This document shows, in pieces, positions 1-64,000 of a DNA stretch of 64,000 nucleotides; positions within the stretch are counted from its first letter, which is position 1; each line of letters starts with the position of its first letter. The stretch spans positions 1 through 64,000 of the forward strand of contig NZ_FORH01000010.1 in assembly GCF_900113955.1 (NCBI RefSeq), given 5' to 3'. A program made the position numbers and the translations under genes. Source of the stretch: Celeribacter neptunius (lineage in GTDB: Bacteria; Pseudomonadota; Alphaproteobacteria; Rhodobacterales; Rhodobacteraceae). The notes beneath the pieces were generated by a model. The model was not told where the DNA came from and did not search any database. It saw only the letters and a program-made list of their open reading frames with translations.

Positions 1-1
1 C

Positions 2-475
2 CGGGTCGAGCGGGTGATCGAGGACCGCAAGCCCACCATCATCGTCATCGACGAGGCATGGAAAGCCCTCGACAACGCCTACTTTGCGGAGCGCCTCAGC
101 AACTGGCTGGTGACCGCCCGCAAGCAGAACGCCGTCGTCGTGATGATGACGCAATATGCCAGCCAGCTCGAGCGCACGCGCACCGGCAAGACCATCGTGG
201 AAGCGGTGCCGACGCAGGTGCTCTTGCCCAACATTCGTGCTTCCGCCGCTGACTACGCGATGCTCGGCCTGACCGAGAAAGAGCTCGACGTGCTTCTGGG
301 CGTCGGCTCGGCCTCGCGGCTCGCGCTTGTACGCGACGACCGTGGTTCCGTCGTGATCGATGCCGATCTCAGCGCGCTCGGCCCGCTCGTGACCATCCTT
401 GGCGGAATGGAGAAGGGCGAAGCGCTTGTCGGCGCCGATTATCGCGAACGTCCTGATTTCTGGAGAGTGACATGA
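2..475 (+). CDS. virB4: VirB4-type conjugation ATPase, 3' end only
   Basis: This is the C-terminal part of a VirB4/TrbE-family ATPase, which powers pilus assembly and substrate transfer at the inner membrane. The reading frame is open from the first bases of the window, so the start lies upstream. A Walker B segment IIVIDEAWKALD is seen near the beginning, followed by the conserved MMTQYASQLE and VPTQVLLPN stretches expected after it. The stop overlaps the ATG of the following lipoprotein gene, as in a translationally coupled operon. Only about 157 residues of a protein usually near 800 are present. Position at the head of a virB gene series supports the call. Confidence 0.9.
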   Translation, partial: RVERVIEDRKPTIIVIDEAWKALDNAYFAERLSNWLVTARKQNAVVVMMTQYASQLERTRTGKTIVEAVPTQVLLPNIRASAADYAMLGLTEKELDVLLGVGSASRLALVRDDRGSVVIDADLSALGPLVTILGGMEKGEALVGADYRERPDFWRVT

Positions 476-687
476 CCCGTACCATCATTCGCAGCGTAGT
501 GCTGCTCGGGCTCGGCCTGACCCTGACAGCCTGTGCGCAGCATAACCCCCCGCAAGCCAACTGCTTCAATTTTCGCGAGGCTCCTGCGCAGGCAGGAACC
601 GCCACCGCCACGATCTCGACCATGGGGGCGGAGGTCACGCGCCGCGACACGGCCTGCGATTTCGTCCTCTTGGGGGCGGGCGGCTGA
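472..687 (+). CDS. Small outer-membrane lipoprotein of the T4SS (VirB7-like position)
   Basis: A 71-residue protein with a type II signal peptide: a basic start, a hydrophobic run, and lipobox LTAC with the lipidated cysteine at residue 21. Two more cysteines occur in the mature part. Its start overlaps the virB4 stop by 4 bases and it ends 4 bases before the next gene, so it is part of the operon. Small lipoproteins in T4SS operons often act as VirB7, stabilising VirB9 in the outer membrane. That role is inferred from size and location, because VirB7 proteins share little sequence. Its position before the transglycosylase, not between virB6 and virB8, is unusual. Confidence 0.65.
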   Translation: MTRTIIRSVVLLGLGLTLTACAQHNPPQANCFNFREAPAQAGTATATISTMGAEVTRRDTACDFVLLGAGG

Positions 688-691
688 GCCA

Positions 692-1858
692 ATGCGGACC
701 TGGCTTCCTCTCTCGATGATCGGCTTTGCACTGGCAGGTCCCACGGCGGGGCCAGCGGTCGCCCAAGGCGTGCCGACCTTCGATCTGCGCCTCTTCGCAG
801 AGCGGCAGGCCATCCTTGAGCAGACCGATCGGGACCTGGCACTGCAGCAGGTCCGGCTAAGCCGAGAGGAGGAACTGGCCGAAATCGAGCGCCAGCAACT
901 CGCCTCCCTCGAAGGGCTGATGGATGCCATGTCGCTTGGCGCTGGAGACGTGGCCGGAACCGTGGCGGGGCTCGAGGCGGGGCAGGGGGCGGTCGACGAC
1001 GTCGAAAGCGCGGCCGCCAGTCTTTATGCGCCCGAGGACACCAATCCAGCGGCAGCGCGGATGTTCGGCGATGCCAGGGAGGGGATCGAGGAGCTGATCA
1101 TCCGCGCAGCACGCGACACCCATAGTCTGTCCGGGGTCGGCCGCGCAGGTCTTTCGCTCGTGCAATGGCGCTGTCTCTTGCAGGCGCTGATCTGGCAGGA
1201 AAGTCGTTTCCAGATCGGGGCACGCTCACCCGTGGGGGCCTTCGGACTTACCCAGATCATGCCCGGTACCGCGGGCGATCTCGGGATCTACCCGGCCTAT
1301 TACGACGATCCCTATCTGCAGGTCACCGGCGGTGCGCGATACCTCGCACAAATGCTGAACATGTTCGATGGCAACATTATCCATGCGCTCGCCGCCTATA
1401 ACGCCGGTCCTGGCAATGTGCAGGATTATGGCGGTGTGCCGCCTTTCGCGGAAACCCAGCACTATGTCGTGGTGATCCCGCAGCAGTACAACAGCTACCT
1501 CGCGGCCATGGGCGGCATCGATGCGCTCGGCACCATCGACCCGGTCCTTCTGGCGAATGCGAGTTTCAGCCTCTCGGCCCACGGCGCAGGGGTCTATGGC
1601 GACTACTCGCTGGTCTCAGTCCGCGCGGCCGCCCTGCGCGTGCAGGACATCATCACCCGCATTGGCGAGACCGAGGATCTCCACGAGGCCATCGCGCTCA
1701 ACACCTATGCCCGGGCCGAACAGGCCCGGCTGGTCGCAATCCGGACCCGGATCAAGGCCGCCCGAACCGAGCCACTCAGTGCCGAGCAGATCGCCTTGGC
1801 GGCGGCCCAGGCTGCCGAGCGGCAATTCATGGATTTCAGTCAGGAGGATTTGCGTTGA
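692..1858 (+). CDS. VirB1-like lytic transglycosylase with VirB5-like ends
   Basis: A 388-residue exported protein carrying a lytic transglycosylase (SLT) domain at about residues 155-260. The catalytic glutamate is in IWQESRF (E170), followed by GLTQIMP (185-191) and AAYNAGPGNV (234-243). It would open the peptidoglycan for the conjugation channel, the VirB1 role. A signal peptide ends near residue 25. The mature start (AQGVPTFD) and the last residues (ERQFMDFSQEDLR) resemble the ends of the next gene product (AQGVPTVD; ERRYMDFTLPDLE). This suggests an SLT domain embedded in a VirB5-like frame. Coiled-coil-prone segments flank the SLT domain. The stop overlaps the virB5 start. Confidence 0.85.
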   Translation: MRTWLPLSMIGFALAGPTAGPAVAQGVPTFDLRLFAERQAILEQTDRDLALQQVRLSREEELAEIERQQLASLEGLMDAMSLGAGDVAGTVAGLEAGQGAVDDVESAAASLYAPEDTNPAAARMFGDAREGIEELIIRAARDTHSLSGVGRAGLSLVQWRCLLQALIWQESRFQIGARSPVGAFGLTQIMPGTAGDLGIYPAYYDDPYLQVTGGARYLAQMLNMFDGNIIHALAAYNAGPGNVQDYGGVPPFAETQHYVVVIPQQYNSYLAAMGGIDALGTIDPVLLANASFSLSAHGAGVYGDYSLVSVRAAALRVQDIITRIGETEDLHEAIALNTYARAEQARLVAIRTRIKAARTEPLSAEQIALAAAQAAERQFMDFSQEDLR

Positions 1859-2652
1859 ACCTGCGCCTGCCCCGTTCCCTTTTCGCCGGTAGCATTGCTC
1901 TCGCGCTCACCCTCAATGTCACCGGACCTGTCGCGGCACAGGGTGTGCCCACGGTGGACACTCAGAACATTGCTCAGGAAATCCGCCAGCTTCAACAGAT
2001 GCTGCAGGATTTCGGGATCCAGACGGATCTTCTGGACAATGCGTTGGAGCAACTGGACATGCTGCAAAGCCAACTCGATCAGCTGAACGAGATGTATGCC
2101 TCGCTCACCGGGCCGCGCAGCATCCTCGGACTTGCCATGGGCGGGGACCTCGACACCTTGCTTGAGGCCAACTTCGAAGACATCCCCGGCCTGATCCGAG
2201 GCATCCAGGCGGGCGATTGGAGCGCTCTCATCGGGCCCAATGCCGGGCCCATGCGCACGCAGATGGAACAGGCGCTGGCAAGTGCCGGGTTCGACGAGGA
2301 TTCTCTCCGCGAAATCGCCACCAGCGGCAATCCGGGCGCTGAAGGCGTGGCCACGCGGGCAACCACAGGTGCTGTGATGTCGGCAGCGGCGCAGAACAGC
2401 CACGCAGAGGCGGAACAGTCTCTCGAACGGGTGGAACGTCTGGTCGAGATGATCCCGGACATGGAGGATCTCAAAGCCTCGATGGATCACAACACCCGCG
2501 TCACGGCGGAACTCGCCATCGCTATGACCCGGATGTGGGAGCTGGAAGCGATTCAAACCCTAGGCGCAGGCAATGCAGGCGTGGTTGACGCCGCCACCGT
2601 TGCCGAAGAACGCCGCTACATGGACTTCACCTTGCCGGACCTTGAGCCATGA
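1855..2652 (+). CDS. virB5: VirB5-like pilus-tip/minor pilin protein
   Basis: A 265-residue exported protein with a signal peptide ending around residue 28 (VAAQ). It is rich in predicted alpha helix with many Gln, Leu and Met residues (for example EIRQLQQMLQDFGIQTD), typical of VirB5/TrbJ proteins at the pilus tip. It overlaps the preceding gene and virB8 by 4 bases each, indicating tight coupling. Its place between the transglycosylase and virB8 supports VirB5. Sequence identity within this family is low, so the call rests on helix content, export signal and context. Its N- and C-terminal motifs recur in the preceding protein. Confidence 0.75.
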   Translation: MNLRLPRSLFAGSIALALTLNVTGPVAAQGVPTVDTQNIAQEIRQLQQMLQDFGIQTDLLDNALEQLDMLQSQLDQLNEMYASLTGPRSILGLAMGGDLDTLLEANFEDIPGLIRGIQAGDWSALIGPNAGPMRTQMEQALASAGFDEDSLREIATSGNPGAEGVATRATTGAVMSAAAQNSHAEAEQSLERVERLVEMIPDMEDLKASMDHNTRVTAELAIAMTRMWELEAIQTLGAGNAGVVDAATVAEERRYMDFTLPDLEP

Positions 2653-3314
2653 GTAGGGCAGGGGTGATGACTGCGCGCGAACTCGTGGAAGAGGAACTTG
2701 TCTACGGTGCCCTGCGCCGGGAACAGCTTTGGCGGATGATCGGCCTTTCTGGAGCAGGCTTTGGTGTATTCGGCTGTTTGACAGCTGCGGCTGTCGCGCT
2801 GATGGTCGAGACGCCGCCTCCCGTGGTTGTCCCCTACGATCCCGCGACCGGGATGGCGCTCCCCAATGCCACGGTTGAAACCGTGTCGCTCGCCGAACGC
2901 CCTGCCGTGATCGAAGCGCAAATCTACCGCTACATTCTCGACCGCGAAACCTACAACCAGCTCGACAACGATCTTCGTGTCCGCCGTGTCCTGGCGCAGT
3001 CTTCCGGGTCGGCCGAGGCCAGCATGCGCGAGATGTGGACATCGGGTCAGGAGAACTATCCGCCGACGCGATACGGGGCTGCGGCCGAGATGGCCGTTGA
3101 GATCGCATCGATCACCCTTATTGGCGATAACCGCGCCCAGGTCCGGCTCAGAAAGCGCCTGACAAGCCCGCAGGGGGTACAGGATGGATCGTTCACTGCC
3201 ACGTTGATGTTCGAATTCCGGCCCGAGCGGACCCGCGCGATCGACGATGTCTGGCAAAACCCTTTCGGTTTCACCGTCACCCAATATGCCATCCGATCGG
3301 ACCGTTCCGAATGA
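2649..3314 (+). CDS. virB8: VirB8 inner-membrane T4SS component
   Basis: A 221-residue bitopic inner-membrane protein: a short cytoplasmic N-terminus, one membrane segment at about 30-52, and a periplasmic NTF2-like domain. Family hallmarks include the Tyr/Asn-rich region EAQIYRYILDRETYNQ and a late segment FGFTVTQYAIRSD. VirB8 nucleates assembly by contacting VirB9, VirB10 and other components. Start and stop both overlap neighbours by 4 bases, so translation is coupled to virB5 and virB9. Confidence 0.9.
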   Translation: MSRAGVMTARELVEEELVYGALRREQLWRMIGLSGAGFGVFGCLTAAAVALMVETPPPVVVPYDPATGMALPNATVETVSLAERPAVIEAQIYRYILDRETYNQLDNDLRVRRVLAQSSGSAEASMREMWTSGQENYPPTRYGAAAEMAVEIASITLIGDNRAQVRLRKRLTSPQGVQDGSFTATLMFEFRPERTRAIDDVWQNPFGFTVTQYAIRSDRSE

Positions 3315-4012
3315 CTAGCACTCCAATCTTTACCTTGTTGGCCGCCAGTTTTCTCACGTTCGCGGGATCGACTGCCTTGGCCGAGACCACGCCCCGCCCA
3401 GGTTCTCATGACAACCGCGTGCGCGTAGCGACCTGGACTGAAGGCCAAGTTTACCGTGTCGTCACGACTCTAACCCGCGTCACCACGGTCGAATTCGGTG
3501 AGGGTGAAACCATCCGCTCGATCATCGCCGGCGATACGGTCGGGTTTCAATTCGACGGTGTCCCGGGTGGCCGTGCCTTCGCCATTAAGCCGACAGCATC
3601 TGGCGTCGCCACCAACATCACCGTCTACACCAACCGCCGCTCCTACTACTTCCATGTCGTCGAAGCCCGGGAGACGCCGCATTATGTCGTGCAGTTCCGC
3701 TATCCTGAAAACCGCGTGCAACCCACCAGGGCGGTTGCGGCCGATGCGCCGAATGCGAACTATGCGGTCAGCGCCCGAGAAGAGTTCACGCCGACGGCCA
3801 TCTGGGATGATGGTACCTTCACGTATTTCCGGTTCGCACGGAATGCGCCGGTGCCCGCCATCTTCCGTTATTCGAACGGCAGGGAACGCGCGGTGAACAG
3901 CCAAGCCTTGAGTGACGGCGTCATCCGCGTGTCCGGCGTCAACCGACAATGGGTCCTTCGACTTGGCGAAGAGGTGGTTTGCGTCCAGGACGCAGGACAG
4001 GCCACATCATGA
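3311..4012 (+). CDS. virB9: VirB9 outer-membrane core complex protein
   Basis: A 233-residue exported protein of the VirB9/TrbG/CagX family, part of the outer-membrane core ring with VirB7 and VirB10. A signal peptide is visible (cleavage near residue 25). It is followed by the early beta domain with the typical NRVRVATWTEGQVYRV opening and, near the C-terminus, the conserved IWDDGTFTYFRF block. The length is slightly short for the family, which usually has 250-290 residues. It overlaps virB8 and virB10 by 4 bases each. Confidence 0.93.
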   Translation: MTSTPIFTLLAASFLTFAGSTALAETTPRPGSHDNRVRVATWTEGQVYRVVTTLTRVTTVEFGEGETIRSIIAGDTVGFQFDGVPGGRAFAIKPTASGVATNITVYTNRRSYYFHVVEARETPHYVVQFRYPENRVQPTRAVAADAPNANYAVSAREEFTPTAIWDDGTFTYFRFARNAPVPAIFRYSNGRERAVNSQALSDGVIRVSGVNRQWVLRLGEEVVCVQDAGQATS

Positions 4013-5334
4013 CCGAAGGTACGGAAGACCTCGCCGCGCGCCTCGCGGCTCTCGAAGGCTCGACAGGCAAAGCGAAGGCAAGCAAGCGGCCTGCGCCGCT
4101 TGCCGCGATCCTTGGGGTCGTCGGCATCGCGGCAGCAGGCGGTCTGGCATGGGCTGCCCTGCAGCCGTCGGCAGAAGCGCCAATGGCGACCGCCGCGCCG
4201 GAAGAGTTCCAGAGCAGCGGCCCCGGATTCGGAGATCTGGCGCTGATTTCTGCCCCGGAGCCCAGCCAAGCCCCGCCTGCGGACACAGGTCCGAGCGAGT
4301 CGGAACTCGCGCTGATGGAAAGTCTTGCGACATTGAGAGCGGAACTCGAGGAACTGCGCGCAAGACCGGCCGAGGCCGCGGATAGCGGGGCGGAGCAGGC
4401 TATTGCCGACCTGACGGCGCAAATTGCCACCTTACAGGAAGCATCCGCCGAGGCGCAGCGTGCCCTCGAGCGGCAACTGACCGAGCGGGATCGCGAATTG
4501 AATCAGCTCCGCATGGACTTGGAGCTTGCACGGCTTGTACCACCAGAGCCGAGCTCATTGGGACCAAGTGAAGAAGAATTGCGGCTGGCCGAACTCGAAA
4601 GGCGGCGCGCAGCCGAAGCTGAGGCCCGCGCAGAGCGCATCGCGTCTCCTATGATCGCGTTCTCCGGGATGGGCGCGGGTGCGGATAGGGAGAATACGCT
4701 GGAAGCCGCGCGTCTGAATGCAGATGAAGCCTTTGTTCGTTCGGGCGCGCAACCAGCACAGGTGACACGTGCCGAAGTGATCGCGAACCCATCGAACACG
4801 GTTGTTCAAGGCACCATGATTCAGGCTGTGACAGAGACGGCCCTCGACAGCACACTGCCCGGCGCGATCCGCGCCATCGTCTCGGAAGACGTCCATTCTT
4901 TCGATGGAACGCGTATCCTGATCCCGCGCGGCGCGCGGCTGATCGGGCGCTACCGCTCCGATGTCGCACTTGCCCAATCGCGCGTCATGGTGGCATGGGA
5001 TCGGATCATCTTGCCCGATAATCAGACCGTGCAGATCAGCGCCTTCGGTGGAGACGAACTCGGCCGTACTGGCACCACCGGGTTTGTCGACACCCGTTTC
5101 GCGCAACGCTTCGGCTCCGCCGCGCTGATCTCCTTGATCGGCGCCTTGCCTGCGGCTGCAGCGGGTCAAATCGACAGCGAGGCGGCGGCCGATGTTGCGA
5201 GTGATGTCGGCAGCGACCTGCGCGATAGCACGCAAAGCGTGATGCAGGACTATCTGGCGATCCGGCCAGTGATACATGTCGATCAGGGTACACGGATCAC
5301 GGTCATGGTTGATCGTGACCTCGAGATTTTCTGA
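4009..5334 (+). CDS. virB10: VirB10 energy-transducing scaffold of the T4SS
   Basis: A 441-residue VirB10/TrbI protein. It has a short cytoplasmic N-terminus, a membrane helix at about 29-50, and a Pro/Ala-rich region. A long coiled coil follows at roughly 100-205, with many Glu, Leu and Arg. The conserved beta-barrel TrbI domain runs from about 255 to the end (IQAVTETALDSTLPG, HSFDGTRILIPRGARLIG, DQGTRITVMVDRDL). VirB10 spans both membranes and transmits ATPase-driven changes to the outer pore. The start chosen is the ATG overlapping the virB9 stop. An upstream in-frame start would lie inside virB9. Confidence 0.93.
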   Translation: MTEGTEDLAARLAALEGSTGKAKASKRPAPLAAILGVVGIAAAGGLAWAALQPSAEAPMATAAPEEFQSSGPGFGDLALISAPEPSQAPPADTGPSESELALMESLATLRAELEELRARPAEAADSGAEQAIADLTAQIATLQEASAEAQRALERQLTERDRELNQLRMDLELARLVPPEPSSLGPSEEELRLAELERRRAAEAEARAERIASPMIAFSGMGAGADRENTLEAARLNADEAFVRSGAQPAQVTRAEVIANPSNTVVQGTMIQAVTETALDSTLPGAIRAIVSEDVHSFDGTRILIPRGARLIGRYRSDVALAQSRVMVAWDRIILPDNQTVQISAFGGDELGRTGTTGFVDTRFAQRFGSAALISLIGALPAAAAGQIDSEAAADVASDVGSDLRDSTQSVMQDYLAIRPVIHVDQGTRITVMVDRDLEIF

Positions 5335-5335
5335 C

Positions 5336-6370
5336 ATGGCTGCAAGTTATCTGGAAGCGTCGCTCGACCGTTTCGGCCCCGAGGTCCTGCGCGACGACAC
5401 GATCGAGATCTGCATCAATCCCGACGGACAAGTCTGGGGCGAATTCCAGGGCGACCACTTCATGCGAGGTCTCGGCAGCCCGCTGAGCCCAACCGAGATC
5501 AAGGACCTCGGCAACCAGATTGCCTCCGCCGCCTCGACCACACTCAGCACCAAGAAGCCTATCGTCTCGGTCTCGATCCTATATCGAGATCGCCCGATCC
5601 GCGCGCAGGTGATCCAGCCGCCGGCAGTCGAGGGCGGGTTTTCGATATCACTGCGGTTTTTCTCCTCCCTGCCGCTAGAGGCGATCCGGCTCGGATTTCT
5701 CTATGGCAAGGAGCGCAGCCTCGAAGGCTTGCGCCGCGAACGTAACGCCGCACTGCGCGATGTGGTGACATCCGGCGACATCGGCGCCGCGCTGCGGTTT
5801 TGCGTCGAGAACAAGCTCAACATGATCGTCTCGGGTGGCACGTCGACCGGCAAGACGGTTGCGGCGCGCAAGATCCTTTCGCTGATTCCGCCCGAAGAGC
5901 GGATCATCACCATCGAGGAGGCGGCCGAGCTGCGCCCCGAGCAGCCCAATGCCGTGACGTTGATCGCGGACCGGGACACGGATGCCCGCAGTGCCGATGT
6001 GCTCTTGGCCTCAACGCTTCGCATGCGACCCGACCGGATTGTCCTAGGCGAAGTCCGCGGTCGCGAGGCGATGACGTTTCTCGAGGCAATCAACACCGGC
6101 CACGGTGGATCGCTGACTACGCTGCATGCCGAGACCCCACAACTTGCTGTTCGCCGCCTCGCCATCGCCGCCCTGAAAACCGATGTGCCGATGACCTATG
6201 CCGACATGATCGATTACATTGAGGGCTCGATCGACGTGATCATTCAGGCAGGCCGCCATGAAGGCGCGCGCGGGATCACCGAGTTCTTCCTCCCGGGTCA
6301 AACCACAGATTTGAACCTCGACACGGTCGACGGCAGAGGCAACAAGAGCCCCTCCGTTGCCGCTGAGTAA
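5336..6370 (+). CDS. virB11: VirB11 traffic ATPase
   Basis: A 344-residue hexameric secretion ATPase of the VirB11/PulE superfamily. Visible motifs are Walker A GGTSTGKT (167-174), the Asp/Glu box RIITIEEAAEL, Walker B-like RIVLGEVRG, and the His box NTGHGGSLTTLHAETP. It works at the cytoplasmic base of the channel with VirB4 and VirD4, switching between pilus biogenesis and DNA transfer. The ATG chosen lies 1 base after the virB10 stop. The stop is followed by a short leader and the next operon gene. Confidence 0.95.
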   Translation: MAASYLEASLDRFGPEVLRDDTIEICINPDGQVWGEFQGDHFMRGLGSPLSPTEIKDLGNQIASAASTTLSTKKPIVSVSILYRDRPIRAQVIQPPAVEGGFSISLRFFSSLPLEAIRLGFLYGKERSLEGLRRERNAALRDVVTSGDIGAALRFCVENKLNMIVSGGTSTGKTVAARKILSLIPPEERIITIEEAAELRPEQPNAVTLIADRDTDARSADVLLASTLRMRPDRIVLGEVRGREAMTFLEAINTGHGGSLTTLHAETPQLAVRRLAIAALKTDVPMTYADMIDYIEGSIDVIIQAGRHEGARGITEFFLPGQTTDLNLDTVDGRGNKSPSVAAE

Positions 6371-6386
6371 AAAAGGAACACCCCAG

Positions 6387-6806
6387 ATGCGAAAACCAAT
6401 TCTCGCACTCATGCTTGCCGCCTTGGCGGGCCCCCTTGTGGCGCAGACTTCGCCTCAGGTCTCAAGCGATCTCACGGTCGATATGTCGCCTCAACAGTAC
6501 CGGATCTGCAACGATCGTCCGGCGCGCCCGACCTGGATGGACGAAATCAATCCGCGTGAAGCCTACAAGGCGCTGACGTTGATGGACCTTTATGAACTTC
6601 GGGCATGGGAACAGATTGTCGAGACAGGCAACTGTGCTTGCGATGTCCGCTTCCCGTCCTGGGAAGATGCCTCTGAGGAATTCGATGAAAAGTACCTTCT
6701 GGACTCGGCTGCGGAACACACAACCGCGCAGCGGGACATCAGAAGGCAGCGGAATGATCTACGGTTGGCAGTTCAGGAAATCTGCGAAGCTCAGGGCAAC
6801 TGGTAA
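6387..6806 (+). CDS. Small exported protein within the virB operon, unknown function
   Basis: A 139-residue protein starting MRKPILALMLAALAGPLVAQ, a clear Sec signal peptide. The mature part is acidic and contains cysteines (RICND, NCACDVRFPSW, QEICEAQ). The ATG chosen is preceded by an AAAGGAAC ribosome site; an earlier in-frame start would remove the signal-like beginning. It ends on the first base of virB6, so it is cotranscribed with the T4SS. No known family was recognised. The paired cysteines and periplasmic fate suggest an accessory role in channel or pilus assembly, by inference from context only. Confidence 0.75.
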   Translation: MRKPILALMLAALAGPLVAQTSPQVSSDLTVDMSPQQYRICNDRPARPTWMDEINPREAYKALTLMDLYELRAWEQIVETGNCACDVRFPSWEDASEEFDEKYLLDSAAEHTTAQRDIRRQRNDLRLAVQEICEAQGNW

Positions 6807-7831
6807 TGGGCGTCGTCAGCTGGATGGTCGGAACCGCAGACGCGTTCCTTGTCGATGCGGCCGAGTCCCAGTTCGGGGCAGTGGCAAGCAATACCGGCAC
6901 GATCGTCCTGCTGATGGTTACCCTCTCTCTGATTGGCGTCTGCATCAACATGGCATTCCAGTTCCGCAGCATGGATGGGGCCAGCTTCTTCTGGTATCTC
7001 ATCAAGCTGACACTGATAGGCCTCTTCGCCTTCAACTGGGCCAATTTCAACGCGGTATCCAACGCTGTGATCGGGGGCCTCGACTATGTGGCGGGCGCGC
7101 TGGTGTCGTCCGTTGGCGGGGGTGGCGCAGGCGCAACCCATTTCGCAGGAGAGTTCGACAACCTGATCGAGCGCTTCGCGACATATCTGAACGCGATCGG
7201 CAGCAACCTGAACTGGATGACAGGCGCGATCCTGGGTGGGATCGGCCTGGTGCTCCTCAGCCTCCTTGGCTTCATGACCGGGATCGTCCTCATCTTCGCC
7301 AAGATGATGCTGACCCTGATGCTGGGCCTCGCACCGATCATGATCGCGCTGTCGCTCTTCGATGCAACCAAGGATTTCTTCCACAGATGGGTCTCGACGA
7401 CAGTCAGCTATGCCTTCTACCCCATCGTAATCGCAGCAATGTTCTCTACCGTCGTCGGCATGGCGAATTCGCTGCTAGCCCAGCTCGGTGATCCGAACTC
7501 GGCAACCAACATCGGATCGCTCGTGCCGTTCTTCGTCATGGTTTTCCTGGCCAAAGGATTTGTAGCAGCAACACCCCTGATCGTTCGCGGCATCTCGGGA
7601 AACCTAATGGTGGCGGCGCCACCGGCGATCGTCAGCGGGTCCGCAGGGGTACTGCGAGGGCTGGCTAACACATCTGGTGTCCAGGGCAGGGCGCGGATAG
7701 GGGCGCTCACGACGGGGGAGGCGATTGGACGTGGAACTGTACACGCTCCTGCTGCGGTAAAGAGCGCCGCGGCGACGGCGAGCGCGCAGGTGGTCAGGAT
7801 GGCGGAACGGGCAAAACGTTTGCGAGAGTAG
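6806..7831 (+). CDS. virB6: VirB6 polytopic inner-membrane channel protein
   Basis: A 341-residue TrbL/VirB6 family protein with several hydrophobic helices. Examples are TIVLLMVTLSLIGVCINMAF, FYPIVIAAMFSTVVGMA and the loop around LTLMLGLAPIMIALSLFD. A Gly-rich periplasmic loop (SSVGGGGAG) lies in the middle and the C-terminus is Ala/Arg-rich. VirB6 forms part of the inner-membrane translocation path. It is the last visible gene of the operon. The following DNA is a truncated AraC gene that does not belong to a T4SS. Confidence 0.9.
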   Translation: MGVVSWMVGTADAFLVDAAESQFGAVASNTGTIVLLMVTLSLIGVCINMAFQFRSMDGASFFWYLIKLTLIGLFAFNWANFNAVSNAVIGGLDYVAGALVSSVGGGGAGATHFAGEFDNLIERFATYLNAIGSNLNWMTGAILGGIGLVLLSLLGFMTGIVLIFAKMMLTLMLGLAPIMIALSLFDATKDFFHRWVSTTVSYAFYPIVIAAMFSTVVGMANSLLAQLGDPNSATNIGSLVPFFVMVFLAKGFVAATPLIVRGISGNLMVAAPPAIVSGSAGVLRGLANTSGVQGRARIGALTTGEAIGRGTVHAPAAVKSAAATASAQVVRMAERAKRLRE

Positions 7832-7859
7832 AAAGGAGAAAACAGCCTTTCGCCGCACT

Positions 7860-8243
7860 GTGCATGAACTCACACAATGCGGGACAAAGTGCGAATTCGC
7901 TGCATGTGCGCCTATGTCCGCTTTGGCGGATGCACAACTTTCTCTGACGTTGACGGCTATCCACGAAGACATGAGGCGCAAATGGACACTCAAGTCTCTC
8001 GCTGAAAACGCAAGCATGTCCCGGTCCGTATTCGCGCGGCGCTTCCAAGACGTACTGGGTGAAACGCCAATGGACTATCTGGCAAACTTGCGCATGGCGA
8101 AAGCAAGCGAGCAACTCATGACCTCAAACAACACGATTTCAGAGGTTGCCGAGCGCGTCGGGCATCAGTCTGGGAATGCTTTCAATACCGCCTTTAAACG
8201 TGTCGTGGGCGGCACACCCAGACAGTTTGCCACCCAGTTTTAA
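7860..8243 (+). pseudogene. Truncated AraC-family regulator (DNA-binding half only)
   Basis: This frame encodes about 110 residues matching only the C-terminal part of AraC regulators of the type with an N-terminal cupin. It has two helix-turn-helix motifs (WTLKSLAENASMSRSVFARR and ISEVAERVGHQSGNAFNTAFKR) and the usual ending GTPRQFATQF. The roughly 170-residue sensor domain is missing. Upstream of about 7910 the sequence becomes junk leading back to the virB6 stop at 7831. The first codon would be GTG at 7860 or ATG at 7914. I read this as a gene cut by the rearrangement that placed cargo beside virB. A functional short activator cannot be excluded. Confidence 0.75.
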
Positions 8244-8310
8244 TTACCGTATCCGGCAACCGTATCAGAGTGTTGCCCTGAAACGGTTGCCTTTCCGAGG
8301 CAGTCCCTGT

Positions 8311-9180
8311 TCATCCTCGTCCCAGATGTCGTCTCACAACATCCTGCATCGGACGTGGTTCTCGACCCAGCAGTCGCTCAAGCGTAGGGTCTACTATTGC
8401 GAATTCCCCTGCCTGTGCGGCGCGGTAGTAACCCAGAATGACGCTTTTGACCGCTCCGGGTAGGTTGGCTCGCTCCAAGTTTTCGATCATATCTTCTTCG
8501 CTGACGATCTGGCGCTTGATTGTCCTTCCAGTCGCCCCGCTTGCCATCTGCGCGAGGTCAGCAAGGTCAAGCCCCACGCTGCCGGTGAGGGGGGGCGTTA
8601 CGCCTTCGAACGTCTCTTTTCCAGCCAGCAGAAGCGCATCGGCTTGAGCCAAGTCTTCATGGGTCGTCCAAGCCACCTTGCCATCCGCCGGCCCCACCAA
8701 ATTGCCATTCGCAAATCCCTGCGCATTCATATTCATGGCGCTGTCCGCATAGAACCCGTGCCGCATGGACGTCCACGCCAGACCTGATGCAGCCAACATT
8801 GTTTCCGTTGCGGCATGATGGCGCCCAGGCGGGAAATGCGACTGCTCATTGGCCGACACCTGGCTGGTGTAGAGTAGCCGTTCGACACCCAGTTCCTTGG
8901 CCACAGAAATCGCCGTTTCGTGCTGTTGCAACGGGTCGCCTCCACTGGAAGCTGCATTTGAGGACACCAGCAGTACTCGGCTGGCCCCTTCCCACGCGTG
9001 GCGCAGGCTGTCAGCGTCTTCGTAATCCCCACGCCTTACGCGTACACCACGAGCAGCGACATCGGCCAGTTTTTCCGGGTCACGTACGCTGACTCCGATT
9101 TGGTCCGCTGTCACGAGGCGCTGCAGAGCCTCAACCACAAGTCCGCCTAGTTTTCCCGAGGCTCCTGTAATGATGAGCAT
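8311..9180 (-). CDS. NmrA/QorB-like NAD(P)-dependent oxidoreductase
   Basis: A 289-residue atypical short-chain dehydrogenase. The Rossmann motif GASGKLGG is at the N-terminus, followed by the NmrA-like pattern SVRDPEKLADVAARGVRVRRGDYEDADSL. The best match by eye is the QorB-type NAD(P)H:quinone oxidoreductase/NmrA group, whose members act on quinones or sense the NAD(P) redox state. The start chosen is the ATG directly before the Rossmann strand. The gene is divergent from a LysR regulator starting at 9296, the usual arrangement for LysR control of the neighbour. The true substrate is unknown. Confidence 0.8.
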   Translation of the reverse strand: MLIITGASGKLGGLVVEALQRLVTADQIGVSVRDPEKLADVAARGVRVRRGDYEDADSLRHAWEGASRVLLVSSNAASSGGDPLQQHETAISVAKELGVERLLYTSQVSANEQSHFPPGRHHAATETMLAASGLAWTSMRHGFYADSAMNMNAQGFANGNLVGPADGKVAWTTHEDLAQADALLLAGKETFEGVTPPLTGSVGLDLADLAQMASGATGRTIKRQIVSEEDMIENLERANLPGAVKSVILGYYRAAQAGEFAIVDPTLERLLGREPRPMQDVVRRHLGRG

Positions 9181-9295
9181 TGTCAGTCTCCATTTTCTGA
9201 AACGCGCCAGGTGGCGCAATACGTAGTGATGATCGACAAGATGACTGTTCTGCATTTATAGGATAAGGTATGGAAATTAGATTGGACTGTTCTCA

Positions 9296-10204
9296 ATGAA
9301 GAACAATGTTTCTGCTGATGATCTCGCCGTTCTTCTGGCTGTTGTCCGTGAGGGCGGCTTCCGCGCAGCTTCACAGCGGCTCGGCATAGCAGCCTCAAAG
9401 GTTAGCACCACGGTCTCGCGGATAGAATCGCAACTTGGCACCCCCGTGCTGCGCCGCACAACGCGCAGTCTGCACCTGACGCAAGCGGGGCAACTTTTGG
9501 TGGATCGTGTGGGTCCATTGTTATCCGCAGTGAATGCTGCCTGCCATGACGTTGCAACGCTTGGAGGGCAGGTACAGGGGCGGTTGACCCTCAACGTGCC
9601 TGGGGCGGTCATGCCGGATATATTGCCGCCTCTGCTTGCCGCATATCGGACGCAGCATCCAGATGTGGAGGTTGAGATCACGGTAGAGAGCGATCTCGTC
9701 GATATTGTTGCGGCAGGCTGTGATGCGGGCATTCGCTACGGCAGCGTGCTGGAGCAGGACATGATCTCGATACCGATCGGGCCGCGCAGGCAACAAATGG
9801 CGATGGCCGCGTCGCCAGCTTATCTTGATGCGCACGGGGTGCCGCAAGTTCCCAAAGACCTCACCGCCCACGTCGCGATCCGTTACCGGCTGGACGCGGG
9901 CCCTTTGCTTCCATGGACACTGCAATGCAAAGGACAGTCCGTGAAAGTGGAACCCCAAAACGCGCTTATCCTTAGCGTAGGCGCGCTCAACACTGGCCTG
10001 CGATATGCGCAAGCGGGAATGGGAATCATATATACCTTCCGCAACTGGCTGGAGGATGATTTCGAAAGTGGAAAGCTGTTGCCCGTGCTGCCGAGTTGGT
10101 GGCCCTACATTGAGGGGCCACACCTCTACTATCCGAGCCGCTTTGCACCAAAACCCCTGCGGGCCTTTATCGAGATATGTCAGGCTACACCCGCTGAAGC
10201 GTAA
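9296..10204 (+). CDS. LysR-family transcriptional regulator
   Basis: A 302-residue LysR regulator with an N-terminal winged helix (DDLAVLLAVVREGGFRAASQ, then RLGIAASKVSTTVSRIES) and a LysR substrate-binding domain from about residue 90. It is transcribed away from the NmrA-type oxidoreductase across a 115-base intergenic region. By family convention it probably activates or represses that gene in response to a small ligand. It resembles the regulator at 14671 in its effector domain (DIVAAGCDAGIRYG against DIVAAGFDAGVRLG). The two may be duplicates or members of one subfamily. Confidence 0.9.
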   Translation: MKNNVSADDLAVLLAVVREGGFRAASQRLGIAASKVSTTVSRIESQLGTPVLRRTTRSLHLTQAGQLLVDRVGPLLSAVNAACHDVATLGGQVQGRLTLNVPGAVMPDILPPLLAAYRTQHPDVEVEITVESDLVDIVAAGCDAGIRYGSVLEQDMISIPIGPRRQQMAMAASPAYLDAHGVPQVPKDLTAHVAIRYRLDAGPLLPWTLQCKGQSVKVEPQNALILSVGALNTGLRYAQAGMGIIYTFRNWLEDDFESGKLLPVLPSWWPYIEGPHLYYPSRFAPKPLRAFIEICQATPAEA

Positions 10205-10272
10205 GCATACCCTCGCCAGCACGTTATCCGCATAAAGAAACTGCCGAGTCTCGATATGCTGATCACCCTTGG

Positions 10273-11160
10273 TCATCGATGCGAAAATGCTTGTACGGCC
10301 CAGTCAATGAACACGCGCACGCGCGGCGACAGGTATCGGTTGCTTGGATAAAAGATCGAAACAGGGGACGGGGCCGGTGGTGTGTCGCTGAGGAGTTCGA
10401 TCAAGCGCCCTGCGGCAAGATCTTCGGCAGCAGAATAGCGTGGTTTTTGGATAATGCCGAGGCCAAGCCGGGCGCAATGTGCCAATGTGTCTGCGCCGCT
10501 TACAGTGATTGGTGTCGGGAGTGAGACCGTGCGCAGGATACCATTCTGAACAAATTCGAGCGGCAAGATAGACCCTGTCGCGGTAGAGCGGAATCCGATC
10601 ATCTGGTGGCCTTTGAGCGCGTCAATGTTTTGCGGTGTGCCGAACCGTTCAAGGTAGGTCGGGGCCGCACAGGTGACCTCTTCAAGGTCCGTCAATTTGC
10701 GACCGGTCATGTTGCTGTCGACCGGATCACCCACCCGTATCGCGCAGTCTATACCTTCGCGGACCAGATCAACCAGTCGATCCCCTTCTCCGATATGGAT
10801 CTCAATGTTAGGAAAACGCGCCATGAAGTCTGGCAGCGAAGGCAACAGAAAATGCCGCGCTAGGACACCATGGGTTTCGATACGCAGCGAGCCTTTCGGC
10901 GTAGTTCTTGCAAAGGCGTCTTCGGCATCTTCAATCTCGGATAGGATTGACAGGCAGCGTTGATAATACGCTTCACCATCCAGCGTTGGGCGCACGACCC
11001 TTGTAGTACGGTGCAGCAGGCTCACGCCCAATCGGGCCTCAAGTGCTTTGATCGCATCTGTGACCGTTGATCTTGGCAACCCCAGATCAGTTGCGACTTT
11101 AGAAAAGCTTCGCACTTCTACAATTCGCACGAAGACGTTCATGGCATCAAGACGGTCCAT
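10273..11160 (-). CDS. LysR-family transcriptional regulator
   Basis: A 295-residue LysR regulator (MDRLDAMNVFVRIVEVRSFSKVATDLGLPRSTVT...). It has the standard N-terminal winged helix and C-terminal effector domain with the DCAIRVG motif. This places it in the large group related to proteobacterial oxidoreductase regulators. It is divergent from the SDR gene at 11276. The 115-base gap contains a short dyad TAGTggattatccaaACTA, a plausible LysR site. It converges on the LysR gene ending at 10204, about 70 bases away. Confidence 0.9.
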   Translation of the reverse strand: MDRLDAMNVFVRIVEVRSFSKVATDLGLPRSTVTDAIKALEARLGVSLLHRTTRVVRPTLDGEAYYQRCLSILSEIEDAEDAFARTTPKGSLRIETHGVLARHFLLPSLPDFMARFPNIEIHIGEGDRLVDLVREGIDCAIRVGDPVDSNMTGRKLTDLEEVTCAAPTYLERFGTPQNIDALKGHQMIGFRSTATGSILPLEFVQNGILRTVSLPTPITVSGADTLAHCARLGLGIIQKPRYSAAEDLAAGRLIELLSDTPPAPSPVSIFYPSNRYLSPRVRVFIDWAVQAFSHR

Positions 11161-11275
11161 TTATTATCCGATCAAGAAGAATAGTGATGTCAGATTGTAG
11201 TGGATTATCCAAACTATAGAAATGCCTATTGTTCCTAAAAGGTCGGCATAGGGCCGATCAGAGAAAGGAAAAAAT

Positions 11276-12016
11276 ATGGCTACTAACGAAAACAGAACAG
11301 CATTGGTGACTGGTGCTTCACGTGGGATTGGCGCGTCGATAGCCGAAAGGTTTGCAGCGGATGGTTTCAATGTCATCGTCAACTATGCTGGAAGCGAAGC
11401 AGCCGCACATCAAATTGTTGAAAAGATCGAAACAGCAGGCGGTAAAGCCATCGCAGCTCAAGCCGACGTGTCGGATGCGGTCGCTGTCAAACGGATGTTC
11501 GACTCCGCTGAAGCTGCCTTTGGCGGAATCGACATCCTAGTCAACAATGCGGGCATTATGAAGTTAGCACCTATTGCAGGTAGCGATGACGCTCTCTTTG
11601 ACACTCAAGTCGCAATCAATTTCAAAGGCACGTTCAACCTGTTGCGCGAAGCCGCAAATCGCCTTCGTGATGGCGGTGCAATCGTTAACTTATCGACGAG
11701 CGTCGTCGGATTGAAACTTGAGACTTACGGCGTCTACGCTGCGACCAAAGCTGCCGTTGAATCAATGACAAGCATTATGGCCAAGGAACTTCGTGGGCGG
11801 TCGATCACTGTAAACACAGTCGCCCCTGGCCCAACAGCAACGCAGCTTTTCCTAGACGGCAAGCCACAAGAGGTCGTTGATCGTATGTCAAAAATGGCGC
11901 CCCTGGAACGGCTCGGGACACCGCAGGATATCGCAAGTGTTGTGGCGTTTCTCGCAGGACCAGATGCCGCTTGGGTCAATGGCCAGACCTTGCGCGCAAA
12001 CGGGGGCATAATCTGA
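11276..12016 (+). CDS. Short-chain dehydrogenase/reductase (FabG-like)
   Basis: A 246-residue classical SDR. The cofactor motif TGASRGIG is near residue 14, NNAG is present, and the catalytic Ser-Tyr-Lys set ends with YGVYAATK. Length and layout match 3-oxoacyl-ACP reductase-like enzymes, but such similarity rarely fixes the substrate. A strong AAAGGA ribosome site precedes the ATG. It is divergent from a LysR gene and followed by a perfect 15-base-stem hairpin at 12023. Its base composition is visibly AT-richer than the T4SS genes, which suggests separate acquisition. Confidence 0.9.
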   Translation: MATNENRTALVTGASRGIGASIAERFAADGFNVIVNYAGSEAAAHQIVEKIETAGGKAIAAQADVSDAVAVKRMFDSAEAAFGGIDILVNNAGIMKLAPIAGSDDALFDTQVAINFKGTFNLLREAANRLRDGGAIVNLSTSVVGLKLETYGVYAATKAAVESMTSIMAKELRGRSITVNTVAPGPTATQLFLDGKPQEVVDRMSKMAPLERLGTPQDIASVVAFLAGPDAAWVNGQTLRANGGII

Positions 12017-12022
12017 TCCTCC

Positions 12023-12060
12023 GCACTGGAGGCGTATGCATATTAATACGCCTCCAGTGC
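12023..12060 (+). terminator. Strong hairpin after the SDR gene
   Basis: A perfect 15-base inverted repeat (GCACTGGAGGCGTAT and its complement) with an 8-base loop begins 7 bases after the SDR stop. There is no T-run after it, so it may act as a weak terminator or an RNA 3' stabiliser. Confidence 0.6.
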
Positions 12061-12977
12061 CATGCATAAAGTCCGATACTTGGGCTGGTATTCAGGCGTT
12101 AATTTGGCATTTCGCAGGGACGATATTGCATGGATCAGCAGCGAAAGTGAGTAAAGACGTGATTTCTTGTCATCCAGTAAGTTGGTACAAGCGGCCATTG
12201 GATTTGACTGCATTATCCGTTGAGACGGGCGCTTTCCCCTCTTTCGCCGCGTGAGGAACGAACGGCGGCTAAGTCGAACAAAGGCTTAGAGTGTCATTTC
12301 GCCACACAACGCCCGGACACGAAAGTCGCGAGACAAAGCTGACGCCGGCGGCCTTGGTTTGGAGGACCGGTTTGCGGTGCTTCTGCGGCGACAATTTCGC
12401 ATGTTCTGTTCAGCGCAGCATCTATGGTGCGTACCAAGGCACTGATGTCATATCCGGAGACAATCTGGTTCATTTACGTCGAGCGTGCATCTAATCCGAC
12501 TGGCTCCTGCCGATCCGTAATTGGCATCCAAGGACAAGAGTTGATTTCTGATCAGGTCCAGATCGCTTTGATCGATGCGCCCCGTATACCGCAAAAGAAA
12601 TGAAGCACTATTAAACGGCGAAAAGTCGTATACTGCAATGCCGCAACAATCGGGTTCACAGAATGTCGCATTGTTGTTGATCATGCAGAGTAGCGGAAAT
12701 CCAAGTTTCATTCTTTACAGCCAATTTTGATCGAAGCCCCAGTCGCTGTGCGTGGCGGACCTTTGTATGCTGTGCAGCACCCGGTAGTCAGGGCTCTGCC
12801 AATGAAGTCGCCACATAGACCTCAATGGCGGGGCGGACCTTAGGGTGGAATTCTGCCCGTTCTCACATTAGACATCATAGAGGAGGAACCATCCGACTGA
12901 CGTGACATTGCGACAGGTGAGCGATTCAGAACCCACCCACCTGCCTGCAATCTGGCGGCATGTGCGACCCTTACAGA
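12061..12977. other. Gene-poor stretch
   Basis: About 900 bases with no convincing gene except the short - strand frame at 12448-12711. Codon use in the other open frames is erratic and they lack ribosome sites. The stretch lies between two cargo units and probably holds degraded DNA from their joining. No insertion-sequence ends or repeats were recognised. Confidence 0.5.
12448..12711 (-). CDS. Short protein with CCG...DFSPFN motif, possible remnant
   Basis: An 87-residue frame with protein-like composition. It contains FCEPDCCGIAVYDFSPFN, then ASFLLRYTGRIDQSDLDLIRNQL. The cysteine cluster followed by an amphipathic region resembles a small uncharacterised family that I recall as DUF6331, but I cannot confirm it. 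The ribosome site is weak. It may be a fragment of a longer gene, as it sits in otherwise empty DNA. No function is assigned. Confidence 0.35.
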   Translation of the reverse strand: MKLGFPLLCMINNNATFCEPDCCGIAVYDFSPFNSASFLLRYTGRIDQSDLDLIRNQLLSLDANYGSAGASRIRCTLDVNEPDCLRI

Positions 12978-13229
12978 CTACTTTCGATATAGGATCATGC
13001 CAGCGTGATGCAGGACGCCGTCGATGAAATCGCCGTCCGCCGTGAAACCGGTGTCGTCCCAGTACTCAATGTGGTCACCCGTGATGTCATAGCGGCCAAG
13101 ATAGGCACGCTCCCGTGTTCCACGGGCTTCCACGTAACGACCGTTTGCCAGAAGCTCATGCCGAATTCGGCCGTCTTGTGTGATCCACATGCCCACATAG
13201 CGGTGGGTCGCGTCTGCCTCAGCCATCAT
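12978..13229 (-). CDS. Atu4866-family small protein
   Basis: An 83-residue protein matching the Atu4866 family, a small beta-rich fold of unknown role. Recognisable blocks are YVGMWITQDGRIRHELLANG, YLGRYDITGDHIEYWDDTGF and the ending HHAGMILYRK. The start overlaps the stop of the upstream NTF2-like gene by 4 bases, so the two form one unit. In other proteobacteria such genes often lie near oxidoreductases and LysR regulators, as here. The function is not known. Confidence 0.8.
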   Translation of the reverse strand: MMAEADATHRYVGMWITQDGRIRHELLANGRYVEARGTRERAYLGRYDITGDHIEYWDDTGFTADGDFIDGVLHHAGMILYRK

Positions 13230-13810
13230 TTCGCCTTCGGTTGTTCCAGAAAAGAAGCGATCTCCTTGGGTTCAACGACCCAAGCATAGTTGAGCTCGTG
13301 GCGGATTTTCCATGCGCCGCCGTCGCATTTCCACCCCAGCTGGGAGCGGCCATCAAAGGCGATCTCCTCACCGTCCAGTCGGTCGATCAAGCCGACGAAT
13401 CCCAGCGTGGTTGAAGCGACGTTGTCATCGACCATCTGTTCGTAACCATCGGTCAAACCGTGCCGAATAGACCGCGCAGCATTTTGCAAGTCTTCCCAGT
13501 TGGCGCCATATCGGACACCATTGCGGAAAAGTTGGGTCTCGCCCGGTGCGAAGTTGTCGTAGAACACACCAGCGGGGTCTTCGAGATCGTAGTAGCGTGC
13601 CATCTTGTTCGTGAAGACAAAATCGGGGTCGCCCTCGCGGCGCTCCCATCCGTCCATGATCCAGTCGGCATGGAGGGCCAGCGGCGCATCCGGGCCGTCC
13701 TTTGGACAGGCGTTGCCCTGCGCCAGAACCGGGCTGGCAGTTGCAAGGACGACCGCTGCCATCATCGAGGAGGCAGCAAGTGCCAGTTTTTGAGTCTTGT
13801 GTTTGAACAT
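13226..13810 (-). CDS. Exported NTF2-like (SnoaL-type) protein
   Basis: A 194-residue protein with a long signal peptide (hydrophobic run to VLAQG near residue 31) and a mature domain resembling the NTF2/SnoaL alpha+beta barrel. Features are DWIMDGWERREGDPDFVF, YYDLEDPAGVFYDNFAPG, and a late SQLGWKCDGGAWKIRHELNY. Such folds bind small ligands or act as enzymes, but no catalytic residues can be named here. An AAAGGA site lies before the ATG. It is followed by the Atu4866-type gene and preceded by an SDR gene on the same strand 27 bases away, so all three may be cotranscribed. Confidence 0.75.
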   Translation of the reverse strand: MFKHKTQKLALAASSMMAAVVLATASPVLAQGNACPKDGPDAPLALHADWIMDGWERREGDPDFVFTNKMARYYDLEDPAGVFYDNFAPGETQLFRNGVRYGANWEDLQNAARSIRHGLTDGYEQMVDDNVASTTLGFVGLIDRLDGEEIAFDGRSQLGWKCDGGAWKIRHELNYAWVVEPKEIASFLEQPKAK

Positions 13811-13837
13811 GTTTTTTCCTTTGGGTATGAGAGGGTT

Positions 13838-14560
13838 TCAGTTGGCCGATGCTGTCGGCCGGATGGTAATCTCGCTTGTGTCGACACCCTCCGGTGCTTC
13901 GATGACATGCCTCACGGCCACGGCGATATCCGCAGGCTGAAGTGCTACTTGTCGCCACTGCGCCATCGCCTTGGCGGTTTCCGGGTCGGTGATGGTCGAG
14001 GCTAGTTCGGATTCGACAACGCCGGGCTGCACACAGGTCACGCGGATCGTGTCGCTTTCCTGACGCAAGCCCTCAGAAAGGGCCCGGACCGCGAACTTGG
14101 TTGCGCTATAGACGGCAGCCGTTGGAACAACGCGGAACCCACCGATTGATCCGAGATTGATGATCTGGCCAGAGCGTTGCCGAGTCATCATCGGCAATAC
14201 GGCCCCAATGCCCCACAGAACGCCCTTTATGTTGACGTCTACCATGGTCTCCCATTCGTCGAACTTGCCCGCGGCGAGCGGCGAAAGTGGCATGACCCCA
14301 GCATTGTTGATGAGCACGTCGATGCGGCCCCAGCGGTTGACCGCTTCATCGGCAAATGCCGTCACGGCTTTGCGATCGGTGACATCGAGCGACACGGCGT
14401 GTGCGATCCCACCGGTTTCCCGGATTTCAGCGGCCAGTGCCTCGATCCGGTCCAGCCTACGTGCGCCGAGCAGAAGGCGTGCCCCGGTGGAACCGATCTC
14501 TCGCGCAAGAGCAGCGCCAATGCCGCTGGATGCACCCGTGATCAAAATAACCTTGTCCAT
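13838..14560 (-). CDS. Short-chain dehydrogenase/reductase
   Basis: A 240-residue classical SDR with TGASSGIG at residues 8-15, NNAGVMPLSPL, and the active site region ending VYSATKFAVRALSEG. It resembles NADP-dependent SDRs related to YdfG/serine dehydrogenases, but the substrate is unknown. It is divergent from the LysR gene at 14671. The 110-base gap contains a small dyad around TAACC-TCGTT-GGTTA next to the regulator start, a candidate operator. It is probably cotranscribed with the two exported or small proteins downstream. Confidence 0.88.
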   Translation of the reverse strand: MDKVILITGASSGIGAALAREIGSTGARLLLGARRLDRIEALAAEIRETGGIAHAVSLDVTDRKAVTAFADEAVNRWGRIDVLINNAGVMPLSPLAAGKFDEWETMVDVNIKGVLWGIGAVLPMMTRQRSGQIINLGSIGGFRVVPTAAVYSATKFAVRALSEGLRQESDTIRVTCVQPGVVESELASTITDPETAKAMAQWRQVALQPADIAVAVRHVIEAPEGVDTSEITIRPTASAN

Positions 14561-14670
14561 GTATTGCTCCTTTCAGGTTGAAGTCTTCAAGTCACAACCG
14601 GAAGGTAGACGCAGCTGATTGTCGTCGGTATCCTCTCATTGTTAACCTCGTTGGTTAGCAGAAAGCGACA

Positions 14671-15570
14671 ATGGCATTTGATCTGAACCTGTTGACCCTG
14701 TTTCTGGCGGTCGCCGAAGAGGCGAATTTCCGCGCGGCTGCCGACCGGCTAGGCGTCACCCGCTCGGCCGTCAGTCAGGGAGTCAGGCGGCTTGAAGATA
14801 ATTTTGGTATAGCGCTTGTCACCCGAACCACACGCAGCGTGCGCCTGACCGAAGCGGGCGAACAATTGCGCGATTCATTGATACAGCCGTTGGCGGATGT
14901 GCAATCGGCAGTGGAAGAGGTGATGAGCACCACCGCCCCGCGCGGTCTGCTACGGATCGCGGCAACCTCCATCGCCGAGCAGTTTCTGTCCGGACCTTTG
15001 ATCGCATCCTTTGCAGAAGCATGTCCGGAGGTCACCATCGACATCACGGTCACAGATGACGAGTTTGACATTGTAGCCGCCGGTTTTGATGCGGGTGTCA
15101 GGTTGGGCGAGGTGATCGAGCAAGATATGATCGCGGTCTCCTTGACCGGAGATCAGCGCGAGGCCGTCGTTGCGGCACCCTCTTATCTCGAAATTCATGG
15201 CGTGCCGCAGCACCCCAGTGATCTGGCCAACCACCGCTGCATCGGATGGCGTCCCACTCCCGGGGTCGCGCCGTACAGATGGGAATTTGAAGAGAACGGT
15301 CGCGCCTTCGATGTCGCAGTCGATCCGCAGATCACCACCAACGATCTGCTTACGATGATCCGAACGACGATAGCTGGCGGAGGCATTACTTTTGCGACCG
15401 AAGAGACGCTACGTCCTTATCTTGAGCGCGGCGAGCTTGTGTCTCTTCTACAAGATTATCTGCCGCCGTTCACAGGGTTCTACCTGTACTTTCCGAACCG
15501 GCGAAACATGGCGCCGAAACTGCGCGCGCTCGTTGATCACGTGCGACAACATAGGCGCGCAATCGGATAA
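14671..15570 (+). CDS. LysR-family transcriptional regulator
   Basis: A 299-residue LysR regulator. It has an N-terminal winged helix (NLLTLFLAVAEEANFRAAADRLGVTRSAVSQ region) and a LysR effector domain with DIVAAGFDAGVRLGEVIEQDMIAV, close in pattern to the LysR protein at 9296. It is divergent from the SDR gene and likely controls the 14560-12978 unit. It ends about 115 bases before the end of virD4, which runs the other way, so this is the edge of the cargo segment. Confidence 0.9.
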   Translation: MAFDLNLLTLFLAVAEEANFRAAADRLGVTRSAVSQGVRRLEDNFGIALVTRTTRSVRLTEAGEQLRDSLIQPLADVQSAVEEVMSTTAPRGLLRIAATSIAEQFLSGPLIASFAEACPEVTIDITVTDDEFDIVAAGFDAGVRLGEVIEQDMIAVSLTGDQREAVVAAPSYLEIHGVPQHPSDLANHRCIGWRPTPGVAPYRWEFEENGRAFDVAVDPQITTNDLLTMIRTTIAGGGITFATEETLRPYLERGELVSLLQDYLPPFTGFYLYFPNRRNMAPKLRALVDHVRQHRRAIG

Positions 15571-15684
15571 CGTGCCATAGGCAGTTTGCAAATAGCCGCC
15601 GTTCATCTACCGCACAGCATCGGTCGTTGTGGGCTCGGAGCCGTTATTCGCCGCGCCTTGCGCGAAGGTCCGCAGTTGAGAAAC

Positions 15685-17640
15685 TCATCCATGCTCCGCA
15701 ATTATCGTCCTAGTCGTTTGAACGGCGGATTCCAGCGCCGCCCGGTTAGCACCCCTGATCCCCAATCCCTCGACATCAAGTGACAGCTGACCCTGGCCAC
15801 CACCTGTCGCAGCAGCCCGAGCCGCTCGGCTGCGGGCTTTCCCTGAACTCCCTGGATTAGTCGTCTTTGCGCTCGGCGCATTCGCGCCGACGTCCCGCGC
15901 GACATTTGCCGCCCGCATCTCTTGCAGTTCCTGCTTCAGCCTCTCCACCGTCTCGCGGGTCTCGGTCATCTGCCGATCCCGCCGCAGGCCGTCCTCGTCC
16001 GGATACGGGAAACTCCCCGATTGACCGGCGTGCAGAACCTTCAGCGCCGGGTCCTCGAAATACTTGATCCGCCGAGCCCGGATCGGCATCTGCGCATCGA
16101 TCACAAGGATCACCTCGTCGAGGTCCATGCGGCGGGCCTGGTCTTCCGTCAGGAGCGGCGTGTCCTCCGTCCGTTCAGAGACGCTACGTCCCTCGAACGG
16201 GTTGCGCCCGACGGCGCGCGACCGGGTCACCACGCGTTTGGTGGTCTTGCCGACAGCCTGGCTGAGCTCCTCGATGGTCTTCTGCTCGGAGGGGGTGAGG
16301 TAGAGTTTCACGCCGGCGCCGCCCTGCAGCGACCTGCGGGTGTTTTCACCATAGATCTCGTCCAGCGCCGGGATGGTTTGGGTGACGATGGCGAGGTTCC
16401 CGCCGAAGGAGCGCAGCGTCTTGATGCTCTCGGCGACGATTGGCATCTTCCCGAGCCGGTCGAATTCGTCGAGCATGATCATCACCGGCCAAGGCTCGTC
16501 GTCCCCCGGCTCCTGCGCCTGGAGCGATGCGATTAGGTCGGAGAAAAACAGCCGGATCAGCGGGGCCAGCGGGCGGATCATCTCGGACTCGACAACGAGA
16601 TAGATCGCGTGTGGCCGCCGCCGGATGTCCCGGAAGGAGAAATCCGAGGTCGCGGTGGCCGCGTCGATGGCACGGTTGTCCCAGGTGTCGAGACCCGAGG
16701 TCATCAGGAGCGATAGGTACGAGGTCAGGGTGTCGTTGTTGGTCGAGGCCATGCGCTCGAAGATCAGCTTGGCCGAGGTGTTCTTCACCTCATGCGCACG
16801 TTTGAGATACTCCTTCTGCTTGTCGCCGCCCGAGGCGGTGATGCGGTAGATCTCGCCAATGGTCGGCACGCCACGTTCAAAGGCCAGAAGGCCGGCCGCC
16901 ACGAAGAGATCGATGCCGCCAGCAAGAAGGCCGCTCAGCTTTTCGTTGTCGGTCTGCAGGAAGAGCTTGGCGGTGAGCTTCAACTCCATCTGCTGCCGAT
17001 CGGGGTTAGTCATGGCTGCGATACGGACCAGCGGGTTGTAACGGTGGGTCGGGCGGTCCCAGTCGGTAGGCGCGAAGCGGAACACCTTGTCGCCCATGCT
17101 GGCGCGGAAGCGCGAGGTCTCGCGGAAGTTCTCGCCTTTCACGTCGAGAACCACGGCCGAGCCCTTATAGGTCAGCAGGTTCGGGATCACGAAACCCACG
17201 CCCTTGCCCCGGCCCGTTGGCGCAACGATCAGCGCGTGGGGGAAGGTTTTTGAGACTAGGAACGGGCGCTTGGTTTTCGGGGAGCCGAGCTTGCCCAGAA
17301 GGAAGCCGCCGCCGGGCTTGGCAAAGAAACCGTTCCTCTTCATCTCGCTGCGAGTCTGCCAATGCGTCGTCCCGAAGCGAGTCAATGCTTCCCCCAGAAG
17401 CGTGACGCTCAGCATCAGCGATGCCAGGCCGAAGCCGCCGAGGATGAGGTTCACCCAGAGGAAGTCCTTCGGCGCAGACTGAGACAGACCCCGATATTCG
17501 CGGGCGAGCAGGGTGACGTCGAAACGCGTGGGTGAAAGCCCATAGCGGAACATGACAAACCCAGTCGCCACGACATAGCCCATGGCGAGGCCGACCAGCA
17601 CGAGGCTCAACACTCCGATGGCGATCTTGCCTTTATCCAT
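15685..17640 (-). CDS. virD4: VirD4/TraG type IV coupling protein
   Basis: A 651-residue coupling ATPase that links the relaxosome to the VirB channel. Two N-terminal membrane helices (about 8-30 and 60-85) are followed by Walker A PTGRGKGV (141-148), Walker B MIMLDEFDRLGKM, and the TraG-type segment ENTRRSLQGGAGVKLYLTPS. The C-terminus is variable and Ala-rich. The ATG chosen overlaps the relaxase stop by 8 bases. Upstream in-frame codons lie inside the relaxase gene. The gene is separated from virB by about 7.8 kb of cargo. Confidence 0.95.
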   Translation of the reverse strand: MDKGKIAIGVLSLVLVGLAMGYVVATGFVMFRYGLSPTRFDVTLLAREYRGLSQSAPKDFLWVNLILGGFGLASLMLSVTLLGEALTRFGTTHWQTRSEMKRNGFFAKPGGGFLLGKLGSPKTKRPFLVSKTFPHALIVAPTGRGKGVGFVIPNLLTYKGSAVVLDVKGENFRETSRFRASMGDKVFRFAPTDWDRPTHRYNPLVRIAAMTNPDRQQMELKLTAKLFLQTDNEKLSGLLAGGIDLFVAAGLLAFERGVPTIGEIYRITASGGDKQKEYLKRAHEVKNTSAKLIFERMASTNNDTLTSYLSLLMTSGLDTWDNRAIDAATATSDFSFRDIRRRPHAIYLVVESEMIRPLAPLIRLFFSDLIASLQAQEPGDDEPWPVMIMLDEFDRLGKMPIVAESIKTLRSFGGNLAIVTQTIPALDEIYGENTRRSLQGGAGVKLYLTPSEQKTIEELSQAVGKTTKRVVTRSRAVGRNPFEGRSVSERTEDTPLLTEDQARRMDLDEVILVIDAQMPIRARRIKYFEDPALKVLHAGQSGSFPYPDEDGLRRDRQMTETRETVERLKQELQEMRAANVARDVGANAPSAKTTNPGSSGKARSRAARAAATGGGQGQLSLDVEGLGIRGANRAALESAVQTTRTIIAEHG

Positions 17641-19981
17641 GGGTGATCCCCTTCTCACCATGTGCCGCGGCGTGGCGCGCGCGCTGCGCCTCGATCTGCT
17701 CTTCGGCCAATGCATCTAGAACGCGCTCCATCGCCGGACCGTGCGCAGTGACCTCGCTGCTTTGAAGATAAGTCCTGGCGAGCTCCAGCTGGCGCAGCGG
17801 ATCCTCCGTGAACTTGTCGAGAACTTCTGCATTGCCGGCCCGCAGCGCGTCGATTGCGTCGGGGCCTAGTCGGTCGTTGACCTGTTGGACGATGTCCTGC
17901 TGCTCTGCCTCGGAGAGCGGGGCCACGCCTTCGGCGTTTCGCACAAAGGCCATGACGGTTGGCGCTGTCTCTTCCAGATACCGGCGCTCGGCGTAGTCTT
18001 GTCGCGCCTGGTCCTCAATCTCGAAACTGCGCTCGCTGATATAGGCACGCGACGCACCGATCGAACGAAGGTGATTGATTTCGCCCCTAACGGCCTGCCC
18101 GAATTCATCATCCGGCATCTCCGTGCGATAGCGGGCGAGGGTGCGGAGCTCTTCCGTGATCGGACCGAGATGATCCGAAGGATCCCGCAAGGCGAGGTCC
18201 ATGTCGCCAGCATGCAGCGTGCGGTCCTGCTCCGATACCGCATATTGCGGCGGCATTCGACTGTCAGTTATCTGTTCCCAAGCCATCGAGGCCAATTCGG
18301 CATGCTGCGGAGATCTCTGCGCATAGGCGTCGAACGCGACGCGGGCCTCTTCAACCTCCACGGCACCTGCCCGCCGGACGGACGGGTCGTCGGAGAACGG
18401 ATGATCGAAATCCGTCCGGCGGAACTGCGCCACCAGCGCTCTGAACGCCTGCCGCTCCGATGGGGCAAAGATGTCGGACCCATCTTGCGCGAGATCACTC
18501 CCAGGTGTCGTCAACCGTTCACCAAGCGCTGCCTCAGCGTCATCCACCTCGTCGACCTCGGTTGGCGCGCGCAGGACGCGTACATCGGTCAAAACATCGC
18601 CCAGCCGAACATGCACGGCTTCCAGCCGGTCGAGCGCGTCTTCCCGGTCCGCAGATTTCTCCAGATCGAGGTCGCTTGCTTTGGCAATCCCCTGCAGATC
18701 CTGTGCCAGCCACTGGCGCTCCAATGCGGCATTGCCTGCCCCCTCCCGCAGGCGCGCGGCCACAGCCTCGGCATCGATGCCCGTGCCTTGCAACGCTTCG
18801 GCCAGCTTTGGTGCCACCTCTCCATCGTCAAGACGCGCGAGGTGATCTTCACTGGCGTTTGGCCTTGCATAGATGCCGTCCCGGGACGGAGCATCGACCA
18901 GGGCGGCGGAGCGATCCCCGAGCGGGTTCAAATGCGCGACCGAGGCCAGAACGTCGGTCAGCTTGCGCTCGATCACCGGCCTCTCGGCCGCCGGCGCCCT
19001 GTCGATCGCCGCCTCGATCTGGCGAATGTTCTGAGAAAACTCGGTGATCAGCGTGTCGAACGCTGCTTCGTCTTGGGACATGTAGATGGCTCCGTCAGCT
19101 TGCATCTGACCGCCACTGGCAAGGATGGTGCTGGCCCGCTCGAGCGCTTCGGCCACGTCGTCGAAATTCGAACGTGACGCCTCCGCCGCGAGCCCACGGT
19201 AGATCAACGCCTTGTGCCTGACGGTTTCCAGAGCGGCCCCCAGGTCCGCGCCGGTTCTCTGGCGCTCAACTGGGGGACGACCTTCGTCGCGAGCCTTGTA
19301 GATTTCATCGATCTCGGCGCGGTAGGTCGTGACGCCGCGATCCAGACGACGCGTCGCCTCAAGGCGGATCCCATGAACCCGGGCCGCCTCGACCATCGCC
19401 TCGCGAAAGGCGTCGTAGTTGAAGTGATGATCCTTCCCGAGAAAGAACATTTCGCCATCCTTGCTGCGGCGGTTCAGAACGATATGCGCATGTGGATGCG
19501 CGCGATCTTGGTGTATTGCAGCAATATAGTCGAATTGCGAGCCCTCACCTTGAAAGAACTTCTCGCAGACGGCCTGGGTGATATCGCGCACCTCTTCACC
19601 ACTGGTCCCAACAGGGAATGCCATCAGCAGATGCGACGTATGGCCAAGCTTTGGGCTGTAGCGCTCGTTCCACTGGTTCTCGAACCGCCGCGCCACGCGG
19701 TTGATCTCGGCTTCCGAGAGCTGCTTCTTCCCGTCATGGGTGCCGCGACTGTCGAGGATATGGGTCGACTTTGTCGTGAGATATGTGAGCTGCGCCCGTA
19801 GCTGCGCCCCGGTGTGGCAACCCCCTTTCGAGATAGCCTTGAAGATCGCTGGCGAATAGCCGCGCGCGGCCCGAACCATCTGCGCGCCCTTGGAAAGCCC
19901 CTGCCAAGATCCCGAAACTCGGCTCCAGCCGCGGTCAAAGAGCGCCGGGTCGATGCCACGGACCCGGTCACTCCGCGCCAT
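17633..19981 (-). CDS. virD2: VirD2-like conjugative relaxase
   Basis: A 782-residue relaxase that would nick oriT and pilot the transferred strand. The N-terminal domain holds the probable catalytic tyrosine in AQLTYLTTKS (about residue 67) and the three-histidine metal motif in HQDRAHPHAHIVLN (about 157-166). This matches the VirD2/MOBP pattern. The long Glu/Arg-rich C-terminal half has no recognisable enzyme domain and may carry the secretion signal. Of two close ATGs, the downstream one (19981) has better spacing from AGAGGG. It overlaps mobC upstream and virD4 downstream, forming a tight operon. Confidence 0.9.
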   Translation of the reverse strand: MARSDRVRGIDPALFDRGWSRVSGSWQGLSKGAQMVRAARGYSPAIFKAISKGGCHTGAQLRAQLTYLTTKSTHILDSRGTHDGKKQLSEAEINRVARRFENQWNERYSPKLGHTSHLLMAFPVGTSGEEVRDITQAVCEKFFQGEGSQFDYIAAIHQDRAHPHAHIVLNRRSKDGEMFFLGKDHHFNYDAFREAMVEAARVHGIRLEATRRLDRGVTTYRAEIDEIYKARDEGRPPVERQRTGADLGAALETVRHKALIYRGLAAEASRSNFDDVAEALERASTILASGGQMQADGAIYMSQDEAAFDTLITEFSQNIRQIEAAIDRAPAAERPVIERKLTDVLASVAHLNPLGDRSAALVDAPSRDGIYARPNASEDHLARLDDGEVAPKLAEALQGTGIDAEAVAARLREGAGNAALERQWLAQDLQGIAKASDLDLEKSADREDALDRLEAVHVRLGDVLTDVRVLRAPTEVDEVDDAEAALGERLTTPGSDLAQDGSDIFAPSERQAFRALVAQFRRTDFDHPFSDDPSVRRAGAVEVEEARVAFDAYAQRSPQHAELASMAWEQITDSRMPPQYAVSEQDRTLHAGDMDLALRDPSDHLGPITEELRTLARYRTEMPDDEFGQAVRGEINHLRSIGASRAYISERSFEIEDQARQDYAERRYLEETAPTVMAFVRNAEGVAPLSEAEQQDIVQQVNDRLGPDAIDALRAGNAEVLDKFTEDPLRQLELARTYLQSSEVTAHGPAMERVLDALAEEQIEAQRARHAAAHGEKGITHG

Positions 19982-20555
19982 TCTCATCCCTCTCGGCGAG
20001 GTCCGCTAGGGCAGAGCTGATCTCAAGGTCCAGCACGCTGCGCCGCGCACGCGACATCTCCTGGACCTGGTCGGCCAGATCGAAGACCAGACCCGCAAGG
20101 GCGCGGACGTCACGGTGACTTGAGGCCGGGTAGGACAGTCTCTCGCCCCGCACCTTGGCCTCGTTCAGACGTCGCGCGATCTGGTTCACGTTGTTGCCGA
20201 CCCGGTTGAGAGCGGCGCCGAGGTTGCGCAACTCGTCACACATCTCGTCGTCGGGCAGGAAAACACCTTCGGCCGCCAGCATCAGGCGGCGCATGGCATC
20301 CGAGCGGTGCGCAATCCCGCGCCGCGACAGCGCCGCGTCGAACCGGCGCAGGTCGTCGTCCGAGACCCGGATCCCCACAACCCGCGATCGGCTGCCGTTC
20401 GCTGTCTGACGCTCATCCCGGTGGTTCACCACGTTGTAGATCGTCTTCAGGCTGACATCGTAGCCCGCGGCCAATGCCGCCGCGGAGACGCCGTTCCGGC
20501 GCTCTTGGGCGATGGTCGATCGTTCGATCTCTGACAGTCTGCGGCGGCGGGGCAT
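19968..20555 (-). CDS. mobC: MobC-like relaxosome accessory protein
   Basis: A protein of about 195 residues. An N-terminal helix-turn-helix-like part (LSEIERSTIAQERRNGVSAA...) precedes a MobC domain with the signature LGAALNRVGNNVNQIARRLN. MobC proteins bind oriT, help the relaxase open DNA and often repress their own promoter. The start is uncertain: ATG at 20555 is used here, but TTG at 20585 would add 10 residues. A 19-base-stem hairpin lies just upstream (20590-20637) and could be its binding site. The stop overlaps the relaxase start. Confidence 0.85.
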   Translation of the reverse strand: MPRRRRLSEIERSTIAQERRNGVSAAALAAGYDVSLKTIYNVVNHRDERQTANGSRSRVVGIRVSDDDLRRFDAALSRRGIAHRSDAMRRLMLAAEGVFLPDDEMCDELRNLGAALNRVGNNVNQIARRLNEAKVRGERLSYPASSHRDVRALAGLVFDLADQVQEMSRARRSVLDLEISSALADLAERDENGAE

Positions 20556-20589
20556 TTTGAAGTTAACGTTCCTATTTCTTGCCAACTTC

Positions 20590-20637
20590 GTACAAGCCCG
20601 CCGACTCCCAACGCAAGTGGAGTCGGCGGGCTTGTAC
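20590..20637. repeat. Perfect 19-base inverted repeat beside mobC
   Basis: Arms of 19 bases (GTACAAGCCCGCCGACTCC and its complement) are separated by the 10-base loop CAACGCAAGT. The repeat is directly upstream of mobC, making it a candidate MobC operator or a structural element of oriT. Confidence 0.75.
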
Positions 20638-20645
20638 TCAATGTA

Positions 20646-20672
20646 GAAAATCGCCCTGCAGGGGCGATTTTC
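20646..20672. repeat. Perfect 11-base inverted repeat
   Basis: Arms GAAAATCGCCC and its complement are separated by 5 bases. It lies 8 bases from the previous repeat in the presumed oriT and could also end leftward or rightward transcription. Confidence 0.75.
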
Positions 20673-20714
20673 CGTCCTTTGTCAAATGGATCGCGCGTCG
20701 CGCTCATTGCACCA

Positions 20715-20737
20715 CGCGATGCGGTCTCCGCATCGCG
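20715..20737. repeat. Perfect 10-base inverted repeat with 3-base loop
   Basis: Arms CGCGATGCGG and its complement surround TCT. It is the third tight hairpin in the mobC-virC1 intergenic region. Confidence 0.75.
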
Positions 20738-21102
20738 CATCGCGTCTTTCGCGCCCCGTCTCTTGCACCCCGCAAGACGGGTTTTGCTGCGTGCTAACCG
20801 GCTCGCGTCACCCGCAGAACGACATACGCGAGACTGCCTCCCGTCGTCTGGAGCGCGCTAACCGTCACCTGCATTCTGTCCGAAGCGCATCGCCAAGCGT
20901 ATCCCGACACTTGGAGGGTGTGTGATGCCCCGCGGCGAATGCTGATGGCGCCACGGCAGACGTCGCACGGTCATCGCACAACGCCGCCCGCTGCATGCCA
21001 AACGCGGGTCGCATCCCGACTTCTGCTTGACCCCTCCGCCTCATGCGTTTAGCGACATTTGGGTATTATCGTTGCGATTCACTATTTTTGCGGAGGATCA
21101 GA

Positions 21103-21822
21103 ATGCCGAACGAAAATCTTGTGGTGATCGCAGCGATGGCCCGGAAAGGGGGCAGTGGAAAAACGACGCTTTCGCGCGCCTTGATCAGCGCCGCGATCGC
21201 CGCCGGACGCAGAGTGATGTTGATCGACACGGACAGCACGAGAGTACTCGGTGCCTGGCATGCTCGGGCGGAAACCGGTGGGCTGAGTTCGCCGCTTCTC
21301 TGCTCGGTCACCGTCGAAAGCGTGGCGGGTGTCGAGGATCAGATCAATCAGGTCTACATGGCAGGCACGGCAGACTTCATCTTCATCGATACCGCAGGGG
21401 TCGGTGCCGAATGGTCAGACGGCATTGCGGTGCTTGCGGACCACATCGTGACGCCCGTCATGCTGTCGACGTCTGATTTCGATGTCGGAGCGCAGACTTC
21501 TGATTGGTTTGAGAAACTGAAATCCCGTGTTGACGACCCCTCCAGCCTTCCGCGCCACCACGTCGTCCTCAACATGGTCGACCCGAAAACGACCCGTGCT
21601 GACGCCGCCCTGATTGAAGAAGCGCTCACCCGTTTTCCGGTGATTGAGACCGTCATGATGCGACGAAACACTTACAAGGAGATGGATCAGAAGGGGCTTC
21701 TCCACGCCTTGGCGCTGGAAAAGCAATCCGATCCGAACCCCCTTATGCGTCCACATGTACGTCATGTCGTCGAGGCGCTTGAGGAGGCGACGGACATTCT
21801 CAACAACATTCTTGCTGCGTGA
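21103..21822 (+). CDS. virC1: VirC1-like ParA-family ATPase
   Basis: A 239-residue P-loop ATPase of the ParA/MinD class. Deviant Walker A ARKGGSGKTT is near the N-terminus, with LIDTDSTRVLGAWHAR and FIFIDTAGVG following. In the Ti plasmid system the related VirC1 binds the relaxosome region and recruits it to the transfer channel. Its place next to oriT and before a VirC2-like gene supports this role over plasmid partition, which is served here by repAB. GGAGG precedes the ATG by 6 bases. A more distal upstream start is less likely. Confidence 0.8.
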   Translation: MPNENLVVIAAMARKGGSGKTTLSRALISAAIAAGRRVMLIDTDSTRVLGAWHARAETGGLSSPLLCSVTVESVAGVEDQINQVYMAGTADFIFIDTAGVGAEWSDGIAVLADHIVTPVMLSTSDFDVGAQTSDWFEKLKSRVDDPSSLPRHHVVLNMVDPKTTRADAALIEEALTRFPVIETVMMRRNTYKEMDQKGLLHALALEKQSDPNPLMRPHVRHVVEALEEATDILNNILAA

Positions 21823-21832
21823 GGACAGTCGA

Positions 21833-22474
21833 TTGCGCAAGAAGATCCCGACCATCACTAGGCCCGACCCAGCCTACGCCGCCACCCTGCAACAGGGTGA
21901 CCGCGAGGTTCCCGAGAAGGAGGAAGAGGTACAGGTCACAGCAACAAAGACAGGCACCCCAGTCGCTGACGTTGGCGCTGATCGGCACGAGTCAGAGCGT
22001 GCGCCGAAAAGTGCCGTGGCGCCGCACCAAGTCACCGCGGAAAGCTCTGACCCGCATACCAGCCTGAGAGCTCCCGTTTCGGCACGAGCTTTGAGCCCGA
22101 CCCGGAAGATCGACATCAGGGTCAACGCACTCGAACGACAGGAAGCAGCGCTGGAAACTTGTGGTGTTGAGCCGGCACATGTGGTGCGTGCCGCCCTGCG
22201 CCGTGCAGTCAAAGGCTGGCAACTGTCGCCGGTCTTCGCGCCAATTGCTGAGGAGCGGCGCACTCGAAACACGCAGTGGCAGGCCCGGACATCACTGGCA
22301 GTCGATGCGGCCAGCCTGGGTATGCTCCTTCGGGACCACGACCCCCTCGACGTCTTGAGTAAATGGGCTCTGATCCGCGGCCAAGTGGAACCACGCATAT
22401 GGGGCGAGATCGACAAAATCTTGGAAGAAATTGCCGTTCGCGCTGCATCGCCGCATGAGCAGCACACACCGTAA
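21833..22474 (+). CDS. virC2: VirC2-like DNA-binding protein
   Basis: A protein of about 213 residues following the ParA-like gene. The N-terminus is basic (RKKIPTITRPDP). A low-complexity middle precedes a segment RKIDIRVNALERQEAALETC then PAHVVRAALRRAVKGW, which fits a ribbon-helix-helix fold as in VirC2. The best start is TTG at 21833, 8 bases after GAGG at the upstream stop. ATG codons further upstream lie inside the ParA gene. VirC2 binds next to the transfer border and raises relaxase activity. The role here is inferred from gene order and fold. Confidence 0.65.
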   Translation: MRKKIPTITRPDPAYAATLQQGDREVPEKEEEVQVTATKTGTPVADVGADRHESERAPKSAVAPHQVTAESSDPHTSLRAPVSARALSPTRKIDIRVNALERQEAALETCGVEPAHVVRAALRRAVKGWQLSPVFAPIAEERRTRNTQWQARTSLAVDAASLGMLLRDHDPLDVLSKWALIRGQVEPRIWGEIDKILEEIAVRAASPHEQHTP

Positions 22475-22635
22475 GAGATCTATCTGAAAAGATAACTTGC
22501 ATTTCGCCGGTGGATTTTCGCCCAACGGCAGAAGCTCGCCTTGCAGTTGCGGAAAACGTGGCGCTATTGAGCGTCATATAGATTTTCAGACCTCAGTGGT
22601 GACGAGTTACGAGGTCCATTTAGGAGGAACGCATT

Positions 22636-22875
22636 ATGAACACGAAGCCCCGCCTGACTGGCGAACCGATCATGCGCATCCTCTGCAAGACATCTGAAAA
22701 TCTGGTTGGCTACCTGTACCAATGGAACAATGGCGACGTGCAGCCTGCCTGGTTCGACGGCGCCATGGCGGACGTTCGCTATGAACCATTCATTCAAGCG
22801 ACGGAACAGAACCCAGTCGATCCGAAGACCCCCAGACCGCGTCAGCAAGATCTGACGCACCTTGAAAAGGCCTAG
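22636..22875 (+). CDS. Small conserved-looking protein, unknown function
   Basis: A 79-residue protein with a textbook ribosome site (AGGAGG, 8 bases before ATG). The sequence has a folded-looking core (IMRILCKTSENLVGYLYQWNNGD, then WFDGAMADVRYEPF) and a Pro/Gln-rich tail. It lies between the virC2-like gene and the fic gene on the same strand. No family was recognised. Good initiation signals and codon use suggest a real gene. Confidence 0.6.
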   Translation: MNTKPRLTGEPIMRILCKTSENLVGYLYQWNNGDVQPAWFDGAMADVRYEPFIQATEQNPVDPKTPRPRQQDLTHLEKA

Positions 22876-22967
22876 CTCAAGGCCTCGCGTCGGTTTGTGG
22901 GTCATCCCATCCCGCAGGTCCTTTGAGCGATAGAGTTGACTTCTATGCCTCAAAAGTGATCTATCTG

Positions 22968-22996
22968 TGAGTTATAGAAAGGATATCTATAACTCA
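22968..22996 (+). promoter_or_regulatory. Palindromic operator over the fic start
   Basis: A perfect 11-base inverted repeat, TGAGTTATAGA and TCTATAACTCA, with 7 bases between the arms. It touches the fic ATG and contains the AAGGA ribosome site in the spacer. A TTGACT -35-like box lies at 22936. Binding of a repressor, perhaps the Fic protein's own C-terminal winged helix, would block transcription and translation. Confidence 0.7.
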
Positions 22997-24108
22997 TGGC
23001 TTGGAACTGGACGCTGCCTGATTGGCCGGATTTCCGGTATGACGCCTCCGCGCTGGAGCCGTTTGAGCAGACGTTCCTGCTGTCGTCCGGAGAAATCCTC
23101 GGCGCGGTCCATCATGTCAGCCAGCCGGAGCGCGAGCAACTCCGCATCGAACTGCTCAGCGAGGAAGCAATGCAGACGAGCGCCATCGAGGGTGAAATCC
23201 TCGACCGGCTCAGTGTCCAGTCTTCGTTGCGCCGCCATCTGGGCCTCGATCCGGACAGCTACCCTGCCAAACCGCGCGAACAGGGCGTCGCGGAAATGAT
23301 GGTCGACGTCTATTCCAGTTTTGCAGAGCCGCTGACCCATGAGACGCTGTACCGCTGGCATCGAATGCTCCTGTCCCATGACAGTCGGTTGGAAACCATC
23401 GGGGCCTACCGACAACACGCCGAGGCGATGCAAATCGTTTCCGGCCGCCTTGACCGGCCCACGATCCATTTCGAAGCGCCGCCCTCGGAGCGGGTCATGC
23501 CTGAGATGGAGCGATACGCGGATTGGTACAACAAGACCGGGCCGGGGGGAGCAGAGCCGCTTCCAGCGCTGACGCGCGCAGGGCTAAGCCACCTCTATTT
23601 CGAGAGCATCCACCCATTCGAAGACGGCAACGGACGCTTGGGTCGCGCCCTCGCTGAAAAGTCGCTGGCGCAGAATATTGGCCAGCCGACCCTCATCTCG
23701 CTCGCCTTCACCATCGAGAAGCAGCGCAAGGCATACTACGACCAGCTCGAGCAGCATCAAAAAACGCTCGATGTGACCGATTGGCTCGTCTGGTTCGCGG
23801 AAGTTGTCTTGAAAGCCCAACAGGCAACACTCGACCGCGTCGGCTTCTTCATCAGCAAGGCACACTTCTACGATCGTCACAGAGACCACTTGAACGAACG
23901 CCAGGCCAAGGCCATCGCTCGAATGTTGCGGGAAGGCCCTGGCGGTTTCAAAGGCGGCCTCAGCGCCGACAACTACCTCAAGATCACCGGAACCTCACGC
24001 GCGACCGCGACCCGCGATCTGCAGGATCTGGTCGAGAAGGGCGTGCTCGCTCGAACCGGCGAGCGGAGGCACACGCGATACTGGTTGAAACTCGACTGGA
24101 GTGAATAA
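22996..24108 (+). CDS. fic: Fic-domain AMP transferase with N-terminal DUF4172-type region
   Basis: A 370-residue Fic protein. The active-site loop HPFEDGNGRLGR is at 206-217, and an inhibitory motif TSAIEG (61-66) matches the (S/T)xxxE(G/N) helix that blocks ATP in class II Fic enzymes. The C-terminal 80 residues look like a winged helix (ADNYLKITGTSRATATRDLQ, then LVEKGVLARTG). Fic enzymes transfer AMP or other groups to hydroxyl side chains of targets. The intact inhibitory motif means it is normally self-restrained. The winged helix and the palindrome over its start suggest autoregulation. It stands alone, with no antitoxin gene visible. Confidence 0.93.
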   Translation: MAWNWTLPDWPDFRYDASALEPFEQTFLLSSGEILGAVHHVSQPEREQLRIELLSEEAMQTSAIEGEILDRLSVQSSLRRHLGLDPDSYPAKPREQGVAEMMVDVYSSFAEPLTHETLYRWHRMLLSHDSRLETIGAYRQHAEAMQIVSGRLDRPTIHFEAPPSERVMPEMERYADWYNKTGPGGAEPLPALTRAGLSHLYFESIHPFEDGNGRLGRALAEKSLAQNIGQPTLISLAFTIEKQRKAYYDQLEQHQKTLDVTDWLVWFAEVVLKAQQATLDRVGFFISKAHFYDRHRDHLNERQAKAIARMLREGPGGFKGGLSADNYLKITGTSRATATRDLQDLVEKGVLARTGERRHTRYWLKLDWSE

Positions 24109-24291
24109 AAATTGCATGAAAACAACAATTTATAAAAAATCCGATAATTCGTTTTATGTAATTTTTTTGCCCTATTGATATTTGAATCGGGCTAGCTAAG
24201 AATCTGAAAAAACCAGCGCGGTAAAATAGCTCCAAGTAGCGCTTTATTGAGAATGCTTCCCCGGATTCAGCCTGTTTGAGCTGCAACGAGC
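24109..24291. other. AT-rich junction after fic
   Basis: About 180 bases, strongly AT-rich between 24105 and 24235 with runs of A and T, in contrast to the GC-rich surroundings. No gene, terminator stem or repeat pair was recognised. It may mark a joint between separately acquired segments. Confidence 0.5.
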
Positions 24292-24747
24292 ATGACGATA
24301 CAGGACGAAGGCCGCCTGAAGGCGGCATGGAACCAGAAGACAATCCCTGTCGCGCTTCGCCGTGACGGCAAGGGCGAACGGGTCAGGGTCCGCCTTCCTT
24401 ATGCGGACGACAACTATGCCTGGCTCAGGAATGGCCGGCGTATCCGGCCAAGCTGGAACTCGGCACTGGGATGCTGGGAGAGTCCCAAGGCATGGTTCAA
24501 TGACCTCGTGAACCGCTGTCTTCGCCGCTGGGGCCTGATCTATGTCATCCAACCCTACCGGGAGCAGGAGATCTGCGCTCCGGCCTGCATGAACGCCATC
24601 GGCCATGAGTGCCAGTGTTCCTGTATGGGGGCCAACCACGGCCAGGGCGACGATGGCGGCTGGTTCTCGACAAGCGAGGCCTTCGCGGCCCGATGGGGCG
24701 ACCGTGAGCTCGCCTGTCGTCTCATGACGGTCAGCTCTGAAAAGTAG
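24292..24747 (+). CDS. Cysteine-rich protein of unknown function
   Basis: A 151-residue protein. The N-terminal part resembles a small DNA- or ligand-binding fold (VRVRLPYADDNYAWLRN, then WESPKAWFNDLVNRCL). It is followed by a compact cysteine motif ICAPACMNAIGHECQC and SCMGANHG that looks like a metal site. The last 30 residues are acidic to neutral. I recall similar proteins as hypotheticals in accessory regions but cannot name a family. It converges on the XRE gene that ends the Ubl operon. No role is assigned. Confidence 0.65.
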   Translation: MTIQDEGRLKAAWNQKTIPVALRRDGKGERVRVRLPYADDNYAWLRNGRRIRPSWNSALGCWESPKAWFNDLVNRCLRRWGLIYVIQPYREQEICAPACMNAIGHECQCSCMGANHGQGDDGGWFSTSEAFAARWGDRELACRLMTVSSEK

Positions 24748-24828
24748 AGGCCCGGCCGATATGGCCAGGCCTGCGACAGACGTGCAGATGATGGTCATGA
24801 CCAGACAGAGAGGCCCGTCGAGAACAAA

Positions 24829-25515
24829 TCACAGCTTGGGGCGATCCTGTTCTGGAACCTCCCACGGGTCTTCCAGGGTGACGATGCCGTAGCGGACGCC
24901 GTCGTGGCCGGCCTTCGGAAGAAAGGTGATCATCCCGATATCCAGGATCATCCCCTTGTCGTGCATGTGCTGCTGTCGGAAGTGACCGAAGTGCATGAGA
25001 TATCCGAGGCCCTCCAACTCGAGACACAGCGCAGAGATCGCGGCCGAATACTCAAGCCGCTGGCCGGCGCTGCTCATATCCCAGATCCCGTCCAGATCGG
25101 TCATCCAGTCCGAAATCGCGGCAGTCAGTTCGAGGGCATTGCCGGCCTCCACCGCGCCGGCGTTGATCAGGAGCCCGTGCCATTCGCGGTTACGGGAATA
25201 GAAGTCGTTGGGCTTCCTGATGGGGGACGTGGGCACAAGCACCGTCTTTTTCAGCGCGCGCTCCATTTCTTCCTGCTGGCGCTTCTCCTCCTCGGGGGTG
25301 GGCTTGGAGAAGACCTTGATGTCGAACCCGAGGCCGCGCGCGAGGCTTCGCAAGGTCTGCACCTCGGGCACGTGCCGTCCGCTTTCCACCTTCTGGATCG
25401 TGCGGACCGTCAACCCGGAGGTGTCCGCAAGGTTCTCCTGGGTTAGAGAGAACATCTTGCGGATATACTTGCACTGGTTGGCGATATACTCGGCGTCTCG
25501 TTCCATCGTTTCCAT
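24829..25515 (-). CDS. XRE-family helix-turn-helix protein at the end of the Ubl operon
   Basis: A 228-residue protein. An N-terminal Cro/C1-type helix-turn-helix (about 12-66: MFSLTQENLADTSGLTVRTI followed by QKVESGRHVPEVQTLRSLAR) precedes a charged linker and a C-terminal domain (NALELTAAISDWMTDLDGIW, ILDIGMITFLP) that I do not recognise. The ATG at 25515 has GGAG 7 bases upstream; earlier in-frame codons lack this. It starts 82 bases after the DUF6527-type gene on the same strand, so it is probably in the operon and may regulate it. Confidence 0.75.
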   Translation of the reverse strand: METMERDAEYIANQCKYIRKMFSLTQENLADTSGLTVRTIQKVESGRHVPEVQTLRSLARGLGFDIKVFSKPTPEEEKRQQEEMERALKKTVLVPTSPIRKPNDFYSRNREWHGLLINAGAVEAGNALELTAAISDWMTDLDGIWDMSSAGQRLEYSAAISALCLELEGLGYLMHFGHFRQQHMHDKGMILDIGMITFLPKAGHDGVRYGIVTLEDPWEVPEQDRPKL

Positions 25516-25597
25516 CAGATCACTCCATGTTGCTGACAGGAATAGCATGGCACGCCGGCTCTGGGGGGGCCCCGAACGCAACCCGAACGCTCGACTG

Positions 25598-25957
25598 TTA
25601 TCCCGCCCCGGGGCCGCTGTCCTTGCACCAGTCAATCCGCCCCTGCCGGATCCAGAAGTGACACCGGCATTCGTTCGTCTGGCGGACCGACGGCGAGATG
25701 GTCGGGCGCCTCAGCCAGTCTGACATGGCCGTCCACCTGGGCCTCCGGTTCTTGCTGAGGGACAGTTTGATGGTCTCGCCGCACCCACCAGGGCAGTGGA
25801 AGCAGGCCCATTTGTCGACGCCATCGCGCACGATGGTCATCTCCCCCGGCACGATCTGATCCGGCGTCGGGTGTGTGGGTGTTACCCTGGCAAGCAGATC
25901 ACTTCGTGGAATGAGGCGGAAGAGCTCGAGGCTCTTCCGCAGAATGTCGATCATCAT
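25598..25957 (-). CDS. DUF6527-type cysteine-rich protein of the Ubl operon
   Basis: A 119-residue protein with pattern CFHCPGGCGETIKLSLS (C52, C55, C59), then TISPSV and NECRCHFWIRQGRIDWC (C97, C99, H100, C111). It matches the family I know as DUF6527, which recurs in bacterial ubiquitin-like conjugation operons. The Cys/His set suggests zinc binding. The conserved SPS and CHFWI region suggests an active or binding site, and a processing protease role has been suggested for such proteins as far as I recall. It starts 5 bases after the E1 stop. Confidence 0.8.
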   Translation of the reverse strand: MMIDILRKSLELFRLIPRSDLLARVTPTHPTPDQIVPGEMTIVRDGVDKWACFHCPGGCGETIKLSLSKNRRPRWTAMSDWLRRPTISPSVRQTNECRCHFWIRQGRIDWCKDSGPGAG

Positions 25958-25962
25958 CCCGC

Positions 25963-27372
25963 TCACCCGATGCGATCCAGGAACGGATCGATGTCGCCGA
26001 GACCCCAGTATTCCTCGCTGCCGCAGACCGGGCAGTCGGACCGGGGCTGCGCCGCCTGCGAACGCTCTAAACCCTTGTCGAGCTTGCGATAGCGTTGCCA
26101 TGTCCATCCACCGCCGCCGCGGAAGTCGACGAGACCGGCAAGAAGTTCGTTCACTGCCATGGTGGCGGCCTCGGAGGTGAAGGTCACGACGGCCGGCGCG
26201 GGATTACCTCCGCCGCGGACGTAGGCTTCGGTCTTCTGCCGTTCATATTCGGCGGGGTCCGATCGCTGGAGGTCCTCCTCGCGAGCCCTGACGCGATCGA
26301 CTGTGCCGCGGCAGCCGTGGCACGCCGACGTGGGAAACAGCACGCTGACCCGCGCGGCCATCTCGAGGAGGCCGGGCTCACCATCGTCACGGGGCATGAG
26401 GACCAGCCCGACATCGATGACCGGGATCAGGTAGAAGTGCGCCACGCGGTTCAGGTAGAGGCGCCCGGCGTGATCGTCCGTGCATCCGAAGATGACGTCG
26501 CAGGATTTCAGCGCGTCACGGATATGCGGCGCATCCACCCAGCCGTTCATCGACCGGATCTCGACGTCGAGGCCCATCATCGTCACCTCGCGCGCCATGA
26601 CGTCGACCTTGGGCACCGCGTTTTCGGCATCCTTTCGGGTCGCGCCATACAGGCGGTTCAGGTTGGAATGCTCGACCACGTCATCGTCGATGACCAAGAT
26701 GCGCCCCACGCCGAGGCGAGCGAGGAGATGGACCACCGGGCTGCCGGTGCCGCCGCAGCCGACCACGGCAACGGAGAGCTGTTTGAGGAGTCCGTTGACC
26801 TCCGGCCCGAAGGCCAGTGCCTGCCGGGCCAAGGCTTCCGACGGGGTCGGCACGTCGGTCGACTGGATCTCGAGCCGAATGCCGATGACGGTCACGCGGT
26901 GACAGGGCAAGGGTGCCATGTCGTCTTCCCAGACCCGTGCCCGGTAGAGGCCGTCACCGACTTGCACGACGCTCACCAAGCGTGTCCCCTCGCCGTTACG
27001 GTTCCGAGCCATGGTGAAGAGGTCGCGCTCGTTGCGATCGTCCTGGTCCGAGAAACCGTCGAAGCCTCCCGGGTGACTATGAACGATCGCCGGCACCAGG
27101 CCTTCCTCCTTGGCCCGGCGACAGAGCTGGGCGAAGGAGTTGGTATTCCAGGTGACGTGCTTGTCGCTGGCATCGACGCGGTCCTCCTGCGGGATCGCGA
27201 TGACCTCGTAGGAGGTGTAACGGGTCCGCGGCTCGAGGTCCCAGGGGTCCTGCGCGATCTCGCTTTTGCCGAGCAGCATGTAGGCGGCGCCCTCGTGCCC
27301 ACGGGGGTGCGCGAGCAGCGCCTGCAGCTTGTCGCGGTGACGGGCGTGGAGGGTGATGTCGCTGCGCTTCAT
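25963..27372 (-). CDS. JAB (JAMM) peptidase fused to E1-like ThiF adenylyltransferase
   Basis: A 469-residue fusion. Residues 1-155 form a JAB domain: E27, HSHPGG (98-103), S108 and D111 give the metal site of a deubiquitinase-like peptidase. Residues about 185-430 form an E1/ThiF domain: GCGGTGS (205-211), LVIDDDVV, SNLNRLYG with R240, K255, and GCTDD. Two CxxC pairs (351/354, 447/450) would bind structural zinc. The crossover loop region (386-400) has no cysteine, so a thioester on the E1 is unlikely. The enzyme should adenylate the Ubl C-terminus and trim or remove it. The start overlaps the E2 stop by 4 bases. Confidence 0.93.
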   Translation of the reverse strand: MKRSDITLHARHRDKLQALLAHPRGHEGAAYMLLGKSEIAQDPWDLEPRTRYTSYEVIAIPQEDRVDASDKHVTWNTNSFAQLCRRAKEEGLVPAIVHSHPGGFDGFSDQDDRNERDLFTMARNRNGEGTRLVSVVQVGDGLYRARVWEDDMAPLPCHRVTVIGIRLEIQSTDVPTPSEALARQALAFGPEVNGLLKQLSVAVVGCGGTGSPVVHLLARLGVGRILVIDDDVVEHSNLNRLYGATRKDAENAVPKVDVMAREVTMMGLDVEIRSMNGWVDAPHIRDALKSCDVIFGCTDDHAGRLYLNRVAHFYLIPVIDVGLVLMPRDDGEPGLLEMAARVSVLFPTSACHGCRGTVDRVRAREEDLQRSDPAEYERQKTEAYVRGGGNPAPAVVTFTSEAATMAVNELLAGLVDFRGGGGWTWQRYRKLDKGLERSQAAQPRSDCPVCGSEEYWGLGDIDPFLDRIG

Positions 27373-27749
27373 GCCGCCACCTCCAGGGCCTCTTCGACCC
27401 GCTTCAGCATGGTCCAGATGCCGTCGGTGCCGGGACGCCACTGGTTGTTATGGCGAGACCAGCGCTGCCAGTTCTGGCCATCAAAGGCCTGGCGTGCCTG
27501 CGTGCAGCGGGGCTCACGCTGGCCGGCAAGGAGCTTCAGATGCGGCACGGCGTAGAACATGTCGGGGGCGACCTCGGGATACGAGGGCGGCAGCAGGATC
27601 AGGATATCCACCTGGGCGACCTGATACTTGCCTTCCGGCAGCGTGATCCCGGTGAGGATCACGCCCTTCTTTCCGCCTTCGATGACCTCGCGAACGGTGA
27701 TGCCGCGACCCTCGAGGTAGAGGCGATCCTGACGGGGGAGGAGGCTCAT
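27369..27749 (-). CDS. E2-like conjugating protein (prokaryotic E2 family E type)
   Basis: A 126-residue compact UBC-like protein. The strand and loop VDILILLPPSYPEVAPDMFY matches the E2 core. The later NWQRWSRHNNQWRPGTDGIW segment is the hallmark of the prokaryotic E2 family E. In an eye alignment with classical E2s, the catalytic cysteine position falls at or near S98 in WSRH. The only cysteine, C82, lies earlier in the loop. This raises the possibility of serine-based transfer. It overlaps both Ubl and E1 genes by 4 bases, so stoichiometry is coupled. Confidence 0.88.
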   Translation of the reverse strand: MSLLPRQDRLYLEGRGITVREVIEGGKKGVILTGITLPEGKYQVAQVDILILLPPSYPEVAPDMFYAVPHLKLLAGQREPRCTQARQAFDGQNWQRWSRHNNQWRPGTDGIWTMLKRVEEALEVAA

Positions 27750-28285
27750 GCCGCACCCCCTTCCGTGGTCTGGGGCACGCCGGTGAAGAAGTGCTCCAGG
27801 CCAGCATCCGCGAGGCAGATCAGATCGGTGTCGCCGACCAGGATGTCATCCTTGCCGGGGATCACCTGCCAGACGGCGAACTTCGCGGGATCGACCCCGG
27901 CCAGCTTCTTGAGCACGCGCCCGCTGATGACCTTGTGGCCCCACTCGAGGCGTTTGCCATCGATGTCGAAGCGGAAGGATTCCGCGCTCGGGAAGACCAG
28001 GAAGCGCTCGACCTGGCCAGGGCGCAGATCCGTGGTTTCCTCGAGGCGCAGTTCTTCAAGTTCACCGTTGCGCAGCACCTGGAACACGAGGTGTTCCTCG
28101 GCCTTACGGAAGTCGGCCCCCTCGATGATCTGGCGGCCGGTGGGCGTCGGATCGTCGATGACGGCGTCGGTGAACTTCAGGTCGTGGTCGCCGACTTTGA
28201 CCTTGTAGGGTCCGTGGTCGCGGGGCTTGCGGCCGGCCTTCAGGGCGGCCTGGAGATCTTCGATTTCCATCTGTTCGGTAGTCAT
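27746..28285 (-). CDS. Tandem ubiquitin-like protein (multiubiquitin family)
   Basis: A 179-residue protein made of two beta-grasp repeats. Domain 1 is about 27-98 (DDPTPTGRQIIEGADF, then LRLEETTDLRPGQVERFLVF). Domain 2 is about 103-168 (WGHKVISGRVLKKLAGVDPAKF and DTDLICLADAGLEHFFTG). Both match the multiubiquitin family. The C-terminus is TTEGGAA, so a Gly-Gly (176-177) would be exposed after removal of two alanines. The ATG has AAGGA upstream and is the first gene of the operon. It is the presumed modifier attached to target proteins by the E1 and E2. Confidence 0.9.
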   Translation of the reverse strand: MTTEQMEIEDLQAALKAGRKPRDHGPYKVKVGDHDLKFTDAVIDDPTPTGRQIIEGADFRKAEEHLVFQVLRNGELEELRLEETTDLRPGQVERFLVFPSAESFRFDIDGKRLEWGHKVISGRVLKKLAGVDPAKFAVWQVIPGKDDILVGDTDLICLADAGLEHFFTGVPQTTEGGAA

Positions 28286-28447
28286 GGCAGCAAATCCTTT
28301 TCTTGTCTGCTCGACGCCCGCAGCAGGCGCCATCAATGGTGTATGCGCGGCACAAGAGTGTTCGCGTTCGTAGCCTTAATATTTTTTTGAATTTTCTTGA
28401 CTGCGATAGGTCGCTGCGTGCGCATATGTATATTAAGAGCAGCGAAG
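28286..28447. promoter_or_regulatory. Divergent promoter region between Ubl operon and sigma gene
   Basis: A 162-base region driving two opposite operons. On the + strand, an AT-rich stretch (CTTAATATTTTTTTGAATT) precedes a TTGACT box near 28396, with TATGTATATTA some 20 bases later. These are imperfect promoter elements. Shared control of both operons is inferred from the arrangement. Confidence 0.45.
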
Positions 28448-29038
28448 ATGGCGATTGGCATGGCGAAAGACACACCCCAAGAGTTCAATACCCTCAAGGA
28501 ATTCACTGACGAACTGGACCTTCTCTTCCGCGATGATGTCGCACTCAGAAAGCTCCTTCAGAAGGCGCGTAACTGGTGCATTCGGAACAACCGAGTCGGC
28601 GACGAGGAGGAGGTCCTTCAAGAGGCCGTCATGAGGGTGATGAAAAGTGAGATCACCGGGACACGCCAATGGCCCAAAGGTGTTGCACTTATGGACTTTC
28701 TCTCCGGCGTGATGCGGAGCATTGCATCGGAGCGGCCTAAGATCGGGTTTCGCAAGAACGCCGACAAAGACATGGAGGCCGCGAAGGACATTGCCTCGTC
28801 GTGCAACCAAGAAGGGCAGCTCTTCGAGAAAGAATTTATGGCCCGCTTCATGGCGCTCTTCGAGGGTGATGACGATTCACAGCTATACCTCCTGGCTCTG
28901 GAGGAAGGGCAATCGAAGTCCGAGATCATGACGGGCCTCGACTGGAATGAAAGGGAATACAACACGGTGGTGCAGCGGGTCAAAAGGACACGCAACGCAC
29001 ACCCGGAAATGAAAGAGATGCTCAATGGCGAAGGATAA
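28448..29038 (+). CDS. Sigma-70-like factor (ECF-type), divergent from the Ubl operon
   Basis: A protein of about 196 residues with sigma-like architecture. A region 2-like part (CIRNNRVGDEEEVLQEAVMR, then MDFLSGVMRSIASERP) is followed by a region 4-like part (LLALEEGQSKSEIMTGLDWN, then VVQRVKRTRNA). Such truncated sigma-like proteins occur next to ImmA/IrrE peptidase genes and Ubl operons. It may direct RNA polymerase to local promoters or have diverged into a regulator. The start at 28448 or 28460 is undecided. It overlaps the next gene by 14 bases. Confidence 0.7.
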   Translation: MAIGMAKDTPQEFNTLKEFTDELDLLFRDDVALRKLLQKARNWCIRNNRVGDEEEVLQEAVMRVMKSEITGTRQWPKGVALMDFLSGVMRSIASERPKIGFRKNADKDMEAAKDIASSCNQEGQLFEKEFMARFMALFEGDDDSQLYLLALEEGQSKSEIMTGLDWNEREYNTVVQRVKRTRNAHPEMKEMLNGEG

Positions 29039-29438
29039 GAAAACCTTTCAAGATCGCCTGGCGGAGGAAATCGACGAAGCTATCACGAACGCTTCAGACG
29101 AGGATATTCGAAAAGAGGCTGAAGAGGCCGGGGAGGACATTGCTGCTTTCGGTGATCGCATGAGAGCTTGGCTGGAGACCGCGAAAGACGAGGTCGCCGA
29201 AATGGCAATGAAGGAAGCCAAGGCCGCAGCTGAGCAAGATCGTGCAACGCGCGACCAAAATGTCGTCTCCATGGCTCAACGCAGGCCTGCGAACAGGCCT
29301 GGCAACTTCATGCCCGATACGGTGGCCGCTCGTCATGGAAAGAAGCTGTCGGAGAGAGACAGAAAAGGGATCGAGAAGGACTTGGAAGACCTGTTCGACG
29401 ATGACGCTTGGCCTGACAAAAACGGCGATGAAGAATGA
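29025..29438 (+). CDS. Charged helical protein between sigma-like and ImmA genes
   Basis: A 137-residue hydrophilic protein. It is rich in Glu, Asp, Lys and Ala with long predicted helices (LAEEIDEAITNASDEDIRKE and onward) and ends in an acidic tail (DLEDLFDDDAWPDKNGDEE). It contains no recognisable domain. Coupled overlaps with both neighbours (14 and 4 bases) mean it is made with them. By position it could be an anti-sigma-type factor or the substrate of the peptidase that follows. Both are inference. Confidence 0.7.
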   Translation: MAKDKKTFQDRLAEEIDEAITNASDEDIRKEAEEAGEDIAAFGDRMRAWLETAKDEVAEMAMKEAKAAAEQDRATRDQNVVSMAQRRPANRPGNFMPDTVAARHGKKLSERDRKGIEKDLEDLFDDDAWPDKNGDEE

Positions 29439-30223
29439 CTCATTCTCCGCGTCGTGCTGAGGAGATCCTCCAGGCTTTGCGCCTGAAGCGACCGGAAGAC
29501 ATCAACCTTGAAGCCATTGCCTGGCTTCAAGGTGCCAAGGTTGACTACCGGGAAATGGACGGATGTGAGGCTTGCATCCATGGTCGAGCTGACGTCGGCC
29601 GCGCGATAATCGCCGTGAATGACGCGCATGGAAATCTACGGCGCCAGAGGTTCTCCCTCGCACACGAACTGGGGCACTGGGAATGGCACAGGGGAGAACA
29701 TCTGTTTTGTGCAAAAGAGGATATCGGGGGTAGCAAGGGGCGGGAACGAGGAATGTCCCGAGAGAAGGGCGCCAACCGGTTCGCCTCAGAGCTGTTGATG
29801 CCGGAGTTCATGCTCAAGAGCGCTCTGAATGACTTCAAGAAATTCGATATGCGCACCGTCCGTCTTCTTTCGGACGCCTTTTCTGTCAGCAAGACGGCCA
29901 TGGCGTATCGCTTGGTGGATCTGGATTTCGAGCCGAGCCTCCTGGCCTCTTACAGCCGCGGCGGCCTCAACTGGTTCAAGAGATCGAAGAGCGTCGGGGA
30001 GCGATGGTTCCTGCGTCGAACACTTGACCCGCAGAGCAACGCTCACGATATCCTGCACAAGGGAGCCCGGGACGACATCTCGCTGTCTCTTATGGACGCG
30101 GACACCTGGTTCGATACAGAGGGCGCCGATCGGTATGAGCTTGCTGAGCAGTCGTTCCGTGTGGGTGACGACGAGGTCATGACCTTGCTGGTCCTGAAGA
30201 GCGAATACATGATGGCGCGATAA
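29435..30223 (+). CDS. ImmA/IrrE-type zinc metallopeptidase
   Basis: A 262-residue ImmA/IrrE-family protein. The zinc motif is in RQRFSLAHELGHWEW (H77, E78, H81) and the third ligand is in the helix GANRFASELLMPEF (E119). Family members cleave helix-turn-helix repressors (ImmA in ICEBs1, IrrE/DdrO in Deinococcus). The natural targets here would be the XRE protein at 24829, the charged protein or the sigma-like factor. The C-terminal 100 residues are unrecognised. It closes the three-gene operon divergent from the Ubl genes. Confidence 0.9.
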   Translation: MTHSPRRAEEILQALRLKRPEDINLEAIAWLQGAKVDYREMDGCEACIHGRADVGRAIIAVNDAHGNLRRQRFSLAHELGHWEWHRGEHLFCAKEDIGGSKGRERGMSREKGANRFASELLMPEFMLKSALNDFKKFDMRTVRLLSDAFSVSKTAMAYRLVDLDFEPSLLASYSRGGLNWFKRSKSVGERWFLRRTLDPQSNAHDILHKGARDDISLSLMDADTWFDTEGADRYELAEQSFRVGDDEVMTLLVLKSEYMMAR

Positions 30224-30262
30224 AAATTCACAACTTCAATAGCTTCTTCACCCAGCAAGTGC

Positions 30263-30472
30263 TCAAGCTGACTTAAATTTACCCACGCTGTATTGACGAG
30301 ATGCCTCAGACTGTCTCCCAAGCATGCGTTCGTACACCTGCCGCTCCTGCTCTAGATCACGTGCTTGGTCGGCTTGCGCTTCACGTTCACAGCCTTTCGC
30401 GTATCGCTTCAAAGCAATACATCTCTTGGGAAATGACCGTGCAGCGTTTGAGTTCAAAGTCAGTGGCTGCAT
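30263..30472 (-). CDS. Possible small helical protein after the WGR gene
   Basis: A 69-residue frame with Lys/Arg/Glu-rich helix (CIALKRYAKGCEREAQADQA, then DLEQERQVYERMLGRQ), 12 bases downstream of the WGR gene. The ribosome site is weak (GAAG about 10 bases before ATG). Composition is protein-like but no family is known. Confidence 0.35.
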   Translation of the reverse strand: MQPLTLNSNAARSFPKRCIALKRYAKGCEREAQADQARDLEQERQVYERMLGRQSEASRQYSVGKFKSA

Positions 30473-30484
30473 CGGGCCGCTTCT

Positions 30485-30757
30485 TCAAATTTCGCCCAAT
30501 AATTTGTAGCCCCGCCGCTTCTTCGTCGCCGACAGCTTCATCAGAGCGTTGACCGCCCTGCCCTCGTCATCATGCTGTTCGATTAGCATCTGCCCTCGAA
30601 GCCCGATACGGCCCCATTCCCGCACAAGGCATGCGCCGCCAAACAGGTCCGGCTGAACGCTCATTCGATAGAAGCGCCGCATGTTGAGAGACGGGTCGAT
30701 CCGCTTGAGATCGACCGTTGTCGGGAACACTTCCATTTGCTGCGACGTGTCGAACAT
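30485..30757 (-). CDS. WGR-domain protein
   Basis: A 90-residue protein that is essentially one WGR domain: FYRMSVQPDLFGGACLVREW, GRIGLRGQ and a C-terminal helix AVNALMKLSATKKRRGYKLL. WGR domains bind nucleic acid in PARPs and bacterial regulators. Stand-alone copies are common on alphaproteobacterial plasmids, where their role is not established. It heads leftward next to a DUF2493 gene. A role in plasmid DNA handling is plausible but unproven. Confidence 0.85.
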   Translation of the reverse strand: MFDTSQQMEVFPTTVDLKRIDPSLNMRRFYRMSVQPDLFGGACLVREWGRIGLRGQMLIEQHDDEGRAVNALMKLSATKKRRGYKLLGEI

Positions 30758-30841
30758 GTTGTTGGCGCCTCTCTCCAGACCACAATATCAAGCGCTCTTC
30801 GACGTTTCCACATTGTTCTGTCCCGAAAAGAAAGAGAGGGC

Positions 30842-31774
30842 TCACGCCCCCTTCTCGAACTTCATGACCGGGATGCCGAGCTTCTTGGCCTTGTCGGCGA
30901 GGTTTTCCTGGATACCGGTTCCGGGGAAGACGAGGACCCCGACCGGGAGCACATCCAGCATCGCGTCGTTGCGCTTGAAGGGCGCTGCCTTGGCGTGCTT
31001 GGTCCAGTCGGGCTTGAAGGCCACCTGCGTCACGCTGCGAGCCTCGGCCCATTTGGCGGCGATGAGCTCTGCGCCTTTGGGGCTGCCACCGTGCAGGAGG
31101 ACCATGTCGGGATACTTGGTCCGGACCTGGTCGAGCTTGCCCCAGATCAGGCGGTGATCGTTGAAATCGGTCCCGCCGGTGAGGGCGACCTTGGGACCAG
31201 CGGGCAGCATCACTTCGGTCTCGGCGCGGCGCTTGGCGGCCAGGAAATCGCGGCTGTCGATCAGAGCGGCGGTCATGTGCTGGCGGTTCACGATTGATCC
31301 GGTGCGGGGGCGCCAGGTCGATCCCGTGTGATGGACGAACTCGGTGGCGGCGTGATCGCGCATCATGTCCATGCAGTTGCGCCGTTCAACGAGAGTCAGG
31401 CCTTCGGCCGTCAGGCGCTCGAGTTCGACGGACTTCACTTCGGAGCCGTCCTGCTCGCGCTGGAGGCGGCGCTGCGCCTGCTCGTTCTCATCGAGCGTCC
31501 GCTCGATCCGGGCCGTGGCGCGGTGGAAGAGGTTGACCTGGCCCCAGAGCACCTCTTCGAGGTCGGGTTCCATACGGGTGTCTTCCAGGGTCGCGACGAG
31601 GGCGTCGAAGATGTCGGCGACGGCGACGGCGAGGCGCTGCCCATCGGGCATCGGGCGCGGATCGGGCCCGTCAAAGGGGCGATAGCCGTAGAGCTGGAGC
31701 TCGTCGAGCGCATGGGCGGTCTGGGATGCGCTATGGGCGGGTTCATACGCGTCGTCGTGGGTGTGGATCGTCAT
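30842..31774 (-). CDS. DUF2493 (SLOG superfamily) protein
   Basis: A 310-residue protein. The C-terminal third is the DUF2493/YspA-like SLOG domain: VALTGGTDFNDHRLIWGKLD, VLLHGGSPKGAELIAAKWAE and VLVFPGTGIQENLADKAKKL. This is a Rossmannoid fold that binds nucleotide or nucleotide-derived ligands. The N-terminal 200 residues are mostly helical. SLOG proteins appear in nucleotide-sensing and defence systems, while DUF2493 versions are common plasmid housekeeping genes. GGAGG precedes the chosen ATG by 9 bases. A structured leader lies upstream. Confidence 0.85.
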   Translation of the reverse strand: MTIHTHDDAYEPAHSASQTAHALDELQLYGYRPFDGPDPRPMPDGQRLAVAVADIFDALVATLEDTRMEPDLEEVLWGQVNLFHRATARIERTLDENEQAQRRLQREQDGSEVKSVELERLTAEGLTLVERRNCMDMMRDHAATEFVHHTGSTWRPRTGSIVNRQHMTAALIDSRDFLAAKRRAETEVMLPAGPKVALTGGTDFNDHRLIWGKLDQVRTKYPDMVLLHGGSPKGAELIAAKWAEARSVTQVAFKPDWTKHAKAAPFKRNDAMLDVLPVGVLVFPGTGIQENLADKAKKLGIPVMKFEKGA

Positions 31775-32136
31775 CGGTTTCTTGCCTCCGGGCCTGTCTC
31801 GTCCGCGCGTCATCCCGCGCGGCCTTCATGGGCAGACCCGAGCCGTCGGGGCGGTTGCCCCTTCACCCCGGCTTCACCGGGGCCGGAACAACGTGGAGGA
31901 GGTCGGCAGGGAAGCTATTTGTCTCGCGATGCAAAGGCGGCTTTGCCGCCGGCGGAAATAGCTTCCCTTCCGACCTTGCAGGGGCAACTGCTTTGACGGC
32001 CTGCCCATCTCTTGAAGGCCGCTCGGGTGACGGGTGGATGCGGAAGGCCCGGGATGGGGTGAGGACGACGATCCAAAGCCACGACTGGGATGCAGCCCCC
32101 TTCCCCGTACTCCCAGCCCCCCCTGCGCGATGCAGC
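31775..32136. other. Leader region upstream of the DUF2493 gene
   Basis: A 362-base gap between two same-strand genes. It holds the nested hairpins listed at 31866-31967 and no convincing coding frame. Because the downstream gene is transcribed leftward, the structures would lie in its 5' leader. Confidence 0.5.
31866..31967 (-). promoter_or_regulatory. Nested hairpin structure in a 5' leader
   Basis: A 12-base perfect inverted repeat (GGGAAGCTATTT at 31909 and its complement at 31956) encloses a second hairpin GGCGGC-TTT-GCCGCC (31936-31950). A third hairpin, CCCCGG-CTTCA-CCGGGG, lies at 31866-31882. It could be an attenuator, a protein-binding RNA or a terminator of upstream transcription. 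Confidence 0.5.
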
Positions 32137-33168
32137 TCAGCTGGGCAGGCGATGCCGATCCTCTGGCCCGATCTGACCCGCCAGATGCTGGCGCAGCGCG
32201 TCCTTGCCGTTTGCCCGAAGATCATCGTTGAAATCCCCGAGCCGCGGCTCCAGCACGCGCACGTGCACCCCGACCTCGGAGGCTCTGGCGCTCAACTTCT
32301 CTGCCGCGCGATGCCCGGCCGGATCGCGATCGATGGCGATGTAGAGGCGCTGGAGCCCCTCCGGCAGCAGAACCGCCCCGAGGTGTCCCGACGAGAGCGC
32401 CGCCCAGACGGGCAGACCTGGGATTGCCTCGGACAGGGACAGCATGGTCTCGATGCCTTCGCCGATGACGAGGATGTCATCCTGCGGGGTCAGCCTGACA
32501 GCATTGCCGAGGAGGTGACCCATAGCCCGACGCTCTGGCTTCACTGCCGCCTTCCCCTGCCCGTCAGCGGCCAACCAGGTGCGATGCACGCCCTGAACGG
32601 CCCCTGCCCCATCGGTAACCGCCGCGATCATCGCCGGTCTGGGGATGTTCCGGGTCTGCCCCTCTTCCCGATGCCAGCACTTCGGGTGGAAGCGTAAGGC
32701 GCCGTTCGCCCCGAATTGGGTGATGCCTCGGGAACGGAGGTAGGTCTCAGCAAGCGTGCCTGTGATCGGGTTCGAGGCAGCGAACAAACGCGCCGCCGCC
32801 GCAGGAGTGCCACCGAGCGCCTTGGCCTTCCTCGGCTCTTGCCTATCCGGGACGACCGGCTGCGGACGGCCAAGATGCGCTCGGGCCTCGGCGAGAAGGT
32901 CGGGGAAGCGCGTGATCCCCATCCGGGCGCGGATGATGTCCAAGAGATCGCCATGCTCGCCTGTGGCCCCATCCGTAAACTTGCCCGCTGCCCCTGGTCC
33001 CGACGCAGGGCCCGTCAACCGCACGAAGAGCGACCGGCCGGGGTTGTTCTGCAGATCGCCGACGATCCAGTAGGATCCTTCCCGCCGTCCGGCGGGAAGG
33101 TAGGCACGACAGACGCCTTCGGCATTTTCAGCCAGATCGCGCACGAGGTCTTCGGTCTCGGAATACAT
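32137..33168 (-). CDS. Toprim-domain primase-like protein
   Basis: A 343-residue protein like the plasmid/phage primases with a C-terminal Toprim domain. ILVIGEGIETMLSLSEAIPG carries the catalytic glutamate, and LYIAIDRDPAGHRAAEKL the acidic pair. Before it lies a conserved part (TLAETYLRSRGI, ALRFHPKCWH) usual in DUF7146-type proteins. It probably primes or processes DNA during plasmid replication or establishment. It starts 3 bases after the stop of the giant helicase gene, so the two are cotranscribed. A full zinc-finger primase module is not seen. Confidence 0.88.
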   Translation of the reverse strand: MYSETEDLVRDLAENAEGVCRAYLPAGRREGSYWIVGDLQNNPGRSLFVRLTGPASGPGAAGKFTDGATGEHGDLLDIIRARMGITRFPDLLAEARAHLGRPQPVVPDRQEPRKAKALGGTPAAAARLFAASNPITGTLAETYLRSRGITQFGANGALRFHPKCWHREEGQTRNIPRPAMIAAVTDGAGAVQGVHRTWLAADGQGKAAVKPERRAMGHLLGNAVRLTPQDDILVIGEGIETMLSLSEAIPGLPVWAALSSGHLGAVLLPEGLQRLYIAIDRDPAGHRAAEKLSARASEVGVHVRVLEPRLGDFNDDLRANGKDALRQHLAGQIGPEDRHRLPS

Positions 33169-33171
33169 GGG

Positions 33172-36100
33172 TCAACAACCTCCGCGATCATGTAGCCTTG
33201 CGACAGGACAACGTGCAAGCAGACGATCCAGTATCTCGATGCCATCGGCGTCGGTCGGGCAAAACAGCCGAAGCTTCCAGCTGATGATCTCCGAGAAGAA
33301 GCCATCGGCCTTGAGCCGATCCTTGGCGGCCTCCGAGAAGCCCGAGAGTTCGATCCGGTTCACGCCCATGACACGGGAGCGGTGCAACTCCATCCCTTCG
33401 GCCAAGCGCACCACAGTCTTTCCCTCCAGAACGAGGGCATGGACCTGCGCGGCCGAGAGCTTGGGCGCATCGGCGGCCAGCGTGGTCGCGACCCAGGCAG
33501 GCGAGACTCGTCGACCGATGATGCGCTGACCGTCATCGGTCTGCAGGCGGTAGACGCGGGTTTCATCCTGGGGGAGCTGCTTCCAGATCGGCAGCAGCAG
33601 ACCTGCCACGATGTGCAGTGTGGAGACCGAAAACTCCGGCACCTCGGCCAGTTCCGCAGTCCACGCCGCAGTGAAGGCCGCGCGGTCGGCCTCGAGCCAG
33701 TGGGTGTCCTCCATGACCTTGGCCGGGACCGTGCTGGCATCAAGCGGGCGGATCAGGCGCAGGCGCGGCTCGATGGTGCCATCATCGAGCATCAGGCTGG
33801 TGGCGGGCACCTGCACTGCAGCCCGACCCGAGCGGCTGTTGACCAGCAAGCGTGCCTTCGGGTCATCGAGCCAGTCCAGCGCATCCGCGAGCGCGGTAGG
33901 CGTGTTGCGGCGCTTTTCCGCGATGGTCAGCAGCTGGGTTTCCGCGCCGGAGCCCGGATGGGTGTAGATGACCTGTACGTCGGTCACCCGGAAGCTCTCG
34001 GCACGGAGTGTCTCGAGCCCGAGATCATAGACCCCGGCGGCGATGGCGCCCTCAATTCGCTGATCGAGGAGTTCTTCGAAACCCGCGAACAGCACGGCCT
34101 GCATGTCGATCGTCAGCGCCAGCAGGCGATTGAGGAAGGTCGTGATCGGCGGCAGGTCATCCTTCAGCCCGTTTTCATCGGTCAGGCTGAGCCCGGTCGC
34201 ATCCTCGAAAGCCCCGAGCGAACATCCGGCCAGATCGCCGCGATAGATGCGGCGGTAAAGCTGGCGCAGGGCGTCGCGGGCGTAGGGCGACTCGAGGTTG
34301 TCTTCGGGCCGGAACAGCCCTTGCCCGCCGGTCTGGCGCTGGCCGCGCGTTATAGCGCCAAGCGTGTCGAGACGTCGCGCAATGGTCGACAGGAACCGCT
34401 TTTCCGCCTTCACATCGGTGGCGACCGGCCGAAAGAGCGGCGGCTGCGCCTGATTGGTGCGGTTGGTGCGCCCGAGGCCCTGAATCGCCGCGTCTGCCTT
34501 CCAGCCGGGCTCCAGGAGGTAGTGGACCCGCAGGCGCTGGTTCTTCGCCGCGAGATCGGCGTGATAGCTGCGCCCGGTGCCGCCGGCATCCGAGAAGATC
34601 AGGATACGCTTTTCGTCATCCATGAAGGCTTGGGTTTCCGCGAGGTTCGCGGCTCCAGCCCGGTTCTCCACCACGAGCCGTGCCGAATGCCCTTCGCCCT
34701 TCCGCACGATGCGCCGCGAGCGCCCCGTGACTTCGGCCACGAGATCCGTGCCGAAGCGCTGGACGATCTGGTCGAGTGCACCCGGCACCGGCGGAAGCGA
34801 AGCCAGTTTCTCGATCAGCGCGTCACGACGGCGGACGGCTTCGCGGCACTCCACCGGTTGGCCGTCGCGCGTGACGGGGCGCGACGAGAGGTTACCCTCG
34901 CTGTCGGTGAAAGGCTCGTAGAGCTGCACCGGGAAGGAATGGGCGAGGTAGTCCAGAACGTATTCCCTGGGCGTGATGTCGACCCGGATGTCGTTCCACT
35001 CCTCGGTCGGAATCTCCGACAGGCGGCGTTCCATCAGTGCCTCACCCGTCGAGACGATCTGGATGACCGCCGCGTGACCCGCAGCCATATCTGCATCGAT
35101 GGATGCGATAAGCATGGGGGTCTTCATCGAGGTGAGCAAATGGCCGAAGAAGCGCTGCTTGGCTGACTCGAAGGCTGACCGCGCAGCGGATTTCGCCTGG
35201 CGGTTCAGCGTGCCCGACCCGCTCGGCCCGTCGGCCGCGCCAGAAATGTTCGCCGCCTCCAACGCCGCGGTCAGGTTGTTGTGAATGATGGCGAAGGCCC
35301 CGGCATAGGCATCGTAAATGCCGCGCTGCTCGGAGCTAAGAGCATGTTCCAGCATCTCGTATTCGACACCGTCATAGGAAAGCGACCGCGCTGTGTAGAG
35401 GCCGAGCGCCCGGAGGTCGCGGGCCAGAACCTCCATCGCCGCGACCCCGCCAGCCTCAATGGCTTCCACGAATTCCGACCGGGTCTGAAAGGGGAAATCC
35501 TCCCCGCCCCAGAGCCCGAGACGCTGAGCATAGGCAAGGTTGTGGACCGTCGTCGCGCCCGTGGCCGAGACATAGACCACGCGGGCATTCGGAAGTTTGT
35601 GCTGCAGGCGCAGACCCGCCCTGCCCTGCTGCGATGCCATGGTATCGCCCCGCTCGCCTTTGCCCCCGGCGGCATTGGCCATGGCATGGCTTTCGTCGAA
35701 GATGATCACCCCGTCAAAATCCGTCCCGAGCCAGTCGACGATCTGTTCAACGCGGGATTTCTTGGCCCCCCGTTCTTCCGAGCGCAGCGTCGCATAGGTG
35801 GTGAAGAGAATGCCCTCGGTCAGAGGGATGTCGCGCCCTTGTGCGAAACGCGACAGCGGCGTCACCAGAAGCCGCTCCTGGCCAAGCGCCGACCAGTCGC
35901 GCTGCGCATCCTCCAGAAGCTTGTCGCTCTTCGAGATCCAGAGCGCCTTGCGTCTTCCTCGGGCCCAGTTGTCGAGCAGAATCCCGGCCGACTGACGGCC
36001 CTTTCCCGCCCCGGTGCCATCGCCGAGGAAGAAGCCGCGGCGGAAGCGGACGGCGTCAGCGGCATCGTCCGGTGCAGCGGAGACCACGTCTCCGGTCTCA

Positions 36101-37566
36101 TCGACGGTCCAAGACCCAGTGAGATGCGCGCCATGCGCCTCGCCCGCGTAGATGACGGTCTCGAGCTGCGCGTCGGACAGCAGGCCGTCGCGCAGGACGG
36201 CCGGGGGCAGCTTGGGGCGGTACGTGGGTTTCGGCGGTGCGACAGAGGCCATGGCCGCCGATTGCACAAGCTTGGTCGGGTGCGATGCGGCGTCTGGGAT
36301 GTCGATAGCCTGCAGACGGAAGGTCTCGTAGATCGCATCGGACAGCCGTGCGGCGTCTTCGTCCTCGGCGGCGTCGCGGAGTGCGTAGTTTAGGTCCTCG
36401 GCCTCAGTCTGGGTTTCAGGCTTCGCCGGATTGGCTGCAGAGGTCGCGTGCGGTCGGCGGACGGGTTTGCGGGTGGTGAGGTGAGAATTTCCCGGAAAGG
36501 GGGAAGAATGGCCCTGCCCCGCAGCAGGAGCTAGATCCAGTTCGAGGCGCGGCGGAACCTCGGCAGTGACCCGGGACATCAGATGTGCCACGTCCGAGGA
36601 TGTGGGTTGGCGCAGGTCTGCGGTGATGCCGCCCGGCTCACCGCCGCGGCATTTGTCAAAGACAGAAATCCGCGTCTCGAAGCTGGTGCCGTGCTTGGCG
36701 AAAGCCGCGCCCGACACCGCGCCGGTGAAGACGAGATGGGCGGTCTCGGTCAGACGGCCGAAGGTCTCGGCCCAGGCAGGCGCATCCGGCGCGAAACCGG
36801 CTCCGGTGATGGCGACGAGCCGTCCGCCGGGAACTAAGCGCGCAAGGGCCGAGCGCAGATGTCGGGCCGTCGCCTCGGTCGACCGACCATCGACATTGGC
36901 TTGGGCCGAGAAGGGCGGGTTCATCAGAATGACGCTCGGGCTTGAGCAGGCATCGAGATGATCGTCGATCTGCGCGGCATCAAACCCCGTGACTGGTCGG
37001 CCCGGGAACAGCAAGCGAAGAAGGTCGGCGCGGGTGTCCGCCAACTCGTTCAGAGCCAGAGTGCCGCCGGCGATCTCGGCGAGGATCGCCAGGAGCCCGG
37101 TCCCGGCAGACGGCTCTAGGACAAGATCACGGGGCGTGATCTGTGCTGCCGCCACAGCCGCGAGCCCCATGGGCAGCGGCGTCGAGAATTGCTGAAAGCG
37201 CTCCATCTCTTCCGACCGCCGGGTGTGCGTGGGCAAGAGGCCTGCCACCTTGGCGAGGATCGGCAAGAGCGCCGCAGGCGCGCCGGCACGCGCGAGCAGC
37301 GCCCGACCGAACTTTCGCAGGAAGAGGATTAGCGCCACCTCGCCCGCCTCATAGGCGAGCTTCCAGTCCCAGGCACCGGTCGCATCGGAACCGCCAAAGG
37401 CATGTTCCATCTCGCGGCGCAGGCGCAGCGCGTCGATCTGATGCCCTTGCGCCAGATCGGGCTGCAGCGCTTCGGCAACAGCAACGATCGCAGGGGCAGG
37501 ATTTGCTGCCAACGGGACAATAGGCGCAGGCAAGGACGCCTGCGCAACGGGGGCAAGATGGGTCAT
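33172..37566 (-). CDS. Strawberry-notch-type helicase with N-terminal methyltransferase
   Basis: A 1464-residue protein. The first 300 residues hold an adenine methyltransferase-like domain (LVLEPSAGTGLLAILAEI; catalytic ILMNPPFS). After a linker, a superfamily 2 helicase core follows: Walker A-like DGTGAGKGRQSAG, Walker B DESHAMANAAGG, VYVSATGATT. The C-terminal strawberry notch block includes AAIQGLGRTNRTNQAQPPLF. Bacterial forms are large plasmid or phage proteins, suspected of antirestriction or DNA metabolism roles. The leader at 37567 is shared with other genes here. It is the longest gene in the window. Confidence 0.92.
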   Translation of the reverse strand: MTHLAPVAQASLPAPIVPLAANPAPAIVAVAEALQPDLAQGHQIDALRLRREMEHAFGGSDATGAWDWKLAYEAGEVALILFLRKFGRALLARAGAPAALLPILAKVAGLLPTHTRRSEEMERFQQFSTPLPMGLAAVAAAQITPRDLVLEPSAGTGLLAILAEIAGGTLALNELADTRADLLRLLFPGRPVTGFDAAQIDDHLDACSSPSVILMNPPFSAQANVDGRSTEATARHLRSALARLVPGGRLVAITGAGFAPDAPAWAETFGRLTETAHLVFTGAVSGAAFAKHGTSFETRISVFDKCRGGEPGGITADLRQPTSSDVAHLMSRVTAEVPPRLELDLAPAAGQGHSSPFPGNSHLTTRKPVRRPHATSAANPAKPETQTEAEDLNYALRDAAEDEDAARLSDAIYETFRLQAIDIPDAASHPTKLVQSAAMASVAPPKPTYRPKLPPAVLRDGLLSDAQLETVIYAGEAHGAHLTGSWTVDETGDVVSAAPDDAADAVRFRRGFFLGDGTGAGKGRQSAGILLDNWARGRRKALWISKSDKLLEDAQRDWSALGQERLLVTPLSRFAQGRDIPLTEGILFTTYATLRSEERGAKKSRVEQIVDWLGTDFDGVIIFDESHAMANAAGGKGERGDTMASQQGRAGLRLQHKLPNARVVYVSATGATTVHNLAYAQRLGLWGGEDFPFQTRSEFVEAIEAGGVAAMEVLARDLRALGLYTARSLSYDGVEYEMLEHALSSEQRGIYDAYAGAFAIIHNNLTAALEAANISGAADGPSGSGTLNRQAKSAARSAFESAKQRFFGHLLTSMKTPMLIASIDADMAAGHAAVIQIVSTGEALMERRLSEIPTEEWNDIRVDITPREYVLDYLAHSFPVQLYEPFTDSEGNLSSRPVTRDGQPVECREAVRRRDALIEKLASLPPVPGALDQIVQRFGTDLVAEVTGRSRRIVRKGEGHSARLVVENRAGAANLAETQAFMDDEKRILIFSDAGGTGRSYHADLAAKNQRLRVHYLLEPGWKADAAIQGLGRTNRTNQAQPPLFRPVATDVKAEKRFLSTIARRLDTLGAITRGQRQTGGQGLFRPEDNLESPYARDALRQLYRRIYRGDLAGCSLGAFEDATGLSLTDENGLKDDLPPITTFLNRLLALTIDMQAVLFAGFEELLDQRIEGAIAAGVYDLGLETLRAESFRVTDVQVIYTHPGSGAETQLLTIAEKRRNTPTALADALDWLDDPKARLLVNSRSGRAAVQVPATSLMLDDGTIEPRLRLIRPLDASTVPAKVMEDTHWLEADRAAFTAAWTAELAEVPEFSVSTLHIVAGLLLPIWKQLPQDETRVYRLQTDDGQRIIGRRVSPAWVATTLAADAPKLSAAQVHALVLEGKTVVRLAEGMELHRSRVMGVNRIELSGFSEAAKDRLKADGFFSEIISWKLRLFCPTDADGIEILDRLLARCPVARLHDRGGC

Positions 37567-37660
37567 CGGGAAACTCCGGAATGAAGGACAGGATCAGGCC
37601 CGGACACCCTCTCTCGGGCAGCCTCGGACCTGATCTTTCCCGGCCCCTCTCTCCCTCTCG
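37567..37660 (-). promoter_or_regulatory. Conserved leader, copy 1 (helicase gene)
   Basis: Reading toward the ATG, this shows AGAGAGGGGCCGGG, about 30 bases, CGAGAGAG, GATC, CATTCCGGAGTTTCC and ATG. It aligns over about 95 bases with the leader at 41272. A GATCAGG/CCTGATC repeat spans 37592-37635. Confidence 0.6.
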
Positions 37661-37742
37661 CACCAAAGTGTTCCCGACGCTTAGCTTGATGTTGTTCTTG
37701 TTATGTTCTATTTTGGAGCCAAGCCAGAAAGGGGGTTTCACC

Positions 37743-38028
37743 ATGGAAAGCACCAAGCACGTCCTGCCCGTAACGCCCAAGCAGATTGCCTATGCGCGGT
37801 CGCTCGCCCTGCGCAACCGGACGCTCCTGCCCTGGGAGGTTCAGCTCTTTGAGCGCTTGGATCGAGGCTCAGGCCCAGCTGAAGCCGGTATCGGACATGG
37901 ACCAGCTGCCCACGTCCAAGCAGGTGGCCTTCGCTGAGAAACTCGCCCGGATCAAAAGGCGCGCCGTACCGGACGAATGCTTCCGCGACAAGGGGCTCAT
38001 GTCGAAGTGGATCGACGGGAACAAGTGA
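37743..38028 (+). pseudogene. Frameshifted gene for a two-repeat small protein
   Basis: Frame one from ATG 37743 encodes MESTKHVLPVTPKQIAYARS, ALRNRTLLPWEVQ. Frame two continues with LSAWIEAQAQL and TSKQVAFAEKLARIKRRAVP, ending MSKWIDGNK. Together they would give a protein of about 95 residues with an internal duplication: TxKQxAxAxxLAxxxR, then LSxWI(E/D). The break lies near 37850. A good GGGGG site precedes the ATG. It is either a real frameshift, a sequencing error or a programmed event. I recall unbroken homologues on related plasmids. It is divergent from the helicase gene. Confidence 0.65.
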
Positions 38029-38389
38029 CAGGAACGGGGCGCTCGCCCCCCGACGAACGGGGTCACAGGCCTGCGGTATCTTCACACGTCATAACTCTGA
38101 GCTTGGAAAAGCTATTCCTGGTGAAGGTCGACTAGAAGCAGAATAGTGGGATGACCAAGCGCCACCGCACCATATTGGGCTGAGAGTTTGCCTCGCCAAA
38201 TCTTCTTGGATTTCCGTAAGTAGATGTATAAAAAGCGAAAACCCGCGAGGACCTGTAACGGCTGTCGCGGGCTTCTAAGGGTTTGAAGGCCTGACTTTGC
38301 CTTCGATTGCTCTCATATATGGGTATCTTCGCACGACTGTCAAGCGCAGTGTGAAAGTCGTGCGAACAGTCGATCGGAGCATTAAGTAC
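38029..38389. other. Non-coding stretch before the Abi-like gene
   Basis: About 360 bases without a supported gene. It includes a terminator-like hairpin (38242-38271) and is more AT-rich than the - strand block. It may mark the insertion edge of the Abi-like gene. Confidence 0.45.
38242..38271 (-). terminator. Rho-independent-like terminator read leftward
   Basis: On the - strand the arms CCCGCGA/TCGCGGG (16-base loop) are followed by TTTTCGCTTTTT. No - strand gene obviously ends here, so it may be left from a former neighbour. Confidence 0.55.
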
Positions 38390-39004
38390 TTGGTAACAAA
38401 TATAATTTCTCAAGAACGCCTCACGAAGTACCTCGTTGCTGCTGGTCACAATCCAGATCGCGCTCTCGCCCTCTATGGCTGGAACATTCAGCTCAGTGAG
38501 GCTTTCTTCCCTGTACTGAGCGCAGCCGAGGTCAGTCTAAGGAACATAATCGTCGTTCGCCTCATCGCGCTCTATGGTCCGCAATGGTGGGATGACCCTG
38601 CCTTTCTCTTGCAGATCAAGAGCCACGGCAAGCGCATAGTAAAAACAGCACGCGACAAGCTCGTCACAACGGGCGCGGTTACCTCAGGGCGAATGACCGC
38701 AGAGCTTAATTTTGGATTCTGGGTGAAAATGCTGCTGCCAAGGCACGAACCCGTCTTCTGGGCAAATCTGCATGGAGACTTCCCTCACCTGCCGGGGCCT
38801 GTTTCCTATGCACAACTATACAAGCGCTGTGACGATGTCCGTGAATTTCGCAACCGCGTCTTTCATCATGAACCAATTCTTCATCGAAATATCACCGCTG
38901 AGTATAGTCAGATCATGGAACTGATCAAATGGTTGAGCCCAGATAAGGCCATCTGGATCAAACAATATTCCCGGGTCATGACGGTCGTGCGGCAGAAGCC
39001 GTGA
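38390..39004 (+). CDS. Abi-like (Abi_2 family) protein
   Basis: A protein of about 204 residues with the Abi_2 pattern: RALALYGWNIQLSEAFFPVL, AAEVSLRNIIVVRL, a middle ELNFGFWVKML, and REFRNRVFHHEPILHRN. The R-x4-H in RNRVFHH resembles the active motif of HEPN ribonucleases. Members were first linked to phage abortive infection. The start is uncertain: TTG 38390 has GGAG 10 bases upstream, while an earlier in-frame TTG at 38297 would add 31 residues. It lies opposite to the surrounding - strand block with AT-richer DNA, so it is likely a separately acquired defence gene. Confidence 0.8.
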   Translation: MVTNIISQERLTKYLVAAGHNPDRALALYGWNIQLSEAFFPVLSAAEVSLRNIIVVRLIALYGPQWWDDPAFLLQIKSHGKRIVKTARDKLVTTGAVTSGRMTAELNFGFWVKMLLPRHEPVFWANLHGDFPHLPGPVSYAQLYKRCDDVREFRNRVFHHEPILHRNITAEYSQIMELIKWLSPDKAIWIKQYSRVMTVVRQKP

Positions 39005-39060
39005 GCATTGCCGACTGACAACAGACTAGCCCCCGCTTGTCAGCGTGGAACGAGATCAGC

Positions 39061-39705
39061 TCACCCGAACCGCCGCCCTCCTTCCGTGAACGTATACGCG
39101 TTGACGATGATACCCTCCTCGATGGCCTGGTCCGAGGTGAGGTGGTCGTATTCGGCTTCAAGCTGGCGGTAGAGCCAGCGGGCCAGATCACGCAGCGCCT
39201 CGGTCACGACTTGTTCCACGTCCTCAGTCGGCGGCTGCCAGGTCGCGCTGTCCCGCGTGATGTCCACCGACATGGTGCATTCATGGTAGTAGCGACCACG
39301 GTGGCTGGCCTCGGCGGCGAGCTGGTAGAAGTTTCGCCGCTGGATGGCCTGCAGCCGGTCGGCGATGCCGTGCAACGTCGCGTCCGTGGGCGCGTAGTCC
39401 CGAATGCGCGCGGCCGCGCCCTTGGCGTGGGACCAGTATCCTTCGAAACAGGCCCCGTCGCCCTGACTCCAGAACCCGGAGAACCAGATGCATGGCTTTT
39501 GGCGCGTCCCGCCGCCCATCAGGCGGACGGGCGTGGTCTTCAGGCTGATGCCGAGGATTTCGCAGACCCGCTCGAAATCTTCATAGACCGCGTCCCACCA
39601 GTCGTCGTGGGGCCCGAGGTCGCGATACCAGCATCGGGCCTTCTCTTTGGCCGCATCCGAGAGCTCGGGGAACTGGTAGACAGTGGCGCAGATGATCTCA
39701 GGCAT
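39061..39705 (-). CDS. Conserved plasmid protein, unknown function
   Basis: A 214-residue protein rich in Trp, Tyr and acidic residues (IICATVYQFPELSDAAKEKA, then WYRDLGPHDDWWDAVYEDFE and ACFEGYWSHAKGAAARIRDY). I recall homologues named, without strong evidence, as antitoxin of a toxin-antitoxin stability system in Rhodobacterales plasmids. No toxin partner is apparent. It overlaps the upstream gene by 8 bases, so the two are translated together. Confidence 0.7.
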   Translation of the reverse strand: MPEIICATVYQFPELSDAAKEKARCWYRDLGPHDDWWDAVYEDFERVCEILGISLKTTPVRLMGGGTRQKPCIWFSGFWSQGDGACFEGYWSHAKGAAARIRDYAPTDATLHGIADRLQAIQRRNFYQLAAEASHRGRYYHECTMSVDITRDSATWQPPTEDVEQVVTEALRDLARWLYRQLEAEYDHLTSDQAIEEGIIVNAYTFTEGGRRFG

Positions 39706-40117
39706 CGGCGTCCTCCCCGTTCAGCGCCGCGACCAACCATTCTTGCGTGCTGGACCAGCCGATGGATTTACGAGCGCCGAGATCGATGGCATGCGCACCG
39801 CCGCCAAAGGCGTCGAGCCGCGGCCGGGAGCAGGTCAGAGCATACTGGAACCCCCAAAGGCCGGTGAGGTCGAGGTCTTCGGCGAGCCGCAAGACGAAGC
39901 GGATGACGGCTTCGACATCGCCGTGTTCGTCGTCATGGATCCAGAGGCTGCTGCCCTCGGGGGCATCCTGGTGCACGAGATCGAAGCCAGCGACATCTGG
40001 GTCGTCAGCGTCCTGATCCGCAGCGCGAAGTTCCTGAAACAGTGCGAGCGCGCGGGCGGCCTTGTCGGGGCTGCCGACGTCGATCAGGCATGAGAAATGG
40101 GTGAAGTAATCCGCCAT
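39698..40117 (-). CDS. Conserved plasmid protein, unknown function
   Basis: A 139-residue acidic protein beginning MADYFTHFSCLIDVGSPDKA, with LWIHDDEHGDVEAVIRFVLR and ending with a Gly-rich part. AAGGAGG lies 7 bases before the ATG. It overlaps the 39061 gene and lies in a run of small accessory genes. The fold looks alpha/beta. No function is assigned. Confidence 0.7.
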   Translation of the reverse strand: MADYFTHFSCLIDVGSPDKAARALALFQELRAADQDADDPDVAGFDLVHQDAPEGSSLWIHDDEHGDVEAVIRFVLRLAEDLDLTGLWGFQYALTCSRPRLDAFGGGAHAIDLGARKSIGWSSTQEWLVAALNGEDADA

Positions 40118-40192
40118 GGGGACCTCCTTAATGGGGAAGACCCGGCCAGGAGGCCGGGCGATCGATTGGGATGAAGGGGTAGTTGGGAACGA

Positions 40193-40390
40193 TCAGCCGG
40201 TCGACGTGTCGCCCGCCGCCTGTCGTGCGGCATGAGCGCAGAGCATCTGCCGGTAGAAGCGCTTGCGCGCCAGCCGGAGACTGCAAACAGCGCGCGTGTC
40301 GGGGTGTAGCGCCCGGACCGCCGCGCGAACCACTGCCAGTCGCGAAGCGGCCGGCGGCAAGCCAAGACGTCGATAAGTGGGATCGGTCAT
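40193..40390 (-). CDS. Small basic plasmid protein
   Basis: A 65-residue Arg/Ala-rich protein (RLGLPPAASRLAVVRAAVRA, then LHPDTRAVCSLRLARKRFYR). It starts 1 base after the DUF6915 stop and has the same strand and codon use as the block, supporting a real gene. The repeated Arg and helical pattern could mean nucleic-acid binding, but this is weak. Confidence 0.55.
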   Translation of the reverse strand: MTDPTYRRLGLPPAASRLAVVRAAVRALHPDTRAVCSLRLARKRFYRQMLCAHAARQAAGDTSTG

Positions 40391-40391
40391 G

Positions 40392-40769
40392 TCACATGAC
40401 CTCGACTACGGGCGAAGCGAGATACGGATCGACCTGTGCCTCGATCCGTTCGGTTCGACCCATCCAAGGCTCAGGCCGAATGGCCTTCACCCAATCGGCG
40501 AAGCTCGGGATGAAGCCGAGGTCCTCCTTAACATGCTGCTCGCCGACCCACCGGGTAGGGATGATGCGCCCAGTCGAGAGCGTGAGGGTCTGACCAAAGA
40601 TGGTCTCGGCCATGAAGATGCCCTCGGCATGGTGGCGCAGCGCCCGGTGCCGAAAATCGGCTGTGATCTCCTTGCTCTGGTCGAACCAGGAATGCACGGC
40701 GAGGAAATCCTCGACCGTGCCGCCCCATTTCTTCACCGAGGACAGGGCGTGGTGGTAGGGATGTGCCAT
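40392..40769 (-). CDS. DUF6915-type protein
   Basis: A 125-residue protein with a strongly conserved-looking sequence: MAHPYHHALSSVKKWGG, FLAVHSWFDQSKEITADFRH, RALRHHAEGIFMAETIFG, IGEQHVKEDLG-like and PSFADWVKAIRPEPWMGR. It matches the family I know as DUF6915, common on alphaproteobacterial plasmids and phages. Several histidines suggest metal binding. The function is unknown. GAGGGGG precedes the ATG by 5 bases. It is followed by the small basic protein. Confidence 0.8.
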   Translation of the reverse strand: MAHPYHHALSSVKKWGGTVEDFLAVHSWFDQSKEITADFRHRALRHHAEGIFMAETIFGQTLTLSTGRIIPTRWVGEQHVKEDLGFIPSFADWVKAIRPEPWMGRTERIEAQVDPYLASPVVEVM

Positions 40770-40779
40770 CGCCGCCCCC

Positions 40780-41271
40780 TCAGAAATCGTGCGTGTAGAG
40801 TTCGGACGAGGTGAAGCGCTCGTTGAACTCGAGGTGAATGGAGCGAGCGCGCGCGTCGAAGCAGAATTCGCCGTAGGCCCCGTCGTTGTTTTCCCAACCG
40901 CCGTGAGTGTCAGACAGCAAGTCGTACGCCAGTTGCTCCACGACATCTTCGAGCGAAAGCGCCCGCATCTCGACTTCGGGGTCGTCCCAGGTCAATGCGG
41001 CATAGGCGATCTGGGTCTTGGGGAAAGTGACTTCGGCGTCGCCAGCGTAGGCTTCGATGCTTTCAACCTGGCCGCTATCGCCATAGCCGTCAAAGCTCAC
41101 GGTCACATGGGTGATGCCCGCGGCAGTCAGGCCATCGAAGAGGCGCTCCTTGTTGGCCGGACGCAAAGCTGCGATCCGCGCGTCACGCTCGGACTGCCGA
41201 GCCAGCACGGCGGCGAAATCAATCCTGGACGGCGCCATCGGCGCGGCCAGAGTGGGTTCGATCTTGGACAT
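40780..41271 (-). CDS. DUF6878-type protein
   Basis: A 163-residue protein: an N-terminal helix with many Arg and Ala, then ITHVTVSFDGYGDSGQVESI and VVEQLAYDLLSDTHGGWENN, ending EFNERFTSSELYTHDF. This matches the family I know as DUF6878, a frequent companion of DUF6915 and DUF932 genes on plasmids. Its role is unknown. A conserved leader (41272-41370) shared with the giant helicase gene precedes it. It is 10 bases upstream of DUF6915, so both are in one transcript. Confidence 0.8.
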   Translation of the reverse strand: MSKIEPTLAAPMAPSRIDFAAVLARQSERDARIAALRPANKERLFDGLTAAGITHVTVSFDGYGDSGQVESIEAYAGDAEVTFPKTQIAYAALTWDDPEVEMRALSLEDVVEQLAYDLLSDTHGGWENNDGAYGEFCFDARARSIHLEFNERFTSSELYTHDF

Positions 41272-41370
41272 TGGAAACTCCGAAATGAGGGAATGGATCT
41301 GAACCCCGAGGCTCTCTCTCGTCCTCCTAGGCTCACATCCTCCCCAGCCCTTCTCTGACTCTCGGGCGTC
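41272..41370 (-). promoter_or_regulatory. Conserved leader, copy 2 (DUF6878 gene)
   Basis: Reading toward the gene: AGAGAAGGGCTGGG, spacer, CGAGAGAGAG, CAGATC, CATTTCGGAGTTTCC, ATG. The order and spacing match the leader of the helicase gene at 37567. Confidence 0.6.
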
Positions 41371-41887
41371 ACGCCGCGATCTGCAGGGCGCGAGACGCGA
41401 AGACACGCCAGAGCGGATCGACAAGACGGGCATCGAGAACGTCGGCGTGGTGCCGCAGCCGTCGCGCGAGGCCATGTTCATGCCATTCGGCCGCCCGCAT
41501 GGCCTGCGCGCGGGTCTGGCTTGCCTCGGACACGACGGCGCGGGCTTCGGCGGCATCCGAGACCGGGTGGCACCATGCGACCCCGCCATCACAGGTAGCT
41601 CCGGCCAGAACGAGACGGCCCTCCCGATCGAGGATTGCCAGGATGCGCGGAGCGTCTTCAGGTGTGATATCTTCGGCGTGAACGATTGCCCCCTGCATGG
41701 CCTCGGCCAGCGTGGCAAACCGCTCCAGTACCATGGGGTGTGCCTGCCCGGACATGAGAGCCCCGGGCGTATGGCAAGTCGTCGTGAGCGCAAACGGCAA
41801 GTCTTGATCTTTAAAATCGGTCAGGAGGCTCGGCGGCAAACTTGTGTTCTGCGTTTCCGGCTGAGTTTGGCAAGGAAGGTCGAACAT
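41369..41887 (-). CDS. Conserved plasmid protein, unknown function
   Basis: A 172-residue protein starting MFDLPCQTQPETQN. A central part (MVLERFATLAEAMQGAIVHA, then ILAILDREGRLVLAGATCDG) looks like a small alpha/beta domain, followed by a helical, Arg/Ala-rich C-terminus. The ATG at 41887 is chosen because GGAG is 8 bases upstream; ATGs at 41893 and 41923 also exist. It has a leader similar to the DUF932 and ParB genes. The function is unknown. Confidence 0.65.
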   Translation of the reverse strand: MFDLPCQTQPETQNTSLPPSLLTDFKDQDLPFALTTTCHTPGALMSGQAHPMVLERFATLAEAMQGAIVHAEDITPEDAPRILAILDREGRLVLAGATCDGGVAWCHPVSDAAEARAVVSEASQTRAQAMRAAEWHEHGLARRLRHHADVLDARLVDPLWRVFASRALQIAA

Positions 41888-41985
41888 GGGCATATCTCCG
41901 ACGGTGCGGAAAGCCTCTCTCACCGCTTCAAACCGTCAAAGACCGAACCGCCGCCCTCTTCCTCGAAGGGGCGACGGCGGCGGGT
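41888..41985 (-). promoter_or_regulatory. Conserved leader, copy 3
   Basis: Contains GAGAGAGGCTTTCC, CACCGTCG, GAG just before the start, related to the leaders at 43763 and 50936, with AGAGGGCGGC further upstream. Confidence 0.45.
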
Positions 41986-41997
41986 ACGAAAGGCGCG

Positions 41998-42438
41998 TCA
42001 GAGCTTGCCCAGGGCCCGCAGGCTCAGTTCCGTCCCGGCGCCGACGATGATGTGGTCGTGCAGCGTGAGGCCGAGATAGCGACAACCCTTCTGGATCTCC
42101 TTGGTCATGCTGAGATCGGCCTCCGACGGCGTTGGATCTCCCGACGGGTGGTTGTGGATCAGGATCAGGGCGCTGGCGTTCAGCATCAGAGCCCGTTTGA
42201 TCACCTCGCGCGGATAGACCGGGACATGGTCGACCGTGCCGATCGACAAGAGCTCATCGGCGATGATGCAGTTCTTGCGGTCGAGATAGAGAACGTGGAA
42301 CCGCTCGATCGGCCCGCGCACCGTCAGCGCGCAATAGTCAAGAAGCGCCTGCCAGCTGTCGATGACGGGGTTTCGGCTGAGATAGCGGCCGAGGATGTCT
42401 CGGGCCTCGAGGATGACGGTTTCTTCCTGGGGGGTCAT
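41998..42438 (-). CDS. RadC-like JAB-domain protein
   Basis: A 146-residue plasmid-type RadC/YeeS protein. The JAMM metal site HNHPSGDPTPSEAD (95-108) is intact, preceded by RFHVLYLDRKN and followed by HDHIIVGAG. It lacks the N-terminal helix-hairpin-helix of chromosomal RadC. Such short forms are common on plasmids and phages. Despite the name, a DNA repair role is doubtful, and their substrate is unknown. It is the second JAMM protein in the window, unrelated in context to the JAB-E1 fusion. Confidence 0.9.
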   Translation of the reverse strand: MTPQEETVILEARDILGRYLSRNPVIDSWQALLDYCALTVRGPIERFHVLYLDRKNCIIADELLSIGTVDHVPVYPREVIKRALMLNASALILIHNHPSGDPTPSEADLSMTKEIQKGCRYLGLTLHDHIIVGAGTELSLRALGKL

Positions 42439-42562
42439 GGGGGTCTCGCTGAGTTACCCACCTCGACGCCCCTTCCCTCTCGGGGCGGGGCCGGTGGCGT
42501 GCATGTGGAAGAGGAAAACGCGACCGCCGCGGATGCAGGCGGTCGCTGTGCCGGGCTTCGCG

Positions 42563-43762
42563 TCAGCCGACCCGGTCGAGGAGCTTCTTGGCGCGCCCTT
42601 CCATATCAAGGCGGGCATCCTGCTGGGTCTTGTCTCGCGCGAGCCGCGTGATGCCCTGCACGAAGTCGAAGATGCTTTCCGGCGGTCGGCCTTCCTCCAT
42701 CAGCACCTTCTCGATGATCTTGCCGGATTCGGCCTTCGAGAAGCCGCGCTTGCGCAGGAAATCCGCGCGGTCCTCGTCGCTGCGCGCCACGACTTGCTGC
42801 CGTGCCGCCCTGATCCCATTCACGAACCCCTGCGGCGAGGAGTTGGCAAACCGCGTCAGCGCCGGGGCCGCCTCATGGGCGAAGCGCGAGGCCGCGTATT
42901 TCGAGTGGCGGATTTTGATCTCCTGGAAATCCTCGACGCCCCAAAGGTTGCGGTTCTGGCACACCGCCCGAAGGTAAAAGCTCGCCATACCGAGGGTCTT
43001 CGCCCCAACCTCGGAGTTCCAGCAGTAAAACCCCCGAAAGTAGAGGTCGGGAGAGCCGTCCGCCAGCTTGCCCGCCTCGATCGGATTGCGATCGTCGACG
43101 AGGAACAGGAAGACGTCGCGGTCCGAGGCGTAGAGCGTGGTCGTGTCGCGGCTGATCTCGACATCGGGGTTGTAGACCCCGGTCGACCAATCCAGCACAC
43201 CCGGCACCTTCCAGCGCGTATCGCTCGTGCCATTGCCCGCGATGCGCTGCACCGCCTCGACAAGCTCGAAGTCGTGGATGCGGCCGTAGTCGGGACCGGT
43301 GACGGCGCGCAGTTCCGTGCGGCCATCCTCAGTCTCGAAGGTCTTAACCTGCTCGGCACGGTGGTTTGTCAGACCGTACTGCAGGTTGATCCCCGCCAGC
43401 GGCGCGGGCAGCTGCCGCAGGTAGGAGGCCGGAGCGCCGACAATGCTGGCAAGCTGGCCAAACGCCCAATGGGTAGGCACGACCGGCTCATGCGCCTTCG
43501 GCAGGACCAGATGCAATCGCTCGGCGCTGTCGCGCGCGGCCTCGACGCGGATGTCCGCTGTCTGCACCACGCGGCTGCGGCTGCGCTCGGAGCGACCCTT
43601 CACGCTCGCCCAGAGATCGTCGAGCGACAGATACCGCTCGTCATCGGGCCGGTTGAACCATTCGGACGACACCCGCCCGTTCCGCTCACCCCGGCTCACA
43701 TCCACCTTCCAGCCACCAGCCCGCGTCGGCTGTACCGGATCCAGAACTTCCACAACGCCCAT
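42563..43762 (-). CDS. DUF932-family plasmid protein
   Basis: A 399-residue DUF932 protein. Family blocks include WFNRPDDERYLSLDDLW, FGQLASIVGAPASYLRQLPA, VTGPDYGRIHDFELVEAVQR and NLWGVEDFQEIKIRHSKYAA. These proteins are found on conjugative plasmids and phages, often near SSB, RadC and antirestriction genes. The biochemical role is not established. The ATG at 43762 has GGAGG 7 bases upstream and is preferred over 43768. The leader resembles that of the ParB gene. Confidence 0.88.
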   Translation of the reverse strand: MGVVEVLDPVQPTRAGGWKVDVSRGERNGRVSSEWFNRPDDERYLSLDDLWASVKGRSERSRSRVVQTADIRVEAARDSAERLHLVLPKAHEPVVPTHWAFGQLASIVGAPASYLRQLPAPLAGINLQYGLTNHRAEQVKTFETEDGRTELRAVTGPDYGRIHDFELVEAVQRIAGNGTSDTRWKVPGVLDWSTGVYNPDVEISRDTTTLYASDRDVFLFLVDDRNPIEAGKLADGSPDLYFRGFYCWNSEVGAKTLGMASFYLRAVCQNRNLWGVEDFQEIKIRHSKYAASRFAHEAAPALTRFANSSPQGFVNGIRAARQQVVARSDEDRADFLRKRGFSKAESGKIIEKVLMEEGRPPESIFDFVQGITRLARDKTQQDARLDMEGRAKKLLDRVG

Positions 43763-43855
43763 CGGCATTCCTCCGCGACAGGCGCCGGGAGCCACTCTCC
43801 CAGCCTTTAACCTGTCGCGAAAGCAATCAGCCTTTCTCTCACTCTTCAAAAGAGG
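43763..43855 (-). promoter_or_regulatory. Conserved leader, copy 4 (DUF932 gene)
   Basis: Includes GAGAGAAAGGCTG upstream and GGGAGAGTGGCTCCCGGCGC then GTCGCGGAGG before the ATG. The second block is nearly identical to the one before parB at 50936. Confidence 0.65.
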
Positions 43856-43998
43856 CACGAGCGGCGGCAATGCGGGACGAAGCGGGCGCTCGCTGCGATT
43901 GCGCAATCGCCGAATTTCCTACCCAGATTCGGTTGTTCCAGCGCAGTATGTGTCCATCTCTAGATGTGCGTGGGAATCTCAGACTTAGGGGGTGAAAG

Positions 43999-45072
43999 GT
44001 GAGCAAGTTGCAGGATGAAGAGGGCAAGACCGACGAACTGCCACAAGGCATTACGATTCCGAGCGACCTTCAGTTTTCCGCCAGAATGTTTCCAGACGAG
44101 GACTACGCCAAGGAGGCGATGTACAAGTTGCATTCCGTTCTCAGCGTCATCAGTCAATCCATCGACCTAACTAACCTGGATGGCGTGACGGTCGCCTTCG
44201 ACTACGACGAAGCACTGGCTGATCTTGATCGTGGATATGAGACAACCTACACACTCACCGCCACCAAAGGTGTCGCCATCGGTGTTGCAATGGCGCCCAC
44301 GGTAATTCGCGACGGTGTGATCAAAACGCATCTAGTACTTAACGCGAACTACGCGCTCAGCATCCTAGAAGGACCTGGGGAGGAAACCGAATACTTTTGG
44401 CAATCACTTCACCTAATTGCACACGAATGCGCGCATGTGGAGGTGACAGCAGCATTTGACAAGTCGTTCCCCGGGTTTCTTCTTCAGAAAACACACAGCA
44501 ATATCCTAGATAACATGCGCTGGCAGGTTATTCTGGCAACGTGGGATGAGTATGCTGTATGCCGCATCGCCGGCTCCATTGGAGATGATCCCGTAGAGGG
44601 TTACCTCGAAACCTTGGTCAAGGTGTTGGGCGATACCAGGGGCCAATGCTGTGAGCTGATTAAGGCATATCGGACCCACGGGGATGTTGGGCAGATTGTA
44701 GGGGAAGTATATGGGAAGCTCGGCGATCTGCTGAAGTATTCATCTTACTTTGTGGGTGCTGCAGCAGCGCAGGAAACCCCAGAAACGCATCCGCCTGCTC
44801 TCACCGATGAGGCTGAGTTTGGGTGGTTTTCTCCGTTCTACGAACGCTTGATTGAAATGCAGGAGGCGCTTTGGAACGAGTTTGGGAGATGGAAGAATTT
44901 GGATGCCTTCGAGGCAATCGGCGATATCTTAGAGGACATGGCTGAGAGCATTGGTGTCGAAGCGTCGCGCGAGTCCGACGACCTGATCAAATTCAATATT
45001 CCATACCGACCGGAAAGCATGCCCGACATTGCCATGACGAACCCGTTAATGCGTGCACTGCTCGGCAGATAG
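43999..45072 (+). CDS. Zincin-like protein inserted in the - strand block
   Basis: A 357-residue protein with an HEXXH metallopeptidase-like site, SLHLIAHECAHVEVTAAFDK (H142, E143, H146). Possible further ligands lie in the helix around WDEYAVCRIA. Start: GTG at 43999 with GGGGG 6 bases upstream. There is no signal peptide, so it is cytoplasmic. Its base composition is AT-richer, and it is the only + strand gene between 39061 and the copper island, so it was probably inserted alone. No family is recognised beyond zincin-like. A defence or toxin role is possible but not shown. Confidence 0.75.
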   Translation: MSKLQDEEGKTDELPQGITIPSDLQFSARMFPDEDYAKEAMYKLHSVLSVISQSIDLTNLDGVTVAFDYDEALADLDRGYETTYTLTATKGVAIGVAMAPTVIRDGVIKTHLVLNANYALSILEGPGEETEYFWQSLHLIAHECAHVEVTAAFDKSFPGFLLQKTHSNILDNMRWQVILATWDEYAVCRIAGSIGDDPVEGYLETLVKVLGDTRGQCCELIKAYRTHGDVGQIVGEVYGKLGDLLKYSSYFVGAAAAQETPETHPPALTDEAEFGWFSPFYERLIEMQEALWNEFGRWKNLDAFEAIGDILEDMAESIGVEASRESDDLIKFNIPYRPESMPDIAMTNPLMRALLGR

Positions 45073-45129
45073 CTGCATTGCATCATCGGCCAAAGTGGGC
45101 TCGAAGCTACATTGTAGCAGTGCAGCGAA

Positions 45130-45151
45130 CCCGGCGGGTTTCCCCGCCGGG
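45130..45151. terminator. Bidirectional terminator-like hairpin
   Basis: CCCGGCGGG-TTTC-CCCGCCGGG, a perfect 9-base stem between the converging zincin-like gene and ssb. No clear T-run is seen on either side. Confidence 0.65.
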
Positions 45152-45175
45152 CCTGAGGGGGGGAGACCCCGTTCC

Positions 45176-45580
45176 TCAGAACGGGATCTCATCGTCGCGG
45201 TCGACCAGTTCGGGGTTTTCGTTCTCGGCCGACTTCGGGCGGCTCAGGAAGTCGACCTTCTCGGCAATGATCTCGCAGCCGTAGCGGTCGTTCCCCATGC
45301 TGTCGATCCACTTGGTGTAGTGGATGCGGCCGTGGACGAGGACCTTCATGCCCTTTTCGCAATGCTCAGCGACCGTCTTGCCGAGACCGTTGAAGCAGGT
45401 GATGCGGTGCCATTCGGTGTCCATGACCCGGTAGCCGTTCTCGTCGCGCATCACACGGCCTTCCGAGAGGCGGGGGCGCGAGGTGGCGAGGCTGAAGTTG
45501 GTGATCTTGGTGCCGCTCTGGGTGGTGCGGACTTCGGGGGTCTGACCGATGTTGCCGGCGAGGATGACGATGTTCTGCAT
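45176..45580 (-). CDS. ssb: Single-stranded DNA-binding protein
   Basis: A 134-residue SSB with the OB-fold pattern: MQNIVILAGNIGQTPEVRTT, KITNFSLATSRPR, DTEWHRITCFN and the acidic tip DDEIPF that recruits partner proteins. It is shorter than chromosomal SSB, as usual for plasmid copies. It would coat the transferred strand in the recipient. GGAG precedes the ATG. About 750 gene-less bases lie upstream, which could hold its promoter. Confidence 0.93.
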   Translation of the reverse strand: MQNIVILAGNIGQTPEVRTTQSGTKITNFSLATSRPRLSEGRVMRDENGYRVMDTEWHRITCFNGLGKTVAEHCEKGMKVLVHGRIHYTKWIDSMGNDRYGCEIIAEKVDFLSRPKSAENENPELVDRDDEIPF

Positions 45581-46333
45581 GATAAGCTCCTGTGTGTCCT
45601 GTCTTCGGGACCGTCCCTTCGACAAGACCCTGAAAAAGCCCGTCGGGTGACGCGTGCACGGTGGACAGCATGGACACCGGAAACCCCCAAAGGACCGGGG
45701 TGGAGCGGGCAGGACGCCAAAGGCGGCCAACACGGCCCGGACTGACGCGGGGTTGCGCGCGAGAGCCCGAACGGGATTAGGGGATTGTCAGTCGAAGGGA
45801 TGGCCCAGAAGACAGAGAGATGCGGGGAGCCCTTGCTAGACCATGTCCCCTTGCCAATCGGGACTGTTTGACCCAAAGCCCAACTCCCCACCAGCGGCGC
45901 AAGTGTCCATCACCGGCTCTCGCCCCCCTGCCCTTCCCCGCTGGGAAATGCAGGGCCTTGCCGCGACAGGCTATCGATACCGGAATATTCAGGACACGGA
46001 CCGCACCCACTAGCTGAGTGGGATCTCGGGACGTTGTCGCTTAACGCGGACAGAAAATGCAGAAGGAAGTCGCCGGGGCATTCTTCACGGTCTTGGATTG
46101 GCAGATGGCGAAAGGTTGCGCGAAGGCGGAAGCCATCGCCATGGTATGGGCCACTTCCTGGCCGAGCTGATCGGGGAGAGCGGATACCGCTTTGCGCCAA
46201 CATTGTTGGATTTCCGGCTCCCTGAGCTCTTGGCGCCGACCTGGTCAGGTCACGGCCGAAAACTACGGGGGTTCGTCGATGTGGCGGCGATAGATTGACG
46301 GCTGACGACATGACCGCGCGGCAAACTCCGGGT
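45581..46333. other. Gene-less region upstream of ssb
   Basis: About 750 bases. Short frames are present on both strands but lack consistent codon use or ribosome sites. It may contain the ssb promoter. For plasmid leading regions, single-strand promoters (frpo-type) are known near ssb, but I could not identify one here. Confidence 0.4.
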
Positions 46334-47386
46334 TCAGTCTGGGTCGGACCGATCAACTGCGTCCAACTCGAAAATCGTTGCCTCGGGTTTCGGCCCCATC
46401 ACACGCGTTGGCAGATTAGGCGCAGGCAATTGCCCTCTGTGGTGCCCCTTCACCAACACAACTTTACCGCTGCGATAGCGCCGCTCATGTTCGCTCACCC
46501 AATGGCGAACAGGGCCGCTTCGCCCGTCCTGGACCTGACGCTCGAACTCAAGGCGAGCCTGCCGCTCCTGCATGTGAGCCGCGGCCTGCGGACCAATGCG
46601 GATTGTAAGATGGGATTTCTGCGCACCTAGAATCCAGGACTTCCCGAATTTTCGAGCGGTCTTGGCATCCTTGGCTGTGAACGTCTCGTTTTCCGTGGGA
46701 ATGATGCCACCCAAGTCCGGGGAAACCAGCATCGCAAAGAGCGCGTAAGGGATGAACAGGTCGTAGCCTGTTTCAACTTGGTGCACCGTGCGCCGACCGT
46801 TGATCATTTCCATCGTATCACCGCTCCGCACACGGAATTCGACCATGGAACGGCTCAACTCGACTTCGACGTTGTCGTAGTTCAACTCGCCTGTCGGAAT
46901 TCGCTTCACGAGCAAAGCGCAGATTGGATCGACGACCCGCGAATTCTCGCGGCGATGGAACATCGTGATGCGCAAGTGGCCCTTGTTACGATCATCGATG
47001 AGATAGCCGCGTAGACCAGTGCCTACGGGTTTGTCGTCATGTCTCGTTACAGGTGAAGCCCGTTCAAAGCGCGCGACACCCAGCTCTCGATCGTCGAATT
47101 CGACCCAAACAACGTCGGCAGGGAGCTTTACCTCACCCAGAATGGCCATTGCGGGAAGACCGGTTTCCGAAGCCTGCTTGGCGACTGCGTCATGAAGCGT
47201 ATCGGCATAGGCTGCAGCCATATGGTCGAGCAGGTACACTTTCGCTTGCTGCAGGGCATCGAGCGCATACTCGCGAAAGCGCCTCAGATCTTCGGACGGC
47301 GCAAAGTGCCAAACAAGGTCGTCAGCAGGAGCCGATCTACCCGCAAGCGATGAACCGTATAAGGAAATCAATGATTTGTAGAGCAT
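46334..47386 (-). CDS. Conserved hypothetical protein
   Basis: A 350-residue protein with good codon use. Sections such as DVVWVEFDDRELGVARFERA, LLVKRIPTGELNYDNVEVEL, DLFIPYALFAMLVSPDLGG, and a basic C-terminus (HWVSEHERRYRSGKVVLVKG) suggest two folded domains. It could be a plasmid or phage-type protein. No family was recognised. The start at 47386 (MLYKSLISLYGSS) is chosen from composition; an upstream start at 47539 is possible. A gap of about 255 bases separates it from the next gene. Confidence 0.7.
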   Translation of the reverse strand: MLYKSLISLYGSSLAGRSAPADDLVWHFAPSEDLRRFREYALDALQQAKVYLLDHMAAAYADTLHDAVAKQASETGLPAMAILGEVKLPADVVWVEFDDRELGVARFERASPVTRHDDKPVGTGLRGYLIDDRNKGHLRITMFHRRENSRVVDPICALLVKRIPTGELNYDNVEVELSRSMVEFRVRSGDTMEMINGRRTVHQVETGYDLFIPYALFAMLVSPDLGGIIPTENETFTAKDAKTARKFGKSWILGAQKSHLTIRIGPQAAAHMQERQARLEFERQVQDGRSGPVRHWVSEHERRYRSGKVVLVKGHHRGQLPAPNLPTRVMGPKPEATIFELDAVDRSDPD

Positions 47387-47641
47387 GCGACGTGACCTGA
47401 ACCAAATACGACGCAGTTTCCGACGAACCCTGACGATATTCAAGCGGTCTTCATGGCACTGCAATTGACCGCTGATGTCTGGGCAAAGCCAGATTGGCTG
47501 ACGCTCGAGCTCGTTTTTATGCAAAGGCATGCCGACCATCGTCGGCTCATTTTGCCGGTCAGCCGGAACGGTGGACAGGCGAAAGGCCCGGATCGGAGCC
47601 TTGCTCCGAACCCGAGCCGTCTGAAACGTGAGGCCGAAGCC

Positions 47642-47806
47642 TCACCCGAAAGGATCGTATTCCGAGACGATCACGACCTCGTCGCCGTCGATCTCATCGG
47701 CGGGGACAGCGCCATAGGTTCCATCCCCGGCCTGGAAGACGACGATCGAAACCATGAGCGTGGCGGCGAGGGAGGCGGCGAAGGCGTGAGCATCTTTGCG
47801 GGACAT
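47642..47806 (-). CDS. Small membrane-anchored protein
   Basis: A 54-residue frame, MSRKDAHAFAASLAATLMVS, IVVFQAG, then an acidic end EYDPFG. One membrane helix or uncleaved signal is likely. GGAG lies 8 bases before the ATG. It is too short for confident family assignment, but its initiation signal and composition suggest it is real. Confidence 0.5.
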   Translation of the reverse strand: MSRKDAHAFAASLAATLMVSIVVFQAGDGTYGAVPADEIDGDEVVIVSEYDPFG

Positions 47807-48193
47807 CTGTTTGGCTCCTGTCTTGGAGGCGGGGGACCATCCCCCGCGCGACAGGACCTCGCAGGCCCGAAGACTGGCTGACATCACCGGGTGCGTTCGG
47901 CTCGTCCGAATCCACCCGGCGGCACGGGTTCGCCCGTAGTCCGCCCCCTCGCGGGTTGATCTCGAAGACAGGATTCGGGGCAAGGAAGGGAATGGCGAGC
48001 GGGGGATGGTGCGACCGCTGACTGGAGCCGTATGTTCCACTGATGTCATCGCTGCCAGCCTCCCGGCAGACATTTGGTACCAGATCTAGTTCCGTGTTGG
48101 ATTGGAACCTATGGTGCCCCGCGATCTCGCGGGACAGGGTCGTGATGGGTGAGAGGCCCGCGCTTTGGCGGGCCCCTTGGGTTCTACGTAGGC
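47807..48193. other. Intergenic region with hairpins
   Basis: About 390 bases with no supported gene. It has the terminator at 48155-48174 and a second short hairpin CCGCGA-TC-TCGCGG near 48118. Nothing else was recognised. Confidence 0.45.
48155..48174 (-). terminator. Terminator-like hairpin after the 48194 gene
   Basis: GGCCCGC-GCTTTG-GCGGGCC, a 7-base stem located 20 bases past the stop of the leftward gene at 48194. There is no strong T-run. Confidence 0.55.
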
Positions 48194-48667
48194 TCAGGCG
48201 GCAAGCTCCGCGCCCCCTGCCCTAGCAGCGCCTTCTTCGCCGACAATCTCCAGCCGCGCATTGCGATAGCCTTCTTTGGCGATCCAGAGCTCGGCAGCCG
48301 TGACAGACTCGGCCAGGTGGAGCAGCTCCGTGCAACCGCCGAAATCCAAAAGGACGCGAACCTGCCCGGGCTGTGGTTCCTCAGCGACCTCGAAGGTCAA
48401 GGCGCTGTCAGCCGAATGCGTTCGCATGATCGTCACGAGAATGACCCCGTCCGAAGAGAAATTCCCCTCGTGCAGCGTGAACGACGCCGGCGCAGTCCAG
48501 GTCGGATAGGGTCGCGGTGGCTCCTTCTTGACAAGACGGCCGACGCCGTTCGAGCGCTCCCAGGCCGCGAGCTTCTTTGTGAACCGCGCGGGCGGTTTCG
48601 GACTGTTGTCGGTGTAGCGAATGAGCGCCCCCAGGGGCGCGGTGTCGAGAATGGTCGTTGCAGACAT
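48194..48667 (-). CDS. Conserved plasmid protein, unknown function
   Basis: A 157-residue protein (MSATTILDTAPLGALIRYTD, PARFTKKLAAWERSNGVGRL, then ASFTLHEGNFSSDGVILVTI). The sequence is regular with alternating beta strands. AGGAATC lies before the ATG. It sits just downstream of the large ParB gene, beyond a terminator, so it probably has its own promoter. I recall similar proteins next to ParB on Rhodobacterales plasmids. No function is assigned. Confidence 0.7.
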   Translation of the reverse strand: MSATTILDTAPLGALIRYTDNSPKPPARFTKKLAAWERSNGVGRLVKKEPPRPYPTWTAPASFTLHEGNFSSDGVILVTIMRTHSADSALTFEVAEEPQPGQVRVLLDFGGCTELLHLAESVTAAELWIAKEGYRNARLEIVGEEGAARAGGAELAA

Positions 48668-48732
48668 GATTCCTCATCCTGAATGCGTGATTTTTCATTC
48701 ATCTAGTTGATATTGTTGAGATTTATGAGATT

Positions 48733-48754
48733 GAGGGCGGGTTTTCCCGCCCTC
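48733..48754 (-). terminator. Terminator after the large parB gene
   Basis: GAGGGCGGG-TTTT-CCCGCCCTC, a perfect 9-base stem directly after the ParB stop. On the - strand it is followed by TCTCATAAATCT, a weak T-rich tail. Confidence 0.7.
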
Positions 48755-48766
48755 GGATGACTCAGA

Positions 48767-50935
48767 TCACTCCGCAGCCATCATCGACGCATCATCACCC
48801 GGCAGGTCAGCGGTGAGGAAGGCGGGAAGGTCGACATCCTCGGTCTGGTCGATGTCGGAAACGGGTTCAGACGCCCCCTGCCCTTCTGCACCGTCCAGTA
48901 CCGCCGGATCGTGACGGCGAAGAACCTCCGGCAACCAGCCGCTGTCTTTCAGCAGACGCTCGGCTTCAGTCGCCATCTCGCCCTTCTTCAGGTGATCGAG
49001 GAGTTGGGCAGTGCCTTCCCCTTTCGCCTCGCGCACGGCCTCGAGGATCCGGGCCTTGGGCACGCGGTTCAGGTAGGTATCGGCAGTCGGCTCCCAACCT
49101 GCCTCGACCATGTCGAGTTCGACCGCCTGTGCAACCAAGTCGGACTGAGTCATCCGCTTGGTCAAACCGCTGGCGGTGATACCGGCACCATAGGGGTTCA
49201 CCTTCTCGTGGAGCGCGTTGATCCCGAAGCTGAGGCAATGCGCGAGCAGCGACAGCCGGCTCCCTTGATCAAGGGAGGTCAGGAAGTCCCAGAGCGCGGC
49301 ATCGTCGCCGAGCGGCAACTCGGCCTCCCACTCCGCGTGGCGATCGTCCACCAGCTTGGCCACCACGCTGTCTTTCAGATCGCTCGCCTGCGCGGACATG
49401 TAGACGTGACGTACCGAGACCTCGAGGCAGCTGCCGACCGAACTGGACGTCCGGAAGGTATCATTGACGAGCCTCAGGAGCAGAAGCGTCAACGCGACGT
49501 CAGGGGAGCGACCGACAGCTTCGCGCAGTGCCAATGTCCGGTGCGCCGTCAGCTCCATGACCAGCCGCTCAGGCAAGGGCTTCAAGGCACCGTCGTCCTC
49601 GTCTTCGGGCACGTTCGCGCCGAGGGCTTGACCGGCAGCAGTGATCACCGTGCCATTGCCGATACCATCTACGCTGTTCGGCGCTGAAAGCTCAGCGCGC
49701 TGCCCGTCTGCCGCCAGTTCACCGCTGTGGACATTGGCGTCTTCCCGAGGCTCATCCTCAGGCCGCACGAAGCCCCGATAAACTGCAAGCTCGCCATAGC
49801 GGTCAAGCGTCACAAACGCCCCTGCCCGTGCGATCTCCTCCGCGTCGAAAATCAGCGGCCGGGCATCGAGTTTCTCCATCGCGACTTCCAACTCGCCAAG
49901 ACGCGCGTCGATCTCTTCGGGGAATTCATCCTGGCCCTCGTATTCCTCCTCGAGCGCCCGGTACTCGGCAAGCAGCTTGGCATGGGCCGCGCCTTCGTCA
50001 TCTGTCATCGGCGCCGGGTCTCCGCTCAGCCGCCGCAAACCGTGGCTATAGCCATAGGGCAGGTCGAGCGAGACCTCGATCCATTTCCAACCTTCGGTCG
50101 CAATCGCTTCGGCTTCAGCCTGAAGCTTCTCGCTGACCAGACGATCGAGCAGGGCAGGGTTTTCCAGCCAGCCGCCGTCATCGCCCTGAAAGAGGTCATG
50201 CAACATGGTGCCACCAGCCGTCTCGTACGCCTCGACGCCGACAAAGACAGCACGACGGTCAGAGGCCCGCACCGAGGTTTCTGTCAACATGCGCCGGATC
50301 TGATAGGGCTCTTTATTCCAGGACGAACGAATTGCCTCCCAGACCTGAACTTGGCGCTCGTGATCCGGATTGACCGTAAAGGCCATCAGCTGCTCCAGCG
50401 TCATCTCGTCCTCGGCATAGAGCTCGAGCAGGGCAGGGGCCACGGCGGCGAGTTTCAGGCGCTGTTTGACCACCTGCGGCGTGACGAAGAAAGCGGCCGC
50501 GATCTCTTCATCGCCTTGACCCTTCTCCCGCAAAGCAACGAAGGCGCGGAACTGATCGAGCGGATGCAGGGCTGCGCGCTGCATGTTCTCAGCGAGCGAG
50601 TCGTCTTCGGCGAGGATCGCGGAAGTGGCATCCCGTACGATGCAGGGAATGGGCGTCGTCTTGGCCAGACGCTTCTGCTTCACGAGGATAGACAGGGCCT
50701 GGAAGCGCCGACCACCAGCGGGGATTTCGAACTTGCCGGTCTCGGATCCATCATCCGCCAGAACGGGCCGAACGCTCAGGCTCTGCAGCAACCCGCGGCG
50801 GGCGATGTCTTCGGCCAGTTCCTCAACCGAGATGCCAGCCTTGATGCGCCGGACGTTGGACTGGCTCAGAACGAGTTTGTCGAAGGGGATATCCCGGGAC
50901 GGGGACAGGGTGACTTTCTGGGTAGATTTCGCCAT
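48767..50935 (-). CDS. Large ParB/Spo0J-family protein
   Basis: A 722-residue protein with a ParB N-terminal domain (DKLVLSQSNVRRIKAGISVE, VGGRRFQALSIL-like PAGGRRFQALSILVKQKRLA) and a helix-turn-helix (DEEIAAAFFVTPQVVKQRLK). A long C-terminal region of about 450 residues without known motifs follows. It is more than twice the size of RepB and has no ParA partner of its own. Such ParB-domain proteins are widespread on plasmids and may act as CTP-dependent DNA clamps or in establishment rather than classical partition. Its leader resembles that of the DUF932 gene. Confidence 0.88.
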   Translation of the reverse strand: MAKSTQKVTLSPSRDIPFDKLVLSQSNVRRIKAGISVEELAEDIARRGLLQSLSVRPVLADDGSETGKFEIPAGGRRFQALSILVKQKRLAKTTPIPCIVRDATSAILAEDDSLAENMQRAALHPLDQFRAFVALREKGQGDEEIAAAFFVTPQVVKQRLKLAAVAPALLELYAEDEMTLEQLMAFTVNPDHERQVQVWEAIRSSWNKEPYQIRRMLTETSVRASDRRAVFVGVEAYETAGGTMLHDLFQGDDGGWLENPALLDRLVSEKLQAEAEAIATEGWKWIEVSLDLPYGYSHGLRRLSGDPAPMTDDEGAAHAKLLAEYRALEEEYEGQDEFPEEIDARLGELEVAMEKLDARPLIFDAEEIARAGAFVTLDRYGELAVYRGFVRPEDEPREDANVHSGELAADGQRAELSAPNSVDGIGNGTVITAAGQALGANVPEDEDDGALKPLPERLVMELTAHRTLALREAVGRSPDVALTLLLLRLVNDTFRTSSSVGSCLEVSVRHVYMSAQASDLKDSVVAKLVDDRHAEWEAELPLGDDAALWDFLTSLDQGSRLSLLAHCLSFGINALHEKVNPYGAGITASGLTKRMTQSDLVAQAVELDMVEAGWEPTADTYLNRVPKARILEAVREAKGEGTAQLLDHLKKGEMATEAERLLKDSGWLPEVLRRHDPAVLDGAEGQGASEPVSDIDQTEDVDLPAFLTADLPGDDASMMAAE

Positions 50936-51022
50936 CAGATATTCTCCACGACGGGCGCCGGAAGCCACTCTCCCGATCTCACTTCCCGTCAACCCTTTCA
51001 CAGCCCATCTCTACCTCTCAAC
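50936..51022 (-). promoter_or_regulatory. Conserved leader, copy 5 (large parB)
   Basis: Contains GTAGAGATGGGCTG upstream and GGGAGAGTGGCTTCCGGCGC then GTCGTGGAG before the ATG, nearly identical in the second block to the DUF932 leader. Confidence 0.65.
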
Positions 51023-51042
51023 ATGTCCACCGCGGTGGACAT
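51023..51042. promoter_or_regulatory. parS-like palindrome after repC
   Basis: A perfect 20-base palindrome ATGTCCACCGCGGTGGACAT, whose inner 16 bases recur inside repC. Such repeats near repABC are typical RepB-binding centromere sites. Confidence 0.6.
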
Positions 51043-52097
51043 CACGCAGTAGCTGCCCCAGAACGAGAAAGCCTCTCCAACAACACTGATGGGTTGAAGT
51101 CAGTTTCTCTGCGACCGAGCGTGATGCTGTGGAAATACGCTCCGAAGTCTCGGATGCGGTTGCTCATCTGGAGAATTATGAAGATGGCGCACGATGCTTT
51201 TTGAGAGCCTATCTTTCTAGCAGCCTTTTCGAAGGTGCTTTCGTGGATTCCCATCATTGGAGCGAGCGTTCTGGCGTGGCTTTCGACATCGTGCCAGTTT
51301 CTAAGTGAGTTCGTCGCGAACGATGTAGCTTGATCACAAACGGTTGTGAGTGTTTGCAGGGGAAGTGTTTCGCTGTCGGTCCCGCTTTCTAAATCTTTTT
51401 GTTCTTTTTTAGACTTAGAATGGTGGCGGACAGTTTGCCCGTCATTGGCGGGCAGTTTCATTGTTTCTGGTGCGTCCACCGCGGTGGACATCTGTTTGCA
51501 TTGAGCTTCCAGTTCGCCGAGCAAAGCACGATACTCCGTGATCGAGAGCTTCCTCCGAAGAACTCGGCGTACCTGATGAGTGAGTTCGTTCTCGGGGTCA
51601 GCTTCGTCGATCTGCGCAAGTTTGGTTAGGATTTGCTTTCGCAAAAACACGCGATCCCGACGAGCGTTTTCCATCGCTTGGGCTGTTGCAAGTAGTTCGC
51701 CGGCACGCGCGAGCAACGGAGCCAGCGACAAGCCATAGCTAATGGACTGACCTTCGGACGACTTCACTCGGTATCTTTTGCGATTTGGGCTGTCGTGGCG
51801 CTTCATAAAACCGAGTTCAACAAAGCGATCGATGTGCCTACGGAGGGTTCGTTCATCGATCCCGCCAACTCGACGGCAGATCTCGTCGTTGGAAGCGAAG
51901 ACTGTGTCGCCATGCCCAGGCTTGAGAAAGCTCAGCATCGCTTGGAGCGTTTGAACATGTCCTGGACGGAGACCGAACAGGCAGCGACTATCTCTGAGCG
52001 CGCGGAAGACTGCCCAGATGTCGGTTTCAGGTGTGGTCGTGGGGGGGGTGCCCTTGCCGACGCCAAAGGTCTGAACGGAAAGCTTTGTGAATGCCAT
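51042..52097 (-). CDS. repC: RepC replication initiator
   Basis: A 351-residue RepC protein of the repABC family. The N-terminal half has a winged-helix region (LFGLRPGHVQTLQAMLSFLK, DEICRRVGGIDERTLRRHID, FVELGFMKRHDSPNRKRY). The C-terminal region ends with DFGAYFHSITLGRRE. RepC starts plasmid replication, and the origin in this family lies within repC itself. It is downstream of repB across a 240-base gap that normally encodes a counter-transcribed RNA. An internal parS-like palindrome lies at 51474. Confidence 0.93.
   Translation of the reverse strand: MAFTKLSVQTFGVGKGTPPTTTPETDIWAVFRALRDSRCLFGLRPGHVQTLQAMLSFLKPGHGDTVFASNDEICRRVGGIDERTLRRHIDRFVELGFMKRHDSPNRKRYRVKSSEGQSISYGLSLAPLLARAGELLATAQAMENARRDRVFLRKQILTKLAQIDEADPENELTHQVRRVLRRKLSITEYRALLGELEAQCKQMSTAVDAPETMKLPANDGQTVRHHSKSKKEQKDLESGTDSETLPLQTLTTVCDQATSFATNSLRNWHDVESHARTLAPMMGIHESTFEKAARKIGSQKASCAIFIILQMSNRIRDFGAYFHSITLGRRETDFNPSVLLERLSRSGAATA
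51474..51489. promoter_or_regulatory. parS-like palindrome within repC
   Basis: GTCCACCGCGGTGGAC, a perfect 16-base palindrome identical to the core of the site at 51025-51040. It lies in the coding part for the RepC C-terminal half. Confidence 0.6.
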
Positions 52098-52337
52098 GTT
52101 TGTTGAACGACGACCGTTGCGGCCCACAACTTCCCCGGCTCTTCTCGCTGTTTTTGGCGAGAAAAGGCAACAAAAAGACGTCCACCGAATCGGTGACTCT
52201 TGACCGGCATGTCGGAGATTGCTACATCACAGGTGCAAATCAGATGATGAGGGCTCTCCGGGGGAAACCTTGGGGGGCTCTTTTCTTTTCGGTCTTCGCC
52301 TTTCTCCTCTGCTCGTGTTTTTGGTTATGACCGGGGA
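52098..52337 (+). ncRNA. repB-repC intergenic region, likely site of the counter-transcribed RNA
   Basis: In repABC plasmids this gap encodes a small antisense RNA that limits RepC. Here it contains a hairpin TTCTCGC...GCGAGAA at 52142-52163 with a U-rich loop, a short palindrome CACCGA-A-TCGGTG at 52183, and CGGGGA-TCAGC-TCCCCG at the repB end. The RNA itself cannot be delimited from sequence. Strand + is assumed because repC is on the other strand. Confidence 0.4.
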
Positions 52338-53306
52338 TCAGCTCCCCGAGCCTCTCTCATTCTGCCATTGTTCAAAAAGCTGTCGCAGCGTGGTTTCCGC
52401 GCGCTCTTCGAGCCATTGGCCGAATTCCGGGTTGTCCTTGCGGGTGATCTTGATAGCGATCGACTTGCCATCGACTGAAAGTGTGCCGACAGGGCTACCA
52501 CTATTGTCCTTTACCACGGTCGTTTGGCCACGGGCGCTTTGGTTGGCTGCGCCACGCGCCTTGCTGGAGCAAGCAACATAGACGGCTTGAAACTTGTCCG
52601 TGCTTGGAGTGGTGTCAGGCAGAGAGGCAAGTGTCTCAAGCGCAATGTCGACAAGCGGAACCTTCTCTGAAAGTGCAGCAAGATCACCCCATTGGCGTCG
52701 ACCTACGCCATGAGCCGGGCCGATAAGCCGGACAAGTTCGTCAGGCAGCTGCTCGATGACTACACGATGGTTCGACACACCTTGCCGGGTGAGGCCTAGG
52801 GCGTCCTGAATGACGCCAGGCTTGTAACCGGCCTCCTGCATCTCTTTGATAAAAAGAGATTTTTCAATGAAGGACGGATCCAGCCGCAGGTTGTTTTCCT
52901 GACCTTGCGCGATCAGAGAAGCATCATCATCGAGCGTTCGAACGATCGCTTTGACGGTTCCACCAACTCTTCGAATGGCTGCAAGTCTACGACGCCCGTA
53001 GATGATGCGGTATCGATCCGGTTGGTCAGAGGGGCGAACCATGATCGGCACTTGCTGACCATGCTTGCGAATGCTTTCGGCGAGATCTTCAATGCTACTA
53101 TCTTCCAGGATCAGGCGATCCCGGAGACCATCCATATCGATCCGGTCGGGTTCGATATCTCGGATTGAGTTGGCAGTGATTTCCCGGAGAGAATCCCGCA
53201 ATCCGCCAACCGAGCCAGGTAGCTTCGAGGATTTGACCGGGGCAGGGGAGGAGGCTGCCGACTCTTTCTCGTCTTTCGGTGGCTGGTTGAAGATATTTCG
53301 AGCCAT
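52338..53306 (-). CDS. repB: RepB partition protein (ParB family)
   Basis: A 322-residue ParB-type centromere-binding protein. The ParB N-domain (SIEDLAESIRKHGQQVPIMV, YRIIYGRRRLAAIRRVGG) is followed by a helix-turn-helix (GYKPGVIQDALGLTRQGVSN) and a RepB C-terminal part. It pairs with RepA to segregate the plasmid by binding parS. Its ATG overlaps the repA stop by 1 base, giving coupled translation. The palindromes at 51023 and 51474 are candidate binding sites. Confidence 0.95.
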   Translation of the reverse strand: MARNIFNQPPKDEKESAASSPAPVKSSKLPGSVGGLRDSLREITANSIRDIEPDRIDMDGLRDRLILEDSSIEDLAESIRKHGQQVPIMVRPSDQPDRYRIIYGRRRLAAIRRVGGTVKAIVRTLDDDASLIAQGQENNLRLDPSFIEKSLFIKEMQEAGYKPGVIQDALGLTRQGVSNHRVVIEQLPDELVRLIGPAHGVGRRQWGDLAALSEKVPLVDIALETLASLPDTTPSTDKFQAVYVACSSKARGAANQSARGQTTVVKDNSGSPVGTLSVDGKSIAIKITRKDNPEFGQWLEERAETTLRQLFEQWQNERGSGS

Positions 53307-54505
53307 CAGCGACGCCCCCATGCCATTTGGATTGTCTGCTCCAGCTCATCGGCAACGCTGTTCACGCTGGTCAAAGCCCGATCAATGGTCTTCCGAATGA
53401 GCTGGCTCGGGTCTACCTCATAGATGGTTTGCTGAGTCATGCCGGCGTCAGAAATGGCTGTCGACTTCAGCATCGGTTCAGTCATGACTTGGCCCGCAAG
53501 GATTGAACGCAGGTACCCGGCCATTTGCGTTTGTGGTCCGTCCGACGGCTCGTAGCGTGTGATCAGGAACTTTACGAAGTCCCAAGTGACATGTCGTCCA
53601 ATCGCCTCTTCGACGGCTTTGACCGTTTCCGAAGCGAGTTTGAGGAACTGGCTCATCGAAGCGATGTCGAGCATGCCGGGGACGACCGTCACAAGTAAGC
53701 CCGTGGACGCTGCCAATGCTGTCAATGTCAGGAAGCCCAACTGCGGAGGGCAATCAATCAGCACGATGTCATAGTCTGAGTCGACTTCCTCTAGCGCCAG
53801 AGCAAGACGCTCTGCAAAAATCGGCTGAACCCTACGCGCAAGGGCATTCGCTGTCTCGGTTTCGTACTCGGACAACATCAAGCCAGCCGGGACCATGTCG
53901 AGCTTGTGGAAGTATGTTTTCTGGATGACCTCCGAGAGCGGAACTTGATCATCGTATCTCAATGCGTCGTAGATTGTGCCGCCTTCGGCAAATTCGAGCT
54001 CAGGCCGGTAGCCGAAAAATGTCGTCAAACTGGCTTGTGGGTCGAGGTCCAGCACAAGCACGCGGTAGCCACGCAGGGCATACCTGTGTGCCAAATGGAT
54101 CGTCGCTGTTGTCTTCGAGCTACCGCCTTTGAAATTCACGACCGAAATGACCTGAAGACGGTCGCCGTCTCGGCGGCCAGGTCTGTACGCGTCAGCATTT
54201 TTGCCTGTCCGCGCCAAAATGTTGCGGAGGTCGTCAACTTCTTCGGCCGTGTAGAACCTATGACCGCGACCGTCAGTGTGAACTTCTGGGAAGCTGCCAT
54301 CTTTGTGGCGGTTGCGCAGGTTCGACGTACTAACGCGCAGCAACTCGGCGACCTCGGTCGAGCTGAAGCGGCGCAAGGACTTGCGTTCTTCTGGCTCGAA
54401 CGCAACTTTCATCTGCCGGTCAAGCGACTCAGCAAGACTGTCTGCGAATGCTCCGATGTCGGAAGAGCCTATACCTTGCGTGTAGCCCGTATTTCGATCA
54501 TCCAT
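53306..54505 (-). CDS. repA: RepA partition ATPase (ParA family)
   Basis: A 399-residue ParA with an N-terminal helix-turn-helix extension (FSSTEVAELLRVSTSNLRNR) usual for repABC RepA. The deviant Walker A KGGSSKTT is at about 126-133, and LVLDLDPQASLTTFFGY and IVLIDCPPQLGFLTL follow. It drives partition and represses the repABC promoter. It is the first gene of the cassette. A dyad and a DnaA box lie upstream. Confidence 0.95.
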   Translation of the reverse strand: MDDRNTGYTQGIGSSDIGAFADSLAESLDRQMKVAFEPEERKSLRRFSSTEVAELLRVSTSNLRNRHKDGSFPEVHTDGRGHRFYTAEEVDDLRNILARTGKNADAYRPGRRDGDRLQVISVVNFKGGSSKTTATIHLAHRYALRGYRVLVLDLDPQASLTTFFGYRPELEFAEGGTIYDALRYDDQVPLSEVIQKTYFHKLDMVPAGLMLSEYETETANALARRVQPIFAERLALALEEVDSDYDIVLIDCPPQLGFLTLTALAASTGLLVTVVPGMLDIASMSQFLKLASETVKAVEEAIGRHVTWDFVKFLITRYEPSDGPQTQMAGYLRSILAGQVMTEPMLKSTAISDAGMTQQTIYEVDPSQLIRKTIDRALTSVNSVADELEQTIQMAWGRR

Positions 54506-54546
54506 GTTCTGCCGCCTCTCATGGCCTTTGCTAAGGCTCTTTGTCG

Positions 54547-54589
54547 TTCTGACGGTCGAAGCCGCGTCTGACGCGTTTTGCCGTCAGAA
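54547..54589. promoter_or_regulatory. Inverted repeat upstream of repA
   Basis: TTCTGACGG and its complement CCGTCAGAA are separated by 25 bases that include GTCTGACGC. This is a plausible RepA or RepB operator. Confidence 0.5.
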
Positions 54590-54645
54590 TGGAGATGCCA
54601 CGAACATCTGTGTCCGGCAAGAAGAATCTAGATGTAGTGGAAAAG

Positions 54646-54654
54646 TTATCCACA
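54646..54654 (+). promoter_or_regulatory. DnaA box
   Basis: A perfect TTATCCACA consensus, 141 bases upstream of the repA start. A single site, so its role in replication control is suggestive only. Confidence 0.55.
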
Positions 54655-54871
54655 GCACCAATTTGGTCGCGCGGGGCTTGCGACAGATAACGCATTGATT
54701 AACAACGATAAAGACCGTTTCTGGCGAAGCCGATACCCTTCGAGATATTTTCTGCTCGCGCGAACTAACCCCAAGGCTTTGTTGGATATTTACGTGGCTT
54801 TCGTCCAATTGAGGTGATGATTCTGGAAGATTTGGGCCGAGCGAACAGAGTGGTTTGCCGACCATTGGCGC

Positions 54872-55753
54872 CTACAAAAGGCCGAGACGCTCTGCCCGCT
54901 CCAGCAGCATTCTGACTGAGGAAGGCTGCCAGCTGGTACGACCGCGAGGGGTGCGCTCACGCATGGATTCCAGTCGGTCGCAGATTGCCTGCAAGGTGAT
55001 CTCGGGGTCAGCACCTTTGATCGCAGCGACTATCGCAGGCAGGCGATCGTCAGTTTCGCGTCGTCCGGCGCGGCCAAGAACTTCATCAGGCAGAAAGCCG
55101 TCGCGCACATATGCCTTCACGGCGCGGAGCAGGCGGCTTTGGGTCCAATGGCGATCTGGGGGCAGGGGGCCATTGATAATCCGGAGGACGTCTTCCCAAG
55201 CCATATCGGGGCGCAAGCGGCGCACATGGGGCACCCAATCCTGCGCTGTCTCGTTCAAGCGCTCCATGTAGCCGTCCTGTCGAGCCACCCGCACCTTGCG
55301 CAGCGCTTCAGGGTCCTTGGCGCGAAGACCTGGGTTGCCGCCTACGCGGCCCTTTGAGTGTGCCGAGGCAAGTCCGGCTTTGGTACGCTCGCGGATCAGA
55401 GCGCGTTCGAACTCAGCCGCAGCGCCCAGAACCTGCAACGTGAACTTGCCCTGGGGCGAGGCAGTATCGATCGGGTCCTGGAGCGAGCGGAAGAACGCCC
55501 CCTTGCCTTCCAGTCTTTCGATCACCTCAAGTAGGTGCGACAAAGACCGCGCAAGCCGGTCGATCCGCACGACGACCAGCGTGTCGCCCTTGACAATCCG
55601 CTCCAGCACACGTGCAAGCACGGGCCGCGCGCGATTGCCGCCCGAGGCGTGCTCTTCAAAGATCTCGGCGCATCCCGCAGACTGCAGTGCCTCAGACTGG
55701 GGCAGGGGGGTCTGATCCTCGGTGGAGACGCGCGCATAGCCAATCAGCGGCAT
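54872..55753 (-). CDS. Serine recombinase (resolvase/invertase family)
   Basis: A 293-residue recombinase. Catalytic domain: GYARVSTEDQ with the serine at about residue 10, then VVVRIDRLARSLSHLLEVIE and TLQVLGAAAEFERALIRERT. The C-terminal 150 residues are longer than in Tn3 resolvases and hold helix-turn-helix-like parts (PSSVRMLLERAERLG). It probably resolves plasmid dimers or belongs to a former transposon. No terminal repeats or transposase were found. It is divergent from the RHE_PE00001-type gene. Confidence 0.9.
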   Translation of the reverse strand: MPLIGYARVSTEDQTPLPQSEALQSAGCAEIFEEHASGGNRARPVLARVLERIVKGDTLVVVRIDRLARSLSHLLEVIERLEGKGAFFRSLQDPIDTASPQGKFTLQVLGAAAEFERALIRERTKAGLASAHSKGRVGGNPGLRAKDPEALRKVRVARQDGYMERLNETAQDWVPHVRRLRPDMAWEDVLRIINGPLPPDRHWTQSRLLRAVKAYVRDGFLPDEVLGRAGRRETDDRLPAIVAAIKGADPEITLQAICDRLESMRERTPRGRTSWQPSSVRMLLERAERLGLL

Positions 55754-55979
55754 GAAACTGGGCCGTTTGCAATTTTATGTACCACCAATAAACGACCGTT
55801 TGTAAACAGAGGCAAGGGCGCTCTTTGTGGTGCTGCAAATCAAAAACCCCTTGGTTTTCATATGCTGAGCGCGATCAGAGAGATATCGCAGACCACCGCG
55901 CGCGCGTGCTATATAGGGTGTGCAGGCGCACCCTAACAAAACACTTTGGTAAAATGCAAAAGCGCCATATTTTGCACAT

Positions 55980-57059
55980 ATGAAGCCTCAAGTACCTACG
56001 CAGTATAGTAAATTGGACGATCCTCTAGTTGATGCGGAGGGGATTGAAGAGACGTCCGAGGACGACCTGTGGTTCCTGCCCGGTCCAATAGAAGTGGAGC
56101 CGGATTATCTGCCGCCCAGACCGAGGGCAGAGCTGCCTGAAACCGCAGTCCTCGACGATTGGCGGAAGGCAGAGGCAGGTAATGCCGCCCGTCTTGCCCG
56201 TGTGGCTAGCCGGATTGGCGCGCTGGATGACCGTCTGCACCGTGGCCCGGAAGGCTGGCGGCTCAGGCTCGCCCTGATCGAGGCGGCAGACCTCAGCTGG
56301 TTTGTGGGTGACCGAATTGGCCCGGATCGGCTGGCGCTTTGGATATCCATGCGCTTGTCCGGGGTGCAGGACGACACCGCAGCGCTCGCGCGTGTCGGAT
56401 GGGCGGTGCGCCGTCTGACAGGCGGTCCCGGTCCAGAGGTGGACTTATCCGCTTTCCTCGATCGCCGTGACCCTGAAAACATGGCCAATGAAGCCGAGCC
56501 CTTTGCGGATCGCGCGGTCGGTTGGCTTGACCTGATGGCGCAAGCCGCCCACCTGCATTCGATTACACGCGCCTGCATGGGGTTTCACCTCTGGAACCTT
56601 GCGGGCCTCGGGCAACAGGACGACCGGATGGAAGCGGCGGTTACCGCCGCACGCATTGCCGCGAGCGAAGGCCCGAATTTGAATGGGGGGGCCATCTTTG
56701 CGCCTCTGGCTATGCGCGGGGCAGGGGGGCTGCGCGCCAGTGGCCCACCTGCCGAGCGCTTGCAGCGTTGGCTCGAGGGAATGGAAACAGCATGCCTGAC
56801 CGCGATGCGGCACCTCGACGATATCCAGGCATGGTCAGCGCGGGCGGACAACATGATGGCACCGCTCTCTGGCAAGACACCACCTGCATTGCGCGCGGTG
56901 CTGACCGAATGGCCCGTCGTCTCCGCTCCAATGGCCGAGACCCTGACCGGTGCCAGCCGCGCCGCCGTCCAGCGCAACCTTGCTTGGATGGAAGCGCAAG
57001 GTCTAATCCGCGAGGTGACCGAACAGGTGCGTTTCCGCATGTGGCGGGCGATGCCATGA
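55980..57059 (+). CDS. RHE_PE00001-type (DUF1612) plasmid protein
   Basis: A 359-residue protein of the DUF1612/RHE_PE00001 type, frequent on alphaproteobacterial plasmids. Markers are RLALIEAADLSWFVGDRIGP, SIRTLSGVQDD-like ISMRLSGVQDDTAALARVGW, and a C-terminal winged helix (APMAETLTGASRAAVQRNLA, WMEAQGLIREVTEQ). It probably binds DNA. Its exact role is unknown. It is divergent from the recombinase across a 226-base AT-rich gap. Confidence 0.85.
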   Translation: MKPQVPTQYSKLDDPLVDAEGIEETSEDDLWFLPGPIEVEPDYLPPRPRAELPETAVLDDWRKAEAGNAARLARVASRIGALDDRLHRGPEGWRLRLALIEAADLSWFVGDRIGPDRLALWISMRLSGVQDDTAALARVGWAVRRLTGGPGPEVDLSAFLDRRDPENMANEAEPFADRAVGWLDLMAQAAHLHSITRACMGFHLWNLAGLGQQDDRMEAAVTAARIAASEGPNLNGGAIFAPLAMRGAGGLRASGPPAERLQRWLEGMETACLTAMRHLDDIQAWSARADNMMAPLSGKTPPALRAVLTEWPVVSAPMAETLTGASRAAVQRNLAWMEAQGLIREVTEQVRFRMWRAMP

Positions 57060-57127
57060 AACACCTCTAAAGAAGCACTCGTTTTGGTGCGTAACATTTG
57101 TTGATAGTTCAACGGAGGACCAGAATC

Positions 57128-57343
57128 GTGACAGACCAAAAATATGAGACAGTCGATTTCGACGTGCGGCTCAGAAATAGTAGTCAGATGGATTTGCGGT
57201 GTTTTCACCTATCTGTGGGATCCTCTAGTCGCTCTAGCCTCAAATTCTTTATTTCGAAATCACGAAAGAATAAGTCTCTTGGGCGCAAAAACTGGGGCAC
57301 GAAAATTGCGATCTACCCGTGGACAGACGGGGTCAGTTTATAG
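57128..57343 (+). pseudogene. Possible truncated gene at the metal-island border
   Basis: A GTG start with GGAGG 8 bases upstream opens a frame MTDQKYETVDFDVRLRNSSQ, MDLRCFHL. The later part turns into basic, low-plausibility sequence up to a stop at 57343. The good initiation signal with a degraded body suggests a gene start cut by the insertion of the metal island. No family is recognised. Confidence 0.35.
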
Positions 57344-57386
57344 AGCTGGGCGACCGCCCCATGAAGCCGAAACAGCCGATCACCGC

Positions 57387-58568
57387 TCAGATCTTGATCA
57401 ATGCCGCCGTCGCGTACATGAAGGCGATGCCGCCCAGAAACCCGACCAGTACGGCTGGTGACATCAGCGCCGCCTGCCTGTCGGCGTTTTGACGTACAAG
57501 GTAGGCGCTGACCTCGACCATGACTTGCAGGATCGCACCCGCTCCGACGGCGAGTGCCAGTGCCGACCATTGCGGCGCATAGGCAAGGCTGCCCGCCCAC
57601 ATTCCGAGGATGGCCGGGCCACCGGCGAGCAGGGTCAGAGCGGCAAACGTCCAAAGCGTTGGCCGGGCACGAAGCATCGGGGCGGCGATGCCTATGCCCT
57701 CGGTGACATTGTGCAAGGCAAAGCCTAGGACGAGGAAAGTTCCAAGCCCCGCCGACCCGGCGGCGAATGCGCCGCCGATTGCCAGCCCTTCGCCGAAGTT
57801 GTGAAGCCCGATCCCGAGGGCAATGTAGAACGCAAGCGCGATGCCTTCCGGATTGCCGCGCCAGCGCCCGATAGCCATCAATAGAAGAAAGCTTGTAAGC
57901 GCCGCCAGCCAGACCATGGCAGAACCTTGGAATATCGCCGCCGCATCGCCGGACAACTCCACCGCTTCCGCAGTCATGTCGATCAGCAGGAAGGCCAGCA
58001 ACCCAACCGTCAGTGCGAGCAGAAAGTTCATCCCGCTTCGCCCGACGCCCTTCATCGCCGGAAAGAACATGAGACCAAGCGCAACCGGCAATAGGCCGAC
58101 GATCGCTCCGATCACTGCCTGCAGCCGGAGTTGCCCCCAGGTGGCGCTTGGCGTCGAGACGGCGACCCCGATCTCATGCCCGAAGGTCGCGCCCGTGTTG
58201 GTCAGCAGGTTGACGCGATGGGCCTCGCCGAGAACCCACGGATAGGGAATTCGCAACCAGACCGCTTCGCCGCGGGCAATCGGCCCCGCGGGCTCCTGCG
58301 TGAAGGTCCAGTAGGCGTCGTCCACTGCGACCTGCGCGACCACCATTGCTTCCGATCCGCCGGCGCGCACACTGAGCGAAATCCCCGACCCATCGAGGAT
58401 CGTCCGTTCGACGGTCAACGCCTCGACCGGGGGCGCGCCATTGTTGAAGCCGCGCAGCGGATCGAGCGAGGCAATCCACACGAAAGCCCCCAGCATGACG
58501 GCCAGCGGCACGAGGACGAGAAGCAGGCGGGTCATTGGCGGGCGGCTGCGTTGGATATGATCGGTCAT
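57387..58568 (-). CDS. ZIP-family metal transporter with periplasmic N-terminal domain
   Basis: A 393-residue membrane protein. ZIP signatures are GLHNFGEGLAIGGAFAAG and ALHNVTEGIGIAAP with metal-binding His, Asn and Glu. About 8 helices occupy residues 165-393. The N-terminal part (membrane anchor at 13-35, then about 110 residues with strands, ILDGSGISLSVRAGGSEAMV) is unusual for ZIP and is expected in the periplasm. It would move divalent metal into the cytoplasm. The start at 58568 overlaps the multicopper oxidase stop by 4 bases. Confidence 0.85.
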   Translation of the reverse strand: MTDHIQRSRPPMTRLLLVLVPLAVMLGAFVWIASLDPLRGFNNGAPPVEALTVERTILDGSGISLSVRAGGSEAMVVAQVAVDDAYWTFTQEPAGPIARGEAVWLRIPYPWVLGEAHRVNLLTNTGATFGHEIGVAVSTPSATWGQLRLQAVIGAIVGLLPVALGLMFFPAMKGVGRSGMNFLLALTVGLLAFLLIDMTAEAVELSGDAAAIFQGSAMVWLAALTSFLLLMAIGRWRGNPEGIALAFYIALGIGLHNFGEGLAIGGAFAAGSAGLGTFLVLGFALHNVTEGIGIAAPMLRARPTLWTFAALTLLAGGPAILGMWAGSLAYAPQWSALALAVGAGAILQVMVEVSAYLVRQNADRQAALMSPAVLVGFLGGIAFMYATAALIKI

Positions 58569-59773
58569 GCTCCGGCCTCTCGCACGTCGAAAAAGCCCAT
58601 CCAGCCAAGTTCGGTGAACTCGGCCTGGTGCGCATGGAACATATACATCCCGTCCTCGTGATCGGCGAAGCTGAACTCGAGGATGCCGCGCTGCGCCTGA
58701 CACTGCATGATCACATCGACCGTGCGCAGGGTCGGCGTGAGCTGGGTGCCGGTGTCGTAATAGTCGAAGAAATTCCCATGCAGGTGGAACGAGTTGATCG
58801 GATCGAACTCGGTCGCGTTCATGAGGTAGATGCGCACCGGGCGCGACTTGTCGATCCGGATCGGCGCGTTCATGTAAGCTTGGCCGACCGTGTTTACGGC
58901 ATAGACCTCGTTCTCACCATCGAAATTGGTGTCAAAGCCGTTCATCACCATCGCCAGTTCCTGCCATTCGGCGTTTTCCGGGCTGCCCAGCACACGCGAC
59001 GCCGCAACGGCCGCAAATTCGGGGTGGCGCGCCGGATCCGGATCGACCACGAAAAGGCCGTACATGCCCTTGTGCATGTGCCGTTTCAGTGGCAGGGCAT
59101 GGCAATGGTAGAGGTGGCAGCCGAAGGGCTTGGCATCGAATTCGTAAACGAACTCCTCGCCCGGATCGATCAGCCCGGCGCCTTGAACACCGTCCATGCG
59201 CGCTGAATGAATGCCGTGAAAGTGCATGGAATGGGGATGTGAACCAAGGTTGCGAAAGACGATCCGTAGCCGTTCGCCCTCCTTCGCTCGCAGGGCGGGG
59301 CCGGGAACGCGGCCATCGAACGTCCAGGCGGGGAAGAACACGCCGGGAGCGATCTCGATTTCCATGTCGATGGCGTCCACCTCGAACGTTCGCAACGTGC
59401 GCCCATCCGGCAGAACTTCGGTGCGACCGGTCTCCCAGTCGGTCAGCATGGCCGTCGGGTCGAACCCGTTCCGGGCGTGGTCGACCTGGCCGACCATCGT
59501 CATGTTACCATGCGCCATGCCACTGTCATGGGCCGAATACGGATCGACCGCCCCGCCGGGCATAGCATGCCCCGCCATCGGGTCGGGCGTTGCCTGGGAT
59601 TGCGCGCGGCTCGCGGCCACGGCCGCTCCGCCGGCAGCCACCAGACCGCCGACCAACAACGCGCGTCGCGACGCCGAAACTGGCTCCGTGACGACGCCAG
59701 GTGGCGCTGTGGGCAGCGATGTCTCCACGGCGGACGACACCTCGCGCCCTCGCTTGCTGGTATCGACAGGCAT
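58565..59773 (-). CDS. Tat-exported multicopper oxidase
   Basis: A 402-residue multicopper oxidase, shorter than three-domain CueO. Copper ligands are in SHPHSMHFHGIHS, CHLYHCHALPLKRHMHKGMY, SFHLHGNFFDYYDTG and GMYMFHAHQAEFTELGWMGF. A twin-arginine signal SRRALLVGG precedes a hydrophobic run; the mature N-terminus is Met/His-rich. It may oxidise Cu(I), Mn(II) or organic substrates in the periplasm. Pairing with a ZIP gene and an MntR-like regulator suggests manganese or copper handling. It starts at the ATG after AAGGGA. Confidence 0.9.
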   Translation of the reverse strand: MPVDTSKRGREVSSAVETSLPTAPPGVVTEPVSASRRALLVGGLVAAGGAAVAASRAQSQATPDPMAGHAMPGGAVDPYSAHDSGMAHGNMTMVGQVDHARNGFDPTAMLTDWETGRTEVLPDGRTLRTFEVDAIDMEIEIAPGVFFPAWTFDGRVPGPALRAKEGERLRIVFRNLGSHPHSMHFHGIHSARMDGVQGAGLIDPGEEFVYEFDAKPFGCHLYHCHALPLKRHMHKGMYGLFVVDPDPARHPEFAAVAASRVLGSPENAEWQELAMVMNGFDTNFDGENEVYAVNTVGQAYMNAPIRIDKSRPVRIYLMNATEFDPINSFHLHGNFFDYYDTGTQLTPTLRTVDVIMQCQAQRGILEFSFADHEDGMYMFHAHQAEFTELGWMGFFDVREAGA

Positions 59774-59889
59774 GGACGTTGTCCCTTCAGATGACACGCA
59801 GGCCAAAGTCCCGGCGCAAAAAGTTAGCATAGGCTAATAATCATCGCTCAGGCTTTACGAGTCAATCCTGATCGTGCGAGGGTGACGGC

Positions 59890-60342
59890 ATGATTGATGA
59901 TGAGAACCTTGAATCAACCGAGGCAGAGGCACGTGCGGTCGAATCCCGCGCCGAGGCCTTCATCGGTGTGCGCGAGGCGCGGCGCAGCGAGGTGGCGGAA
60001 GACTATGTCGAATTGATCGCTGAGTTGATCCACGAGAACGGCGAAGCCCGACCGGTCGATATTTCGGCCCGGATGGGCGTGACCGCGCCGACGGTCGCCA
60101 AAACCCTTGGCCGTCTGGCGCGGGACGGCCTGATCACTCGCGCGAAATACCGTTCGGTCTTTCTGACCGAGGAAGGCCGGGCGCTTGCCAAGGAATGCAG
60201 GCACCGCCACGAGATCGTCTTGCGCTTTCTCCTGAGCCTCGGGCTAGACCCCGAGACGGCTGAACGCGATGCCGAAGGGATCGAGCATCATGTGAGCGAG
60301 CGCACGCTTGCCCTGTTCGCGGCGTTTGCCCAGCGGTCATAG
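59890..60342 (+). CDS. mntR: MntR/DtxR-family metal-responsive regulator
   Basis: A 150-residue DtxR-family regulator of the MntR type. A winged helix ([40 protein letters not shown]) is followed by a metal-binding and dimerisation helix set with [11 protein letters not shown] and [14 protein letters not shown]. It lacks the SH3-like C-terminal domain, as MntR does. It is divergent from the oxidase-ZIP operon, and is therefore likely its repressor in the presence of Mn or another divalent metal. Confidence 0.88.
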
Positions 60343-60466
60343 GCAGGTGGTTGCCGCTGCAACAAGTCGGTTGGCCGAGGATTTGAACGAGCCAATCTTT
60401 GGATGTTCCAAGAAACGTGATTTTGTGCCGCTGGCATTCGGATCGCGCGGGTAGTAGATCAAGATC

Positions 60467-60811
60467 ATGAGACGTTGGGCGCGCCTTATCTGCATTCTCT
60501 CGCTGGTGGCTTTTGCCATCGGCGCGGTCGCGCAGTCTGCGGGCTCAATTGCCATGGCCTCGTCAATGGTCTCCACGGACAGCGGCATGATGGCGATGGA
60601 CGATTGCGACGCCTGCGGCAGCTTGGAAGACGGTAAGATGGGTTCCGTCTGTGATTTTGTGTGCAATGCCGCGGGAATGGCCGCTCTTCTTTCGATTCCG
60701 GCTGGCACCAGCCCGATCGCTGCCGCCGCGGCCCATGAAATCCGGCCAATGGACGTTCCGCACGGAATATCTGGCCCCCCGGCCAAACAACCTCCTCGAG
60801 TCTACCTCTGA
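60467..60811 (+). CDS. Small exported cysteine-containing protein
   Basis: A 114-residue protein with a signal peptide (to about residue 25) and a Met/Asp/Cys part MMAMDDCDACGSLEDGKMGS, VCDFVCNAAGM. Such small Cys/Met-rich periplasmic proteins accompany copper oxidases (CopL-like or related). It lies 136 bases before the CueO-like oxidase on the same strand. The family was not recognised with certainty. Metal binding is inferred from residues and neighbours. Confidence 0.65.
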   Translation: MRRWARLICILSLVAFAIGAVAQSAGSIAMASSMVSTDSGMMAMDDCDACGSLEDGKMGSVCDFVCNAAGMAALLSIPAGTSPIAAAAAHEIRPMDVPHGISGPPAKQPPRVYL

Positions 60812-60947
60812 TCTGACACACGGCGCTTGATTGCGCTTCGTGTGTTTCTCCGTGCCGGACGCCCCCAAATGGGCGTTTGCGCGGGGCCATGAACGTCGCT
60901 GAGCAATTGCTTTGGCGGCGTACAGTGAAATCAGAGAGTGTTTATCC

Positions 60948-62393
60948 ATGTCCTACCAAATCAGTTCCCGTTTCAGTCGCCGATCTTTTCTTGCAACATC
61001 CTTGGCGGGTTTCGGCGCCGCGGCTTTCGGAAAGCCTCTGCGCGCCGAGCCGCAAATCCGCAGCTTTTCGCTGCGCCCCGCGCCGGGACAGGCAAGGCTG
61101 GTCCCAGAACCTTATCCCGCAACCCCCGTTTGGGGCTTCAACGGTCAGGTTCCCGGCCCGGAGCTACGGGTTCGGCAAGGCGATCGGCTGCGCATCGTCG
61201 TCACAAACGGTCTGGACGAGGAAACCACCGTCCATTGGCACGGACTTCGTCTGCCGAACGCGATGGACGGGGTTCCACACCTGACGCAGAAGCCGATCGC
61301 ACCCGGAGAAACCTTCACCTACGAGTTCGACGCGATCGATGCCGGGACCTTTTGGTATCACCCCCACCAGCGCAGTTTCGAGCAGGTCGGACGTGGGCTG
61401 GCCGGACCACTCATCATCGACGAATCCAACCCGCCGCGGGTCGACCGCGATGTCACCTGGCTGCTTGACGACTGGCGGCTGACGCGGGACGCGGCGATTG
61501 CGGATGACTTCGGCGCAGCCATGGACATGAGCCATGCGGGCCGTCTGGGCAATACTGTCACGATAAATGGGCGTGTTCCCGATGTCTTCGTGGTGCGGCA
61601 AGGCGAACGCATCCGGTTGCGGCTGATCAATGCCGCCAACGCCCGCATCTTCGCGCTCGACTTCGGCGACCTTTCCGCGCGCATCATTGCGCTCGACGGC
61701 CAGCCGATCACCCCGCACGCCGCGCCTGACGGTGTCGTGGTTCTGGGCCCGGCGATGCGTGCCGACATAATGCTCGATTGCCCTGCCGACCCGGGAACCA
61801 CGCTTCAAATCGTCGACCGCGCCTATCGCGATAATGAATTTAACCTGCTGGATGTCGTCTTTGACGAAACGCCCCTGCGTGCCACGCCGCCGGAATGGGA
61901 AATTGCCCTTCCAGCCAATCCACTGATCGAACCTGATCTGAACGCAGCCCGTCGTCACGAAATCCTGTTCACCGGGGGCATGATGGGCGCCATGGTCGAG
62001 CGCCAGATGGGCCCGAGCCAGTCCGGCAGCATGATGGGCGGAATGATGGGTGGCGTTGTGGGTGGCGGCATGTGGTTCGTCAATGGCGTCGCGGCCGAAG
62101 GGCACATGCTCGATCCCTTCCTGACATTGGAGCGCGACGCGAGCCATATCCTCCAAATGACGAACGCCACTGCCTTCGACCATCCGATCCACCTGCACGG
62201 CCACTCCTTCCGCGTCATCAGCCGCGATGGCGTGCCGACCGAATTCCGTGAATGGCAGGACACCGTGCTGATCGCGCCGCGCGAGCAGGTCGAAATCGCC
62301 CTGGTCGCCGACAATCCCGGAGACTGGATGTTCCATTGCCACATCCTTGAGCACCAGGCGGCCGGGATGATGGGCGTGATCCGCGTCGCATGA
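60948..62393 (+). CDS. CueO-like multicopper oxidase
   Basis: A 481-residue three-domain multicopper oxidase. Twin-arginine signal FSRRSFLATSLAG is followed by copper motifs TTVHWHGLRLPN, GTFWYHPHQRS, HPIHLHGHSFRV and WMFHCHILEHQAAGMMGV. A Met-rich insert (MMGAMVERQMG, then SMMGGMMGG) at about 345-380 is the Cu(I)-binding feature of CueO. It would detoxify periplasmic copper by oxidising Cu(I). The start is the ATG before the Tat signal. Its stop overlaps the start of the next gene by 4 bases. Confidence 0.92.
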   Translation: MSYQISSRFSRRSFLATSLAGFGAAAFGKPLRAEPQIRSFSLRPAPGQARLVPEPYPATPVWGFNGQVPGPELRVRQGDRLRIVVTNGLDEETTVHWHGLRLPNAMDGVPHLTQKPIAPGETFTYEFDAIDAGTFWYHPHQRSFEQVGRGLAGPLIIDESNPPRVDRDVTWLLDDWRLTRDAAIADDFGAAMDMSHAGRLGNTVTINGRVPDVFVVRQGERIRLRLINAANARIFALDFGDLSARIIALDGQPITPHAAPDGVVVLGPAMRADIMLDCPADPGTTLQIVDRAYRDNEFNLLDVVFDETPLRATPPEWEIALPANPLIEPDLNAARRHEILFTGGMMGAMVERQMGPSQSGSMMGGMMGGVVGGGMWFVNGVAAEGHMLDPFLTLERDASHILQMTNATAFDHPIHLHGHSFRVISRDGVPTEFREWQDTVLIAPREQVEIALVADNPGDWMFHCHILEHQAAGMMGVIRVA

Positions 62394-63340
62394 GCAGAGG
62401 AGCATGCAGATTGAAGTCGATTGAGATTGGATGTCGGCCAAACCGGCGCAAGGTACTCACCGCGGCACTCAGTATCGGCGTCGCTTCGATGTTGCCGGGG
62501 TTCGCACTCGCGGCGAGCGATGGTGATCCAGCGGCACTTGCCTTTGATGGCGATACCATTCTGCTGGCGAGAGGAGGGCTGTTCGTCAGTGACGATGACG
62601 GCCGGACTTGGACCGCGGCAGAGACACCGGGGAACGTGCTGTCGCTGGCGACCCATCGCGACCGGCCCGGCCGTGTGGTTGCGGGGCTCGCCGTGGGCGG
62701 TGTCAGCACTTCCGAAGATGGGGGCGCTTCGTGGCGCGTCAGCGACGCTGGGCTGCCTGACGGAGAGATCAATGCCGTTGCCATCGCCTCGCGGAACTCG
62801 GACATGATCTATGCCTCGGTTCGCGGCGACGGATTGTGGAAGAGCGAGGACGCCGGCGCAACCTGGTCGCTCGCCATGGACCGCCCCTGGCTCGACGACG
62901 CAGAGCGCGAACCTCTTGCTCTGGCTTCGGTCGAGCTTGAAACCGGCATGGGCGGGATCTGGATCTATGCGGGCACCGAGGTTGGCCTTGCGCGGGTGCC
63001 CGATTGCTTTTGTCGCTGGCAGGACGTGCAGCCAGGCAACGCGATGGACGCATTGGTTGCGGGTGAAGCCCCACCGTCCGAAGCGCCATTGCCAGGCGGT
63101 CAACCGATCCTGTCGCTGGCCAGTGCCCCCTCGGCGCCGGAAGTGATGTATGCCGCTCTGCGTTCGGGCCTCTGGGCATCGCAGGACGGCGGAGTCATCT
63201 GGCAAAAGCGGGCCAGCAAAGCTGCGACCGCTGTTGCGGTTCATCCAAGAGACGAGACCTACATCGCTGCCCTGTTGGGCGGCATCTTGAAATTCAGCCG
63301 TGACGGCGGCGCAACCTGGATCGAAACAGGAGAACTATGA
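62390..63340 (+). CDS. Exported beta-propeller (BNR/sialidase-like) protein
   Basis: A 316-residue protein with repeated Asp-box motifs: SDDDGRTWTA, SEDGGASWRV, SEDAGATWSL, SQDGGVIWQK and SRDGGATWIE. It forms a five- or six-bladed propeller. A Tat-like signal NRRKVLTAALSIG is at the N-terminus. It resembles the F510_1955-type proteins found next to copper oxidases and DUF411. Enzyme residues of sialidases are not apparent, so it may be a scaffold or metal-binding protein. Coupled by 4-base overlaps on both sides. Confidence 0.82.
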   Translation: MSRGACRLKSIEIGCRPNRRKVLTAALSIGVASMLPGFALAASDGDPAALAFDGDTILLARGGLFVSDDDGRTWTAAETPGNVLSLATHRDRPGRVVAGLAVGGVSTSEDGGASWRVSDAGLPDGEINAVAIASRNSDMIYASVRGDGLWKSEDAGATWSLAMDRPWLDDAEREPLALASVELETGMGGIWIYAGTEVGLARVPDCFCRWQDVQPGNAMDALVAGEAPPSEAPLPGGQPILSLASAPSAPEVMYAALRSGLWASQDGGVIWQKRASKAATAVAVHPRDETYIAALLGGILKFSRDGGATWIETGEL

Positions 63341-63834
63341 TGGAGAAAATGATGCAGAGAAGAAACGCGCTTGGTCTGATTGGCAGCGGCATTGTCGGAA
63401 TGGTGGGCCTGACCACATCGGCTTGGGCGCAAGCGACAGGCGATGTGGCGCCCGGTCTGACGGGCAGCGAAAGGCAGATCACCATCTGGCGCGATCCGGG
63501 CTGCGGCTGCTGTGATGCCTATGGGGATTATCTCGAAGAACACGGCTTTACCGTAACGCGTGTGGATGACCGCGACTTCGACAAACGCTCGGTCGAAGTC
63601 GGTGTGCCCGCCCAGGGCATCGGCTGCCACTTGGCCGAAATCGACGGCTACTATGTCAGCGGTCTCGTCCCCGTCGACATCATCGAGCGGCTGCTGGAAA
63701 CCCGTCCGGCGATAACGGGTATCACCTTGCCGGGAATGCCCGCGAATGCACCCGGGATGGCTGCGGTCAAGTCAGGCACGCTAAGGACCTACGCCTTTGG
63801 CCCGGAAGGAATCTCAATCTATGCCGATGAATAA
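63337..63834 (+). CDS. DUF411 metal-binding protein
   Basis: A 165-residue exported protein of the DUF411 (CopG-like) family. The site DPGCGCCDAYGDYLEEHGF has the CxCC metal ligands, followed by GVPAQGIGCHLAEIDGYYVS and the typical ITLPGMPANAPGM. An N-terminal signal peptide is present. It probably binds copper in the periplasm and passes it to the nearby oxidase. Its start overlaps the propeller gene by 4 bases. Confidence 0.93.
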   Translation: MMEKMMQRRNALGLIGSGIVGMVGLTTSAWAQATGDVAPGLTGSERQITIWRDPGCGCCDAYGDYLEEHGFTVTRVDDRDFDKRSVEVGVPAQGIGCHLAEIDGYYVSGLVPVDIIERLLETRPAITGITLPGMPANAPGMAAVKSGTLRTYAFGPEGISIYADE

Positions 63835-64000
63835 GGGGCCGAAAAACCGACTGGCGAAGGGTACGGTCAGGCGGTCAGTGCACCTCGCTGCCCTAGTGTC
63901 CACGCTCGCGACCACCGGCGTTGTGGTGCTGGCCCAATCGGAACCGGTGGACCCGCGTGTCGAGGGACTGACGTTCTTGGGAGAGCCCGTGCTTGCATCC
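63821..64000 (+). CDS. Start of an exported protein, cut by the window end
   Basis: 60 codons are visible: a basic beginning (MPMNKGPKNRLAKGTVRRS), a hydrophobic signal (VHLAALVSTLATTGVVVLAQ), and a short mature start SEPVDPRVEGLTFLG. GGAAGGA lies about 10 bases before the ATG. It overlaps the DUF411 gene by 14 bases, so it is in the same operon. The family cannot be determined from this fragment. A periplasmic metal or redox protein is likely from context. Confidence 0.6.
   Translation, partial: MPMNKGPKNRLAKGTVRRSVHLAALVSTLATTGVVVLAQSEPVDPRVEGLTFLGEPVLAS

Follow-up and report, generated by a model that had tools for sequence, protein, structure and literature searches.

How bacteria hold lethal immune operons off until they are needed is the question touched by a locus within a 64,000-nucleotide stretch of Celeribacter neptunius DNA (contig NZ_FORH01000010.1; here called the window). 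The locus contains a minus-strand ubiquitin-like (Ubl) operon at 25598-28285, comprising the four genes Ubl, E2, JAB-E1 and DUF6527, and, upstream of it, a divergent trio of genes at 28460-30223, here called SIG, ANTI and CapP. The original prediction was concerned with the operon and missed the divergent regulator on the operon's other side, which is the notable part of the locus. Our preferred reading is that a plasmid-type Ubl operon of the Bub/type 6e kind is probably driven by this divergent sigma-factor cassette.

A divergent trio with a predicted sigma factor and an M78 protease

SIG (28460-29038, plus strand, 192 aa) was predicted to be an ECF-type sigma factor from its family profile match and its predicted structure. 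The family profile, comprising 63 sequences, matched the ECF sigma factors SigH (1.1e-7) and AlgU (1.1e-4) in the PDB, and the SigH match, which aligned profile positions 40-185 to SigH 48-194, indicates an ECF relationship over regions 2 and 4. The AlphaFold2 model of SIG had a pLDDT of 88.1, and sigma factors headed its Foldseek list with a best E value of 8e-3 and no match at E ≤ 0.001. The window SIG matched no Pfam family above cut-off, and none of seven single SIG sequences scanned (the window's, that of locus L137 and those of five others) passed the Pfam cut-off for Sigma70_r2 or r4, the best reaching 18.4 bits against a cut-off of 24. The L137 SIG is annotated in its record as a "sigma-70 family RNA polymerase sigma factor," and this locus matched all three seed profiles (SIG, 1.7e-46; ANTI, 6.1e-31; CapP, 5.3e-100). 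Five weak SIG seed-profile matches picked for testing all had Sigma70_r2 and r4_2 above cut-off.

The third gene of the trio (29435-30223, plus strand, 262 aa) encodes a CapP-type M78 (ImmA/IrrE) metalloprotease with an HELGH motif, as indicated by matches to Peptidase_M78 (1.1e-16) and PADLOC capP (3e-59) and by the match of its profile to the solved CapP structure 7t5t (2.7e-13). A comparison with the phage collection gave no match at 1e-10. According to published descriptions, ssDNA-activated CapP cleaves CapH, and ssDNA-activated PprI cleaves DdrO.

ANTI (29025-29438, plus strand, 137 aa) lies between SIG and CapP and overlaps both genes. It is a helical protein with a putative anti-sigma function; its AlphaFold2 model (pLDDT 81.6) contains one long helix at residues 39 to 84. 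Against PADLOC capH it gave a weak match (9.6e-6, 24.6 bits, compared with 90.2 bits for the HTH partner in Jiella), and weak capH similarity was found in the window and in three of five other ANTI proteins scanned. Its identification as an ordinary HTH CapH was rejected because of this weak score, the helical model and the lack of a Pfam HTH family. Residues 99 to 105 form a TLAARxG motif (TVAARHG in the window; 29319-29339, plus strand), a candidate protease site; of 64 sequences, 62 had A101 and 63 had R103. In Bradyrhizobium, two SIG genes were found in stretches whose annotation, as far as they were opened, lists no ImmA/IrrE gene; these SIG genes are followed by partners of 87 to 96 aa that are similar to ANTI in its N-terminal part but do not have the AxR motif.

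The assignment of ANTI as the anti-sigma factor cut by CapP was weighed against a different wiring, in which CapP acts on SIG itself or ANTI serves as an adaptor or co-activator. ANTI resembles no solved anti-sigma factor in sequence or fold, and no convincing PDB relative of any kind was found for it by fold or by sequence, the best sequence matches (0.033 and 0.0077) being to unrelated proteins. The weak resemblance to capH, the near-invariance of the AxR residues and the lack of this motif in the Bradyrhizobium partners where no ImmA/IrrE gene is annotated speak against the different wiring, which we consider unlikely.

Candidate divergent promoters

Two putative sigma-dependent promoters were identified between SIG and the Ubl operon. 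The proposed promoter of the operon (28342-28369, minus strand) consists of GAACGCGA, 13 nt and GCGCATA, and that of SIG (28399-28426, plus strand) of GACTGCGA, 13 nt and GCGCATA. Across the related loci, 39 copies of the pattern TGTCC-N16-20-GCAT were counted in the 26,604 bp that precede SIG genes, compared with 33 in 923,090 bp elsewhere. Thirteen of 65 loci had it facing both ways, and 43 of the 65 had the exact consensus in neither direction; the -35 boxes of the window also differ from TGTCCG. An earlier scan for symmetric motifs was dominated by palindromes, and the pairing was therefore assessed with a constrained test that assumes no consensus. With this test, the two-block promoters of the SIG gene and of the divergent operon matched each other at p ≤ 0.01 in 25 of 67 loci, demonstrating, at the level of sequence, matched promoters in many relatives. 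The operon promoters fitted the sigma promoter of their own locus better than those of other loci, with the excess reached in 0 of 5,000 permutations. The window pair taken alone was not significant (p = 0.21), and 14 of 64 other loci gave an equal or better match.

The matches from Celeribacter (97.4%) and P. marcusii (88.3%) both end at about position 28331, just downstream of the proposed operon promoter, which thus lies just outside the 5' UTR common to all three. The shared end point suggests that the cassette may have been exchanged at this locus.

These promoter data also bear on the possibility that SIG is a sigma-fold DNA-binding repressor, with the repeated blocks as its operators and CapP relieving repression. 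Such a reading would agree with the low Pfam scores of single SIG sequences and with the published descriptions of the CapH+CapP, CapW and CapK+CapS controllers as repressor systems, but the SIG profile matches ECF sigma factors, and the two-block elements have -35/-10-like spacing, each point towards their gene, agree within a locus and differ between loci. We therefore regard a repressor as improbable, and SIG as a predicted activator of both promoters.

Conservation of the trio and the operons that it faces

The trio was followed through 80 loci, the best of at least 208 relatives, picked by similarity to the window CapP; these loci are not independent of one another. By seed profile, SIG was found upstream of CapP in 70 of the best 80 of at least 208 loci, a count that overstates its frequency since these are the closest relatives; 67 loci had ANTI and 63 had the two together, establishing the conservation of the trio among near relatives. 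SIG and ANTI overlapped or abutted in 60 of 64 loci from the same set. The divergent operon included a ThiF/E1-cluster protein in 20 of these best 80 loci, and among representatives of the other divergent operons we found CD-NTase, SAVED, TRIP13 and E2-E1-JAB proteins. The trio also faces CBASS, TRIP13-type and E2-E1-JAB operons, and it looks like a little-noticed way to turn on immunity that is placed beside other anti-phage systems as well. By the rule used, 18 of the best 80 loci had no divergent operon, and at many others the divergent side held only small or unassigned genes. When 17 plasmid Ubl loci were opened, the trio was present in only 4, and in 7 its place was taken by an HTH protein together with one of the ImmA/IrrE type. 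In a literature search, mainly of titles and abstract openings, none of the papers listed dealt with a sigma/anti-sigma/M78 trio next to an immune operon.

The Ubl operon has an already listed architecture

An HMM search for Multi_ubiq, Prok-E2_E, ThiF, JAB and DUF6527, proposed with the original prediction, matched every family and so bore out the claim of overlapping or tightly spaced genes for a two-repeat Ubl, a family-E E2, a JAB-E1 and a DUF6527-type protein. The Ubl protein (27746-28285, minus strand, 179 aa) matched PF14452 Multi_ubiq in two stretches (4.1e-28) and ends in TTEGGAA. Among 16 relatives compared, including the window, five ended exactly in TTEG and four in TTEGGA(A/E), suggesting that TTEG, within the terminus of the window's Ubl, is the likely active end. 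ATGA overlaps link the Ubl gene to the E2 gene (27369-27749, minus strand, 126 aa; PF14462 Prok-E2_E, 6e-49) and the E2 gene to the gene for the JAB-E1 fusion (25963-27372, minus strand, 469 aa; ThiF, 4.8e-39; Prok-JAB, 1.9e-7), which is followed after 5 bp by the DUF6527 gene (25598-25957, minus strand, 119 aa; PF20137, 1.8e-24). In JAB-E1, residues E27, H98, H100, S108 and D111, which we take to be an intact JAMM site, were present in all 22 aligned sequences. The DUF6527 protein is a probable zinc binder through C55, C59, C97 and H100, which, like S90, were invariant in 27 of 27 aligned sequences. A class-wide search for E2_E found 3 of 385 genomes above cut-off, the window's own among them, too few for a survey. 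In the E2, Ser98 and His100 were invariant in the 22 aligned sequences and no Cys was conserved, the best Cys column reaching 12 of 22. Bub conjugation proceeds through an oxyester, and the E2 of Bil systems carries a catalytic Cys.

The type 6e systems described by Iyer in 2006 combine a polyUbl, an inactive E2/RWD-like domain, a metal-binding protein and a JAB fused to E1, usually at its N terminus; as a mark of the type, either a JAB-E1 or an X-E1 fusion counts. The window operon is of this already listed architecture and not new: it has the tandem Ubl, the Cys-less E2, the JAB-E1 fusion, the DUF6527-type metal-binding protein and a mobile setting. It also fits the systems now named Bub, which we infer form one set with type 6e; no difference was seen in the core, and what sets this locus apart is its controller, the sigma trio. 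The original prediction was thus right to place the operon among the Ubl systems of Iyer, Burroughs and Aravind and apart from Bil, although the fusion order that it singled out is the usual type 6e layout. The published BilABCD operons likewise bring together a tandem Ubl with E2, E1 and JAB, but as four separate genes, whereas the operon here has a JAB-E1 fusion and an additional DUF6527 protein; Bil membership was rejected because there is neither a separate JAB protein (BilC) nor a conserved E2 Cys.

That the operon instead serves a sulfur-carrier or cofactor pathway is highly improbable: the best NCBIfam matches of the E1 were ThiF/MoeB-like, but all those shown fell far under their cut-offs, E2 and JAB domains accompany a tandem Ubl, and Iyer 2006 sets these operons apart from those linked to metabolic enzymes.

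Proposed switch and comparison with other immune controllers

In the switch that we infer, SIG would be bound and kept inactive by ANTI in the unstressed cell. ssDNA arising from DNA damage or phage infection would be sensed by CapP, and the activated protease would cut ANTI near the TLAAR motif. The freed SIG would bring RNA polymerase to the two matched divergent promoters, turning on the Ubl operon and, as positive feedback, its own cassette. JAB-E1 would activate the C-terminal Gly of Ubl, the Cys-less E2 would hand it to targets by way of Ser98/His100, and the JAB domain would trim or remove it, with a presumed anti-phage effect.

As in CapH+CapP, a CapP-type M78 protease gene here lies divergent to an immune operon, but an ECF-like sigma factor and a helical middle protein stand in place of the HTH repressor CapH. 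In mode of action, the proposed switch would work like the type III CRISPR-linked CalpL/CalpT/CalpS, in which, as published, a signal-activated protease cuts an anti-sigma factor and releases a sigma factor; the comparison of SIG with CalpS and of ANTI with CalpT is not a claim of homology. The protease of the window is Peptidase_M78 rather than the SAVED-Lon protease CalpL, which excludes membership in Calp, and the presumed signal is ssDNA rather than cA4.

Published accounts describe CapH+CapP, CapW and CapK+CapS as acting on immune operons by repression. On balance we favor a further controller class, in which an exchangeable cassette of ECF sigma factor, anti-sigma factor and ssDNA-activated CapP, with its cognate promoter pair and built-in positive feedback, turns on Bub, CBASS and other defense operons by activation and not by derepression, in Proteobacteria and several other phyla. 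Such a sigma-based switch would provide amplification as well as feedback, and would parallel the Calp cascade with a different protease. If so, one cassette and its promoter should make a reporter damage-inducible, and SIG-ANTI-CapP could serve as a marker for finding unknown defense genes alongside.

Plasmid setting and the XRE-type neighbor

A gene for an XRE-type HTH protein (24829-25515, minus strand, 228 aa from ATG; HTH_3, 1.2e-9) lies 82 bp downstream of the DUF6527 gene. The original prediction had attached it to the operon as a notable partner; the HTH_3 gene is indeed present, but it was kept only in L043, L047 and L092, which are near-identical copies, and tblastn found none in L042, L003, L004, L005, L007, L045 or L137, which makes it a neighbor and not a conserved operon member. 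A role as operon regulator, which its place near the 3' end of the operon and its retention in three close copies might suggest, was rejected as scarcely credible given this confinement. The plasmid-borne setting that had also been claimed is well supported by the similarity of the locus to complete plasmids.

A probable divergent sigma cassette beside the Ubl operon

The finding worth following in this region is the divergent sigma cassette rather than the Ubl operon. On the plus strand, three genes with head-to-tail overlaps encode SIG (28460-29038), whose relationship to ECF sigma factors comes from profile matches; ANTI (29025-29438), a predicted anti-sigma factor lying between the other two; and CapP (29435-30223), an M78 protease (Peptidase_M78, 1.1e-16; PADLOC capP, 3e-59; solved CapP structure 7t5t, 2.7e-13). 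With its predicted sigma factor, the cassette would be a new form of immune controller of the CapP type; no description of the trio in that role was found in the literature searched, a search not exhaustive for key papers.

SIG alone matched no Pfam family above cut-off. A profile of eight sequences (the window and seven relatives) matched a SigH/SigE chimera (1.1e-3) and SigH (3.3e-3), and a 63-sequence profile matched SigH (1.1e-7) and AlgU (1.1e-4). In Foldseek, sigma factors headed the list for the AlphaFold2 model (pLDDT 88.1), none at E<=0.001. The SIG seed profile matched 44 of 292 genomes of the window's order at 1e-5. Six of these matches, including the window's own genome, were strong (each 3.2e-41 or better), and the five weak ones chosen for testing all carried Sigma70_r2 and r4_2 over cut-off. 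Ubl genes adjoin SIG in five of the six strong genomes (G000, G082, G152, G221 and G158); in the sixth, G290, the match lies at a contig start. For ANTI, no convincing solved relative was found. Its AlphaFold2 model (pLDDT 81.6) was helical: a TLAARxG-bearing linker joins a long helix to a final one. Of 64 sequences, 62 retained A101 of the motif and 63 retained R103.

In published work, ssDNA activates CapP, which is reported to cleave CapH; PprI is reported to cleave DdrO likewise, and this requires a conserved Arg within the cleaved loop. By analogy with these reports, CapP should cut ANTI, probably near AxR, and the cut would free SIG. CalpL/CalpT/CalpS are reported to follow the same logic of protease cut and sigma release, cleavage and binding in the trio being predicted by analogy. 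Gene content supports cleavage of ANTI by CapP: two Bradyrhizobium SIG genes have motif-less partners of 87-96 aa similar to the N-terminal portion of ANTI, and no ImmA/IrrE gene was annotated in the examined stretches of both loci.

Proposed paired promoters between SIG and the operon

Agreement between the two sides within a locus is what a single sigma factor reading both promoters predicts. In the window, the proposed promoters are GACTGCGA-N13-GCGCATA at 28399-28426 (plus strand, SIG side) and GAACGCGA-N13-GCGCATA at 28369-28342 (minus strand, Ubl operon side). Taken alone, the window's best pair was not significant in the shuffle test (p=0.21); a composite of its two sites, built after the fact, had three matches in the 4.4-Mb genome, of which two lie in this region. 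Against 100 mononucleotide shuffles, the consensus-free best divergent pair reached p<=0.01 in 25 and p<=0.05 in 34 of 67 loci. With 65 loci taken as independent, the mean own-pair score was 14.35 of 18 compared with 12.06 for permuted pairs (sd 0.13; reached in 0/5000 permutations), and with 12.98 when other loci were given more freedom (0/5000; loci again taken as independent). GC matching gave 14.36 versus 13.29 (61 loci, taken as independent).

The consensus TGTCC-N16-20-GCAT was counted in 65 loci, the window and three near-duplicates being left out. The regions upstream of SIG (26,604 bp) contained 39 occurrences, compared with 33 in 923,090 bp from other parts of these loci, a measure of enrichment rather than an independent test since the consensus was derived from the SIG-upstream regions themselves. 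By locus it was found in both directions in 13, in the SIG direction only in 6, in the operon direction only in 3 and in neither in 43. Close SIG relatives (loci L006 and L048) retain TGTCCG boxes, so the -35 box of the window clade seems to have drifted.

Distribution of the trio and its facing operons

Genome contigs were scanned with the trio CapP profile, which favors trio-type CapPs, yielding at least 590 stretches and at least 208 relatives, of which the best 80 were analyzed. Record titles of the relatives listed named Alpha-, Beta- and Gammaproteobacteria, Geobacter-like and Desulfobacterales MAGs, Acidobacteriota, Planctomycetota, Verrucomicrobia and one Saprospiraceae MAG. With seed profiles built without these loci, SIG lay upstream of CapP in 70, ANTI in 67 and both in 63 of the best 80 of at least 208; three of the ten loci without SIG were <=1 kb from a contig end. 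Wider profiles, built partly from many of these loci, gave 73, 74 and 72 of the same 80.

The facing operons were varied. Among the best 80 of at least 208, 18 loci had no divergent operon by the rule used, and one ThiF/E1 cluster had members in 20 loci, including the near-copies of the window L047 and L092; the three members tested (L052, L103 and L125) were all ThiF. Both tested members of a nine-member cluster (L048 and L054) were CD-NTases, and 53 divergent proteins were singletons. Other representatives tested were SAVED (L053), TRIP13 (L058), AAA (L114), a Cap2-like E1-E2 (L110), E2-E1-JAB (L066), a Tle1-like phospholipase (L070), Beta_protein (L083), and DUF2188 and DUF3892 (L064); that of L107 had no Pfam match and that of L095 no PADLOC match. 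In Roseivivax marinus, nucleotidyltransferase and SAVED genes lie opposite the plasmid relative. In L066, L073, L080, L102 and L105, the trio faces a 383-405 aa protein followed by one of the E2-E1-JAB cluster; the first protein matched nothing in Pfam or PADLOC when that of L066 was tested. Small DUF2188/DUF3892-type genes recur opposite the trio (L064, L069, L071, L011 and others; Pfam was run on L064 only) and are possible new defense components. In L011 (Sagittula plasmid p8), the trio lies beside an MvaI/BcnI restriction-modification set.

Exchange of regulators

The regulators of plasmid Ubl loci are swapped. Of 21 plasmid stretches examined (L003-L011 and L134-L145), 17 bear Ubl genes. 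Profile matches placed the trio in four of these (L003, L004, L007 and L137), and by annotation seven others (L005, L134, L135, L136, L141, L142 and L143) have an HTH protein paired with an ImmA/IrrE or DUF955 protein, the pair in L135 being on the same strand as the Ubl operon. L144 has a gene pair including a winged-HTH protein, L138 and L140 an upstream helicase, L139 and L145 something else or nothing annotated, and L008 SIG without recognized ANTI or CapP. Megablast matches of the window to Celeribacter (97.4%) and P. marcusii (88.3%) both stop at query 5832, which corresponds to position 28331 of the window and lies 46 bp before the start codon (ATG) of Ubl, and beyond this point the Celeribacter SIG is ~28% identical to the window's over 156 residues; promoter and trio therefore appear to have been exchanged as a unit.

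In the Mesorhizobium Ubl locus L008 (4815-7321), the gene at the ANTI position was unmatched by the ANTI profile, and the 478-aa protein at the CapP position, with no Pfam family, is perhaps a different protease. On the Bradyrhizobium plasmids L009 and L010, SIG and a short ANTI-like partner lie beside an rRNA adenine methyltransferase-family gene, with no CapP annotated nearby.

The Ubl operon is of a known kind

The original prediction of a Ubl, E2, JAB-E1 and DUF6527 operon was borne out by the HMM search it had called for. All four genes are on the minus strand: Ubl (27746-28285, 179 aa; Multi_ubiq, 4.1e-28, two stretches), E2 (27369-27749, 126 aa; Prok-E2_E, 6e-49), JAB-E1 (25963-27372, 469 aa; ThiF, 4.8e-39; Prok-JAB, 1.9e-7) and the DUF6527 protein (25598-25957, 119 aa; 1.8e-24). 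The two Ubl repeats were the only Multi_ubiq matches in the genome. The architecture, including the fusion order put forward as notable, is ordinary for its type, matching row 6e as tabulated by Iyer 2006 (polyUbl, an inactive E2/RWD-like domain, a JAB-E1 fusion and a metal-binding protein). A 2026 paper in EMBO J (PMC13373217) counts 544 Bub operons; CapW or CapH+CapP accompanies 219 of them and CapK+CapS 59.

The XRE gene (24829-25515, minus strand), proposed as an attached partner, proved to be a neighbor, because tblastn detected it only in near-identical copies (L043, L047 and L092) and not in L042, L003, L004, L005, L007, L045 or L137. In L047 (Pseudooceanicola sediminis) the five genes and CapP are all 100% identical to the window's, and this may be the same genome or a very near one. 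The proposed plasmid location is likely, since the first 24.9 kb matched complete roseobacter plasmids (up to 65% covered, ~94% identity). A stretch common to several roseobacter plasmids encodes a Fic/DUF4172 protein (22996-24108, plus strand; PADLOC SoFic, 1.7e-42).

Conservation was assessed without L047, L092, L061 and short duplicate loci; near-identical L042, L043, L046, L049 and L003 were kept, so the counts are not independent. Among 22 aligned E2 sequences no Cys was conserved (best column, 12/22), and Ser98 and His100 were invariant; a Cys-thioester relay via the window E2 is not likely. Bub pathways reportedly run through an oxyester. In all 22 E1 fusions, JAB residues E27, H98, H100, S108 and D111 were invariant, as was a sole Cys, C297, within FGCTDD; Cys 351, 354, 447 and 450 were retained in 13-15. 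The DUF6527 protein retained C55, C59, C97, H100 and S90 in 27/27. The Ubl, ending in TTEGGAA in the window, is likely activated at a C-terminal Gly: of 16 C-termini, five ended in TTEG and four in TTEGGA(A/E). A terminal Gly was lacking in four that came from loci of DUF6791 or similar type (L056, L062, L067 and L075). DUF6791 replaces JAB in the E1s of L052 and L103, and in L003 (Celeribacter pP73C) an IS256 transposase (6478-7749) lies between E2 and JAB-E1.
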